45,395 bases of DNA from contig CACZXF010000022.1 in assembly GCA_902785105.1 (NCBI GenBank), positions 1 to 45,395 on the forward strand, written 5' to 3'. Position numbers and translations under genes: made by a program. The stretch comes from an uncultured Eubacteriales bacterium (GTDB taxonomy: Bacteria; Bacillota; Clostridia; Christensenellales; Aristaeellaceae). Shown in pieces: positions 1-45,395 of the stretch; positions within the stretch are counted from its first letter, which is position 1, and each line of letters starts with the position of its first letter. Under the pieces are notes generated by a model. The model made no database searches. It saw only the letters and a list, made by a program, of their open reading frames with translations, and was not told where the DNA came from.

Positions 1-104
1 TACTTGAATCCATGTTATGATGTAGCGCCGTATACCTGACCGGTACGTACGGTGCAACGGGAGGGGCGAGGGCTATGGCCCTCCTTCTACCCTATTGGAA
101 AGCG
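1..104. other. window edge, no gene seen
   Basis: No supported gene lies here. A short inverted repeat GAGGGC-TATG-GCCCTC around 68-83 sits just beyond the stop of the neighbouring minus-strand gene. It could form a small hairpin, but it is not followed by a clear T-run on either strand, so I do not call a terminator. Confidence 0.4.
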
Positions 105-650
105 TCAGTCCTCAACGGGCCTGGCCATGGGGGCGTTTTCGGGGGTGAGGGGGATGGCCCGGATGCGCTCGCCGCAGTGAGGGCAGATGTATTCGGCGTC
201 CTCGGCATCCTCCAGCGAGGCGAAGAACATGCGGCTGCACTTGGGGCACAGCTTGCCCGCCAGGGCTTTCGGGTCATCCTCCGACGGTTCGGCCTCGACC
301 TCCGGGACAGGTTCCTCCTCCGGCCGCAGCAGGTGGAGCCGGTCCTCGCCGTCGCCAAAGGCGTCGTCGAAGTCCTCATCCTCGTCGTCATCGTCGAGGA
401 AGGGGAAGTCGTCGTCCCGGCGGTCCCGATCCCAGCGGTCGCCCTCCAGGTCCGCCAGATCGTCGTCGATGGATTCCACATAGTCGTTCAGGTCGTCCAG
501 GACCTCGTCGATGGTCTCCACCCGGTCCGACAGGTCGCCCAGCAGCTCCACGATGCCCGACAACAGCTTGCCGTTCACCGTGGCCTGGTCGATGTCCGCG
601 CCCTCCAAAAGGCCCTTTAGGTAACCAACCTTTTTGCTCAGATTCTCCAT
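105..650 (-). CDS. CD1247 N-terminal-domain protein with C-terminal zinc ribbon
   Basis: Encodes 181 residues starting MENLSKKVGYLKGL, chosen because GGAGG lies 7 nt before this ATG; an in-frame ATG further upstream (704) has no such site. The N-terminal part (about 1-60) matches my recollection of the clostridial CD1247 N-terminal domain, a predicted helical segment. The middle (about 60-125) is extremely acidic, with long Asp/Glu runs. The C-terminal part has CPKC and CPHC pairs about 25 residues apart, which should form one zinc ribbon. Function is unknown. It follows efp and an M24 peptidase on the same strand, an arrangement common in Clostridia, which suggests a housekeeping role but does not define one. 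The 116 bp gap to efp contains a weak dyad (CGATGG/CCATCG) and no clear promoter. Confidence 0.75.
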   Translation of the reverse strand: MENLSKKVGYLKGLLEGADIDQATVNGKLLSGIVELLGDLSDRVETIDEVLDDLNDYVESIDDDLADLEGDRWDRDRRDDDFPFLDDDDEDEDFDDAFGDGEDRLHLLRPEEEPVPEVEAEPSEDDPKALAGKLCPKCSRMFFASLEDAEDAEYICPHCGERIRAIPLTPENAPMARPVED

Positions 651-766
651 CGCTGCACCTCCGTTCTTTGCATGTCTATGCGCGTTGAGAATGAGAAATG
701 CCATTATGACACCACAAGGCCGATGGCAAATCGTCCATCGACCTCATGTGTTATCGTTATGCGCGA

Positions 767-1327
767 TCAGGCGCGGCCCAGATACATGCCGCCGTCGCGG
801 GTGTCGATCTTCAGGACCTCGCCGTTTTCGATGAACAGCGGCACCTGGAGGGTGAGGCCGGTCTCGAAGGTGGCGGGCTTGGTGGTGTTGGCGGCGGTGT
901 CGCCCTTGAAGCCGGGCTCGGTGTTGACCACCTGGAGCTCCACGAAGTTGGGGGCCTGCACGCTGAAGGGCGCGCCCTTGAAGAAGCGGACGGTGACGTT
1001 GGTGTTCTCCTTCACGAAGGGCATGGCGTCCTCCACCTGGTCGTGGGTCAGGGGCAGGTCGTCATAGGTCTCCAGGTCCATGAAGTGGTAGAAATCGCCG
1101 TCGTTGTAGGTGTACTGCATTTCCTTGGTTTCGATATAGGCCTTCGGGAATTTCTCCGTCGGGTTGAAGGTGCGCTCGATCACGGAACCGGTGACCACGT
1201 TCTTGATCTTGGTGCGCACAAAGGCCGCGCCCTTGCCGGGCTTGACGTGCAGGAAGGACACGATGGTCCACACGCCGTTGTCCATTTCAAAGGTCACGCC
1301 GTTTCTGAAATCGCTTGCGTTAATCAT
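767..1327 (-). CDS. efp: elongation factor P
   Basis: 186 residues, the usual EF-P length. EF-P binds ribosomes stalled on polyproline stretches, between the P and E sites, and stimulates peptide-bond formation. The three-domain beta-barrel layout is recognisable: the KOW-like domain I holds the conserved loop KPGKGAAFV with the modifiable Lys32 at its tip, and domains II and III end with the typical [12 protein letters not shown] tail. Lys32 is post-translationally modified in many bacteria; no modification enzyme (such as EpmAB) is visible in this window. An AGGAGG site sits 8 nt before ATG. It lies 40 bp after the M24 peptidase gene and is probably co-transcribed with it. Confidence 0.97.
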
Positions 1328-1367
1328 GGGGAACTCCTCCTCAAACTTAGTCGATAGGGTAATGTGG

Positions 1368-2423
1368 TTACAGCTCGATCAGATGCTTCGGCGCGTGCAT
1401 CGCGTTGATCACGCCGTCCTCAGTCATAATCACCGTGTCCTCGATCCGGCAGCCGCCGAGACCGGGAATATATACGCCGGGCTCCACCGTAACCACATGG
1501 CCGGGCCGAAGCACGGTCGCGTCATTGAAGCTCACCCGGGGCTGTTCATGGATGAATAGTCCGACGCCGTGGCCCAGGCTGTGGCCGAACGCGCCGGGAT
1601 AGCGCGCGTCGATCAGGTCCCGCGCCACCTTGTCGATGTCGCAGCACTTCTTTCCGGGGCCGATGGCCTCAAGGGCACTGGTCTGTGCCTCAAGCACGGT
1701 GTCGTAGATCGCCTTCAATTCCGGCGAAATCTTGCCAAAGGCCACCGTGCGGGTGATGTCGGAGAGATAGCCGCGATACGTCGCGCCGAAGTCCAGCGTC
1801 AGCAGGTCGCCCTCGGCGATGACATAGCTGGAAGGCACCGCGTGGGGCAGGGAGCCGTTCACGCCCGCCGCCGCGATGGTGTCGAAAGCCGGTCCTTCGC
1901 TGCCCAGACGGAGCATTTCAAACTCCAGCTCGATCTTGGCCTCGATTTCCGTCATGCTGGCGTGGAGGCGGGGCAGTATGTTGATGAACGCCTGGCTGGC
2001 GATGCGGGACGCCTCCCGGATGCAGGAAATCTCTTCCTCATCCTTGATCTGCCGCAGTTCCTCGGGGATGCCGTTCAGTGAAACCAGCTCGATGCCCTGA
2101 AGCGCCTCGGACAGTTTGACGTAATCGTCATGGGTCAGAAAGTCCGTCTCTACATATATAGACCTCGCCCCGGCGGCCTTCGCCAGCTCCAGCGCCACCG
2201 CCGATTCCTTTCGCTCCGAGGTGGTGCGCTCCACCGTCCAGCCCGGGGCCTGCCGGCCCGCAGCCTCGATGTAGCGGAAATCCGTCACCACGGCGTGAAT
2301 GTCCTTCGAGATGAACAGACAGCCCTCGCCCGCGTAGCCCGACAGATAACGGATGTTCTCCGGCCTGTGGATCAGCGCCGCGTCGGCCTCCATGCGCGCC
2401 AAAAAGGCGTCCAGATGGTTCAA
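1368..2423 (-). CDS. pepP: M24 family Xaa-Pro aminopeptidase
   Basis: Cytosolic dinuclear-metal peptidase that removes N-terminal residues preceding proline. The creatinase-type N-terminal domain (about 1-120) is followed by the pita-bread domain with all five metal ligands visible: Asp in LTLDFGA, Asp in SDITRT, His in [14 protein letters not shown], Glu in VEPGVY and Glu in RIEDTV. I prefer the TTG start at 2423 ([22 protein letters not shown]) because GGAAGGGAAGG lies 6 nt upstream and the N-terminus then fits the family. An ATG at 2459 would add 12 atypical residues. An extended -10 promoter lies about 65 bp upstream. Whether it is PepP-like or PepQ-like cannot be settled from the sequence alone. 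Confidence 0.9.
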
Positions 2424-2488
2424 TGCGATCCTTCCCTTCCCGGCTGTCATGGAACCCAAAACATTTGTATTCCATGATTGTCCATCTA

Positions 2489-2497
2489 ATTATAACA
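2489..2497 (-). promoter_or_regulatory. extended -10 promoter for the peptidase-efp unit
   Basis: On the minus strand TGT-TATAAT (TATAAT at 2494-2489) forms an extended -10 (TGn) element. The -35 region (TGGCAA at 17 bp) is poor. It would start transcription near 2482, upstream of the TTG start of the peptidase. Confidence 0.55.
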
Positions 2498-2592
2498 CAT
2501 CATGCCGGGAATTGCCATAGGAAAATGAAAATTGAAGGGGGAAATGAAGTAAAATGTTACAAATGGAGGGAGGGGAGGGGGTGTGACAGTTT

Positions 2593-2777
2593 GATAAATT
2601 GGAAGTTGTCGTGCTGAGCGGGAGTCCACCTCATCCGGCGCTTCGCGCCACCTTCCCCTCAAGGGGAAGGCTTTTGGGTCCGCGTTTCCCAGCCCCTGCC
2701 TCCCCCTTTAGGGGAAGGTGCCCGTGAGGGCGGATGAGGTGGCTTCGAACAAACATTTCGACAAATCCCCCTTTATC
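2593..2777. repeat. MITE-like repeat, copy 1 (ccacctcatccg cassette)
   Basis: The ends are imperfect inverted repeats: left GATAAATTGGAAGTTGTCG, right complement GATAAAGGGGGATTTGTCG. Inside is a palindromic cassette with CCACCTCATCCG near the left and CGGATGAGGTGG near the right, plus internal CCCCTCAAGGGG-type dyads. The same frame and cassette recur at 7027-7210 and 30373-30561. It has no coding capacity. It occupies the gap between the divergent peptidase and marR genes. Confidence 0.8.
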
Positions 2778-2815
2778 TCTTTAACACATTTTCCCCACAC
2801 GCTCCCCTATATGGT

Positions 2816-2834
2816 AACAGTATACTGCTATAAT
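2816..2834 (+). promoter_or_regulatory. marR-ABC promoter with overlapping dyad operator
   Basis: TGC-TATAAT (TATAAT 2829-2834) is an extended -10 with a weak -35. A perfect 10-bp palindrome CAGTATACTG (2818-2827), flanked symmetrically by TA at both outer ends, abuts the -10. MarR dimers normally bind dyads of this size, so this is a candidate autorepression site (inference). Confidence 0.55.
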
Positions 2835-2874
2835 GATTGACATGCTAATGAATTGAGTTCAAGGAGGTGGGGGA

Positions 2875-3351
2875 ATGGAATGTGCTGCCGGGAATCCCCG
2901 GGAGGATCGGGAGCACGCGGCTGTGGACCAGATGATACGAGTGATGCGGATGCACCACCGGATCGTGGACAAGCGGATCGACGGGCTGGGCATCCACCAC
3001 AGCCAGCACCGCATGCTGATGCGTCTGAGCCGCATGGGGCGCACCGATTCCCAGAAGGACATCGCCGAAGCGCTGGACGTGAGCCCGGCCTGCGTGGCCC
3101 GGACGGTGAAGGCCCTGGCAAATGCGGGTCTCATCGAAAAGACCGAGGGCATGGACAACCGCTGCCGGGAGATCAATCTGCTGCCGGAGGGCCGGCGGGT
3201 CATTGACGCCTCCATACAGACCTTCCAAACCACCGCCGCCGAGATGTTTAAGGACATCCCCGACGACGACATCGACAGGTTGATTTCCATTCTCAACCAA
3301 ATCCATGACAACCTCTCCGAAATGGAGAGCCGAAAGGAGCAGCGCCCGTGA
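2875..3351 (+). CDS. MarR family transcriptional regulator
   Basis: 158 residues with the MarR winged-helix layout: a dimerisation helix at about 15-40, then the DNA-reading region at about 60-90 (SQKDIAEALDVSPACVARTVKALANAGLIEKTEG), then the wing with MDNRCREINLLPEG. The start has AGGAGG 9 nt upstream. Its stop overlaps the GTG start of the first ABC exporter gene (GTGA), so the three genes are translationally coupled and the regulator very probably controls the exporter and itself. MarR-plus-heterodimeric-ABC units are known as multidrug efflux systems in Firmicutes (for example SatRAB). The inducing ligand is unknown. Confidence 0.9.
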   Translation: MECAAGNPREDREHAAVDQMIRVMRMHHRIVDKRIDGLGIHHSQHRMLMRLSRMGRTDSQKDIAEALDVSPACVARTVKALANAGLIEKTEGMDNRCREINLLPEGRRVIDASIQTFQTTAAEMFKDIPDDDIDRLISILNQIHDNLSEMESRKEQRP

Positions 3352-5078
3352 AATGGTCCAAATATGTCAAGCCCTATTGGAAGTACTTCCTGCTGGGGCC
3401 GCTTTGCATGATCGTAGAGGTGCTGGGCGAGGTGCTGATGCCCCTGTGGTACAGCCGCATACTGAACATCGGCGTTGAGAACCACGATGTTGGCTTCATC
3501 GTGCTGACCTGCGCGCTGATGGTGCTGACCGCGCTGCTGATGATGGGCGGCGGCGTGGGCGGGGCCTGGTTCGGGTCCAAGGCCGCGGTGAACTTCGCCG
3601 CCGACCTGCGCCGGGACGTCTATGAGAAGATACAGCACTTCTCCTTCGCCAACATCGACAAGTATTCCACCGGCTCGCTGGTCACCCGCCTGACCAACGA
3701 CGTGACCCAGCTCATGAACTTCGTGAACATGCTGCTGCGCATGTTCCTCAGAACGCCGGGCATGCTCATCGGCGCGCTGATCGCGGCGTTCACGCTGAAC
3801 GCCCAGTTGGCGCGGGTGCTGGCCGTGACCATCCCCGCCATCGCCATCGTGGAGTTCCTCATCATCCGCGTGGGCTTCCCCCGGTTCTCGGCCATGCAGG
3901 AGAAGATGGACCACCTGAATTCCACCATACAGGAGAGCCTGACCAACATCCGCGTGGTGAAGTCCTTCGTCCGCGAAAAGCGGGAGGACGAGAAGTTCGG
4001 CCGGGCCAACGGCGAGTTAAAGGACGCCGCCATGCGGGCCTTGGGCGTGGTCATATTCATGATGCCCATGATGATGCTGATGATGAACCTGACCAGCGTG
4101 GCGGTCACCTGGTTCGGCGGCAACCACGTCATCGCCGGGGACATGCCCATCGGCGACTTCAACGCCTTTTTGACCTATATCACCCAGATCCTGATGTCGC
4201 TGCTGATGATGAGTATGCTCTTCATGAACTCCTCCCGCGCGCTGGCCTCGTCCAAGCGCATCAAGGAGGTCATGGAGGAGGTGCCGGACATCGACGACAC
4301 CAACGCCAAAAACAAGGACGCCCGCGTCACCCGCGGCGACGTGACCTTCGAGCACGTCACCTTCCGCTACTACAAGAACAGCGAGAACGGCGTGCTGAAC
4401 GACATCAACCTGACCATCCACGGCGGCGAGACCGTGGGCATCATCGGCTCCACCGGCTGCGGCAAGACCACGCTGGTCTCGATGATCCCGCGCCTCTACG
4501 ACGCGGACCAGGGCCGCATCCTCGTGGACGGCATCGACGTGAAGGACTACAGCCTCTATCACCTGCGCGAGGGCGTGGGCATGGTGCTGCAAAAGAACGT
4601 GCTGTTCTCCGGCTCCATCGCGGACAACTTGCGCTGGGGCGACGAGAACGCCAGCGAGGCCGACATGACCGACGCCGCCAAGAGCGCCCAGGCCGACGGC
4701 TTCATCCGCAATTTCCAGCTCGGCTATGAGACCCAACTGGAGCAGGGCGGCGTCAATGTCTCCGGCGGCCAGCGCCAGCGCCTGTGCATCGCCCGGGCAT
4801 TGCTCAAGCATCCCAAGATACTGATACTGGACGACTCCACCTCCGCCGTGGACACCGCCACCGAGGCGTCCATCCGCGCGGCCTTCCGCAACGAGCTGAG
4901 CGATTCCACCAAGATCATCATCGCCCAGCGCATCACCTCCGTGATGGAGGCGGACAAGATCATCGTCATGGACGACGGCGCCATCACCGGCATCGGCACC
5001 CACGACGAGCTGATCAAGACCAACAAGGCCTATCAGGAAATCTATCATTCTCAAATGGACGGGAAGGAGGCGGCGTAA
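3348..5078 (+). CDS. ABC exporter half-transporter, degenerate-site subunit
   Basis: 576 residues: a six-helix exporter transmembrane domain (about 1-310), then a nucleotide-binding domain. Walker A GSTGCGKTT starts at residue 367 and the signature VSGGQ at 471. Walker B is LILDD, with Asp496 where the catalytic Glu should be, and the switch His is replaced by Gln527 (IAQRITSV). These substitutions mark the degenerate ATP site of heterodimeric exporters of the TM287/288 and BmrC/D type. It starts at GTG overlapping the marR stop, with GAAAGGAG upstream. The partner gene begins directly after the stop codon. Substrate is unknown; drugs or lipids are likely from the family and the MarR context. 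Confidence 0.93.
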   Translation: MKWSKYVKPYWKYFLLGPLCMIVEVLGEVLMPLWYSRILNIGVENHDVGFIVLTCALMVLTALLMMGGGVGGAWFGSKAAVNFAADLRRDVYEKIQHFSFANIDKYSTGSLVTRLTNDVTQLMNFVNMLLRMFLRTPGMLIGALIAAFTLNAQLARVLAVTIPAIAIVEFLIIRVGFPRFSAMQEKMDHLNSTIQESLTNIRVVKSFVREKREDEKFGRANGELKDAAMRALGVVIFMMPMMMLMMNLTSVAVTWFGGNHVIAGDMPIGDFNAFLTYITQILMSLLMMSMLFMNSSRALASSKRIKEVMEEVPDIDDTNAKNKDARVTRGDVTFEHVTFRYYKNSENGVLNDINLTIHGGETVGIIGSTGCGKTTLVSMIPRLYDADQGRILVDGIDVKDYSLYHLREGVGMVLQKNVLFSGSIADNLRWGDENASEADMTDAAKSAQADGFIRNFQLGYETQLEQGGVNVSGGQRQRLCIARALLKHPKILILDDSTSAVDTATEASIRAAFRNELSDSTKIIIAQRITSVMEADKIIVMDDGAITGIGTHDELIKTNKAYQEIYHSQMDGKEAA

Positions 5079-6944
5079 ATGGCAAGGTCACTGGAAACCC
5101 TGCAAAAGCAGTATAACAGCGCCGCCGCCCCCGGCAAGGGTCCCGGCTCCGGGCGCGGCCCCATGGCGGCCACCAACAGCTTCACCGGCAAGCCCGCCGA
5201 CACCAAAAAGACCATGCTCCGCATCTTCTCCTATGTGGCGAAGTACTGGAAGCGGCTGATACTGGTGTTCATGTTCATGGCGCTGTCCACCGGGGCCATG
5301 CTGGCGGGCAGCTATCTGCTCCGCCCCATCATCAACCATATCGCCGACACCGCCACCCCCGCCGGGGAGCGCGTGGCCTATCTGGGCCGTATGCTGCTGG
5401 TGCTCATCGGCGTTTACGTCGTGGGCATCGGCGGTACGTACCTCCAGTCCCGCCTGATGATCGGCATCTCCCGCACGGCCATACAGAATATAAGAAACGA
5501 CCTGTTCACCCGGCTGGAGCGCCTGCCCCTCCGCTTCCACGACAACCAGACCACCGGCGAGCTGATGAGCCGCTTCACCAACGATGTGGACAACATCGGC
5601 CTGATGATGGACCAGTCGCTGATGTCGATGCTCTCCGGCATCATCAACCTTGTCGGCACGCTGGTGATGATGGTGGTCACCAACATCTGGCTGACCCTCA
5701 TCACCCTGGTGTTCATCCCCATATTCATCGCGTGCAGCCGATTCATCATCTCCAAGTCCCGGCGCTACTATTCCGCCCAGCAGGCGGCCCTCGGCGCGGC
5801 CAACGGCTACATCGAGGAATTTGTGGCGGGCCAGAAGGTGGTGAAGGTGTTCAACCACGAGGCGGACTGCATCGAGGAATTCTCCCTGCTCAACGGCGAC
5901 CTGCGGGGCAAGCAGATGAAGGCCATGTTCTTCGGCGGCATCATGGGCCCCATCATGGGCAACATGAGCCAGGTGAGCTACGCCCTCACCGCCGGCATCG
6001 GCGGCGCGCTGTGCGCCTTGGGGCGGTTCGACGTGGGCGGGCTTGCGATATTCGTCAACTATTCCCGCCAGTTTGCCCGCCCGGTGAACGAAATTTCCCA
6101 GCAGATGGCCACGGTGTTCTCCGCCCTGGCCGGCGCGGAGCGGGTCTTTGCCATCATGGACATGGAGCCCGAAGCCGCCCACGACAAGAACACCGCCACC
6201 CCCGCCAGGCTGGACGGCCACGTGATACTGGACGACGTCACCTTCGGCTACGTGCCGGGCAAGACGGTCCTCAAGCACATCTCCCTCTACGCCAGACCGG
6301 GCCAGAAGATCGCCTTCGTCGGCTCCACCGGCGCGGGCAAGACCACCATTACCAACCTGCTGAACCGGTTCTACGACATCGACGAGGGCAAGATCACCAT
6401 CGACGGCATAGACATACAGGACCTGCCCCGGGATTTCCTCCGCCAGAACATCGCCATGGTGCTCCAGGACACCCACCTCTTCACCGGCACGGTGATGGAG
6501 AACATACGCTACGGACGGCTGGACGCCACGGATGAAGAGGTCATCGCCGCGGCGAAGATGGCCTCCGCCGACAGCTTCATCCGCCGGCTGGAAAAGGGCT
6601 ATGACACCGTCATCGAGGGCGACGGCGCGAACCTCTCCCAGGGCCAGCGCCAGCTCTTGAACATCGCCCGCGCCGCCATCTCCCACGCGCCCATACTGGT
6701 GCTGGACGAGGCCACCTCCTCCGTCGATACCCGCACCGAGCGCCACATCGAGGAGGGCATGGACCACCTGATGCAGAACCGCACCACCTTCGTCATCGCC
6801 CACCGCCTCTCCACCGTCCGCAACGCCAACGCCATCATGGTGCTGGAAAACGGCCAGATCATCGAGCGCGGCGACCACGACGACCTCCTCGCCCTCAAGG
6901 GCCGCTATTACGAGCTTTACACCGGCAAGTCCGAACTGACCTGA
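5079..6944 (+). CDS. ABC exporter half-transporter, catalytic subunit
   Basis: 621 residues, partner of the preceding gene; its ATG directly follows that gene's TAA, with GGAAGGAGG upstream. A Gly/Pro/Ala-rich N-terminal tail of about 40 residues precedes the six-helix domain. The ATPase domain is canonical: Walker A GSTGAGKTT at 415, signature LSQGQ at 519, catalytic Glu544 in LVLDEATSSVD, and His575 in IAHRLSTV. The pair therefore has one consensus and one degenerate ATP site, as in TM288/TM287. It ends just before a strong hairpin terminator. Confidence 0.93.
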   Translation: MARSLETLQKQYNSAAAPGKGPGSGRGPMAATNSFTGKPADTKKTMLRIFSYVAKYWKRLILVFMFMALSTGAMLAGSYLLRPIINHIADTATPAGERVAYLGRMLLVLIGVYVVGIGGTYLQSRLMIGISRTAIQNIRNDLFTRLERLPLRFHDNQTTGELMSRFTNDVDNIGLMMDQSLMSMLSGIINLVGTLVMMVVTNIWLTLITLVFIPIFIACSRFIISKSRRYYSAQQAALGAANGYIEEFVAGQKVVKVFNHEADCIEEFSLLNGDLRGKQMKAMFFGGIMGPIMGNMSQVSYALTAGIGGALCALGRFDVGGLAIFVNYSRQFARPVNEISQQMATVFSALAGAERVFAIMDMEPEAAHDKNTATPARLDGHVILDDVTFGYVPGKTVLKHISLYARPGQKIAFVGSTGAGKTTITNLLNRFYDIDEGKITIDGIDIQDLPRDFLRQNIAMVLQDTHLFTGTVMENIRYGRLDATDEEVIAAAKMASADSFIRRLEKGYDTVIEGDGANLSQGQRQLLNIARAAISHAPILVLDEATSSVDTRTERHIEEGMDHLMQNRTTFVIAHRLSTVRNANAIMVLENGQIIERGDHDDLLALKGRYYELYTGKSELT

Positions 6945-6956
6945 TAAGAATACAAG

Positions 6957-7005
6957 GGGACGGTTCTCTGTGCTTTCTGCATCACACAGAGAACCGTCCC
7001 TTTTT
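6957..7005 (+). terminator. rho-independent terminator of the marR-ABC operon
   Basis: Perfect 16-bp stem GGGACGGTTCTCTGTG (6957-6972) and its complement (6985-7000), 12-nt loop, then TTTTT. The stem sequence is also the core of a dispersed repeat family seen again near 7343, 8050 and 8168. Confidence 0.9.
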
Positions 7006-7026
7006 GTGTTGCGGCTCAAAGTTTCA

Positions 7027-7210
7027 GATAGACGGGGATTTGTCGGGGTGTCGTTCGAAGTCCACCTCATCCGCCCCTTCGGGGCACCTTCCCCTCAAGG
7101 GGAAGGCTTTTGGGTTACCGGGTAGCTCAACCCCTGCCTTCCCCTTGAGGGGAAGGTGCCCGTGAGGGCGGATGAGGTGGCTTGCCCGCTCTATCCGACA
7201 AATTCCAATT
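7027..7210. repeat. MITE-like repeat, copy 2 (ccacctcatccg cassette)
   Basis: Left end GATAGACGGGGATTTGTCGG, right end CCGACAAATTCCAATT, so the two end types are swapped relative to copy 1. The inner cassette keeps the same orientation as in copy 1: CCACCTCATCCG on the left, CGGATGAGGTGG on the right. Confidence 0.8.
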
Positions 7211-7274
7211 CCCCCCCGCCACTGACCATCCCCCTTCGCATTCGCGCGCCCTTCAAATGTTAACAATTCTTCAC

Positions 7275-7303
7275 TTGACAATAACCCTCCTCAGATGTAA
7301 AAT
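7275..7303 (+). promoter_or_regulatory. sigma-A promoter of the Nif11-type gene
   Basis: TTGACA (7275-7280), 17-bp spacer, TAAAAT (7298-7303). Predicted start near 7310 gives a leader of about 118 nt. That leader contains the left copy of a 43-bp direct repeat with a CTGTGTTC/GAACACAG hairpin (7355-7381). Confidence 0.8.
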
Positions 7304-7342
7304 TTAGGCGCATATCTTTACAGTGTGGATAATGTAACCCAT

Positions 7343-7385
7343 GGGGACGGTTTTCTGTGTTCCCATGATTTCAGAACACAGGGGA
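7343..7385 (+). repeat. direct repeat DR-L flanking the Nif11-type gene
   Basis: 43 bp matching 8050-8092 with four differences that I can count. It lies in the 5' leader of the gene, between promoter and start codon. The core GTTCCC-n-TGATTTCAGAACAC can fold into a hairpin. Related to the stem of the terminator at 6957-7000. Confidence 0.75.
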
Positions 7386-7427
7386 CACGTAACCATTTAT
7401 TCACTTTGAATCGAGGAGGAGAGAACA

Positions 7428-7880
7428 ATGTCAAAGGTGTCAGCAGAAGCATTCGTACAGAAGATCATGGAAGATGAGGCGCTCCGCGAACGCACAGAGC
7501 AGACCAGTCCCGAGGACGTGCTGCCCATCGCAAAGGAAATGGGCTATGACTTCACCGTCGAAGAGCTTACCGAAGTGATGAACAGCAGCCAGGAGCTTGA
7601 GCCGGAGGAACTTGAAGATGTAGCGGGAGGAGCTGGTCCTCATACCCGCCCTATGGCAAAGCACTTAACACAATCAGCGATTAATAGCCTCTACAATAGA
7701 TACTGTCATGGTGATCCCACCGGCACCAAACATGATTATGTTCGTGAAGGGCATTATGAAGTACCGTACTTAAAATTTTGGTCAAAGGGCTATGATGTCC
7801 TTAGATGCAAACGTTGTGGCCATGTGTGGAATAGGAGGGTAACAAAAAGTGAGTCAATGCAATGGATTACGGAATTTTGA
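7428..7880 (+). CDS. Nif11-type leader RiPP precursor-like protein
   Basis: 150 residues. Residues 1-68 look like a Nif11-type leader: SAEAFVQKIMEDEALRERTE, then IAKEMGYDFTVEEL, then ELEPEELEDVAGG ending in the double-Gly protease site (Gly67-Gly68). In known systems such leaders direct maturation enzymes and are removed during export. The putative core (69-150) is 82 residues, long for a RiPP core. It has Cys93, Cys127 and Cys130 (CKRC) and several His, resembling half a zinc ribbon. The downstream half is visibly AT-richer than the surroundings. A strong GAGGAGG site and a consensus promoter support expression. No lanthionine synthetase, radical SAM enzyme, YcaO or peptidase-ABC gene lies in the window, so maturation is unresolved. 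Product fate is unknown. Confidence 0.75.
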   Translation: MSKVSAEAFVQKIMEDEALRERTEQTSPEDVLPIAKEMGYDFTVEELTEVMNSSQELEPEELEDVAGGAGPHTRPMAKHLTQSAINSLYNRYCHGDPTGTKHDYVREGHYEVPYLKFWSKGYDVLRCKRCGHVWNRRVTKSESMQWITEF

Positions 7881-8049
7881 CGATATAGTCGCTTATCGCA
7901 CCGCTGTCCATGATAACTGATGAAGGGAAAGCAACTGCGGTCATTCCAAAGAACGAAGCAACTAACATACAACTTATCGACCGTTGTACAGCGTCTCATC
8001 TCAGAATCCCACAAACTTTTGCATTGAGGCCAAAAAGTTAAGAACACAC

Positions 8050-8092
8050 GGGGACTGTTCTCTGCGTTCCCGTGATTTCAGAACACAGGGGA
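8050..8092 (+). repeat. direct repeat DR-R flanking the Nif11-type gene
   Basis: 43 bp in the same orientation as 7343-7385. Together with the following bases to about 8099 it can fold into a long hairpin (GGGGAC arm pairing with GTCCCC). Confidence 0.75.
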
Positions 8093-8123
8093 ACCGTCCC
8101 CATGTGTCTCCCAAGGGTTCCAA

Positions 8124-8160
8124 AAGGGCCGTCTCCGAATGGAGGCGGCCCTTGGATTTT
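8124..8160 (+). terminator. hairpin terminator after the Nif11-type gene
   Basis: A 13-bp stem (one G-T pair) closes a GAAT tetraloop: AAGGGCCGTCTCC (8124-8136) with GGAGGCGGCCCTT (8141-8153), followed by GGATTTT. The T-run is interrupted, so efficiency is uncertain. Confidence 0.6.
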
Positions 8161-8187
8161 AGCGCGAAGGGACGGTTCTGTGGGTTC

Positions 8188-8347
8188 ATACTAATCTCAA
8201 TCTAAAAATCAACCATCCTGCGGCGTCTTTTCCGCCCTGCCCGCGTTGAAATCCCTTGACTTGCCACCAGCAAGCCTGCGGGCTTTCGCCTTGGCAGGAC
8301 GAAAAACCCGCTCGCAGGCTGGCTAACTTTTAGATTGAGATTAGTAT
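8188..8347. repeat. 160-bp palindromic MITE abutting pyrF
   Basis: Perfect 20-bp terminal inverted repeats, ATACTAATCTCAATCTAAAA at 8188-8207 and its complement at 8328-8347. The inverted symmetry continues imperfectly inward (CCTGCGG versus CGCAGG). It is unrelated in sequence to the GATAAA family. The last base of the right end is the first base of the pyrF stop triplet as read on the plus strand. Confidence 0.85.
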
Positions 8348-9045
8348 CAGTCCACAAATTCCCTCACGCAACGCTCATACGCGGCCACGGGGTCGGCGGC
8401 GGCGGTGATGGGGCGGCCGACGACGATGTAGTCGGAGCCGATGGCCTTCGCCTGGGCGGGGGTCATGACGCGCTTCTGATCGCCGACGTCGCCGTCGGCA
8501 AAGCGCACGCCGGGGGTGACGGTGATGAAATCCGCGCCGCAGGTGTCGTGGACCTTTCCCGCCTCCAGGGGGGAGCAGACCACGCCGTCCAGCCCGGCGT
8601 TCTTCGCGGTCCGGGCGTAGTGCATCACCACATCCGCGATGGGTTCACGGATCAGCAGGTCCCGCTCCATGCTCTGCTGGTCGGTGGAGGTGAGCTGGGT
8701 CACGGCGATCAGCAGCGGGCGGGTGCCGTCGGGCCGGGTGAGTCCCTCCAACGCGGCCTCCATCATGGCCGTGGTCCCAGCGGCGTGCAGGTTGGTGATG
8801 TCCACGTCCAGCCTGGACAGCACCGCCATGGCTTTTTTCACGGTGTTGGGAATGTCGTGGAGCTTCAGGTCGAGGAATATCTTGTGCCCCCTCGCCTTGA
8901 GCTGCCGAACGATCTCCGGCCCCTCGGCATAGTAGAGTTCCATGCCGATTTTCACAAAGGGTTTTTTGCCGGTGAACTGATCCAGAAACGCAAAGGTCTG
9001 CGCCGCCGAAGCGAAGTCGCAGGCGATGATGACATCCTTGCCCAT
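8347..9045 (-). CDS. pyrF: orotidine 5'-phosphate decarboxylase
   Basis: 232 residues; decarboxylates OMP to UMP, the last step of de novo pyrimidine synthesis. The TIM-barrel signature FLDLKLHDIPNTV holds the catalytic Lys-Asp pairs, and the phosphate-binding part is seen in TPGVR and IVVGRPIT. The length fits the short bacterial PyrF group. The start overlaps the pyrD stop by one base (TAATG). It is the last gene of the pyr operon. The stop codon touches a palindromic repeat that may act as the 3' end of the transcript. Confidence 0.97.
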   Translation of the reverse strand: MGKDVIIACDFASAAQTFAFLDQFTGKKPFVKIGMELYYAEGPEIVRQLKARGHKIFLDLKLHDIPNTVKKAMAVLSRLDVDITNLHAAGTTAMMEAALEGLTRPDGTRPLLIAVTQLTSTDQQSMERDLLIREPIADVVMHYARTAKNAGLDGVVCSPLEAGKVHDTCGADFITVTPGVRFADGDVGDQKRVMTPAQAKAIGSDYIVVGRPITAAADPVAAYERCVREFVD

Positions 9046-9956
9046 TATAATGCGCCTCCTATGATGTCTGTCAATTGATTGATATGGTATTTGTCCATGA
9101 CCGCGGGCAGGTCCTCAATGATGCGCTTGCAGGCGAAGGGATCGGCCAGATTGGCCGCGCCAATCTCCACTGCCGTGGCCCCGGCCATCATCATTTCGAT
9201 GACGTCCTCCGCTGAGCTGACGCCGCCCATGCCGATGACGGGGATGTCCACAGCCTTGGCCACCTGGTACACCATCCGCAGCGCCACCGGGAACACCGCC
9301 GGGCCGGACAGGCCGCCGGTCACGTTGGCGATGACGGGGCGGCGGGTGTTCAGATTGATGCGCATCCCCATCAGCGTGTTGATGAGGCTGACGCCGTCCG
9401 CGCCCGCGTCGGCGCAGGCTTTCGCGATGGCAGCGATGTCCGTCACGTTGGGGGAGAGCTTCATGATGACCGGCTTCGTGGTCACGGCCTTGACCGCCTT
9501 CGTCACCGCCGCCGCCTGGGCCGGGTCCGTGCCGAAGCTCATGCCGCCGTGGTGGACGTTGGGACAGGAGATGTTGACCTCCAGCCAGCCTACCTGTTCA
9601 CAGGTGTCCAGGCGTTTGCAGGTCTCAGCGTATTCTTCTATGGAAAAGCCGGAGACGTTCGCCATCACGGGCTTGTGAAAGATTTTTGCAAGGTTCGGCA
9701 GCTCCTCCGAAATCACCCTGTCCACACCGGGGTTTTGCAGCCCCACCGCGTTCAGCATCCCCGCGGGCGCCTCCGCGATGCGGGGGAGGGGATTGCCCAG
9801 CCGGGGATGGAGGGTGGTGCCCTTGAAGGAGAAGGAACCGAGGATATTTATGTCGTAGAGCTCCGCGAACTCCCGCCCGTAGCCGAAGGTGCCCGAGGCC
9901 GGGATGACCGGGTTGTCCAGCTCGATGCCCAGCAGGTTTACCTTTGTGCGTTCCAC
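9045..9956 (-). CDS. pyrD: dihydroorotate dehydrogenase B, catalytic subunit
   Basis: 303 residues; oxidises dihydroorotate to orotate with FMN. It is class 1B because it is paired with pyrK. The active-site loop EVNISCPNVHHGG carries the catalytic Cys; FMN-binding residues are seen in VIPASGTFGYG, IGMGGVSSAEDVIEMMMAGA and the C-terminal region. It starts at GTG (MERTKVNLLGIELDNP) with AAGGAGG 7 nt upstream, inside the end of pyrK (19-nt overlap). Electrons pass through the PyrK FAD and 2Fe-2S centre to NAD+. Confidence 0.97.
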   Translation of the reverse strand: MERTKVNLLGIELDNPVIPASGTFGYGREFAELYDINILGSFSFKGTTLHPRLGNPLPRIAEAPAGMLNAVGLQNPGVDRVISEELPNLAKIFHKPVMANVSGFSIEEYAETCKRLDTCEQVGWLEVNISCPNVHHGGMSFGTDPAQAAAVTKAVKAVTTKPVIMKLSPNVTDIAAIAKACADAGADGVSLINTLMGMRINLNTRRPVIANVTGGLSGPAVFPVALRMVYQVAKAVDIPVIGMGGVSSAEDVIEMMMAGATAVEIGAANLADPFACKRIIEDLPAVMDKYHINQLTDIIGGAL

Positions 9957-10678
9957 AGCAATTCCTCCTTCCGCATCACCGGGCCGTCCTTGCAGATGCG
10001 CTTGTAGCCGGTCAGGGTTTCGCAGGTACAGCCCATGCAGGCCCCGAAGCCGCAGCCCATCCGCGCCTCAAAGCTCAGCTGCCCCGAACAGTCCAGCGCG
10101 CCAAACACCGCCTTCAGCATTGGCTCCGGGCCGCACGCATAATAATAGGAAGGTTTATCTGGCAGTACCGCCGTGACAAAGCCCTTCGCGCCATAACTGC
10201 CGTCCACGGTGGAAACCCGTACCTCACAGCCCAGCGCCTTGAATTCATCCGAATAGAAGATTTCCTCTGCGGTATTGAAGCCCAGGCAGACCGTGACCCG
10301 CTTTCCCTGCTCAAGCAGTTTCTTCGCCAGCAGATAAAGCGGCGGCACGCCCACGCCGCCGCCCACCAGCACGGGGTTTTCCCCCGCGCAGGTGAGGCCG
10401 TAGCCGTTGCCCAGCCCGGAGAAGCAGTCCAGCGCCGCGCCGGGGGCCATCCGGGAGAGCCGCTCCGTCCCCCTGCCGACCACCTTGTAGATGATGGTCA
10501 GCCGGTCACCCTCCACGTCGCACACCGATATGGGGCGGCGCAGATACAGCCCGTCCAATTGGATGTTGATGAACTGCCCCGGCGCGATGATGGGGGAGGT
10601 GTCGCCCCGCAACATCATGCGAAAGACGTTGATGGTCAGGGGTTTGTTTTCAAGAATGATATAGCTCGTCTGCTTCAT
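9938..10678 (-). CDS. pyrK: dihydroorotate dehydrogenase B, electron transfer subunit
   Basis: 246 residues from the ATG at 10678, chosen because AAGGGGAA precedes it and MKQTSYIILENKPLTINVFRM fits the family; longer in-frame starts run into the preceding gene. FAD-binding ferredoxin-reductase fold: RRPISVCD for flavin, GGGVGVPPLYLLAKKL for NAD. The C-terminal 2Fe-2S motif is CGFGACMGC-T-C with a fourth Cys in RICKDGPVM. It overlaps the upstream kinase gene by 29 nt and pyrD by 19 nt, indicating tight coupling. Confidence 0.96.
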   Translation of the reverse strand: MKQTSYIILENKPLTINVFRMMLRGDTSPIIAPGQFINIQLDGLYLRRPISVCDVEGDRLTIIYKVVGRGTERLSRMAPGAALDCFSGLGNGYGLTCAGENPVLVGGGVGVPPLYLLAKKLLEQGKRVTVCLGFNTAEEIFYSDEFKALGCEVRVSTVDGSYGAKGFVTAVLPDKPSYYYACGPEPMLKAVFGALDCSGQLSFEARMGCGFGACMGCTCETLTGYKRICKDGPVMRKEELLWNAQR

Positions 10679-11180
10679 ACCGTTCCCCTTTAGCTTGTAT
10701 TTGTGATAGCCATTGCTCAGCCTGAGCGCGTGTTTTAAGGATAACTGCCCTTTTGCCGGGATATTTTTCAATCAACGCGCATATGAGCGGAATCTTATCC
10801 CTCTGATAATTCCGAACCAGTGCAACCAGTTCAGAATCCAACTGTTCCTCGATCCAGGGCATATCCGGGCGCTTTTTCCCGATTCGATCACTGATACCCG
10901 TCAAGCACACCGCTTCGTCGTAATCCAGAAGGATGACCGTGTCACAGGCGGCGATCCTCATTTCATAGGTCCGGCTGTAATCGCCGTCGATGATCCATTC
11001 ATCCTTCTGAATCACTTCTTCCAGCCTGCGGTCGAATGCCTCCCGGGAGATGTGGGTGTGGTCGGCCCGCCACCAGAGGTTGTCCAGATGGAACAGGGGA
11101 AGCCCCGTGCGTTCATGCAGCCTTCGTGCCAGAGTGCTCTTGCCGCTGCCGGGGCAGCCCAGTATGACGAACCTTTTCAC
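10650..11180 (-). CDS. P-loop kinase (FlaR/adenylate-kinase-like) inside the pyr operon
   Basis: 176 residues from GTG at 11180. The P-loop is GCPGSGKST at about residues 8-16, followed by LPLFHLDNLWW and DEWIIDGDYSRTYEMRI, then LLDYDEAV. This is the pattern of small ATPases often named topology-modulation or FlaR-like proteins, related to adenylate and shikimate kinases. The substrate is unknown. Its start overlaps the carB stop (GTGA) and its end overlaps pyrK by 29 nt, so it is truly embedded in the operon. A role in nucleotide metabolism is a reasonable inference from position only. Confidence 0.85.
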   Translation of the reverse strand: MKRFVILGCPGSGKSTLARRLHERTGLPLFHLDNLWWRADHTHISREAFDRRLEEVIQKDEWIIDGDYSRTYEMRIAACDTVILLDYDEAVCLTGISDRIGKKRPDMPWIEEQLDSELVALVRNYQRDKIPLICALIEKYPGKRAVILKTRAQAEQWLSQIQAKGERYEADELYHS

Positions 11181-14100
11181 GCGTCGATGGTGGAGATGGT
11201 CAGGGTGGTCTCCTCCAGCACGTCCAGCAGCACGCGTACGGTGTCCAGGGAGGTGAACAGGGTGATGTTGTTCTCGGTGGCGCACTGTCTGATCTTCACA
11301 CCATCGGTCAGGGCGTTGGAGGAATTGACGTTGCGGGTGTTGATGACATAGGCGATGTGGCCCTGCCGCATGGACTCCACGATCTCGTCCGAATTGTCCT
11401 CCCCGATCTTCTTGAGCACGTGGGTGCGTATGCCGCGCTCCTTGAGATAGGCGGCGGTGCCCTCGGTGGCCTCGATGTTGAACCCCAGATTGTAGAACCG
11501 GCGAATCAGCGGCTCGGCCTCGGCCTTGTCCCCCCGGGCGATGGTGGCGAACACCGTGCCGTAGTTTTGCAGGTGCAGACCCGCCGCCTGGAGGGCTTTG
11601 TAGAGGGCGCGGTTCAACTTGTTGTCGTAGCCGATGGCCTCACCGGTGGACTTCATCTCGGGGGACAGGTAGGCGTCCAGACCCTTGATCTTGTTGAAGG
11701 AGAACACGGGCACCTTCACATAGTAGCGCTTCTTCTCCTCTGGGTACAGGTCGAATATGCCCTGCTCCTTGAGGGATTTGCCCAGTATGGCCTCCGTGGC
11801 GATGTCCGCCAGCGACCAGCCGGTGGCCTTGGAGAGGAAGGGCACCGTGCGGGAGGACCGGGGGTTGACCTCGATGATGTAGACGTTCTCGTCCTTGTCC
11901 ACGATGAACTGTATGTTGTAAAGACCCACGATGCCGATGCCCAGGCCCAGCTTTTTGGCATACTGGAGGATGATGCCCTTGACCTTGTTGGAGATGGAGA
12001 AGGCGGGATAGACGGAGATGGAGTCGCCCGAATGGATGCCGGTGCGCTCCACCAACTCCATGATGCCGGGGACGAATACATCCCTTCCGTCGCAGATGGC
12101 GTCTACCTCGACCTCCTTGCCCTGGATGTAGTGGTCCACCAGCACGGGCTTGTCGGCGTCGATCTCCACAGCCTCTTTGAGGTACTTCCGGAGCTGCTGC
12201 TCGTTGCCAACGATCTGCATCGCCCGCCCGCCCAGCACGAAACTGGGGCGCACCAGCACGGGATAGCCGATCTCCTCGGCGGTGCGGACGCCTTCCTCGA
12301 TGTTCGTCACGGCGCGGCCCTGGGGCTGGGGAATGTTCAGGTCTTTCAAAATCTGCTCAAAGCTGCCCCGGTCCTCGGCCCGCTCGATGGCGGCGCAGTC
12401 CGTGCCGATGAGCTTCACGCCCCGCTCCTGAAGCGGCATTGCCAGGTTGATGGCCGTCTGCCCGCCCAGGGAGGTGATGACGCCCAGGGGCTGCTCAAAG
12501 TCGATGACGTTCATCACGTCCTCTGGCGTCAGTGGTTCAAAGTACAGCTTGTCGGAGGTCTTATAGTCCGTGGAGACGGTCTCCGGGTTGTTGTTGATGA
12601 TGATGGCCTCGTAGCCGTTGCGGCGGATGGTCTGCACCGCGTGAACGGTGGAATAGTCGAACTCCACGCCCTGACCGATGCGGATGGGCCCCGCGCCCAG
12701 CACCACCACCTTCTTCTTCTCCGTATGTATGCTGGCATTGGGCAGGTTGTAGGAGGAATACAGATAGGGAATATAGGTTCCCGTGTGCAGCGTGTCCACC
12801 ATCGGGAAGGCGGGGACGATGCCGCTGTCCTTCCTCAGCTTGCAGACGCTCAGCTCATCAGTATTCCACAGCTCCGCAATGGTTTTATCGGCAAAGCCCA
12901 TACGCTTTGCTTCCCCCAGGATGGCAATGTCATTGGGCTTGCCCTTTAACACGACCTCCATGTCCGTGATCTTCTTGATGGATTCGAGGAATAGGGGGGT
13001 GATCATGGTGATCTCATGGAGCTTGTCCATCCGCACGCCGCGGCGGATCAGCTCGGTGATGGCGAATATGCCGTCGGCGCGGAAGTCCTTGATGTAGCGC
13101 CAGAGGCCGTCGTCGTCCATTTTCGTAAACTTCGGCAGGCTCAGGTGGTGCGCGCCGTTCTCCAGGGAGCGCACGGATTTGAGCATACATTCTTCGAGGG
13201 TCGCGCCGATGCCCATGACCTCGCCGGTGGCTTTCATCTGGGTGCCCAGCAGGTTTGGCGCGGTGGCGAACTTGTCGAAGGGGAAGCGGGGGAACTTGGC
13301 CACGACGTAATCCAGGCTCGGCTCGATGGCCGCCGTGCCGCCCGCCACGGGGATGTCCTCCAGCGCCATGCCCAGCGCGATCTTGGCCGTCACCGAGGCG
13401 ATGGGATAGCCCGACGCCTTGGAGGCCAGCGCCGAGGAGCGGGAAACGCGGGGGTTGACCTCGATGAGATAGTATTCGCTGGTCTCGGGATGCAGCGCGA
13501 ACTGGACGTTGCAGCCGCCCTCGATCTTCAATTCGCGGATGATCTTGATGGCGGAGTCGTTGAGCATCTTCAAATCGTGGTCGTTCAGCGAGAGGATGGG
13601 GGCCACCACGATGCTGTCGCCGGTGTGCACGCCCACGGGGTCCACATTCTCCATGCCGCAGATGGTGATGGCGTGGTCGTTGGAATCGCGCATGACCTCA
13701 AACTCGATCTCCTTGTAGCCCTTCACGGACTTCTCCACCAGCACCTGATGGACGGGGGAGAGGCGGAAGCCGTTCACGCCGACCTCGATCAGTTCCTCCT
13801 CGTTGTAGGCAAACCCGCCGCCCGTGCCGCCGAGGGTGAAGGCGGGGCGCAGCACCACGGGATATCCGATCTCCTTCGCCGCCTCCTTTGCCTCTTCAAG
13901 GGAATAGGTTATCTTGGACGGGATGACCGGCTCACCGATGGACTGGCACATCTCCTTGAACAGCTCCCGGTCCTCAGCCCGCTCGATGGAGGAGAACGGC
14001 GTGCCCAGCAGTTCCACCCGACATTCCCGCAGCACGCCCTTCTTTTCCAGCTGCATCGCCAGATTCAGACCCGTCTGCCCGCCGATACCGGGGACGATGG

Positions 14101-14353
14101 CGTCCGGCCGCTCGTAGCGCAGGATCTTGGCGATGTATTCCAGCGTCAGCGGCTCCATGTAAACCTTGTCCGCGATGCTGGTGTCGGTCATGATGGTGGC
14201 GGGGTTGGAGTTGCACAGTATGACCTCGTAGCCCTCTTCCTTCAGCGCCAGGCACGCCTGGGTGCCCGCGTAGTCAAATTCCGCCGCCTGGCCGATCACA
14301 ATGGGGCCGGAGCCGATGATGAGAACCTTCCTGATGTCTGTGCGCTTTGCCAT
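11177..14353 (-). CDS. carB: carbamoyl-phosphate synthase large subunit
   Basis: 1058 residues from the ATG with GGAGG 9 nt upstream (MAKRTDIRKVLIIGSGPIVIGQ). It makes carbamoyl phosphate from bicarbonate, ammonia and 2 ATP. The two homologous synthetase halves are clear: IGSGPIVIGQAAEFDYAG at the start and VLGAGPIRIGQGVEFDYS in the second half, each with an ATP-grasp domain. A C-terminal MGS-like allosteric domain follows (about 930-1058, VINTRNVNSSNALTDGVKIRQ). The partner CarA, which supplies ammonia from glutamine, is not adjacent and not in the window. Confidence 0.97.
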   Translation of the reverse strand: MAKRTDIRKVLIIGSGPIVIGQAAEFDYAGTQACLALKEEGYEVILCNSNPATIMTDTSIADKVYMEPLTLEYIAKILRYERPDAIVPGIGGQTGLNLAMQLEKKGVLRECRVELLGTPFSSIERAEDRELFKEMCQSIGEPVIPSKITYSLEEAKEAAKEIGYPVVLRPAFTLGGTGGGFAYNEEELIEVGVNGFRLSPVHQVLVEKSVKGYKEIEFEVMRDSNDHAITICGMENVDPVGVHTGDSIVVAPILSLNDHDLKMLNDSAIKIIRELKIEGGCNVQFALHPETSEYYLIEVNPRVSRSSALASKASGYPIASVTAKIALGMALEDIPVAGGTAAIEPSLDYVVAKFPRFPFDKFATAPNLLGTQMKATGEVMGIGATLEECMLKSVRSLENGAHHLSLPKFTKMDDDGLWRYIKDFRADGIFAITELIRRGVRMDKLHEITMITPLFLESIKKITDMEVVLKGKPNDIAILGEAKRMGFADKTIAELWNTDELSVCKLRKDSGIVPAFPMVDTLHTGTYIPYLYSSYNLPNASIHTEKKKVVVLGAGPIRIGQGVEFDYSTVHAVQTIRRNGYEAIIINNNPETVSTDYKTSDKLYFEPLTPEDVMNVIDFEQPLGVITSLGGQTAINLAMPLQERGVKLIGTDCAAIERAEDRGSFEQILKDLNIPQPQGRAVTNIEEGVRTAEEIGYPVLVRPSFVLGGRAMQIVGNEQQLRKYLKEAVEIDADKPVLVDHYIQGKEVEVDAICDGRDVFVPGIMELVERTGIHSGDSISVYPAFSISNKVKGIILQYAKKLGLGIGIVGLYNIQFIVDKDENVYIIEVNPRSSRTVPFLSKATGWSLADIATEAILGKSLKEQGIFDLYPEEKKRYYVKVPVFSFNKIKGLDAYLSPEMKSTGEAIGYDNKLNRALYKALQAAGLHLQNYGTVFATIARGDKAEAEPLIRRFYNLGFNIEATEGTAAYLKERGIRTHVLKKIGEDNSDEIVESMRQGHIAYVINTRNVNSSNALTDGVKIRQCATENNITLFTSLDTVRVLLDVLEETTLTISTIDA

Positions 14354-14375
14354 AATGCTTTTACCTCCATCTCGT

Positions 14376-15545
14376 TTATACAATCGTCGCTGCGCAGGCT
14401 CCAAAGACTTGCCAGCCCTCGAAGGGCGTGGCCTTGCCCATGGAGACGAACCGCGCGGGGTCAATGCTGTAGCTTTTATTGAGGTCCCAGGCAGTCACAC
14501 CCTCAAAGGGGATCTCGAATCGCTGCCGGGGGTTGAATGCCATCAGGTCGATGAGCTTTTCCAGTGTAATGACATCCTTTTTCACCAGATAGGTATAGAG
14601 CAGCGGGAAGGCCGTTTCCAGGCCCACGATGCCGAAGGCGCTCTTTTCAAGACCTCTGGATTTTTCCTCGGCGCTGTGAGGCGCGTGGTCGGTGGCGATC
14701 ATGTCGATGGTGCCGTCGCAGAGCCCTTCCAATAATGCCTCCCGGTCCTCCCGTCCGCGCAGGGGCGGGTTCATCTTGAAGCGGCCATTTTCCTGCAAAT
14801 CGTTTTCATCCATCAGCAGGTAGTGGGGCCCGGTCTCGCAGGTCACGTCCACGCCGGATTTTTTCGCCTCGCGGATGAGCTGAACGCTCTCCTTTGTGGA
14901 GATGTGGCAGACGTGGTACTTGCAGCCCGTCCCGTCGGCCAGCTTCAAGTCGCGCTCGATCTGCCGCCATTCGCTCTCGGAGCAGATGCCCTGGTGGTTG
15001 TGGGATTTGGCATAGGTTCCATCGTGGATGTAGCCGCCGCGCAGGAGCTCATTCACTTCGCAGTGAGCGGCGATGATTTTATTTAACCCCTTAGCCGTCT
15101 GCATGGCCGCGCGCATCATGCCGTCGTCCTGCACGCCGCGCCCGTCGTCGGAGAAGGCGCAGACGTGGGGAGCCATGGCCGCCATGTCGGCAAGCTGCTC
15201 GCCCTTCTCGCCCCGGGTGATCGCGCCATAGGGCAGCACGCGGACGGCGGCGTCCCGTTCGATGATGTCGAGCTGCGGCTGCAAGTTCTCCATGCAGTCG
15301 GGCACGGGATTCAGGTTCGGCATGGCGCAAACCGCCGTGTAGCCGCCCGCCTTCGCCGCCAGACTGCCGGTTTTGATGGTCTCCTTATAAGAAAATCCCG
15401 GCTCTCTGAAATGCACATGCACGTCACAGAAGCCGGGAAAAAGGAAATATTCGCCTTCATATTCTGAAAGCGTTTTCTTCACCATGTCGATGGCGGCGGA
15501 AATGCCGGGAACGCGATTCGCGCCGATGATTTCGATCTTCGCCAT
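14376..15545 (-). CDS. pyrC: dihydroorotase
   Basis: 389 residues from the ATG at 15545, chosen because GGGAGG lies 8 nt upstream; a second ATG at 15551 would leave only 2 nt. It cyclises carbamoyl-aspartate to dihydroorotate. The amidohydrolase metal site is seen in DVHVHFREPG, AFSDDGRG, AAHCEVNE, HVCHIST and ATDHAPHSAEEK. The Asp in AFSDDG fits type I dihydroorotases. The N-terminal beta segment before DVHVH is short (about 40 residues). It is the first gene of the pyr operon, 22 bp before carB. Confidence 0.95.
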   Translation of the reverse strand: MAKIEIIGANRVPGISAAIDMVKKTLSEYEGEYFLFPGFCDVHVHFREPGFSYKETIKTGSLAAKAGGYTAVCAMPNLNPVPDCMENLQPQLDIIERDAAVRVLPYGAITRGEKGEQLADMAAMAPHVCAFSDDGRGVQDDGMMRAAMQTAKGLNKIIAAHCEVNELLRGGYIHDGTYAKSHNHQGICSESEWRQIERDLKLADGTGCKYHVCHISTKESVQLIREAKKSGVDVTCETGPHYLLMDENDLQENGRFKMNPPLRGREDREALLEGLCDGTIDMIATDHAPHSAEEKSRGLEKSAFGIVGLETAFPLLYTYLVKKDVITLEKLIDLMAFNPRQRFEIPFEGVTAWDLNKSYSIDPARFVSMGKATPFEGWQVFGACAATIV

Positions 15546-15589
15546 GGGCATTGCCTCCCTTGGTATTGCCATAAGGTTGATTTTTCCGA

Positions 15590-15618
15590 ATTATAGCACG
15601 GGGGCGGGGGCATGTCAA
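15590..15618 (-). promoter_or_regulatory. perfect consensus sigma-A promoter of the pyr operon
   Basis: On the minus strand TTGACA (15618-15613), 17-bp spacer, TATAAT (15595-15590). Start site near 15583 leaves a leader of about 38 nt before pyrC, too short for a PyrR attenuator. Confidence 0.9.
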
Positions 15619-15648
15619 CAAAGGGAATGGTGAATTTATGTTGAGTGG

Positions 15649-15677
15649 TTGTTTACGGGAGGGAAACGTGGTAAAAT
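15649..15677 (+). promoter_or_regulatory. promoter of the FRG-domain gene
   Basis: TTGTTT (15649-15654), 17-bp spacer, TAAAAT (15672-15677), about 40 bp before the ATG. It is divergent from the pyr promoter, whose -35 lies 31 bp away. Confidence 0.65.
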
Positions 15678-15717
15678 AAAGGCGAACATTCGGATTTACT
15701 GGCGGGGGTGGAAAGAC

Positions 15718-16518
15718 ATGATCAAGACCTGCGTGATCGACGATATCTGGGGAATTTCCCAGCTTTTGATGGAACAGCGCTACCGGCCCGACCTGGACCG
15801 CTATCGCTCACTGCACATCTACAGGGGTATGCCGAACGCGGATTTCAACGTGGTGACCTCCCTGCAAAGGGTCTGCAAGCACAAGCGGCGGCGGCTGGAG
15901 CCGGTGATCCTCTCCAACTTCACCAAGTACGCGGCGCTGGAGGACCCCTCCATCGAGTCCAGCGTCTGGCGGCAGATGATACTGGGCCAGCACCACGGCC
16001 TGCCCACCCGCCTGCTGGACTGGTCCTTTTCGCCCCTGACCAGCCTCCACTTCGCCATGTCTGAGATCAACTGGGACGACATGGACAAGCACGACAGCGT
16101 GGTCTGGCGCATCGACGTCAACGAGCTCCACGAGATGCTCCCGGAGAAATACCAGCGGGTGATGGAGAAGGAGCAGACCACGGTGTTCTCCCTGAAAATG
16201 CTCCAGGAGGCCTGCCAGAGCCCCGAGGAATACGACGCCGACATGGATGGCCGGGCCATGCTCATCGTGGAGCCGCCCTCCATCGAGCAGCGCATCATCA
16301 ACCAGTATTCCTTTTTCTCCATCGTCCCCATGGACATGAAGGACGTGATCGCCTTCCTGGACGAGTACACCGAAAAGACCGTCCGCTACATCATCAAAAA
16401 GGAGATCCGCTGGCAGACCCGCGACCTGCTGGACCAGCTCAACGTCAGCGAGCGCATCGTCTACCCGGGCCTGGACGGCCTGTCGAGGTGGCTGGCGAGG
16501 CACTACTATGTGAAGTGA
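15718..16518 (+). CDS. FRG domain-containing protein
   Basis: 266 residues from the ATG at 15718 (GGGGGTGG upstream); a longer frame from 15649 overlaps the promoter and is rejected. The FRG domain is recognised from LHIYRGMPN, then ILGQHHGLPTRLLDWSFSPL, then SLHFAMSE (roughly residues 35-115), with charged helical segments after it. No signal peptide or membrane segment. The biochemical role of FRG domains is not established to my knowledge; they turn up as stand-alone proteins and in larger multidomain proteins. It is monocistronic, between the divergent pyr operon and rpsO. Confidence 0.85.
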   Translation: MIKTCVIDDIWGISQLLMEQRYRPDLDRYRSLHIYRGMPNADFNVVTSLQRVCKHKRRRLEPVILSNFTKYAALEDPSIESSVWRQMILGQHHGLPTRLLDWSFSPLTSLHFAMSEINWDDMDKHDSVVWRIDVNELHEMLPEKYQRVMEKEQTTVFSLKMLQEACQSPEEYDADMDGRAMLIVEPPSIEQRIINQYSFFSIVPMDMKDVIAFLDEYTEKTVRYIIKKEIRWQTRDLLDQLNVSERIVYPGLDGLSRWLARHYYVK

Positions 16519-16560
16519 GCTTCAAATTCACTGCTCCGTTGTTAAACTTTCCAATACCCG

Positions 16561-16589
16561 TTTACAAACCCCGCCCCCTGTGCTACAAT
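16561..16589 (+). promoter_or_regulatory. rpsO promoter
   Basis: TTTACA (16561-16566), 17-bp spacer, TACAAT (16584-16589). The predicted leader of about 95 nt before rpsO could host S15 autoregulation, but I could not define the structure. Confidence 0.75.
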
Positions 16590-16692
16590 ATATTTTGTGG
16601 CAAAATAGAATTGCCCGGTCCATTTGCCCGGTCTGCCGAGACTCCGACGGCTCACCTGGCTCATGGCGCAAAAGAAAGAGGAGGAAACAACA

Positions 16693-16953
16693 ATGGTTAT
16701 CAACAAGCAGGAAATCATGGAAACCTACGCCCGCCACGAGGGCGACACCGGCTCCCCCGAGGTGCAGATCGCGCTGCTGACCGCCCGCATCAACCACCTC
16801 AACGAGCATCTGAAGATTCACAAGAAGGACCACCACTCCCGTCGCGGCCTGCTGCTGATGGTCGGCCAGCGCCGTGGTCTGCTGGACTACCTCAAGAGCA
16901 CCGATATCGAAGCCTATCGTGCGCTGATCGCCAAGCTTGGTCTGCGCAAGTAA
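16693..16953 (+). CDS. rpsO: 30S ribosomal protein S15
   Basis: 86 residues from [21 protein letters not shown], with AGGAGG upstream; S15 is normally 88-89 residues. It binds the central domain of 16S rRNA, and the conserved segments [14 protein letters not shown] and [22 protein letters not shown] are complete. It is followed by pnp, the classic rpsO-pnp pairing, with a structured 241-bp spacer. Confidence 0.97.
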
Positions 16954-16987
16954 GGAACGCACCGATATAAAACGATAGACTGTTTCG

Positions 16988-17123
16988 CGCCGCCGCTTCG
17001 GGTTGCCGAGCGGCGGCGTCGTTCGGATTACAGGGCATTGGAGTCGGCCCGGTAATCCACCCGTGGTGTGCGGACGCCAGGATGCGGGGAACATTGCCCG
17101 CAAGCGCGCGTCTGTACACCGCG
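16988..17123 (+). ncRNA. structured RNA region between rpsO and pnp
   Basis: Three successive stem-loops are visible. First, CGCCGCCGCT (16988-16997) pairs with 17009-17018, a 10-bp stem. Second, GGATTAC plus GGGC (17025-17036) pairs with GCCC plus GTAATCC (17047-17058) across a single mismatch. Third, 17062-17077 pairs with 17108-17123 over 16 pairs including G-T wobbles, enclosing an inner TGCGGG/CCCGCA hairpin. None is followed by a T-run. In other bacteria pnp leaders are processed by RNase III and autoregulated; a similar role here is inference. Confidence 0.55.
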
Positions 17124-17194
17124 AAGTGAGTTGCAATATCACCAGAGGATTTAATTAAACATCATATATAGAAGCACCCAAGGAGGGTCAAGTA

Positions 17195-19387
17195 ATGTTC
17201 AAGAGCTATTCCATGGAACTGGGCGGGCGGACGCTCACCCTTGAATTCGGCAAGTATGCCGAGCAGGCCAGCGGCGCGACGTTCGTACGCTACGGCGACA
17301 CCTGCGTGCTGGTCACCGCCACCGTGGCGGACACTCCCCGTCCCGGCATCGATTTCTTCCCGCTGAGCGTGGATTTTGAAGAGAAGCTTTACTCCGTGGG
17401 CCACATCCCCGGCTCCTGGAACCGCCGCGAGGGCCGTCCGGCTGAGAAGGCCATACTGACCAGCCGCCTGATCGACCGCCCCCTGCGCCCCCTGTTCCCC
17501 AAGGGCATGAGGCATGATGTCTCCGTCGTCGCCACCGTCATGTCCGTGGAGCAGGACAATATCCCCGATATCCCCGCCATGATCGGCGCGTCCGCGGCCC
17601 TGTCCGTCTCTCAGATCCCCTGGGCGGGTCCCATCGGCGCGGTGAACATCGGCTATGTGAATGAAGAATACGTCGTGAACCCCACCGTGGCCCAGCGGGA
17701 GGAATCCCTGCTGAACCTGACCGTGGCCGGCACCTCTGAGGCCGTGCTGATGGTCGAGGCCGGCGCTAAGGAGGTCTCCGAAGAGGTCATGCTGGGCGCG
17801 ATACTGTTTGCCCACGAGGAGATCAAGAAGATCGTCAAGTTCATCGCGGACATCACCGCCGAGATCGGCAAGGAGAAGAAGGAATTCCCGCTCCAGCTTC
17901 CCGGTGAGGACGTGAAGGAAGCCGTCCGCGAGTACGCCCTGCCCAAGGTGGAGTGGATGTTTGAGACCTTCGAGCGCTCCGAGCGCAACGCCCGCGAGGA
18001 GCAGGTGAAGGCCGAGGTGGCCGAGCACTTCGCGGAGCAGTTCGAGGGCCGCGAGCAGGAGGTGGCCGACGCGCTGTACGGCGTCCAGAAGGAAGTTATG
18101 CGCCGCCACATTATCGACAAGGGCATCCGTCCCGACGGCCGCAAGCTCACCGAGGTCCGCCCCATCTGGTGCGAGGTCGGCGTGCTGCCCCGTCCCCACG
18201 GCTCCGGCGTGTTCACCCGCGGCCAGACCCAGGTCATGACCGTGGCGACCCTGGCCCCCATGTCCGAGCAGCAGATCATCGACGGCATCGGCACCGAGGA
18301 TCACAAGCGCTACATGCACCACTACAACTTCCCTGGCTATTCCACCGGCGAAGCCAAGCCCGCCCGCTCCCCGGGACGCCGCGAGATCGGCCACGGCGCG
18401 CTGGCTGAAAGGGCCCTGCTGCCCATGATCCCCTCCGTGGAAGAGTTCCCCTACTGCCTGCGGCTGGTCTCCGAGGTCATGAGCTCCAACGGCTCCACCT
18501 CTCAGGCCTCTGTCTGCGGTTCCACCCTGGCTCTGATGGACGCGGGCGTGCCCATCAAGCGCCCCGTCGCGGGTGTCGCCATGGGTCTCATCAAGGATGT
18601 TGAGAACACCGGCAAGGTGGCCGTGCTGACCGACATCCAGGGCCTCGAGGACTTCCTGGGCGACATGGACTTCAAGGTGGCCGGCACTGCCCAGGGCATC
18701 ACCGCCATCCAGATGGACATCAAGATCAAGGGCATCGACGAGCAGATCCTGCGCCAGGCGCTGGCTCAGGCCTACGACGGCCGCATGCACATCCTGGGCA
18801 AGATGCTGGAGGTCCTGCCCGCGCCCCGCGAGGAGCTGAGCAAGCACGCGCCCAAGATCGTCCACTTCATGATCAACCCCGAGAAGATCGGCGAGGTGGT
18901 CGGCCCCCGCGGCAAGACCATCAACAAGATCATCGAGGAGACCGGCGTGAAGATCGACATCGAGGACGACGGCTCCGTGTTCATTGCCACCGAGGACAGC
19001 GAGGCCGCCAAGAAGGCCCGCCGCATCATCGAGGGCATCGCCAAGGATCTCCAGGTGGGCGACGTGTTCACCGGCAAGGTGGTCCGCATCATGTCCTTCG
19101 GCGCGTTCGTCGAGTACGCCCCCGGCAAGGACGGCATGATCCACATCTCCAAGCTGGACAACAAGCGGGTTGAGAAGGTGGAGGACGTGGTCAACATCGG
19201 CGACGAGCTGGAGGTCCGCGTGGGTGAGATCGACAGCCAGGGCCGCGTGAACCTGGTTCGCAACGACATCGTCTATGACGACGATTCCATGCCCGTGCGC
19301 CGTCCCCCCCGCCGCGATGGCGACCGCGGTGGCCGCGGCGGCGATCGCGCCCCCAGGGGTGATCGTCCTCCCCGTCGTCGTGACTGA
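17195..19387 (+). CDS. pnp: polyribonucleotide nucleotidyltransferase
   Basis: 730 residues with AAGGAGG upstream. PNPase degrades RNA 3' to 5' using phosphate, and can add tails in reverse. Domain order: first RNase PH-like domain (about 1-220), helical linker, second catalytic RNase PH domain (about 310-540, GVFTRGQTQVMTVATLAP, SNGSTSQASVCGSTLALMD), KH domain with GPRGKTINKIIEETG, then S1 domain (FTGKVVRIMSFGAFVEYAPGKDGMIHISKL). A basic RG/RD-rich tail of about 30 residues ends the protein. Codon use is strongly biased toward ATC/CTG/CCC, as expected for a highly expressed gene. Confidence 0.98.
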   Translation: MFKSYSMELGGRTLTLEFGKYAEQASGATFVRYGDTCVLVTATVADTPRPGIDFFPLSVDFEEKLYSVGHIPGSWNRREGRPAEKAILTSRLIDRPLRPLFPKGMRHDVSVVATVMSVEQDNIPDIPAMIGASAALSVSQIPWAGPIGAVNIGYVNEEYVVNPTVAQREESLLNLTVAGTSEAVLMVEAGAKEVSEEVMLGAILFAHEEIKKIVKFIADITAEIGKEKKEFPLQLPGEDVKEAVREYALPKVEWMFETFERSERNAREEQVKAEVAEHFAEQFEGREQEVADALYGVQKEVMRRHIIDKGIRPDGRKLTEVRPIWCEVGVLPRPHGSGVFTRGQTQVMTVATLAPMSEQQIIDGIGTEDHKRYMHHYNFPGYSTGEAKPARSPGRREIGHGALAERALLPMIPSVEEFPYCLRLVSEVMSSNGSTSQASVCGSTLALMDAGVPIKRPVAGVAMGLIKDVENTGKVAVLTDIQGLEDFLGDMDFKVAGTAQGITAIQMDIKIKGIDEQILRQALAQAYDGRMHILGKMLEVLPAPREELSKHAPKIVHFMINPEKIGEVVGPRGKTINKIIEETGVKIDIEDDGSVFIATEDSEAAKKARRIIEGIAKDLQVGDVFTGKVVRIMSFGAFVEYAPGKDGMIHISKLDNKRVEKVEDVVNIGDELEVRVGEIDSQGRVNLVRNDIVYDDDSMPVRRPPRRDGDRGGRGGDRAPRGDRPPRRRD

Positions 19388-19403
19388 TAGCGACTGAATA
19401 AAT

Positions 19404-19438
19404 GCGAAATGGGCATACTGACAGTATGTCCATTTCGC
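19404..19438. terminator. symmetrical hairpin between pnp and xre
   Basis: 17 bases (19404-19420) are complementary to 19422-19438 with one G-T pair. It lies between converging genes and could end both transcripts, but the flanking T-runs are weak on each strand. Confidence 0.5.
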
Positions 19439-19455
19439 GTTATGATGGAAGAGCT

Positions 19456-19698
19456 TTAATGTATCTCTTGTTCAAGGTTGTCAAATAACGGACTGTCAAA
19501 GAACTGTCTGACGCTGATTTCAAGGCCGTCGCACAGCTTCTGGAGGGTATCCACCCGTGCGCTCTTCGTCCGTCGGTTGACGATGTCGCTGATGGTGGAT
19601 TGGGTCACGCCTGAAATCGTACTGATCTTGTTGATCGTCACGCCGCGTTCATCGCATAATTCATACAGCCGCGCGATCACAGCTTCGGATATCGTCAT
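19456..19698 (-). CDS. small XRE-family helix-turn-helix repressor A
   Basis: 80 residues from the ATG at 19698 (GGGGCAGGG upstream). It is almost only an HTH_3 domain: GVTINKISTISGVTQSTISDIVNRRTKSARVDTLQKLCDGLEI, with a short acidic tail. The gene is divergent from a second XRE gene 129 bp away. A 17-bp palindrome CAAATGGTATCCATTTG (19730-19746) lies about 32 bp before its start, a likely operator. Confidence 0.85.
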   Translation of the reverse strand: MTISEAVIARLYELCDERGVTINKISTISGVTQSTISDIVNRRTKSARVDTLQKLCDGLEISVRQFFDSPLFDNLEQEIH

Positions 19699-19729
19699 AA
19701 TGCCCTGCCCCCATTGGAATATCATGGTT

Positions 19730-19746
19730 CAAATGGTATCCATTTG
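19730..19746. promoter_or_regulatory. palindromic operator candidate for XRE repressor A
   Basis: CAAATGG-TAT-CCATTTG is a perfect dyad. On the minus strand a weak promoter (TTAAAC, 18 bp, TACCAT) would place its -10 inside this dyad. Confidence 0.5.
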
Positions 19747-19760
19747 AGGTCGGAAAGTTT

Positions 19761-19815
19761 AACGGTTTTCCGTTGACTTTTACCTCTGCCGGAATTAAAC
19801 TAACGGTATTCCGAT
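19761..19815 (+). promoter_or_regulatory. promoter of XRE repressor B with two operator-like dyads
   Basis: TTGACT (19773-19778), 17-bp spacer, TAAACT (19796-19801). The dyad AACGGTTTTCCGTT (19761-19774) overlaps the -35 region. A close copy AACGGTATTCCGAT (19802-19815) covers the predicted start site. Two sites bracketing a promoter is a typical repression layout. Confidence 0.65.
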
Positions 19816-19827
19816 ATGGAGGCGCAT

Positions 19828-20124
19828 ATGATGAAGAATAACGTGGATTATGTTGAGATGGGGCACAGGGTGAGACAATTGCGAAACAACCTCAAGCTGA
19901 CCCAGGAACAGCTTGCCGAAGCCGTCAATGTTTCGATTTCATTTATAGGCCATATTGAGCGCGGCGAAAAGCAATGTTCGCTGGATACGGTTTGCAGGCT
20001 GGCTGTATATCTGGAGACTACAGTGGATTATCTTGCGATGGGAAGAATCAATCAGTGCAATCAGCAGTCGTGTCCGCTGTATACTGATTTGAAAGGATTG
20101 TTGATCTCCTATGGAGATCGATGA
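19828..20124 (+). CDS. small XRE-family helix-turn-helix repressor B
   Basis: 98 residues from the ATG at 19828, 5 nt after GGAGG; an ATG at 19816 overlaps that site and is rejected. The HTH runs over about residues 11-65: VRQLRNNLKLTQEQLAEAVNVSISFIGHIERGEKQCSLDTVCRLAVYLETTVDYL. The C-terminal tail is short with two Cys. It is followed after 26 bp by the M16 peptidase gene, so peptidase transcription could come under its control. The target beyond its own promoter is unknown. Confidence 0.87.
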   Translation: MMKNNVDYVEMGHRVRQLRNNLKLTQEQLAEAVNVSISFIGHIERGEKQCSLDTVCRLAVYLETTVDYLAMGRINQCNQQSCPLYTDLKGLLISYGDR

Positions 20125-20150
20125 GAGCGAAATCAATAGGGAGGCATAAA

Positions 20151-21404
20151 ATGACCTTTGACCGAATCACTCTCCCCAACGGCCTGCGCATCATCGGGGA
20201 GAAGATCGACCACTTCCGTTCGGTTTCCGTGGGCCTGTGGCTGGGGGCGGGTTCCCAGTACGAGACGCCGGAGGAGGGCGGGCTTTCCCACTTTTTGGAG
20301 CACATGGTGTTCAAGGGCACCAAGAAGCGCACGGCCCGGCAGATCGCCGAGGAGATGGACGCCGTGGGCGGCCAGCTCAACGCCTTCACCGCCAAGGAAT
20401 GCACCTGCTTCTACGCCAAGGTGGTGGACGAGCACCTGCCCCTGGCGATGGACGTGATCTGCGATCTCGCTACCGCGCCGGTGTTCGACCCCACGGAGCT
20501 GGAAAAGGAAAGGGGCGTGGTGATCGAGGAGATCAACATGGCCGAGGACACCCCGGAGGACCTGGTTTTTGAGCTGCTGATGCTGGCCCACTACGGCGAT
20601 CAGCCCCTGGCCCGGCCCATCCTGGGCGAGGCGAAGCAGCTTCAGAGCTATTCAAGCGACGACCTGCGCCGCTACTGGTCCAGGATGTATCGCCCCCAGA
20701 ACGCCGTGCTGGCCCTGGCGGGGAACTACGACTGGGAGCAGGTGCAGAAGCTGGCCAATGACTTACTGGGCGACTGGCAGGTGGAGGGCTTCGACCGCCC
20801 CGTTTTCACCGCCGCGCCCGCCGCGCCTACGGTGCTGGTGCGGGAGAAGGACATCGAACAGGTCCACATCTGCCTGGGCTTCCCCGGCCTCGCCACCGGC
20901 GACGACAGGGGCTACGAGCTGTCCATATTCAACAGCGTCTACGGCGGGGCCATGTCCTCACGCCTGTTCCAGAAGATCCGCGAGGACAGCGGCCTGGCCT
21001 ACAGCGTCTACAGCTATCCCAACGCCTACACCGACACGGGTATGCTGGCCGTCTACGCCGCCACCAACCCCGAGGTCGCCAACACCGTCATCGACATGAT
21101 ACTGGCCGAGGGCCGGGAGCTTGCGGAAAAGGGCCTGACCCAAGAGGAATTTGCCATGGCCCGGGAGCAGATGAAGGCCGGCTACATCATGGGCCTGGAA
21201 TCCACCTCCGCCCGGATGCAGTCCATGGGCCGCCGCCTGTTGCTGCTGAACCAGACCCGCACCGAGACTGAGACCATCGACCGCATCAACCGCATCGACT
21301 TCGAGACCACCAACGCCCTCATGCGCGAAATCCTCACCGCGCCCTTCTCCGTGGCCCTGGTGGGCAAGGGCGTCCAGGCCATCGCCGACGCCATCCGGCG
21401 GTAA
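20151..21404 (+). CDS. M16 family zinc peptidase
   Basis: 417 residues from ATG with GGGAGG 6 nt upstream; a longer frame from 20121 is not supported. It carries the inverted zinc motif HFLEH (His47, Glu50, His51), and Glu127 in VVIEEINM lies 76 residues after His51, as expected for the third ligand. The C-terminal M16_C half includes SSRLFQKIREDSGLAYSVYS. It resembles the YmxG/MlpA group that follows pnp in many Firmicutes. Here the pnp-M16 pairing is interrupted by the two XRE genes. Probably cytosolic; no signal peptide is seen. Confidence 0.92.
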   Translation: MTFDRITLPNGLRIIGEKIDHFRSVSVGLWLGAGSQYETPEEGGLSHFLEHMVFKGTKKRTARQIAEEMDAVGGQLNAFTAKECTCFYAKVVDEHLPLAMDVICDLATAPVFDPTELEKERGVVIEEINMAEDTPEDLVFELLMLAHYGDQPLARPILGEAKQLQSYSSDDLRRYWSRMYRPQNAVLALAGNYDWEQVQKLANDLLGDWQVEGFDRPVFTAAPAAPTVLVREKDIEQVHICLGFPGLATGDDRGYELSIFNSVYGGAMSSRLFQKIREDSGLAYSVYSYPNAYTDTGMLAVYAATNPEVANTVIDMILAEGRELAEKGLTQEEFAMAREQMKAGYIMGLESTSARMQSMGRRLLLLNQTRTETETIDRINRIDFETTNALMREILTAPFSVALVGKGVQAIADAIRR

Positions 21405-21425
21405 AAGGCTGGATTTTCCGCAAAC

Positions 21426-21463
21426 CCTGTAGGGGCGGCGTTTCGCCGCCCGCTCTGCGGGTC
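21426..21463. repeat. solo fragment of the GTAGGGGCGGCG cassette
   Basis: CCTGTAGGGGCGGCG followed by its near complement CGCCGCCCG. The same sequence forms the inner part of the repeats at 22983-23192 and 40213-40364, but here the GATAAA-type ends are absent. Confidence 0.7.
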
Positions 21464-21555
21464 AAAATCGGTCCCCTTTATTCATATCGGGTTCATATCC
21501 GCATATTATAATATGGGTGTTCGGAAGAGGCGCGCCTTCTGATGGACCTATAAGG

Positions 21556-21693
21556 GCAGACTATCACCGGACCAATGATTTCCATATTGGACAGGAACCC
21601 GAAACGGTGATAGACTGCATACAAAAGAGCTAATCACTTACTTTCCCCGGCTGGTGCGGGCGGCTTGCGACCGTCTGCGCAGGCCGGGGAAAG
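21556..21693 (+). ncRNA. candidate structured RNA before the aldo/keto reductase
   Basis: A 14-bp outer stem (21556-21569 with 21605-21618, one mismatch) encloses a CCAAT/ATTGG hairpin (21572-21590). That hairpin's loop TTCC (21580-21583) can pair with GGAA (21594-21597), a possible pseudoknot. A second hairpin follows, with an 11-bp outer stem CTTTCCCCGGC (21641-21651) to 21683-21693 and further inner pairing, then ACAATTTT. A TATAAT at 21507-21512 could start the transcript. I recognise no known riboswitch or ncRNA family. Confidence 0.45.
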
Positions 21694-21713
21694 ACAATTT
21701 TGGAGGGTGGCAC

Positions 21714-21742
21714 TGGACAGTCGGCTGTCGCCATGCTATACT
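21714..21742 (+). promoter_or_regulatory. aldo/keto reductase promoter
   Basis: TGGACA (21714-21719), 17-bp spacer, TATACT (21737-21742). It lies downstream of the structured region, so the reductase can be transcribed without that RNA. Confidence 0.7.
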
Positions 21743-21777
21743 GTTGTACAAAAGTGAACGAATGGGAGGTATATATA

Positions 21778-22899
21778 ATGAAGAAACTTGGCTTTGGCCT
21801 GATGCGCATGCCGCTGACGGACCCGAACAACGAGGGCGCGGTGGACATCGAACAGGTCAAAAAGATGGTGGACCTGTTCATGAGCAAGGGCTTTACCTAC
21901 TTCGACACGGCCATCATGTACAACGGCTTTCAGAGCCAGCGGGTGGCGAAGGCGGCCATTGTGGACCGCTATCCCCGTGAAAGCTTCACCCTGGCGACGA
22001 AGCTCCACAGCGGCTTCTTCAACTCCGCGGAGGAGATGGAGAAGGTCTTCAACGACCAGCTTGAGCAGACCGGCGCGGGCTATTTCGATTACTACCTCAT
22101 CCACGGCATCGAGGCCGGGAACCTGCCGAAGTACGAGCAGTTCGACTGCTTCGGCTGGCTGCAGGAGAAGAAGCGTCAGGGCCTGGTGAAGCACGCGGGC
22201 TTCTCCTTCCACGATACCCCGGAGCTGCTGGACAAGATACTGACAAAGCACCCCGAGGTTGAATTCGTACAGATACAGCTCAACTATCTGGACTGGGAAA
22301 GCGAGTGGATACAGTCCCGCGCCGTCTATGAGGTGGCTGTGAAGCACGGCAAGCCCGTCATCGTCATGGAGCCGGTGAAGGGCGGCACGCTGGCGAAGGT
22401 GCCCGAGGCGGCCGAGGCGCTTCTGAAAGCCGCCGACCCGGCCATGTCCGTGCCCTCCTGGGCCATCCGCTACGCGGCGAGCCTGGAAAACGTCATGATG
22501 GTCCTCTCCGGCATGAGCAATGTGGAACAGATGGCCGACAACCTGAGCTACATGGAGGACTTCAAGCCGCTGAGCGACAAGGAAAACGCCATGCTCATGC
22601 AGGTGGCCGACATCATCAATGGCAAGATCACCGTCCCCTGCACCGGCTGCTCCTACTGCACCGACGGCTGTCCCATGCAGATCCCCATTCCCAAGTATTT
22701 CTCGCTGTACAACGAAGACATGCGGGAAAACCTGGAGGAAAAGGGCTGGACCGTCAACTTCACCAACTACGACAACCTGGCGAAGTCCTTCGGCAAGGCG
22801 TCGGACTGCGTCGCCTGCGGCCAGTGTGAGGGCATCTGTCCCCAGCACCTGCCGATCATCGAGAGACTGAAGGATGTCGCGGCGCATTTTGGGAAATAA
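21778..22899 (+). CDS. aldo/keto reductase with C-terminal 4Fe-4S ferredoxin domain
   Basis: 373 residues from ATG (GGGAGG upstream). The TIM-barrel reductase part (about 1-280) shows the catalytic set Asp/Tyr in YFDTAIMYN, Lys in ATKLHSG and His in YLIHGIE. The C-terminal ferredoxin-like part carries two cluster motifs, CTGCSYCTDGCP and CVACGQCEGICP, with 4Fe-4S spacing. Such fusions are common in anaerobes. They presumably move electrons between clusters and a nicotinamide-dependent carbonyl reduction, but the physiological substrate is unknown. Monocistronic, with its own promoter. Confidence 0.93.
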   Translation: MKKLGFGLMRMPLTDPNNEGAVDIEQVKKMVDLFMSKGFTYFDTAIMYNGFQSQRVAKAAIVDRYPRESFTLATKLHSGFFNSAEEMEKVFNDQLEQTGAGYFDYYLIHGIEAGNLPKYEQFDCFGWLQEKKRQGLVKHAGFSFHDTPELLDKILTKHPEVEFVQIQLNYLDWESEWIQSRAVYEVAVKHGKPVIVMEPVKGGTLAKVPEAAEALLKAADPAMSVPSWAIRYAASLENVMMVLSGMSNVEQMADNLSYMEDFKPLSDKENAMLMQVADIINGKITVPCTGCSYCTDGCPMQIPIPKYFSLYNEDMRENLEEKGWTVNFTNYDNLAKSFGKASDCVACGQCEGICPQHLPIIERLKDVAAHFGK

Positions 22900-22982
22900 A
22901 GCCGCCAATCAAATTAATGAAAAATGGATAATGGACAATGAAAAATGTCTTTGTTTGCGGACAAACTGATCATTCCCCATTT

Positions 22983-23192
22983 GTAACTATTCAGTCCACC
23001 CCGATAAATTGGAATTTGGCGGGGGAGTCAAACCAACCCTGTAGGGGCGCCGTTTCGGCGCCCGCCCCCAACGAAACGCATCGTCCTACTCGGCGGGCGG
23101 TGGGACCGCTCCCAGCGGCGCAACGCCGCCCCTAAAGGAGAGTGTGCATCTCCCTGACAAATCCCTGTTTATCGACAGGACTGAATAGTTAC
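22983..23192. repeat. MITE-like repeat, copy 4 (GTAGGGGC cassette) with longest ends
   Basis: Perfect 15-bp outermost inverted repeats GTAACTATTCAGTCC (22983-22997) and 23178-23192 flank the usual ends: GATAAATTGGAATTTGGCGG on the left and TGACAAATCCCTGTTTATCG on the right. The inner cassette is the GTAGGGGCGCCG palindrome type, not the CCACCTCATCCG type. Confidence 0.85.
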
Positions 23193-23339
23193 CTCCATTT
23201 TCCATTCCCCATTTCTCACAACATATTAAAACGATGCTCTCCCCTTAATTCAGCCTTCAAATCTCCCAATAAAACAGATAAAAACCTGTCAAAACTGCAA
23301 GATTTACAAATATTTCATCCATAATGATGAACTGTATTA

Positions 23340-23368
23340 TTGCGGTGATGTGTTTTGCGTGCTATAAT
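23340..23368 (+). promoter_or_regulatory. promoter of the opp operon
   Basis: TTGCGG (23340-23345), 17-bp spacer, TATAAT (23363-23368). Leader of about 48 nt before the chosen oppB start. Confidence 0.8.
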
Positions 23369-23422
23369 TATTAAATGTATGAGTGTCGTTATATTATGAC
23401 GGCAAAAGAAAGGTTGTTTTGG

Positions 23423-24334
23423 ATGCTGAAGTATACGATCAAGCGCGTTCTGCTGGCGATTGTCACGGTATTCATCATATCGGCCATCACCTTCTTCGCC
23501 ATGAACGCCATTCCCGGCGGCCCCTTCGCCAAGGAAAAGGCCCCCGACCCCGCGGTGCAGGCCGCGCTGGAAGCCCGTTTCAATCTGGACAAGCCGGTGG
23601 GGCAGCAATACCTGATCTACATGAACAATCTGTTCCACGGCGACTTCGGCATCTCCCTGAAAACCGGCCGCGAAATCTCCCAGATCATCTCCGAGAAATT
23701 TGCCGTTTCCGCCAAGCTGGGCGGCATGGCGGCGCTGTGCGCCGTGGTGCTGGGGCTGCTCCTGGGTTCCATCGCCGCGCTGTGCCGCAATAAGTGGCCG
23801 GACCGGCTCATCATCTTCCTGACCACGCTGTTCGTGTCGGTGCCCAGCTTCATACTGGCGACCATACTGCTGCTGGTGTTCGCATTGCAGCTCAAGTGGG
23901 TGGGCGTGTTCTCCACGGACAATCCCAATTACGTGCTGCCCGTGATATCGCTGATGCTCTATCCCATGAGCTACATCACCCGCCTCACCAAGTCCTCCAT
24001 GCTGGACGTGCTGGGGCAGGATTACATCCGCACCGCTCGGGCCAAGGGCGTCCGGGAATCGCTGGTCATCGCCAAGCACGCCCTGCGCAACGCGCTGATC
24101 CCGGTCATCACCTACGTCGGCCCCATGGTGGCGGGCATACTGACCGGCTCCATGGTCATCGAGACGGTGTTTTCCATCGGCGGCCTGGGCACGGAATTCG
24201 TGCGCTCCATCAACAATCAGGACTATCCCATGATCATGGCGACCACCATCTTTCTGGCCATACTGATGGTCATCGCCACGCTGCTGAGCGACCTGGTCTA
24301 CAAGCTCATCGACCCGAAGATCACCTTCGACTGA
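23423..24334 (+). CDS. oppB: oligopeptide ABC transporter permease OppB
   Basis: 303 residues from MLKYTIKRVLLAIVTV, chosen because AAAGAAAGG precedes it and the start fits OppB/DppB proteins; an in-frame ATG at 23396 has no ribosome-binding site. One N-terminal helix, then a periplasm-facing stretch with the typical FNLDKPVGQQYLIYMNNLFHGDFG. About five more helices follow with the EAA loop YIRTARAKGVRESLVIAKHALRNA, split here only for description. It forms the membrane channel with OppC. First gene of oppBCDF-oppA. Confidence 0.94.
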   Translation: MLKYTIKRVLLAIVTVFIISAITFFAMNAIPGGPFAKEKAPDPAVQAALEARFNLDKPVGQQYLIYMNNLFHGDFGISLKTGREISQIISEKFAVSAKLGGMAALCAVVLGLLLGSIAALCRNKWPDRLIIFLTTLFVSVPSFILATILLLVFALQLKWVGVFSTDNPNYVLPVISLMLYPMSYITRLTKSSMLDVLGQDYIRTARAKGVRESLVIAKHALRNALIPVITYVGPMVAGILTGSMVIETVFSIGGLGTEFVRSINNQDYPMIMATTIFLAILMVIATLLSDLVYKLIDPKITFD

Positions 24335-24352
24335 GAGAGGAGATAAATTCAA

Positions 24353-25426
24353 ATGAATAATGCGGACAGGCTCCCAAAGAAAAATCTCCTCAGCCTCCAG
24401 ATCGACCTGAGCAAGTTTGAAAAGGCCACGGACGAGGAAAAGGCCCAGCACGAAACCATGCGCGAATCCACCACCTTCTTCAAGGATGGTATGCGCAAGC
24501 TGCGGAAGAACCCGCTGGCGATGATGAGCCTGATCATTCTGGCCGTGCTGGTGATCTCCATCATCGTGGTGCCCTTCTTCTATCCCTACAGCTACGAGCA
24601 GATGATCACCGTGAACGGCAAGCGCGACAAGACCGCCAAGAACTTGGCCCCCTTCACCTATTCCAAGATGGAGCAGAAGGCCATCGACGAGGGCCAGAAG
24701 ATATTCCCCCACATCTTCGGCACCGACGAGCTCTGCCGCGACTACTTTATCCGCGTGGTCTACGGCGCGAGGGTGTCGCTGGCCGTAGGCCTGTTCGCCA
24801 GCCTGATCGTGCTGGTTATCGGCCTGGTGTACGGCTCGGTGGCCGGCTATTTCGGCGGCACCGTCGATATGGTCATGATGCGCATCGTCGATATCATCTA
24901 TTCCCTGCCGGATACGCTGATGGTGGTGCTGCTGTCCGTGGTGCTGAACCAGATCCTGGGCGCGAAGCTCCAGGGGACGGTGCTCGCCAAGCTGGGTACC
25001 AACATGATCTCCCTGTTCGTGGTGTTCGGCGTGCTGTACTGGGTGGGCATGGCCCGTCTGGTGCGCGGTCAGATTCTTTCAATCAGAAACAACGAATATG
25101 TGCTGGCCGCCCGTGCCCTGGGCGCGAAGCCGGGCCGCATCATCAAGAAGCACATACTGCCCAACTGCATGTCGGTCATCTTCATCTCCGTGGCCCTGCA
25201 GATCCCCTCGGCCATATTCACCGAGAGCTTCCTCTCCTTCATCGGCCTGGGCGTGCAGGCGCCGATGCCGTCCCTGGGCTCGCTGGCCAACGCGGCCCGC
25301 GGCGGTATGCAGAGCTATCCCTACAAGATGGTGTTCCCCGCGATCATCATCTGCCTGATCGTGCTGAGCTTCAACCTGCTGGGCGACGGCCTGCGCGATG
25401 CCTTTGACCCGAAGCTGAGGAGGTAG
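24353..25426 (+). CDS. oppC: oligopeptide ABC transporter permease OppC
   Basis: 357 residues, with GAGAGGAG upstream. A hydrophilic N-terminal tail of about 50 residues leads into the first helix (LAMMSLIILAVLVISIIVVP). A soluble segment containing HIFGTDELCRDYFIRVVYGARVSL follows, a hallmark of OppC/DppC. Further helices carry the EAA loop VLAARALGAKPGRIIKKH. It pairs with OppB. It lies 18 bp downstream of oppB and 5 bp upstream of oppD. Confidence 0.94.
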   Translation: MNNADRLPKKNLLSLQIDLSKFEKATDEEKAQHETMRESTTFFKDGMRKLRKNPLAMMSLIILAVLVISIIVVPFFYPYSYEQMITVNGKRDKTAKNLAPFTYSKMEQKAIDEGQKIFPHIFGTDELCRDYFIRVVYGARVSLAVGLFASLIVLVIGLVYGSVAGYFGGTVDMVMMRIVDIIYSLPDTLMVVLLSVVLNQILGAKLQGTVLAKLGTNMISLFVVFGVLYWVGMARLVRGQILSIRNNEYVLAARALGAKPGRIIKKHILPNCMSVIFISVALQIPSAIFTESFLSFIGLGVQAPMPSLGSLANAARGGMQSYPYKMVFPAIIICLIVLSFNLLGDGLRDAFDPKLRR

Positions 25427-25431
25427 AGAAG

Positions 25432-26439
25432 ATGAGCACACCGCTTTTGCAGGTCAAGAACCTGTGTACATCCTTTAACGTCGATTCCGGCGAGGTCCGC
25501 GCCGTCAATGGCGTCTCCTTCAATCTGGACAAGGGCAGAGTGCTGGGCATCGTGGGCGAGTCCGGTTCGGGCAAGTCCGTCACCGCCTATTCCATCATGG
25601 GCATACTGGTGGAGCCGGGCCGCATCAAGAGCGGCGAGATCCTCTTTAACGGCGAGGACATCGTCAAGTACAACAAAAAGCAGATGCGGGAATTCCGCGG
25701 CAAGCGGGTGTCCATCATCTTCCAGGACCCCATGACGAGCCTGAACCCCGTCTACACCATCGGCAACCAGCTACGCGAGGCCATCATGCTCCACACCGAC
25801 CGCAACCGCCAGCAGGCGAATGAGCGGGCGCTGGAAATGCTGAAGCTGGTGGGCGTCAACTCCCCGGAGCAGCGCCTCAAGCAGTACCCCTTCGAGCTGT
25901 CCGGCGGCATGCGCCAGCGCATCATGATCGCCATGGCGCTGTGCTGTGAGCCCGACATATTGATCGCTGACGAGCCCACCACCGCCCTGGACGTCACCAT
26001 ACAGGCCCAGATATTGGAGCTGATGCAGGAACTCCAAAAGAAGCTGGGCATGGCCATCATCATGATCACCCACGATCTGGGCGTCATCGCGGACATGTGC
26101 GATGAGATCATCGTCATGTACGCCGGCCGTGTCTGCGAGCGCGGCACCGCCGACGAGATATTCTACAATCCCTGCCACGAGTACACCAAGGGCCTGCTTC
26201 GCTCCATCCCCCGGCTGGACACCAACCACGCCCGCCTGATCCCCATCTCCGGCTCCCCGGTGGACCTGACCAACTTGCCCAAGGGCTGTGCCTTCGCGTC
26301 GCGCTGCGACAACTGCATGAAGATCTGCTTAAGCGAGTTGCCTGAGGAGCTTGATATCAACGATAACCACAAGGCAGCCTGCTGGATGAATGTCAGGCAG
26401 GTCTACAACGAGGCCGCGAAGGGAGGGAACGTCGAATGA
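25432..26439 (+). CDS. oppD: oligopeptide ABC transporter ATPase OppD
   Basis: 335 residues. Walker A GESGSGKS starts at residue 42, signature LSGGM at 156, Walker B Asp180-Glu181 in [11 protein letters not shown]. The C-terminal oligopeptide/dipeptide extension includes the Cys-rich [14 protein letters not shown], which in this family can carry an FeS cluster. It energises import with OppF. The stop overlaps the oppF start (ATGA). Confidence 0.95.
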
Positions 26440-27401
26440 GCGAATATTTGCTCGAGGTCAAAAACCTCAAACAGTACTTCCCCATCCGCACCGGCTGGTT
26501 CGGCACCAAGCCGCTGAAGGCCGTGGACGACGTGTCCTTCGCCATCAAGCCCGGCGAGACGCTGGGCCTCGTCGGCGAGTCCGGCTGCGGCAAGACCACC
26601 GTGGGCCGCACCATACTCCACCTCTACAAGCCCACCGCCGGCGAGATCATCTATGACAGCCAGCAGATCACCCCCCAGAACGTCCACAACTTCCGCCAGT
26701 CGATGCAGATCGTGTTCCAGGACCCCTATTCGTCGCTGAACCCCCGCATGACGGTTTCGGACATCGTGGGCGAACCGCTGGACATCCACAGCCTGTATAA
26801 GACCAAACAGGAGCGGGCCGACCGCATCGCGGAGCTGCTGGGCCTCGTGGGCCTGAACTCCGACCACGCCCGCCGCTATGCCCACGAGTTCTCAGGCGGC
26901 CAGCGCCAGCGCATCGGCATCGCCCGGGCCCTGGCCGTGAATCCGAAGTTCATCGTCTGCGATGAGCCTGTGTCCGCCCTGGACGTGTCCATACAGGCCC
27001 AGGTCATCAATACCTTCGAGGATTTGCAGAAGAAGCTGGGCATCGCCTACCTGTTCATCGCCCACGACCTGCTGGTGGTGCAGCACATCTCCCAGCGCAT
27101 CGCGGTGATGTACCTGGGGCGCATCGTGGAGATGGGGGACTCAGATGAGATCATCACCCATCCCGCCCACCCCTACACCCAGTCGCTGATATCGGCCATA
27201 CCGATCCCCGACCCGAACATCGCCCGGACCCGCACCCGCATTCCCCTGGAGGGCGATGTGCCCAGCCCGCTGAACACCCCCTCCGGCTGCGCCTTCCGTA
27301 CCCGCTGCCGCTACGCCACCGAAAAGTGCGCCCAGGAGCGCCCGCAGCTCACCGAAGTCGCCCCCGGCCACACCATCGCCTGCTGGAATCCGCACGACTG
27401 A
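26436..27401 (+). CDS. oppF: oligopeptide ABC transporter ATPase OppF
   Basis: 321 residues. Walker [10 protein letters not shown] starts at residue 47; the signature FSGGQRQR and Walker [13 protein letters not shown] are intact. The C-terminal extension has [14 protein letters not shown]. It forms the heterodimeric ATPase with OppD. A 71-bp gap to oppA contains a small AACGGC-CACC-GCCGTT hairpin (27423-27438) without a T-run, perhaps a processing or stability element favouring the binding-protein message. Confidence 0.95.
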
Positions 27402-27472
27402 TTAATGTGACACCTGATCTCTAACGGCCACCGCCGTTTCAGATAAAACAAAGCTTAGGAGGAGACCCTACC

Positions 27473-27952
27473 ATGAAAAAATGGCTGAAGTCCTGTCTGG
27501 CGATCGTCTGCGTCATCGCAATGCTCTTTGCGGTGACCGGTTGCTCCAAGAAGGACGAGAAGAAGGAAGAGGCCGCTGCTCCCGCTGAGCAGGCCGCCAC
27601 TGCCGTCGAAGAGAAGGCTGCCGAAGCCACCGAAGAGGCCGCTGCCGCTGTTGAAGAGGCTGCTGCCGCTGTCGAAGAGACCGCTTCCGATGCCGCCGAA
27701 GCGGCTGCTGACGCCGCCGAAGAGACCGCTGAGGCTGCCGGTGAGGCTGTCGAAGATGCCAAGGAGACCGCTTCCGAGGCCGTCGAAGCTGCTGATGCTG
27801 CCGTAGAAGAGACCGCCGAGGCTGCCGGTGAGGCTGTCGAGGCTGCCAAGGAGACCGCTTCCGAGGCCGTCGAAGCTGCTGATGCTGCCGTAGAAGAGAC
27901 CGCCGAGGCCGCCGGTGAGGCTCGTCGAAGAGACCGCCGAGGCTGCCGGTGA
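27473..27952 (+). CDS. oppA: OppA lipoprotein, N-terminal fragment before frameshift
   Basis: 159 residues as read. A lipoprotein signal MKKWLKSCLAIVCVIAMLF ends with lipobox VTGC (Cys24), followed by KKDEKKEE and then Ala/Glu/Val/Thr repeats. AGGAGG precedes the ATG. At about 27923 an extra C in GAGGCTCGTCGAAGAG, compared with GAGGCTGTCGA in neighbouring repeats, shifts the frame, giving an RRRDRRGCR tail and a stop. Removing that one base joins this frame to the next feature, making one lipoprotein of about 929 residues. It could be a true frameshift, phase variation, or a sequencing or assembly error in a highly repetitive tract. Confidence 0.8.
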   Translation: MKKWLKSCLAIVCVIAMLFAVTGCSKKDEKKEEAAAPAEQAATAVEEKAAEATEEAAAAVEEAAAAVEETASDAAEAAADAAEETAEAAGEAVEDAKETASEAVEAADAAVEETAEAAGEAVEAAKETASEAVEAADAAVEETAEAAGEARRRDRRGCR

Positions 27953-28645
27953 GGCTGTTGAGGCTGCCAAGGAGACCGCTTCCGAAGCCGTCGAGGCTGC
28001 TGGCGAAGCTGTTGAAGAGGCCGCTGCCGAGGCTACCGAAGCTGCTGGCGAAGCCGTCGAGGAGGCCACTGCTGCCGTCGAAGAGACCGCTGCCGAGGCT
28101 ACCGAAGCCGTCGAGGAGGCCGCTGCTGCTGTCGAAGAAACTGCTGACGCTGCCACCGAAGCCGTAGAAGAGGCTGCCGCTGCCGTCGAAGAAACCGCTG
28201 CCGAGGCCACCGAAGCTGCTGGCGAAGCCGTCGAAGATGCCGCTGCTGCTGTCGAAGAGACTGCTGCCGAGGCCACCGAAGCTGCTGGCGAAGCCGTCGA
28301 AGGGGCTGCCGCTGCCGTCGAAGAGACCGCTGCTGAGGCCACCGAAGCTGCTGGCGAAGCCGTGGAAGAGGCCGCTGCCGCCGTCGAAGAGACTGCTGCT
28401 GAGGCCACCGAAGCTGTCGAAGAGGCCGCTGCTGCTGCCGAAGAGACTGCTGCTGAGGCCACCGAAGCTGCTGGTGAGGCCGTGGAAGAAGCTGCTGAAG
28501 CCGTCGAAGAGACTGCTGAAGCTGGCGTGGAAGAAGCCGCTGCTGCGGTTGCCGCCGCTGGCGCCGCTGCCGCCGTCGAAGAGGCCGCCGAAGCTGCCGA
28601 GGAGACCGCTGAGGCTGCTGAAGAAGCAGCTCCCGCTGGCAAGTC
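27560..28645 (+). repeat. Ala/Glu-rich 11/22-residue coding repeats (stalk)
   Basis: About 1.1 kb of near-tandem coding repeats. In the later part the unit is 22 residues (66 bp) of the form EAAGEAVEEAAAAVEETAAE plus AT. The earlier part shows an 87-bp period (for example 27791 versus 27878). Composition is almost only Ala, Glu, Val, Thr, Gly and Asp. The 11-residue periodicity and spacing of Ala/Val suggest long amphipathic helices. No Pro and very few aromatic residues. Confidence 0.85.
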
Positions 28646-30263
28646 CAGCGAAGCCGCTCCCGACTGGGCGGAATATGACGCCCTGATCGCGGACATCAAG
28701 ACCGAGACCGACTTCGCCGCCCGCGAAGCCAAGATGCACCAGGCCGAGGACAAGCTGATGGAGACCTACGCGGTCATCCCGCTCTACCACTACAACGACC
28801 TGTACATGCAGCGTGAGTCCGTGCAGGGCATCTATGCCAACCTGTTCGGCTTCAAGTATTTCCAGTACGCTACTGTCGAGGGCTCTGACTCCCTGCGCCT
28901 GAACCTGGCCTCCGAGCCCGACAAGCTGGACCCCGCTCTGAACAGCTCCGTGGACGGCGCCTGCCTGGCCATCGCCTCCTTCGGCGGCCTGTACACCTAT
29001 GACGCCGAGGGTCAGCTCAAGCCCGACTTCGCCACCGGCTATGAGGTGTCCGAGGACGGCCTGACCTACACCTTCACCCTGCGCGACGGCCTGAAGTGGT
29101 CCGACGGCTCCGACCTGACCGCCAAGGACTTCGAGTACAGCTGGAAGCGCGCCGCCAATCCCCAGACCGGTGCTGACTACAGCTACATGTTCGACGGCAT
29201 TAAGGGCTATCCCGAGGATCTGGCCGTGGCCGCTTCCGAGGATGGCAAGACCCTGACCGTCGAGCTGAAGAGCCCCTGCGCCTACATGCTCGACCTGATG
29301 GCCTTCCCCGCCTTCTATGCCGTGCCCCAGGCCTCCGTCGAGGCTGCCGAGGGCTGGCAGGAGAACCCCGGCCAGTGGGCCAATGAGGCTGGCTTCGTGG
29401 TTTCCGGTCCCTACATGCTCACCGAGTGGACCCACAACCAGTCCATGGTCTACACCAAGAACCCCAACTACTATGACGCCGAGAACGTGAAGTTGGAGAC
29501 CCTGTCCTTCATGCTGTCCGCTGACGACACCGCCATCTATGCCGCCTATCAGGCCGGCGACGTGGACTTCATCGACACCGTTCCCACCGATGAGATCCAG
29601 AACCTGAAGGGCAACCCCGAGTTCCACATCATCGATAACCTGGGCACCTACTATGCCGCTTTCAACGTGAATTCCAAGCTGTTCGAGGGCAAGACCGTGG
29701 AGCAGGCCAATGCCATGCGCGAAGCCTTCTCCAAGCTGATCGACCGCGAGTACATCATTGAGACCGTGGCTCAGTGCGAGCAGAAGCCCGCCAATGCCTT
29801 CATCCCCGAGGGCATGGCTGACGGCCAGGGCGGCGTGTTCAAGACCAACGACGACGCTTACACCTATCCCGTGAACGCCGCCACCGCCTCCGGTGAGGAG
29901 CTGGCCGGCTACTACACCTTCGAGGTGGACGAGGAAGGCGCGCGCGAGCTGCTGAAGCAGGCGGGCTATGAGTTCGACGACAACGGCATGCTCTCCGCCA
30001 ACACCCCCATCTCCATCGAGTATCTGACCAACGAGTCCTCCAGCCACGTGGCCATCGCCGAGTGCATGCAGCAGGATCTGGCCGCCGTCGGCATTCAGAT
30101 GAGCATCCGCACCTGCGACTGGAACGTGTTCCTCCAGGACCGCAAGAAGGGCCTGTTCGACTTCGCCCGCGAAGGCTGGCTGGCTGACTTCAACGATCCC
30201 ATCAACATGCTCGAGATGTGGACCACCGATTCCGGCAACAACGACTGCCAGTTCGGCCGCTGA
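27915..30263 (+). CDS. oppA: oligopeptide-binding protein OppA, circularly permuted substrate-binding domain
   Basis: Continuation of oppA after the frameshift; the GTG at 27915 only opens the frame and is probably not a real start. After the stalk come about 75 residues (28650-28876), PDWAEYDALIADIKTETDF through IPLYHYNDLYMQ to GFKYFQYATV, which resemble the C-terminal end of OppA/DppA proteins. Next comes the normal N-terminal part (LRLNLASEPDKLDPALNSSV, GLYTYDAEGQLKPDFATGYE). The SBP_bac_5 domain then runs to GWLADFNDPINMLEMW and stops after SGNNDCQFGR, just where the moved segment would normally follow. A perfect hairpin terminator follows. Peptide binding for OppBCDF is inferred from family and operon. 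Confidence 0.85.
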   Translation: MRLVEETAEAAGEAVEAAKETASEAVEAAGEAVEEAAAEATEAAGEAVEEATAAVEETAAEATEAVEEAAAAVEETADAATEAVEEAAAAVEETAAEATEAAGEAVEDAAAAVEETAAEATEAAGEAVEGAAAAVEETAAEATEAAGEAVEEAAAAVEETAAEATEAVEEAAAAAEETAAEATEAAGEAVEEAAEAVEETAEAGVEEAAAAVAAAGAAAAVEEAAEAAEETAEAAEEAAPAGKSSEAAPDWAEYDALIADIKTETDFAAREAKMHQAEDKLMETYAVIPLYHYNDLYMQRESVQGIYANLFGFKYFQYATVEGSDSLRLNLASEPDKLDPALNSSVDGACLAIASFGGLYTYDAEGQLKPDFATGYEVSEDGLTYTFTLRDGLKWSDGSDLTAKDFEYSWKRAANPQTGADYSYMFDGIKGYPEDLAVAASEDGKTLTVELKSPCAYMLDLMAFPAFYAVPQASVEAAEGWQENPGQWANEAGFVVSGPYMLTEWTHNQSMVYTKNPNYYDAENVKLETLSFMLSADDTAIYAAYQAGDVDFIDTVPTDEIQNLKGNPEFHIIDNLGTYYAAFNVNSKLFEGKTVEQANAMREAFSKLIDREYIIETVAQCEQKPANAFIPEGMADGQGGVFKTNDDAYTYPVNAATASGEELAGYYTFEVDEEGARELLKQAGYEFDDNGMLSANTPISIEYLTNESSSHVAIAECMQQDLAAVGIQMSIRTCDWNVFLQDRKKGLFDFAREGWLADFNDPINMLEMWTTDSGNNDCQFGR

Positions 30264-30283
30264 TCGACTGAATAACCCCTCAC

Positions 30284-30325
30284 GCAGCCGGCGATCCTCA
30301 GATCGCCGGCTGCCTCTTGATTTTT
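30284..30325 (+). terminator. rho-independent terminator of the opp operon
   Basis: 13-bp perfect stem GCAGCCGGCGATC (30284-30296) with 30301-30313, loop CTCA, then CTCTTGATTTTT. Confidence 0.9.
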
Positions 30326-30372
30326 GGGGATGATTGGAGTATAGTGGTAGGGGAAACGAACGGGATGGTATT

Positions 30373-30561
30373 GGTAAACAGGGATTTGTCGGGGTATCGT
30401 TCGAGTCCACCTCATCCGGCGCTTCGCGCCATCTTCCCCTCAAGGGGGAAGGCTTTTGGGTTGCCTCAGTTTTCCCAACCTTGCCTTCCCCTTGAGGGGA
30501 AGGTGCCCGTGAGGGCGGATGAGGTGGCTTACCCGCTTCCTCCGACAACTTCCATTTTATC
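30373..30561. repeat. MITE-like repeat, copy 3 (ccacctcatccg cassette)
   Basis: Left end GGTAAACAGGGATTTGTCGG, right end CCGACAACTTCCATTTTATC. Cassette as in copies 1 and 2. It fills the gap between the opp terminator and the cls start and ends 23 bp before the cls ATG, so it may supply part of the cls leader. Confidence 0.8.
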
Positions 30562-30584
30562 AAAATAAATATTCGGGGCGCTTC

Positions 30585-32177
30585 ATGGACAAGCAAAAAA
30601 TCAGGGATAAATCGAGTCAGGACAATTCGGGCATCTATTTGCTGGAAAAGAGCAAGCGGGGCGTGTTGAACGTGTTGTTCGGGCGCACGATGGTGATCGT
30701 CGTGCTGCTGTTGGTGCAGATATTCTTGCTGTACCGGGTGTTCAACTCCCTGCGGTATGTCAAATATGTCTACGCGGCCTTGCAGGTGCTGTATGCGGCG
30801 CTGATCCTGCGGCTGGTGAACAAGGACTCCAACCCCTCTATCAAGATATCATGGATACTGCTGGTGGTGCTCGCGCCGCCGGTAGGCTTTTTCCTCTACC
30901 TCTTCGTGGAAATGGACTGGGGCCACCGGGTGCTGAACCGGCGATTGGGCGAGTTGATTCGCAAGACCGCGCCGATGCTTCCGGATCAGTCGGACCTCCG
31001 GGTGAGCCTCCGGGAGAAGGAGCCCGAGCTAGCCGCTATGGCCGACTACATGTGGCGCAACGGCTACTTCGACGTCTATGACAAGACGGATGCCGAATAC
31101 CTGCCCAGCGGCGAAGCGTCCATGGAGGCCATCCTCCGGGAGCTGGACAGGGCCGAGAAGTTCATCTTCATGGAGTTCTTCATCATCGACGAGGGCGTCA
31201 TGTGGGGCCAGATCCTCAAAAAGTTAGAGGAAAAGGTGGAGCAGGGCGTGGAGGTGCGCGTGCTCTACGACGGCACCTGCGCACTGTTTCGGCTGCCCTA
31301 CCGCTATCCCAAGATGCTGGAGGCCCTGGGCATCAAGTGCAAGATGTTCTCCCCGCTGCGCCCTCTGGTGTCCACCCACTACAACAACCGCGACCACCGC
31401 AAGATACTGGTGGTGGACGGCCGCGTGGCCTTCACCGGCGGCGTGAACCTGGCGGATGAGTACATCAACAAAAAGCAGCTCTACGGCCACTGGAAGGACG
31501 TGGGTCTCATCGTCCGTGGCGAGGCCGTCCGGGCTTTCACGCTGATGTTCTTGCAGATGTGGAACATCGACGAGCGGAACGAGAACTTCGTCAAGTACCT
31601 CTACATCGAGCACACCGCTGTGCCCGTGAAGGGCTATGTGCTGCCCTATGGCGACAGTCCGCTGGACGATGAGCGGATGGGGGAGATGGTGTATCTGGAC
31701 ATCATCAACCGCGCCGAGCGCTATGTCCACATCATGTCGCCCTATCTGATATTGGACAGTGAGATGATCACCGCCCTGACCTTTGCCGCCAAGCGCGGCG
31801 TGGACGTGGCGATACTGCTGCCCCACATTCCCGACAAGCGCTATGCCTTCGCCCTCGCCAAGACTCACTATCGACAGCTCCTGCAGGCGGGCGTGCGGAT
31901 ACTGGAATACACGCCGGGCTTCGTCCACGCCAAGGTGTTCGTGTCCGATGACATCAAGGCCGTGGTGGGAACCATCAACCTGGACTATCGCAGTCTCTAC
32001 CTCCACTTCGAGTGCGCAGCCTACCTCTACGGCTGCCCCGCCGTGGCCGACGTGGAGCGCGATTTCCAGGAGACCGCGGCGCTCTCCCAGGAGATCCACA
32101 TGGCTGACCTTGCCAAGATCGGCCTCCCCACCCGCGCCGCCGGTTGGCTGCTGAAGGTCCTTGCGCCGCTGATGTAA
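30585..32177 (+). CDS. cls: cardiolipin synthase (phospholipase D family)
   Basis: 530 residues from MDKQKIRDKSSQDN; a longer frame from 30519 runs into the repeat and is rejected. The ribosome-binding site is weak (CGGGGCG). About three hydrophobic segments at roughly 31-55, 60-77 and 85-107 anchor it in the membrane. Two PLD catalytic motifs are intact: HRKILVVDG (HxK...D), followed by FTGGVN, and HAKVFVSDD, followed by GTINLD. It condenses two phosphatidylglycerol molecules to cardiolipin. Single gene ending at a bidirectional hairpin. Confidence 0.94.
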   Translation: MDKQKIRDKSSQDNSGIYLLEKSKRGVLNVLFGRTMVIVVLLLVQIFLLYRVFNSLRYVKYVYAALQVLYAALILRLVNKDSNPSIKISWILLVVLAPPVGFFLYLFVEMDWGHRVLNRRLGELIRKTAPMLPDQSDLRVSLREKEPELAAMADYMWRNGYFDVYDKTDAEYLPSGEASMEAILRELDRAEKFIFMEFFIIDEGVMWGQILKKLEEKVEQGVEVRVLYDGTCALFRLPYRYPKMLEALGIKCKMFSPLRPLVSTHYNNRDHRKILVVDGRVAFTGGVNLADEYINKKQLYGHWKDVGLIVRGEAVRAFTLMFLQMWNIDERNENFVKYLYIEHTAVPVKGYVLPYGDSPLDDERMGEMVYLDIINRAERYVHIMSPYLILDSEMITALTFAAKRGVDVAILLPHIPDKRYAFALAKTHYRQLLQAGVRILEYTPGFVHAKVFVSDDIKAVVGTINLDYRSLYLHFECAAYLYGCPAVADVERDFQETAALSQEIHMADLAKIGLPTRAAGWLLKVLAPLM

Positions 32178-32182
32178 ATGAA

Positions 32183-32224
32183 AACCGCCGGAGAAATGCC
32201 AAACAGGATATTTCTTCGGCGGTT
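32183..32224. terminator. bidirectional hairpin between cls and the zinc-ribbon gene
   Basis: AACCGCCG-G-AGAAAT (32183-32197) pairs with ATTTCT-T-CGGCGGTT (32210-32224), a 15-bp stem with one wobble and a 12-nt loop. It lies between converging genes, with short T-rich sequence on both sides. Confidence 0.65.
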
Positions 32225-32231
32225 GGTTATT

Positions 32232-32253
32232 TCGATAAACAGGGATTTGTCGC
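32232..32253. repeat. solo end of the GATAAA repeat family
   Basis: TCGATAAACAGGGATTTGTCG matches the CAGGGA-type end. No partner end is found next to it. It abuts the stop codon of the following minus-strand gene. Confidence 0.6.
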
Positions 32254-32258
32254 TGCCC

Positions 32259-33185
32259 TTACCCCACATCCTCCTCATTGAACGGATCGCCGCAGTTGGG
32301 GCAGAACTTGGGGAGCTTGTTCTGGTCCTCGGGCATCCAGCCGCACTTGTCACAGCGGCGCAGCACGGGCTTTTTCGTGCCGCAGTTGGTGCAGAACTTG
32401 CCGTTGTTCTGCTGGCCGCAGTTGGCGCAAAACCAGGTGTTGGGGGCCGCCGCCGGCTGCGGATTTGCGATGGGCTGTGGAACGGCCTCGACCACGGGTT
32501 CGGGGATGACGTTGACCACGGGTTCCACCACACTCTGTGCCGCGGCGCTCATCATGGCCGTGGGCGCAAAGCTGACGTAATTGGAGGGCGTCAGGCGGTC
32601 CTGGAGCTCGGCGATCTCCGCCTCCAGCGTGCGATACAGGCTGGAGATGGGGCTGTCGGGATGGTCGCTGGAAAACTCAAAGGAAATCTCATTGAAGAAG
32701 GGCGCGTTGACCAGTATCTTCACATTGAAGCGGTATTCCACCTGGTAGCGGCGGGGATTGTAGGGCACGCGCCGACCCTCCCGGTCGTGGTGGTACAGCT
32801 CCGTCCGGTCCTCGTGGATGGTGGGCTGCACGCCGATGACCTGGGCCACGCTGATGACGTCGGGATTGGCAGCCATGTAATTCTTGGTGGAGGTGACGAA
32901 GAACGTCCCCTGATTCTCGTCCACATAGACCTTGGTGGAGCGGCGTCCGTAGACCTGGGTGGGGTTCATGCCCAGCAGCACCCGCTTGTTGGCCTCGCGG
33001 TAGGCAAGATGCTGGCGGATCTCCGCTACGGTGGACTGGCGGCGGTCCGTCATGAAGGGCGAAAGCTGCTCTGCGCAGTTCTTGCACAGGTTTCCGTCCA
33101 CCAGCTTCCGGTTCCCCAGTAGCCCGATCTCGCCGCCGCAAATGGAGCAGTTCTTCTTGTCAAAAATCATGTCAAAGAGTCCCAT
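32259..33185 (-). CDS. DUF4428/PH-like/zinc-ribbon protein
   Basis: 308 residues. The N-terminal CSICGGEIGLLGNRKLVDGNLCKNC matches the DUF4428 zinc-binding motif. The middle (about 60-200) is beta-rich with KVYVDENQGTFFVTS and resembles PH/GRAM-like folds, though that assignment is only suggestive. After a Pro/Val-rich linker, the C-terminus has two or three zinc ribbons: CANCGQQ...CTNCG, then CDKCG...CPNCGDPF. No membrane segment. It is the last gene of a four-gene operon with membrane proteins and may act as their cytosolic adaptor (inference). Confidence 0.8.
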   Translation of the reverse strand: MGLFDMIFDKKNCSICGGEIGLLGNRKLVDGNLCKNCAEQLSPFMTDRRQSTVAEIRQHLAYREANKRVLLGMNPTQVYGRRSTKVYVDENQGTFFVTSTKNYMAANPDVISVAQVIGVQPTIHEDRTELYHHDREGRRVPYNPRRYQVEYRFNVKILVNAPFFNEISFEFSSDHPDSPISSLYRTLEAEIAELQDRLTPSNYVSFAPTAMMSAAAQSVVEPVVNVIPEPVVEAVPQPIANPQPAAAPNTWFCANCGQQNNGKFCTNCGTKKPVLRRCDKCGWMPEDQNKLPKFCPNCGDPFNEEDVG

Positions 33186-33201
33186 GGTTGTTCCTCCTTC
33201 G

Positions 33202-33609
33202 TCAGTCTACGCTGTCAGTCAGCAGCACGCGTTTGCCCTTCTGGTCGATGGCGATGTTTTTTATGTAGCCCTTGTTGACGAGGCCGTAGAGCTTCCACGC
33301 CGCGTCCTTCACGCCGGTGATGTCGTCCATCCGGGCAAAGGGTATGGCGGCTTCCCCGCGCTTTGAAAGCGCCTCGGCCAGCAGCTTGGCGGAGCTTCGG
33401 CGGTCCCGACGCAGCAGCATCAGTATCAGCGGTATGGCGGCCAGTAGCGTCAGCGTGGCGCTGGCCAGCACCGACATCAGCGGATGCTCCCCGTTGAATG
33501 CCTTCACCCCCGTGTGAATGAAGCCCATCATCAGTACGCCCGAGGCGATCATCACCAGATATTCCCAAAAGCCGCCCTTATTGGCCTTGTCCGTCAGGTA
33601 GTGTTCCAT
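33202..33609 (-). CDS. small membrane protein with winged-helix-like tail
   Basis: 135 residues. It begins MEHYLTDKANKGGFWEYL, then two hydrophobic segments (about 17-36 and 43-66). A cytosolic tail follows: AIPFARMDDITGVKDAAWKLYGLVNKGYIKNIAIDQKGKRVLL, which looks like a degenerate winged helix. The start motif FLTDKAxKG and the tail are shared with the next upstream gene (294 residues), so the two are paralogues, this one lacking the XpaC-like domain. AGGAAAACAC precedes the ATG. Confidence 0.75.
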   Translation of the reverse strand: MEHYLTDKANKGGFWEYLVMIASGVLMMGFIHTGVKAFNGEHPLMSVLASATLTLLAAIPLILMLLRRDRRSSAKLLAEALSKRGEAAIPFARMDDITGVKDAAWKLYGLVNKGYIKNIAIDQKGKRVLLTDSVD

Positions 33610-33684
33610 GTGTTTTCCTCGTTTCTTACAACGAATCCGGGAGAAACTATCAACTCAAATAAACTTGAATTTACCGTACAATCT

Positions 33685-34569
33685 TCACAGCCTCAGCCCA
33701 TGCTCCGGCCCGGTCAGCCCGTCGGCGGTCAGCATGGTTTGAAGGACCTCGATCTCGGTCTCCACGTCCAGCGCGTCGGCTTTGAAGAGCCGGTCATGCT
33801 GGCGCTCGATGGCGGCGATCAGCGTGTCCAGCACTTCCTCGATCTTCTTTCGGGAGGCCCGGATGTTCTCCCCTTGGATGCGCTGGTCCTCCAGCATATC
33901 GTAGCTCTCCAGCAGCTTCAGCGTGGTGGGGAGGTAGTAGCTGATGAATCGCCGCGTCTCCTTGGCCTTTTCCGGGTGTTCGTTGATGTGCTTGAAAATG
34001 CCGCCGGTCAGCGTTTCGATCCGGTCGATCTTTTGAGAGACCGCCCGGTCGTCGATGCGGTCATTGAGGTCGCGAATCTGCTGAAGCGTGGCGTTGTAAT
34101 CGGCATTGCCGGTGTCCATGATGGGCGCGGCCTCTTCGACGGTCTTGACTTCCTCCACGCCGTACATGCGGACCATGCCGTGGGCCTCGTCTATCGAAAT
34201 ATTGCGAAGAAAGCCCTTGGAAATCAGCTTCTCAAGCGTCTTTTCGATGTTGCCGATGCCCGTGCGCCGCTTCAGCGCGCCGAGAGTCATCGAGGACTGG
34301 CCGCTCTCCGCGAGGCATTTTGCGATGGCCCTCGCCTTGGCCTGCCGCCCTCTGCGCCGCAGGTACAACCAGATGGGCGCGGACACCAGCCCCAGCATGA
34401 TGGCGCAGGCGAGTATCTCGATGAACACATCCTCCGGCACGACTTTGAACCGGTCAAAGACCACGCTGATGCCCGCCGCTGTGAATATTCCGGAGCCGAT
34501 CAGCGCCGGGATGTCCCACCAGCGGCCCTTCTTCGCCTTGTCGGTCAAAAATCTATCCAACGCTGTCAC
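33685..34569 (-). CDS. membrane-anchored XpaC-like protein 1
   Basis: 294 residues. It starts MTALDRFLTDKAKKGRWW, with two hydrophobic segments (about 20-38 and 48-70). A winged-helix-like part follows: SMTLGALKRRTGIGNIEKTLEKLISKGFLRNISI. The C-terminal half (about 155-294) resembles the XpaC family (5-bromo-4-chloroindolyl phosphate hydrolysis protein): RFISYYLPTTLKLLESYDML and IRASRKKIEEVLDTLIAAIE. XpaC genes often sit beside telA; no telA is present here. It lies 4 bp downstream of its paralogue. Confidence 0.8.
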   Translation of the reverse strand: MTALDRFLTDKAKKGRWWDIPALIGSGIFTAAGISVVFDRFKVVPEDVFIEILACAIMLGLVSAPIWLYLRRRGRQAKARAIAKCLAESGQSSMTLGALKRRTGIGNIEKTLEKLISKGFLRNISIDEAHGMVRMYGVEEVKTVEEAAPIMDTGNADYNATLQQIRDLNDRIDDRAVSQKIDRIETLTGGIFKHINEHPEKAKETRRFISYYLPTTLKLLESYDMLEDQRIQGENIRASRKKIEEVLDTLIAAIERQHDRLFKADALDVETEIEVLQTMLTADGLTGPEHGLRL

Positions 34570-34573
34570 CCCG

Positions 34574-35539
34574 TTACAGCCGTAATCCCTTGCCCTGCTC
34601 GGTCAGCCCGTCGGAGGCCATCATGGTCTCCAGCACGCTGATGTCCGCCTCCACGTCCAGCGCCTCGGACTGGAACAGCTTGTCCTGCTGCTGCTCGAAG
34701 GCGTGGACCAGCGTCTCCAGCACGTCCTCGATCTTCCTGCGGCTGGCCTGTATGTTTTCGCCCTGATAGCTCTGCTTCTCCATCAGGCTGTAGGATTTCA
34801 ACAGCTTCAGCGTGGTGGGAAGGTAGTAATTCATGAATTTGCGCACCTCGTCCGCCCGCTCCGGCTTCTCGCGGACCACCCGGAAGATGCTGGCGGTCAA
34901 CGCGCCGATGCGGTCGATGCGCTCGGAGACCACCTCGTTGTCGATCTCCTCGTTGAGCTGTCTGATCTCTCGCAGCTTGGCCTCAAATTCCTCGGTATCC
35001 GCCGCGCTCTTGCGGGCCGGCGCGGGCTTGGGCTTCGGCTTCGACCTAGCCGGCTCGGGCTCCTTTTTCAATTCGACCCTGGCGGCCTGCGGCTTCACAA
35101 ACTCGGTCTCGATGGGCGCAGATCTCGCCTGCCCCGGATTGTTGACGTACACGTTCACCGTCTGATTGACGAACTCCGTCTCCACCACGGCGTCCTGGAG
35201 GTACAGCAGCAGGGAACTCCGGTCGATGTAAGCCCGGGGATCGATGATGTTCTGATCGATCATGTCCTGCAAATCCCGTATGACCATGTCGGTGGACTTG
35301 CCCAGCCGGTTCGCCAGCTCACGTATGCTGACGCTGGAGCGGTCTCCGATGATGGCGGCGTAGTGCCGGTAATCGTTGTATTTCCGCCGGGTAAATTCCG
35401 CCTTGCCCCGCTTGAGAAGCAGATAGACGCCCACGAGAGTGCCGAAGGGCGGGAGAAACAAAAGTGCCACGCCGATGAACAAGGGCGCACCCTTGGGCGG
35501 GTCGCTGGGAACGACGATATGATTGCGCTTGCTGCTCAT
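34574..35539 (-). CDS. membrane-anchored XpaC-like protein 2
   Basis: 321 residues, first gene of the operon. Two closely spaced hydrophobic segments (about 18-42), then a winged-helix-like stretch (SIRELANRLGKSTDMVIRDLQDMIDQNII). A Lys/Pro-rich linker follows (KKEPEPARSKPKPKPAPARK). The C-terminal XpaC-like domain KFMNYYLPTTLKLLKSYSLM and IQASRRKIEDVLETLVHAFE is clearly homologous to the next gene, down to the shared ending GLRL. Cellular role is unknown; membrane stress or toxic-anion response is a guess from family associations. Confidence 0.82.
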   Translation of the reverse strand: MSSKRNHIVVPSDPPKGAPLFIGVALLFLPPFGTLVGVYLLLKRGKAEFTRRKYNDYRHYAAIIGDRSSVSIRELANRLGKSTDMVIRDLQDMIDQNIIDPRAYIDRSSLLLYLQDAVVETEFVNQTVNVYVNNPGQARSAPIETEFVKPQAARVELKKEPEPARSKPKPKPAPARKSAADTEEFEAKLREIRQLNEEIDNEVVSERIDRIGALTASIFRVVREKPERADEVRKFMNYYLPTTLKLLKSYSLMEKQSYQGENIQASRRKIEDVLETLVHAFEQQQDKLFQSEALDVEADISVLETMMASDGLTEQGKGLRL

Positions 35540-35565
35540 GATTTTACCCCCATTTAATCATAAAC

Positions 35566-35594
35566 ATTATAACATAGTTTAACAGCGCTTTCAA
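35566..35594 (-). promoter_or_regulatory. promoter of the XpaC/DUF4428 operon
   Basis: Minus strand TTGAAA (35594-35589), 17-bp spacer, TATAAT (35571-35566). About 27 bp to the ATG. Confidence 0.8.
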
Positions 35595-35621
35595 GGGGAA
35601 AAGAGGTCTAACGTTTAGCAT

Positions 35622-35677
35622 GGTAAATTGGAATTTGTCGGGTTGAGCTGTTTCCCCCGCAAATTCCCGTTTATCGA
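35622..35677. repeat. minimal GATAAA-family repeat without cassette (copy 6)
   Basis: Left end GTAAATTGGAATTTGTCGGG, right end CGCAAATTCCCGTTTATC, with only about 18 bp between. It shows the frame of the family with no inner cassette. Confidence 0.75.
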
Positions 35678-35688
35678 CACACACCCAT

Positions 35689-35718
35689 AAAAAAAACCCG
35701 GTCCAATTCAGGACCGGG
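35689..35718 (-). terminator. rho-independent terminator of htrA
   Basis: On the minus strand CCCGGTCC (35718-35711), loop TGAATT, GGACCGGG (35704-35697), then a run of eight T. Confidence 0.92.
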
Positions 35719-35739
35719 GGGGAAAGGAGGCTCAACGCA

Positions 35740-37083
35740 TTACTTCTGCGCCTCGAGGGTGATTTGGAGGTCCATGGTGGTGTAGCCGCCGCCAACGGTC
35801 AGGGTGCCGTCTGTGGTGGTGTAGCCGCCGCTGGAGCCGTTGCCGCCGTTGTTGCCGCCGTTGTTGCCGCCGTTGCCATAACCGTAGCCGTAGTCACCGA
35901 AGCCAAAGCCGAAGCCGAAGGGCCAGTTGCCATAGTAATTGTTGTAGTTATTGTAGTTGTTGGGCATCATGCTGACGTTGTTGTAGCGGACCACGGTGAC
36001 GGTGATGGTATCACCGGGCTGGTACTTGTCGAGCAGGGTGGTCAGCTCGCGGCTGGTCTTGACGCGCTCGCCGTTGATGGCGGTGATGAAGTCATACTGC
36101 TTCATGCCAGCCTGCTGGGCGGGGCTGTTCTCATTGATGTTGTAGACGCAGATGCTGGCCGGAGCGTAGTCGTTCATGGGATCGTCGGGGCCATCATAGT
36201 TGCGGACGGTGATGCCCATCTGAGGACGGATGACCTTGCCGTACTGTATAAGCTGCTGGGCTACAGGATAGGCGGTCTCCACCGGGATGGCGAAGCCGAG
36301 GCCCTCATAGCTGGTGGAGGAATAGTAGCTGCCGCCGTACTTCAGGGTGTTGATGCCGATGAGGTTGCCCTGATAGTCGAACAGGCCGCCGCCGGAGTTG
36401 CCGTTGTTGATGGGCGCGTCGTGCTGGATGTAGGCCACGTTGCGGGTGGTGTTGCTGCTGGAGACGCTGGAGCGCTCGAGTGCGGAGATGATGCCCTGGG
36501 TGACGGTGTTGGCCAGCACCTCGCCGCCGGGATTGCCGATGGCCACCACGGTGGAGCCCACCTTCAGGTTCTCACTGGAGCCGATGCTCACGGGCACCAG
36601 TGTGTCGGCCTGCTCGGAAACCTGCAATACCGCCAGATCCAGCGCGGAGTCGCTGCCCACCAGGGAAGCGTCCACCTTGTCGCCGGAGGGCATCAGCACC
36701 TGGAAGGCGTTGCCCTGCTCGATGACGTGGTAGTTGGTCAGCACGTAGCCGCCCTCCTGGATGACTACGCCGCTGCCCTGGGCCAGCATGCTCTCCTGTA
36801 CGCCGTAGCTCCTGCTCCAGCCCTCGGTGTTGGTGATGATGCCGACGACGGAGTTGGCGTTCTTCTCATTGACGTAGATGGCCGGGCTGGTGTCCATCAC
36901 CGGCGCGGCGATGGGGGCTGCCGCCTCGGTCTGGGTTGCCTCGGCGCTGGCGACCATCGCCGCCGGTGCGGTATTCAGCGCAAACGCGCCGCCGATGGCG
37001 ACCGCGCACGTCATGGCCAATGCGGTAAACAGCACCCTGCCGGTGCTCTTCTGATGCTTCATGTTGTTCTTCCTGGTCTTCAT
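35740..37083 (-). CDS. htrA: HtrA/DegP-like serine protease with interrupted PDZ domain
   Basis: 447 residues; AAAAGGAG precedes the ATG. A long hydrophobic signal-anchor (about 17-46) exports it. The trypsin-like domain has the full triad: His119 (NYHV), Asp149 (SALDL) and Ser230 (NNGNSGGG). The C-terminal PDZ domain (about 285-447) begins normally (MGITVRNYD, NSPAQQAGMKQYDFITAINGERV, PGDTITVTVVR). Before the last strand TTMDLQITLEAQK it is split by about 65 residues rich in Asn, Gly, Tyr and Phe (about 370-435). Its role is extracytoplasmic protein quality control by analogy. It has its own promoter and terminator. Confidence 0.93.
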   Translation of the reverse strand: MKTRKNNMKHQKSTGRVLFTALAMTCAVAIGGAFALNTAPAAMVASAEATQTEAAAPIAAPVMDTSPAIYVNEKNANSVVGIITNTEGWSRSYGVQESMLAQGSGVVIQEGGYVLTNYHVIEQGNAFQVLMPSGDKVDASLVGSDSALDLAVLQVSEQADTLVPVSIGSSENLKVGSTVVAIGNPGGEVLANTVTQGIISALERSSVSSSNTTRNVAYIQHDAPINNGNSGGGLFDYQGNLIGINTLKYGGSYYSSTSYEGLGFAIPVETAYPVAQQLIQYGKVIRPQMGITVRNYDGPDDPMNDYAPASICVYNINENSPAQQAGMKQYDFITAINGERVKTSRELTTLLDKYQPGDTITVTVVRYNNVSMMPNNYNNYNNYYGNWPFGFGFGFGDYGYGYGNGGNNGGNNGGNGSSGGYTTTDGTLTVGGGYTTMDLQITLEAQK

Positions 37084-37152
37084 ATCAATCGCTCCTTTTG
37101 GGGATAATGTTCATGTATTCCGCGTTGAGCTTCTCTCTCAATCGCTGGCACT

Positions 37153-37181
37153 ATTATAGTTTTACCCGGCACGAAAGTCAA
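37153..37181 (-). promoter_or_regulatory. htrA promoter
   Basis: Minus strand TTGACT (37181-37176), 17-bp spacer, TATAAT (37158-37153). About 65-nt leader. Confidence 0.85.
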
Positions 37182-37244
37182 TAAACAAAGATTCGATGAT
37201 TTGTGAACAAACTTAAAACGCGCTGCCATTCAGTATTTTCGAAC

Positions 37245-37305
37245 TTTAAATTGGTACTTGTCAGGGTGGCCGCAAACAAACACCCCGATAAATCCCTGTT
37301 TATAG
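37245..37305. repeat. minimal GATAAA-family repeat without cassette (copy 7)
   Basis: Left end TTTAAATTGGTACTTGTCAG, right end CGATAAATCCCTGTTTATA, with a short unrelated middle. It lies between the divergent htrA and MBL-gene promoters. Confidence 0.7.
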
Positions 37306-37378
37306 AGCACGCTGAGCTGTAACCGCAAAATTGGCAAATATCTCCATTCCCGCGCTCCAAAGTCTTTACAACCTTCGC

Positions 37379-37407
37379 TTGAATTTCGCTATCCCGTATG
37401 TTATGAT
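37379..37407 (+). promoter_or_regulatory. promoter abutting the MBL/Big2 gene start
   Basis: TTGAAT (37379-37384), 17-bp spacer, TATGAT (37402-37407). The ATG is at 37414, only 6 bp after the -10, so the predicted transcript would be leaderless. No Shine-Dalgarno sequence precedes the ATG. Confidence 0.6.
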
Positions 37408-37413
37408 GAAACC

Positions 37414-38982
37414 ATGAAAAGGATTGTGCAGTTTGTCATATTTCTATTGATATTTACGCTGTTCTCGCCGTTCTGCGGGCTGGGGGAGGGCGGTGCGGCG
37501 TCGGGACTGGAGGTCTACTTTCTCGATTTGGGCCGCGTGGATGCCATCGTGCTTCGGGCGGATGGGGAGACCTCCTTCATCGACGTGGGCTTCGAAGCCG
37601 ACGCGAAGGATGCCATCAAATTCCTCCACGCGCTGGGAGTGGACCATCTGGACAGCTACATTGGCACCCACGGCCACTATGACCACATCGAGGGCGCTCC
37701 GGAGATGATAGAAGCATTTCATCCCGATAAAATCTACATGTCCCACATCGGCTGTCTGAGCGCCATACTGGAATGTGCGAACGATGAACAAAAGGAGATC
37801 ATCTCTGCCACCGAGCGCATCATCCTCCAGCCCGGCGACAGCTTCCAAATCGGGCGGGGCTACATGACCTGCCTCGGCCCTCTGGAGCTTCGCGATTGCC
37901 TCACGGGCTCCAGCCACGAAAACGAAAATTCTCTGATTATGCGGCTGGACTACGGCCAGCGCAGTATGCTCTTCACCGGCGACACCAGCGACCGGGTGCT
38001 TCGGGCGGAGGATGAGCGCTATCCGGGTCGGCTGAAGGTGGACGTGCTGAAGAATCCCCACCACAACGGCGCGCACGACGAGGACGTGATCGACCTCATC
38101 CAACCCCGCATGGTGGTGTTCTGTACCGACGACAAAAACCAGCCCAAACAGTCCTACATGGACCTGCTGGCCGAAAAGGGTATACGCGCCTTTCTGACGG
38201 GACCCGCGAATCAGGGCAGCGTAGGCATACTTTCAGACGGGGAAAGCCTTGAGGTGCGCTGCGGCTACACAGCCCAGAGCGTGATATTGGAGACCCCCGG
38301 TCCGATGTACGCCGGCCAGCAGCTTGAGATGGCTTCCGCCGGAGCGCCCAATCGCCAGCTCGGCTGGAACAGCTCCGATGAATCCGTGCTAAAGGTCCAC
38401 AATGGCGTCATCACCGCCGTCGCGCCGGGCGTAGCCACCGTCACTGCCTCCGCTATCAACGGCGTCTCCGATTCCGTGGATGTGCAGGTCTTTTCGGCAA
38501 TCGTTCAGATGGAGGAAACGGCGCTCCATCTGGCCGTGGGCGAGACAGAGCGCATTGAGGGCAGCGTGGTTCCCTCCGGTGTCAGCGGCTTGACCGGCGA
38601 ATGGTTCACCTCTGACCCCGCCGTGGCCGTCGTCACCGGCGGCAAGGTCACCGGTGTGGGTGAAGGAGAGGCCCGCATCACCGCGCGGCTGTCCAACGGC
38701 GCGGAGTCTGTCTGCGAGGTCACGGTCCGCGGCACGCTGGCACGCTCCGTCCGTCTGGACCGCAGCAAGGCCACCATGAAGGTGGGCGACACGCTGACGC
38801 TGTCCGCCAAGGTCAGGCCCGCCGAGTACGACCTTGAAAACCTCGACTGGGATTCCAGCGATGAATCCGTCCTCTGGGTGGATGAATACGGCAACGTCAC
38901 CGCCGTGGGCGCGGGAAAGGCGAAAATCACCGTCGTCGCCTCCAAGGGCGTCAGCGATTCATGTACCATCAAAGTGAAATAG
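37414..38982 (+). CDS. secreted metallo-beta-lactamase-fold protein with Big2 domains
   Basis: 522 residues. The N-terminal hydrophobic signal is MKRIVQFVIFLLIFTLFSPF. A ComEC/Rec2-type MBL domain covers about 30-285: VYFLDLGRVDAIVL, metal motif THGHYDH (85-91), LFTGDTSD and NPHHNGAHDE. Three bacterial Ig-like (Big2) repeats follow, each with the SSDESVLKV...GVITAVAPGVATVTA pattern (about 285-365, 365-440, 445-522). No ComEC membrane domain is present, so this is a free exported hydrolase, perhaps acting on nucleic acid or another phosphoester at the cell surface (inference). The start is forced by the signal peptide. Confidence 0.9.
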   Translation: MKRIVQFVIFLLIFTLFSPFCGLGEGGAASGLEVYFLDLGRVDAIVLRADGETSFIDVGFEADAKDAIKFLHALGVDHLDSYIGTHGHYDHIEGAPEMIEAFHPDKIYMSHIGCLSAILECANDEQKEIISATERIILQPGDSFQIGRGYMTCLGPLELRDCLTGSSHENENSLIMRLDYGQRSMLFTGDTSDRVLRAEDERYPGRLKVDVLKNPHHNGAHDEDVIDLIQPRMVVFCTDDKNQPKQSYMDLLAEKGIRAFLTGPANQGSVGILSDGESLEVRCGYTAQSVILETPGPMYAGQQLEMASAGAPNRQLGWNSSDESVLKVHNGVITAVAPGVATVTASAINGVSDSVDVQVFSAIVQMEETALHLAVGETERIEGSVVPSGVSGLTGEWFTSDPAVAVVTGGKVTGVGEGEARITARLSNGAESVCEVTVRGTLARSVRLDRSKATMKVGDTLTLSAKVRPAEYDLENLDWDSSDESVLWVDEYGNVTAVGAGKAKITVVASKGVSDSCTIKVK

Positions 38983-38989
38983 CATTTAT

Positions 38990-39020
38990 GCAGGGAAGCG
39001 GCGAATTTCCCTGCTTTTTT
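38990..39020 (+). terminator. rho-independent terminator of the MBL/Big2 gene
   Basis: GCAGGGAA (38990-38997) pairs with TTCCCTGC (39007-39014), then TTTTTT. Confidence 0.88.
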
Positions 39021-39061
39021 GTATGATTTATACAAATTTATTGTGTTACCTGAGAAAAGCC

Positions 39062-39113
39062 TTGCAATTTTGAGGGAATGGGAGTATACTTCAATTATGG
39101 TCGAAATCGTTTT
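39062..39113 (+). promoter_or_regulatory. lacI-family gene promoter with candidate operator
   Basis: TTGCAA (39062-39067), 17-bp spacer, TATACT (39085-39090). A near-palindrome AAATCGTTTT (39104-39113) with the CG centre typical of LacI-family operators lies just after the predicted start, suggesting autorepression. Confidence 0.65.
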
Positions 39114-39142
39114 AGTTGTATAGTCGATGGGAGGGGTTGTCC

Positions 39143-40162
39143 GTGTCAGTGACCATCAAGGATGTCGCGCGGCGGTGCGGCATGTCCATTTCCACGGTGA
39201 GCAAGGTTTTCAACGGCTATCCGGACATCAGCGAGGAGACCCGCCGCCAGGTGATGAAGCTGGCCCGCGAGATGGGCTACCAGCCCAACGCGCTGGCCCG
39301 CGCCCTCAAGACCAACCGCTCCTACAACCTGGGCGTGCTTTTCGTGGACGAGAACACCAGCGGGCTGACCCATCCCTTTTTCGCGGCGATGCTGAACACC
39401 TTCAAGGCGGAGGCTGAGGCCCACGGTTACGACATCACCTTCATCAACCACAATATCGGCGCGACGGAGATGACCTACCTTGAGCACTGCCGCTATCGCA
39501 ACGTGGACGGCGTGTGCCTGGCCTGTGTGGACTTCTTCTCCGCGGAGGTGGCCGACCTGGTGAAGGGGGACATTCCCTGTGTGACGGTGGACCATGCCTT
39601 TGAGAACCGACCCTGCGTGGCCTCGGACAACGATGCCGGCATACGGATGCTGGTGCGCCGGGCCGCGGCGCTGGGACATCAGCGCATCGCCTACATCCAT
39701 GGCCAGCGCAATTCGCTGGTGACGGAGACCCGCATCACCGGCTTCCGGACAGAAATGGAGGCTCACGGGCTGACGGTGCCGGAGGGCTATGTGATGGAGG
39801 GGCGCTATGACGACGTCACCCTCACCCGAAGCCTGACCCAGAGCCTGCTGGAACGGGAGGACCCGCCCACCTGCATATTGCTGCCCGATGATGCCTCCTA
39901 TTTCGGCGCGCTGGAGGCCCTGCGCGATTTTGACCTGCGCCTCGCCGAGGATGTGTCGCTGGCCGGCTACGACGGCATACGGCTGACCCAGTCGCTGCAC
40001 CCCCGGCTGACTACCGTGTTTCAGGACTCCGAAGCCATGGGCCGACAGGCCGCCCGGATCCTCATCGACCGCGTGGAGCACCCCGGCATCCCCTCCGAGG
40101 AGCGAATCACCGTTCCCGTCAAATTGATAGAAGGCGAGACTCTCGCCCGCTGCCCGATATAA
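39143..40162 (+). CDS. LacI family transcriptional regulator
   Basis: 339 residues from GTG at 39143 (GGGAGGGG 6 nt upstream), giving MSVTIKDVARRCGMSISTVS; the longer frame from 39116 is not supported. The helix-turn-helix (about 3-22) and hinge helix (QPNALARALKTN, about 48-60) are followed by a periplasmic-binding-like effector domain (YNLGVLFVDENTSGLTHPFF ... LAGYDGIRLTQSLHPRLTTV). No sugar transport or catabolic genes are adjacent; the next operon is zinc uptake on the other strand. The effector and targets are unknown. Confidence 0.93.
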   Translation: MSVTIKDVARRCGMSISTVSKVFNGYPDISEETRRQVMKLAREMGYQPNALARALKTNRSYNLGVLFVDENTSGLTHPFFAAMLNTFKAEAEAHGYDITFINHNIGATEMTYLEHCRYRNVDGVCLACVDFFSAEVADLVKGDIPCVTVDHAFENRPCVASDNDAGIRMLVRRAAALGHQRIAYIHGQRNSLVTETRITGFRTEMEAHGLTVPEGYVMEGRYDDVTLTRSLTQSLLEREDPPTCILLPDDASYFGALEALRDFDLRLAEDVSLAGYDGIRLTQSLHPRLTTVFQDSEAMGRQAARILIDRVEHPGIPSEERITVPVKLIEGETLARCPI

Positions 40163-40166
40163 AAAG

Positions 40167-40206
40167 GAGCTGTAGCCCGTATATGATGGCTATAGCTCTT
40201 TTCTTT
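40167..40206 (+). terminator. rho-independent terminator of the lacI-family gene
   Basis: GAGCTGTAGCC (40167-40177) pairs with GGCTATAGCTC (40188-40198), 11 bp with one wobble, then TTTTCTTT. Confidence 0.88.
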
Positions 40207-40212
40207 ACCAAT

Positions 40213-40364
40213 GATAGACAAGGATTTGTGGGGGAGTTGCCCGCTCTCCCGTAGGGGCGGCGTTGCGCCGCCCGCCCGATAGAACGTGCCGTCTCGTAGA
40301 GGGGCGGGCGCCGAAACGGCGCCCCTACAGGGATAGTTCGATTCTTCGATAACTTCCAATTTAC
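40213..40364. repeat. MITE-like repeat, copy 5 (GTAGGGGC cassette), overlapping the znuB stop
   Basis: Left end GATAGACAAGGATTTGTGGG, right end CGATAACTTCCAATTTACC. Inside are two GTAGGGGC-type palindromes in inverted arrangement. The stop codon of znuB (TTA on the plus strand, 40361-40363) lies within the right end. Confidence 0.8.
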
Positions 40365-41374
40365 CCCCTCATCCCCGCCACTGCGCTGCAAATCAGGTAG
40401 ACGAACAGGTTCACCCCGACGATGCCCGCGCCGGTGGGGATGGAATAGACGCAGGAAAGGGTCATGCCGACTAAAAAGCAGACCACGGAAATGACGGCGG
40501 CGCTGATGGTGACGGCGCGGAAGTTGTCGAACACCCGCATGGCGGACAGCGCCGGGAAGATGATGAGGCTGGAGATCAGCAGTGTGCCCATCATCCGCAT
40601 ACCGATGACCACGGTCACGGCGGTCAGCAGCGCGATGAGATGGTTGTAGAGCCCCGCCTGCATCCCGGTGGCCCTGGCGAAGCGCTCATCGAAGGTGACG
40701 GCGAATATCCGGGGATAGAACAGCACGAACAGTATCAGCACCGCCCCGGACAGTATCACCGACAGCCAGACGTCCGAATCCGACATGGCCAGTATGGAGC
40801 CGAACATGTAGTTGTACACGTCCACGTTCATGCCGCTGGTCATGCTGGTGACCACCACGCCCAGCGCCAGCGCCGAGGTGGAGATCAGCGCGATGGCCGA
40901 GTCCCCGCCCATGCCGCCCTGGCCGCTCAACCGCAATAAAGCGAAGGCGCACAGCACCACGATCACCAGCGTAAAGGGCAGCGGCCCCGCCGCGATGATC
41001 CCGCACAGTGACGCGATGCCGCTGCGCAGGCCCACAGGCAGGAAAGCGGGCAGGGCGTCCGCCGTGACGAACCCCAGCGCCATGGCTACAGTCAGCGCCC
41101 CGAAGCCCACGTGGGACAGCCCGTCGCCGATCATGGAGTATCTTTTTAACACGAGGCTCACGCCCAGTAGCGCCGCCGTCAGCGAAACCAGTGTGCCCAC
41201 GATCAGCGCCCGCTGGATGAACTTGTAGGAGAGATAGCCCCCCATCTGGCCGAACATCCAGACAATGTCCCCGATGTGAAACGCAAGCCACAGTACCACG
41301 AGCCCCAGCACGACCCACAGCGCCACAGCGCCTCGCCGGGTCGGCTTTTTTATCTTCGTCAACAGCTCAGCCAT
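40361..41374 (-). CDS. znuB: zinc ABC transporter permease
   Basis: 337 residues, ABC-3 family permease with about eight to nine hydrophobic segments. Conserved stretches include YKFIQRALIVGTLVSLTAALLGVSLVLKRYSMIGDGLSHVGFGAL and FDERFARATGMQAGLYNHLI. The start overlaps the znuC stop by 8 nt. Its last codons and stop lie at a repeat-element end, so the C-terminus may have been trimmed or reset by that insertion. With ZnuC and ZnuA it imports zinc (or manganese). Confidence 0.93.
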   Translation of the reverse strand: MAELLTKIKKPTRRGAVALWVVLGLVVLWLAFHIGDIVWMFGQMGGYLSYKFIQRALIVGTLVSLTAALLGVSLVLKRYSMIGDGLSHVGFGALTVAMALGFVTADALPAFLPVGLRSGIASLCGIIAAGPLPFTLVIVVLCAFALLRLSGQGGMGGDSAIALISTSALALGVVVTSMTSGMNVDVYNYMFGSILAMSDSDVWLSVILSGAVLILFVLFYPRIFAVTFDERFARATGMQAGLYNHLIALLTAVTVVIGMRMMGTLLISSLIIFPALSAMRVFDNFRAVTISAAVISVVCFLVGMTLSCVYSIPTGAGIVGVNLFVYLICSAVAGMRG

Positions 41375-42065
41375 GGTCCACCGCCTTGCTCAGGTACTTT
41401 TCCCCGTATTCCTCCACCGTGCCGTAGAAGTCCATCTCCCTGTCCATTACCAGCACGTGCTTCGCGTCCCGCAGCGCGCCGCGGAGGTCGTGGGAGACCA
41501 TCACGATGGCGACGCCGTGCCGCTGGTTGAGGTCGCGGATGACATCGTAGAGCTCCTCGGTGGCGGCGGGGTCCAGGCCCGTCACCGGCTCGTCCAGTAT
41601 CAGCAGGGCGTCTGTGGCGCAGAGGGCGCGGGCCAATAACACCCGCTGCTGCTGTCCCCCGGACAGCGTGCGATAGGAGCGGTTGCGATAGCGGCTGACG
41701 TCAAGCAGCTCCATGTTGGACAAGGCCCGCTGCTTCTCCGCACGGCTGTAGAAGAAGCGTTTGCCCAGGCTGTTGGTCAGCCCCGACAGCACGACCTCCT
41801 CCACAGAGGCGGGGAAATCCCGCTGGGCGGCGGTCTGCTGGGGCAGGTAGCCGATCTGATTCTTCAGGAAGCCCTCGCCGTAGGTGATGGAGCCGCTCCG
41901 GGGCTTCACCAGGCCCAGCATGGCCCGGGTCAGCGTGGACTTGCCGGAGCCGTTTTCGCCCAGCACCACGAGGTAGTCACCCCGCTCCACATTCAGGCTC
42001 ACCCGGTCCACCGCCACCATGCCCTCAAAGGCAATGGTGACATCCTTCAGCGCCATCAGGGCCAT
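41367..42065 (-). CDS. znuC: zinc ABC transporter ATPase
   Basis: 232 residues from the ATG at 42065 (GGGGAGG upstream). Walker A GENGSGKST, signature LSGGQQQRVLLARAL, Walker B LLILDEPVTGLD and switch His in MVSHDL are all present. It overlaps the end of zur by 41 nt and the start of znuB by 8 nt. The in-frame codons upstream to 42140 lie within zur and are rejected. Confidence 0.93.
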   Translation of the reverse strand: MALMALKDVTIAFEGMVAVDRVSLNVERGDYLVVLGENGSGKSTLTRAMLGLVKPRSGSITYGEGFLKNQIGYLPQQTAAQRDFPASVEEVVLSGLTNSLGKRFFYSRAEKQRALSNMELLDVSRYRNRSYRTLSGGQQQRVLLARALCATDALLILDEPVTGLDPAATEELYDVIRDLNQRHGVAIVMVSHDLRGALRDAKHVLVMDREMDFYGTVEEYGEKYLSKAVDHG

Positions 42066-42483
42066 GGTCGACCGCCTCCCCGTCATTCCTGCATTTCTCG
42101 CACACGCCCACCAGTATCGTCTCCCGCGGGTCCAGCACAAAGCCGTGGTCCCGCATCAGATGGTCCGAAAGCTCGCCCATCAGGCGGCAGTCCACGTGGA
42201 GCAGGTTGCCGCAGCGGGAGCACATCATGTGAAAGTGACCGCCGCAGGCGTCGGCGTCGGCCACGTGCTGATACTGTGTCACGCCCTGGGCGTTCTGATA
42301 CTTCCGGACGCTGCCCTGCTCCGCCAACTGCTCAAGATACCGGTAGACTGTGGTGCGGCCCACCTTCTCGCCCTGCCGGTCCATCTCAAAGACCACGTCG
42401 TCCACCGAGAAGTGCCTCAGCCCGCCCTCCTTGAGAAAGCGCAGCAGCTCACGCTTCTGTCGCGTGTTGTATTCCCCGCGCAT
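42025..42483 (-). CDS. zur: Fur family regulator, likely Zur
   Basis: 152 residues. The N-terminal winged helix (TRQKRELLRFLKEGG ... VGRTTVYRYLEQLAEQGSVRKY) is followed by a dimer/metal domain with HFHMMCSRCGNLLHVDC and VCEKC, the structural Zn(Cys)4 site of the Fur family. A His/Cys-rich tail (VDHGPDGAEGCHHCL) is unusual. Placement between znuA and znuC, and a dyad at the operon promoter, argue for Zur rather than Fur or PerR. Gap to znuA is 1 bp. Confidence 0.9.
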   Translation of the reverse strand: MRGEYNTRQKRELLRFLKEGGLRHFSVDDVVFEMDRQGEKVGRTTVYRYLEQLAEQGSVRKYQNAQGVTQYQHVADADACGGHFHMMCSRCGNLLHVDCRLMGELSDHLMRDHGFVLDPRETILVGVCEKCRNDGEAVDHGPDGAEGCHHCL

Positions 42484-42484
42484 G

Positions 42485-43384
42485 TCAGTTCAGCCCCTTC
42501 CGCAGGGCCTCCACGTTGTCCCGCATGATGGAGACCCAGGTGGCCCCCGCCTCAAATTCCGACTGGCTGACGGTCTGCATGGAGTGGAGCGTCAATATCT
42601 CCGCGCCGGTCTCCTCGGCCACGGTTTTGGCGATGGACTGGGTACTTAGCTCGATAGTATAGACGGCGGGGATATGATCCCCGGCCACCTTCTGGATCAG
42701 TGCCAGCACCGTCTGGGCGCTGGGCTCGGTGTCCGCCGTGCAGGAGGGGAAGGCCGCAAGGTAGTCCAGACCGTATTCCCGCGTAAAGTAGATGAAGGGA
42801 AACCGGTCCGCGAACACCAGCTCCCGCCGGGCGGCATTCGAAACAATATCCTCGATCTCCGCGTCGATGGCACGAATCTCCGCGCCGTAGGCGGCAGCAT
42901 TGTCCCGGTATTTCTGACCGTTTGCCGGGTCGATGCCCGCCAGGGCTTCTCCCAAAGCCTCCACCATTTTCAGGGCGTTCTTCGGGGAGGTCCAGATGTG
43001 CTCGTCGTACTCCGGGCCGTCGTCGTGGCCGTGTTCTTCTTCCTCGATGGGGTCGGCCACGCAGTCCATCATTTTAAGCGTCGTCGGGGCGTCGCCGCCG
43101 TCGAAGCCGGAGAGTATGCCATCGGCCCAGGCGTCGCTCTCGCCGCCGATGTAGACGAAAAGGTCCGCGCCGCCGATGGTCAGTATGTCCGCCGGGGTGG
43201 GGTCGTAGGAATGGGCCTCCGTGCCGGGCTTCAGCAGCATCGACACCCGCGCCTCTTCGCCGGCCACCTGCCGTGCCAGGTCGTAGCAAGGGAAGTCCGT
43301 GCAGACGATGGACAGGCCCTCCTCCGCCAGCGCAAACCCGCAGAGCGCCAAAATCAAAACCATCCCCATCAACAGCTTCCGCAT
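42485..43384 (-). CDS. znuA: zinc ABC transporter substrate-binding protein
   Basis: 299 residues. The signal peptide MRKLLMGMVLILALCGFALA has no convincing lipobox (LALC), so cleavage after ALA is likelier. This is a cluster A-I metal-binding protein: His in KPGTEAHSYDPTP, a short acidic/His loop EEEEHGHDDGPEYDEH, and His in DEHIWTSP. The third ZnuA-type His is replaced: the segment reads ELVFADRFPFIYFTREYGL, as I recall in many clostridial homologues, with a nearby Cys in FPSCTADTEPS. First gene of the operon. Confidence 0.93.
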   Translation of the reverse strand: MRKLLMGMVLILALCGFALAEEGLSIVCTDFPCYDLARQVAGEEARVSMLLKPGTEAHSYDPTPADILTIGGADLFVYIGGESDAWADGILSGFDGGDAPTTLKMMDCVADPIEEEEHGHDDGPEYDEHIWTSPKNALKMVEALGEALAGIDPANGQKYRDNAAAYGAEIRAIDAEIEDIVSNAARRELVFADRFPFIYFTREYGLDYLAAFPSCTADTEPSAQTVLALIQKVAGDHIPAVYTIELSTQSIAKTVAEETGAEILTLHSMQTVSQSEFEAGATWVSIMRDNVEALRKGLN

Positions 43385-43400
43385 ACTTCATCCCTCATTT

Positions 43401-43457
43401 TGAAAATCGTTTTCAAATTCATTTTCATATTATATCGGGATGGATGGGGAATGTCAA
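43401..43457 (-). promoter_or_regulatory. perfect consensus znu promoter with candidate Zur box
   Basis: Minus strand TTGACA (43457-43452), 17-bp spacer, TATAAT (43434-43429). The perfect dyad TGAAAA-TCG-TTTTCA (43401-43415) lies just downstream of the start site. An extra TTTTCA half-site (43422-43427) touches the -10. This layout fits blockage by Zur when zinc is plentiful. Confidence 0.82.
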
Positions 43458-43507
43458 TAAGGATGGTTCTATTTTTATAGGATTTTAATGGGGCGGATTC
43501 AGCCTGT

Positions 43508-43526
43508 TCGACAAATTCTCGTTTAA
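43508..43526. repeat. degenerate solo end of the GATAAA repeat family
   Basis: TTCGACAAATTCTCGTTTAA resembles the family's ends. It lies just beyond the stop of the ferredoxin gene. Weak match. Confidence 0.35.
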
Positions 43527-43531
43527 GCCGT

Positions 43532-44224
43532 TCAGTCCTCCAAAATCCGCCCGTCCACGGAGATGGTCACCACCCGCCAGGGGATGAACTTGCCGCTGTT
43601 TTTGAGGGCTTCCTTCGCGGCGTATTCCAGCCCGCCGCAGCAGGGGACCTCCATGCGGACGATGGTGAGGGACTTGACGTCGTTGTTGGCGATGATATCC
43701 TCCAGCTTTTCAGAGTAATCCACGCGATCCAGCTTGGGACAGCCCACCAGACACACGCGATTGCAGATGAAATCCTGATGGAAGTTTGCGTAGGCGTAGG
43801 CGGTGCAATCCGCGGCCACCAGCAGGTGCGCACCGTCCAACCAGGGTGCCTTCGGCGGTACCAGCTTGATCTGCACCGGCCAGGTGCGGAGCTGGCTGGA
43901 CATGGCCTGAACCGGCGCGGCATCTTCAGCGGGCTTCAATACTCTGGGCCGGGAGCCGGGACAGCCGCCCCCCTGAATATGTGCCTTCTTTGCCTTTGCG
44001 GCCAGCACGGCGGCCTCGTCGTAGGCGGGCGCTTCCCGCTCCTCAAAGTGGATGGCGTCGGCGGGGCAGACGGGCAGGCAGTCGCCCAGGCCGTCGCAGT
44101 AGTCCTCCCGCATCAGCTTCGCCTTGCCGTTCACCATGGCGATGGCTCCTTCGTGGCATGCCTCGGCGCACGCGCCGCAGCCGGTGCATTTTTCCTCATC
44201 TATATGAATAATCCTGCGAATCAT
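43532..44224 (-). CDS. 4Fe-4S dicluster-type ferredoxin domain protein
   Basis: 230 residues. The N-terminal ferredoxin domain has a complete cluster motif CTGCGACAEAC and a second with YCDGLGDCLPVCP, where the usual second Cys is missing, as I recall in this clostridial family. The remaining part (about 75-230) has several Cys (CTAYAYANFHQDFICNRVCLVGCPKLD, VPCCGGLEYAA, split by other residues) and may bind a further metal centre. Redox partner unknown. Its start overlaps the upstream zinc-ribbon gene (ATGA). It is divergent from a Crp/Fnr gene, a common pairing in anaerobes handling oxidative or nitrosative stress. Confidence 0.85.
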   Translation of the reverse strand: MIRRIIHIDEEKCTGCGACAEACHEGAIAMVNGKAKLMREDYCDGLGDCLPVCPADAIHFEEREAPAYDEAAVLAAKAKKAHIQGGGCPGSRPRVLKPAEDAAPVQAMSSQLRTWPVQIKLVPPKAPWLDGAHLLVAADCTAYAYANFHQDFICNRVCLVGCPKLDRVDYSEKLEDIIANNDVKSLTIVRMEVPCCGGLEYAAKEALKNSGKFIPWRVVTISVDGRILED

Positions 44225-44520
44225 GCCAATGCCTCCTTCAATTTAGCCTGTCGCTTCGCCTCGCGCTCGGCACGGGAGCGCTCCTTCTGCTGCCGCGCCA
44301 GTTCCATCATGTGTTCATACATCTCGTCGCCCACGCACTTCCGGGCGTACTGGCACCACTGGACGCAGCTCAGCGTGTCGTTGTATATCACCTGACCGCA
44401 ATTTTCACAGACGGCCTCGGTGTCCACGGAGAAAATCTCGATCAGGCTACCGCACTTCGGGCAGCGCTTTTCTTCCAGTGTGGGGGTGCGGGGCTTCCCC
44501 TGGCAGCCTTCCATAATCAT
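44221..44520 (-). CDS. small zinc-ribbon protein with basic helical tail
   Basis: 99 residues; AAAGGAG precedes the ATG. CPKCG and CENCG pairs make one zinc ribbon (about 20-45), followed by DTLSCVQWCQYARKCVGDEMYEHMM, a Cys-rich stretch. A strongly charged helix ends the protein (QQKERSRAEREAKRQAKLKEAL). It is co-transcribed with the ferredoxin gene. I recognise the type from clostridial genomes, but no function is known to me. Confidence 0.8.
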   Translation of the reverse strand: MIMEGCQGKPRTPTLEEKRCPKCGSLIEIFSVDTEAVCENCGQVIYNDTLSCVQWCQYARKCVGDEMYEHMMELARQQKERSRAEREAKRQAKLKEALA

Positions 44521-44563
44521 GATATCGTCTCCTTTATGTCATTGAGTTGTCCGACCCTCGTCG

Positions 44564-44603
44564 TTGACTTTGTGAGTATAGAATACTATACTTTGGAATA
44601 CAA
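44564..44603. promoter_or_regulatory. overlapping divergent promoters sharing one palindrome
   Basis: Plus strand: TTGACT (44564-44569), 17 bp, TATACT (44587-44592), toward the Crp/Fnr gene. Minus strand: TTGTAT (44603-44598), 17 bp, TATACT (44580-44575), toward the zinc-ribbon gene. Both -10 boxes are the two arms of the palindrome AGTATAGAATACTATACT (44575-44592). Confidence 0.82.
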
Positions 44604-44633
44604 GTATGTTGTTTTTCCAACATCGGAGGCGCC

Positions 44634-45293
44634 ATGGACGATTTTATCGAAGTTTTACAGAGCTGTCTGCTCTTTGACGGCATTGCGCCGAAGGATGTGC
44701 GGGCGATGCTGGGCTGTCTGGGCGGGCGTGTCGTGGCTTTTGACCGAGACGAGGTTATCTTCCCCGAGGACAGCAAAGCCGAGAATGTGGGCATCGTCCT
44801 CACCGGCGCGGCCCAGGTGGTGCGCAATGACTTCTTCGGCAACCGCACCATACAGGCACGCGTGGAGCCGGGGGAGCTGTTTGCCGAGGCCTTCGCCTGC
44901 GCGGAGGTGGCCCGCCTGCCGGTGTCCGTGGAGGGCGTGAAGCCGGGCAAGGCGATGATCATCCGCCTGCGTCGCATCATCGAGACCTGCTCCAGCGCCT
45001 GCGATTTCCACAGCCGCATGGTGATGAACCTGCTAAAAGCCATGGCTGCGCGAAATCTCCAATTGAACCGAAAGCTGGAGATCACCTCTCAGCGCACGAC
45101 CCGTGAAAAACTGCTGGCCTATCTCACTACTCAGGCCCGGCAGGCCGATTCCAACACCTTCACCATCCCCTTCGATCGGCAGGGACTGGCTGACTACCTC
45201 TGCGTGGAGCGGAGTGCCCTGTCCGCCGAAATTGGCAAGCTGCGACGGGAGGGCGTGCTGGAGAGCGACCGATCGAAATTCACATTGATGTAG
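44634..45293 (+). CDS. Crp/Fnr family transcriptional regulator
   Basis: 219 residues. The N-terminal cyclic-nucleotide-binding-like barrel (about 10-110) is followed by a long dimer helix and a winged helix-turn-helix (TIPFDRQGLADYLCVERSALSAEIGKLRREGVL, about 175-207). A Cys cluster typical of Escherichia Fnr is not present; scattered Cys (11, 28, CSSAC) could still sense redox. The short stem-loop TGTTG/CAACA just before the start may affect translation. It is divergent from the ferredoxin operon, which is its most likely target. Confidence 0.92.
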   Translation: MDDFIEVLQSCLLFDGIAPKDVRAMLGCLGGRVVAFDRDEVIFPEDSKAENVGIVLTGAAQVVRNDFFGNRTIQARVEPGELFAEAFACAEVARLPVSVEGVKPGKAMIIRLRRIIETCSSACDFHSRMVMNLLKAMAARNLQLNRKLEITSQRTTREKLLAYLTTQARQADSNTFTIPFDRQGLADYLCVERSALSAEIGKLRREGVLESDRSKFTLM

Positions 45294-45330
45294 ACAAAAC
45301 AGTAAGCCCCATGCCCCAGGGGGCACCGCG

Positions 45331-45395
45331 ATGAATGAAACATACGAGGGCCTGAAGGTAGTATACACGGAAGACGAATCGGTGTATACTAAAAG
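45331..45395 (+). CDS. possible partial gene at window end
   Basis: An open frame beginning MNETYEGLKVVYTEDESVYT runs off the end of the window. The upstream GGGGGCACCGCG is a poor ribosome-binding site. The same bases contain a promoter-like pair (TATACA 45362-45367, 17 bp, TATACT 45385-45390) inside inverted arms AGTATACAC/GTGTATACT, so this may be regulatory DNA instead of coding DNA. Confidence 0.25.
   Translation, partial: MNETYEGLKVVYTEDESVYTK
45360..45390 (+). promoter_or_regulatory. candidate promoter with inverted AGTATACAC arms
   Basis: AGTATACAC (45360-45368) and GTGTATACT (45382-45390) are perfect 9-bp inverted arms. They contain TATACA and TATACT at 17-bp spacing. The AGTATA/TATACT arms echo the palindrome at 44575-44592, so the same regulator may act at both. 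Confidence 0.45.

Follow-up and report, generated by a model that had tools for sequence, protein, structure and literature searches.

A naturally circularly permuted OppA-type receptor in an oligopeptide importer operon and indications of repeated changes of chain order at three cut points

The receptor gene that follows oppBCDF in the window (the whole stretch of 45,395 nucleotides analysed here, from an uncultured Eubacteriales bacterium) encodes an OppA-type (SBP_bac_5) domain at positions 28650-30263 in which the canonical C-terminal segment of approximately 75 residues is placed first. This permuted order of the gene was confirmed. The gene presumably encodes the substrate-binding lipoprotein of an oppBCDF-encoded oligopeptide importer, the chain of which is circularly permuted by nature: the original C- and N-termini would be joined through a few residues, and the new termini would open in the loop that follows SGNNDCQFG, within lobe 2 (domain III). 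We consider it highly probable that the protein is a permuted importer receptor with its anchor on lobe 2 and that the chain order of such receptors has changed repeatedly at three cut points, most likely via duplication.

Upstream of the receptor gene the window contains, on the forward strand, four open reading frames which we take, from their sequence, to be an oppB-like (23375-24334) and an oppC-like permease gene (24353-25426) and an oppD-like (25432-26439) and an oppF-like ATPase gene (26436-27401); in most related loci, relatives of these genes lie upstream of the receptor. The receptor itself starts with the ATG at position 27473, upstream of position 28650 from which the initial annotation had described it. 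The same strand then encodes a putative signal peptide with a lipobox-like end (...LFAVTGC; 27473-27544, read in the ORF 27473-27952), an Ala/Glu-rich repeat linker (27545-28658; periods of 9-132 according to Tandem Repeats Finder), a segment C comprising two helices, the hinge strand and the last strands (28659-28883; PDB alignment and the helices and strand predicted by AlphaFold2), and a segment M reaching from the canonical N-terminal start to the end at SGNNDCQFGR (28884-30260; PF00496 and residues 17-450 of the PDB chain 8are). The stop codon (30261-30263) is followed by a stem-loop and a T-rich run read in the sequence as terminator-like (30284-30313).

Within the linker the reading frame switches once, in the overlap 27915-27952 of the ORFs 27473-27952 and 27915-30263, which may represent either an error in the repeat or a true frameshift. 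The second frame is open from 27915 to 30263 and contains the peptides named in the initial annotation at the positions given there; its portion of the linker comprises 248 residues, 44% of which are Ala and 30% Glu. In comparison with the nearest congeners the linker of the window is greatly extended, and it also exceeds the N-terminal extensions of 79 related proteins, which by a crude measure that includes the signal peptide span 21-224 residues. Downstream of the receptor gene a near-palindromic element of about 146 bases (30395-30540) was detected, which recurs at no fewer than 40 places of the same genome with 86-100% identity (40 scored of 283 first-look candidates) and has the appearance of a dispersed palindromic repeat or MITE. 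The downstream ORF 30519-32177 (552 residues) presumably has a product similar to proteins of the cardiolipin synthase / phospholipase D type.

The translation of 28650-30260 (537 residues) matched PF00496 (SBP_bac_5), the only Pfam family found in the domain, with residues 123-531 against profile positions 2-367 of 368 (E 8.9e-85; 285.4 bits, above the gathering cut-off of 32.4). Since the match forms one colinear stretch, no part of the modelled body is lacking. The N-to-C order usual in described SBP_bac_5 members is not that of the window protein; this order is a property of the described members, as the Pfam model covers the middle of the protein and does not include it.

In order to place the moved piece, a profile built from 15 permuted sequences, the window one among them, was searched against all PDB chains. 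In OppA of Bacillus subtilis (8are, 525 residues) the profile positions 79-403 and 417-534 aligned with residues 17-450 of the chain, and the moved piece (profile positions 9-76) aligned with residues 455-522 (i-E 6.4e-6). In DppE (8ay0) the profile positions 9-70 were matched to residues 451-512 (i-E 6.5e-11). As judged from these alignments, the window chain is a circular permutation with a cut between the OppA residues 450 and 455, its old ends being joined via the short link ...YATVEGSDSLRLNL.... Each of the two pieces thus aligns with its own part of OppA, in swapped order: the segment 28650-28876 corresponds to the last approximately 75 residues of OppA/DppA, as the initial annotation had proposed, and is placed nowhere other than at the C-terminal end of the family. 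It precedes the usual N-terminal start (...LRLNLASEPDKLDPALNSSV...), from which the chain runs on to SGNNDCQFGR, likewise as proposed. The border suggested previously (28876|28877) falls inside the link, and a placement closer than the link is impossible; our own border between the segments C and M (28883|28884) was chosen within the link for convenience.

The stretch GW.ADFNDP, which aligns with that of OppA, is conserved in the permuted receptors; we assume that its Asp holds the amino end of the peptide in OppA. Comparison of the window with six congeners gave pN/pS ratios between 0.20 and 0.51 for segment C and between 0.35 and 0.48 for the body. A decayed gene is disfavoured by these values, which are below 1 in both parts alike. 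The C-terminal segment might also have been duplicated locally and still be present at the far end of the protein, but this was ruled out: the chain stops at SGNNDCQFGR, and no further copy was detected by the profile in the short frames of the window. Circular permutation is supported as the reading that fits the PDB alignments, the conservation, the pN/pS ratios below 1 and the confident prediction of a single fold.

The AlphaFold2 prediction, obtained for the window with 52 loci, showed one confident fold (mean pLDDT 93.1, pTM 0.90), and the block means in the first 80 residues, which contain the moved segment, were 93-97. The top PDB match in Foldseek was OppA of B. subtilis (E 1.1e-36, TM-score 0.67 by query length, 483 columns), further top matches being kin of OppA, DppA, DppE and MppA. 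As Foldseek aligns in chain order it cannot also match the moved piece, the place of which in the fold rests on prediction and sequence. The window domain was thus predicted to adopt the bilobed cluster C fold and not the type I / cluster B fold: the 50 Foldseek matches listed carry the names of OppA/DppA/NikA-like and related receptors, and the cluster assignment of these structures is our assumption.

In the available text on AliD of the Ami system, lobe 1 consists of domain I (29-63, 191-296, 583-617) and domain II, and lobe 2 of domain III (297-582) (PMC11192437). By homology to these domain limits, which were used in place of a superposition, the cut of the window protein and two further cuts described below would all lie in lobe 2, that of class III near its start, that of class II in the middle and that of class I, the form of the window, towards its end. 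With the cuts in lobe 2, the signal peptide, the lipid anchor and the linker would leave from lobe 2 and not from lobe 1. The permuted receptor would presumably still close on peptides in the manner of a Venus flytrap and feed OppBC, peptide binding and transport being expected to proceed as in OppA.

The class I order was found in 18 of the 28 genomes of the genus, the genome of the window included. A single match across the whole query (3-537 or more, 78-100% identity) was obtained in 13 genomes; in G002 the match covered 18-537, and in G012, G019, G020 and G024 it was interrupted by contig ends or a gap. The other ten genomes gave no comparable match to the permuted query. The congeners carry the same order as one open frame with 78-89% identity to the window, and their signal peptide runs directly into segment C (...AMADEGSEPDW).

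Beyond the genus we inspected the best 80 of at least 565 relatives found in the genome-contig search, eight of which are the same contigs as those of the genus congeners; being the best matches to a permuted query, these loci are no measure of how common the order is. The permuted order was present in 79 of them, comprising 77 single proteins and two fused doubles (L065 and L066), and the remaining locus (L070) is cut by the contig edge. The loci include the complete genome AP025576.1 and the isolate Eisenbergiella tayi DSM 26961, and the order was also found in a record of Murimonas intestini DSM 26524, the title of which is flagged UNVERIFIED_CONTAM. The search for homologues with the same order, proposed in the initial annotation, was therefore positive both within the genus and beyond it. 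The new C-terminus reads ...GR or ...GK, mostly SGNND.QFGR, in 71 of the 77 single permuted proteins; the exceptions have one extra Tyr (L069, L078), one extra Glu (L090) or longer tails (L097, L106, L128). Such tails past the usual end occur in L222 as well, and those of L097 and L106 are rich in Ala/Glu or Ala/Ser. In the family f31 (of G340) a spanning match at E 1e-22 was detected in 18 of 250 genomes, and all 18 loci, each of which was fetched, are of class I; some of these genomes are the same contigs as loci among the best 80.

Two further circular permutants were recognised in Opp operons, with cuts at the OppA residues 362|363 (class II) and 287|294 (class III). Class II comprises L129, L131-L133, L160, L161 and L163-L168, and class III comprises L130, L134 and L159. 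In the class II protein of L164 the residues 186-549 align with OppA 11-362 (i-E 1.8e-67) and the residues 24-180 with OppA 363-519 (i-E 7.1e-24). In the class III protein of L150, which is the same gene as that of L130, the residues 299-559 align with OppA 22-287 (i-E 6.8e-65) and the residues 62-277 with 294-507 (i-E 1.7e-47). A short link joins the old ends in all three classes. Single-contig genomes are represented by G364 for class III and by G064 and G603 for class II; in another single-contig genome a class II gene is split in two frames by a TGA (L162:7806-9491, G778:C1).

A profile of the C-to-N junction of class I was used to search 391 genomes of the taxonomic class at a threshold of E 1e-40 and 398 genomes of the phylum at a cut-off of E 1e-20. 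Spanning matches were detected in nine of the 391 genomes, a number which is a lower bound given the strict threshold and the restriction of the profile to class I. The nine represent class I (the genome of the window, G366 and G124), class II (G374, G174, G064 and G120) and class III (G364 and G096). In the phylum set a spanning match was obtained in 11 of the 398 genomes; apart from the genome of the window, one of these belongs to class III and nine to the class II type.

Among the best 80 loci oppF is located upstream of the receptor on the same strand in 76, and the four others (L062, L070, L072, L097) start at the contig edge. In class III loci the receptor also follows oppF; in class II loci it precedes oppB, with L149 having its opp genes on the other strand. 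Within the scope of the operon scan, which covered oppB, oppC, oppD, oppF and receptor genes only, a second receptor was recognised by the receptor profile in few loci (L032, L045, L033/L050 as fragments and L071 as a weak match). In L050 decayed fragments of a receptor gene lie between oppF and the permuted receptor.

The reading of the window gene as a permutation, as put forward in the initial annotation, was upheld; the wide occurrence of the order, the other cut points and the canonical orthologues in the same operon slot had been missed. These canonical receptors, which are close to class I and likewise located after oppF (L199-L205), reach body scores of up to 780 bits, compared with 710-848 for permuted receptors in the same search. 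Between the permuted receptor of a Butyrivibrio (L111) and the canonical receptor of L202 the identity amounts to 84% over 450 body residues and to 76% over 76 residues of segment C. For the class III receptor of L159 and the canonical receptor of L147 the respective values are 74% and 65%.

For the phylogenetic trees all proteins were rearranged to the canonical order prior to alignment. The main receptor tree (68 rows) represents the canonical order by 29 rows, class I by 29, class II by 7 and class III by 3; a further 16 rows, mostly long-branch canonical ones and near copies, as well as the rows of 19 class I loci were left out. The order changes nine times in this tree, and well-supported branches force at least six changes between canonical and the rest, with three for class I, two for class II and two for class III; the trees being unrooted, these numbers comprise gains and reversals alike. 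Two other trees gave a picture of the same kind: six changes were counted in a quick tree of 63 rows with class I thinned to 20, and five in a tree of 69 rows in which class III was represented by one row and class II was absent. AU tests rejected a single clade for class III (p 9.3e-57), class II (p 9.3e-4) and class I (p 7.8e-5). The canonical L195 falls within class II on a very long branch and is not to be counted on, and long branches meet at the base. L195 and L190 belong to a contig with three neighbouring SBP_bac_5 genes (G457:C24), the tree rows of which are canonical with long branches.

The flanking operon provides an independent tree. A quick tree of OppC-OppD-OppF, built from 50 of 51 loci as the opp genes of L157 were not in reach, showed seven changes of order. 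It pairs L111 with L202 (99) and L159 with L217 (93), the latter originating from the same genome as L147, which indicates that in these pairs the order changed within an operon that otherwise kept its company. The receptor trees give (L199,(L111,L202)), and in the operon tree L199 is near L111/L202 on an unresolved branch. The canonical L201/L205 are united with the canonical L138 group in the operon tree (95), whereas the receptor tree parts them by weak branches (81-82), so that the true number of changes may be below nine. Furthermore, a canonical copy could, through gene conversion, give the false impression that the order has switched. Taken together, the importer receptor probably switches in place and repeatedly between the canonical and the three permuted orders, via tandem or fused copies, thereby choosing anew which lobe is tied to the membrane.

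The window belongs to a draft assembly of 131 contigs, its linker is repeat-rich and contains the frame change, tandem copies are known in relatives, and most related loci also stem from metagenome assemblies. All of this would suit a collapse of two tandem oppA genes into one during assembly, an artefact against which the initial annotation had warned. However, the identical order in the congeners and in 79 of the best 80 loci, which include AP025576.1 as a complete genome and E. tayi DSM 26961 as an isolate, the occurrence of classes II and III in the single-contig genomes G064, G364 and G603, the nearly constant new C-terminus and the position of the congeners' signal peptide directly before segment C leave this explanation with a negligible probability. 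The collapse is in effect refuted for the order of the fold, a conclusion that refers to the order and not to the exact length of the Ala/Glu linker of the window. It appears very unlikely, too, that the permuted protein no longer serves as a transport receptor and has become a sensor or adhesin using the same fold: the variable and at times long N-terminal extensions, that of the window being the longest, would be in line with such a role, but the place beside oppBCDF is constant and a second receptor of the same profile is found in few loci only.

The changed orders of the importer receptor most likely originated by duplication, in which tandem in-frame copies would arise and different ends would then be trimmed. 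In two loci, which come from MAGs with the names Chloroflexi and Anaerolineaceae, a single frame comprises two permuted modules (L065:5530-9450 and L066:3607-7593; 1307 and 1329 residues), and such a fused double protein contains both chain orders simultaneously. The two modules of L065 are separated by an Ala/Val/Glu-rich linker. Tandem pairs of receptor genes were detected in L032 and L045, and in L033 a decayed second permuted receptor gene (L033:5081-5673, G006:C202) lies in tandem upstream of the intact one. Partly trimmed intermediates of the type C-M-C were absent from the 5622 ORFs scanned. Remnants of the old ends next to permuted genes were searched for in 51,826 frames of at least 20 residues (loci L029-L218 and the window). 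Among frames below 300 residues the matches were confined to contig-end pieces, the decayed tandem copy of L033/L050, the gene of L162 that is split by a stop, and three weak ones, which concern the body only (L065, L069, L078). Receptor halves that were once separate genes and became fused in a new order would likewise yield different cut points; no result pointed to such an origin. Nevertheless, fission and fusion is rather improbable as the origin, since beyond these few remnants no short receptor pieces were seen, whole duplicated modules are what is observed, and the short link between the old ends in three classes is what duplicated whole genes predict. Somewhat less improbable, yet still unlikely, is that each cut site goes back to one ancient event and that canonical orthologues returned through horizontal transfer or gene conversion, not through repeated switching in place. 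The unrooted trees are compatible with either direction of the changes, and the class I receptors in MAGs named Chloroflexi (L069, L078) nest among Clostridia, a placement that in these cases, at least, points to transfer or mis-binning. On the other hand, replacement of the receptor only would not yield the pairing of L111/L202 and L159/L217 in the operon tree, and the AU tests are incompatible with a single clade for any of the classes.

Natural circular permutations are known mainly as isolated old events that separate distant proteins. In the present family the chain order differs between orthologues that are 84% identical, and the neighbouring opp genes supply an independent tree. The proposed mechanism of duplication, trimming and selection on the anchor is thereby accessible to direct tests by comparison and experiment. 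For annotation it is of relevance that the Pfam model of the middle domain is blind to the class I order. The permutants furthermore mark sites at which OppA-type receptors tolerate new ends, which may be useful for sensor design.

The window receptor resembles canonical OppA and DppE (8are, 8ay0; PF00496, cluster C) in the alignment of its body and moved segment, its oppBCDF partners and its predicted fold; it differs from them in having the C-terminal approximately 75 residues first and, by prediction, the new termini in lobe 2. Permutation has also recurred in DNA methyltransferases. In the literature searched, largely at the level of titles and abstracts, no published permuted cluster C receptor was found, and the only natural permuted receptor evident was TpMglB-2. 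The earlier statement that a permuted member of the OppA family was not known agrees with that literature, but a permuted receptor of another class, cluster B, has been published (PMC4990184). According to the available sections of that report TpMglB-2 (Tp0684) is a circularly permuted glucose-binding lipoprotein of 'Type Ic / Cluster Bc' (PMC4990184). It shares with the window receptor the natural permutation of a tethered ABC-importer receptor, and its type also occurs in Gram-positive gut bacteria (PMC4990184). However, it is a Type I / cluster B sugar receptor of another fold class with another cut, and its permuted part is described there as poorly conserved and as containing a large insertion (PMC4990184). 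The available sections make no mention of orthologues that switch their order. Brautigam et al. raised membrane tethering as a reason for the permutation of TpMglB-2 (PMC4990184), and by analogy this idea fits the permuted OppA-type receptors. AliC of the pneumococcal Ami system, also of cluster C, is described in the available text as a domain-swapped dimer of a canonical chain re-connected at the lobe-lobe hinge loop 290-294, and not as a permutation (PMC11192437); this loop would be located near the class III cut. What appears to be new relative to the literature searched is the occurrence of permuted receptors in cluster C, their division into three forms and their probable recurrent switching. 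Permutation by duplication via duplicated intermediates has been exemplified, in the accessible part of a publication, by DNA methyltransferases and saposin/swaposin (PMC3320104). These proteins are unrelated to the OppA-type receptors, which are distinguished by several cuts and by both chain orders among orthologues in one operon slot.
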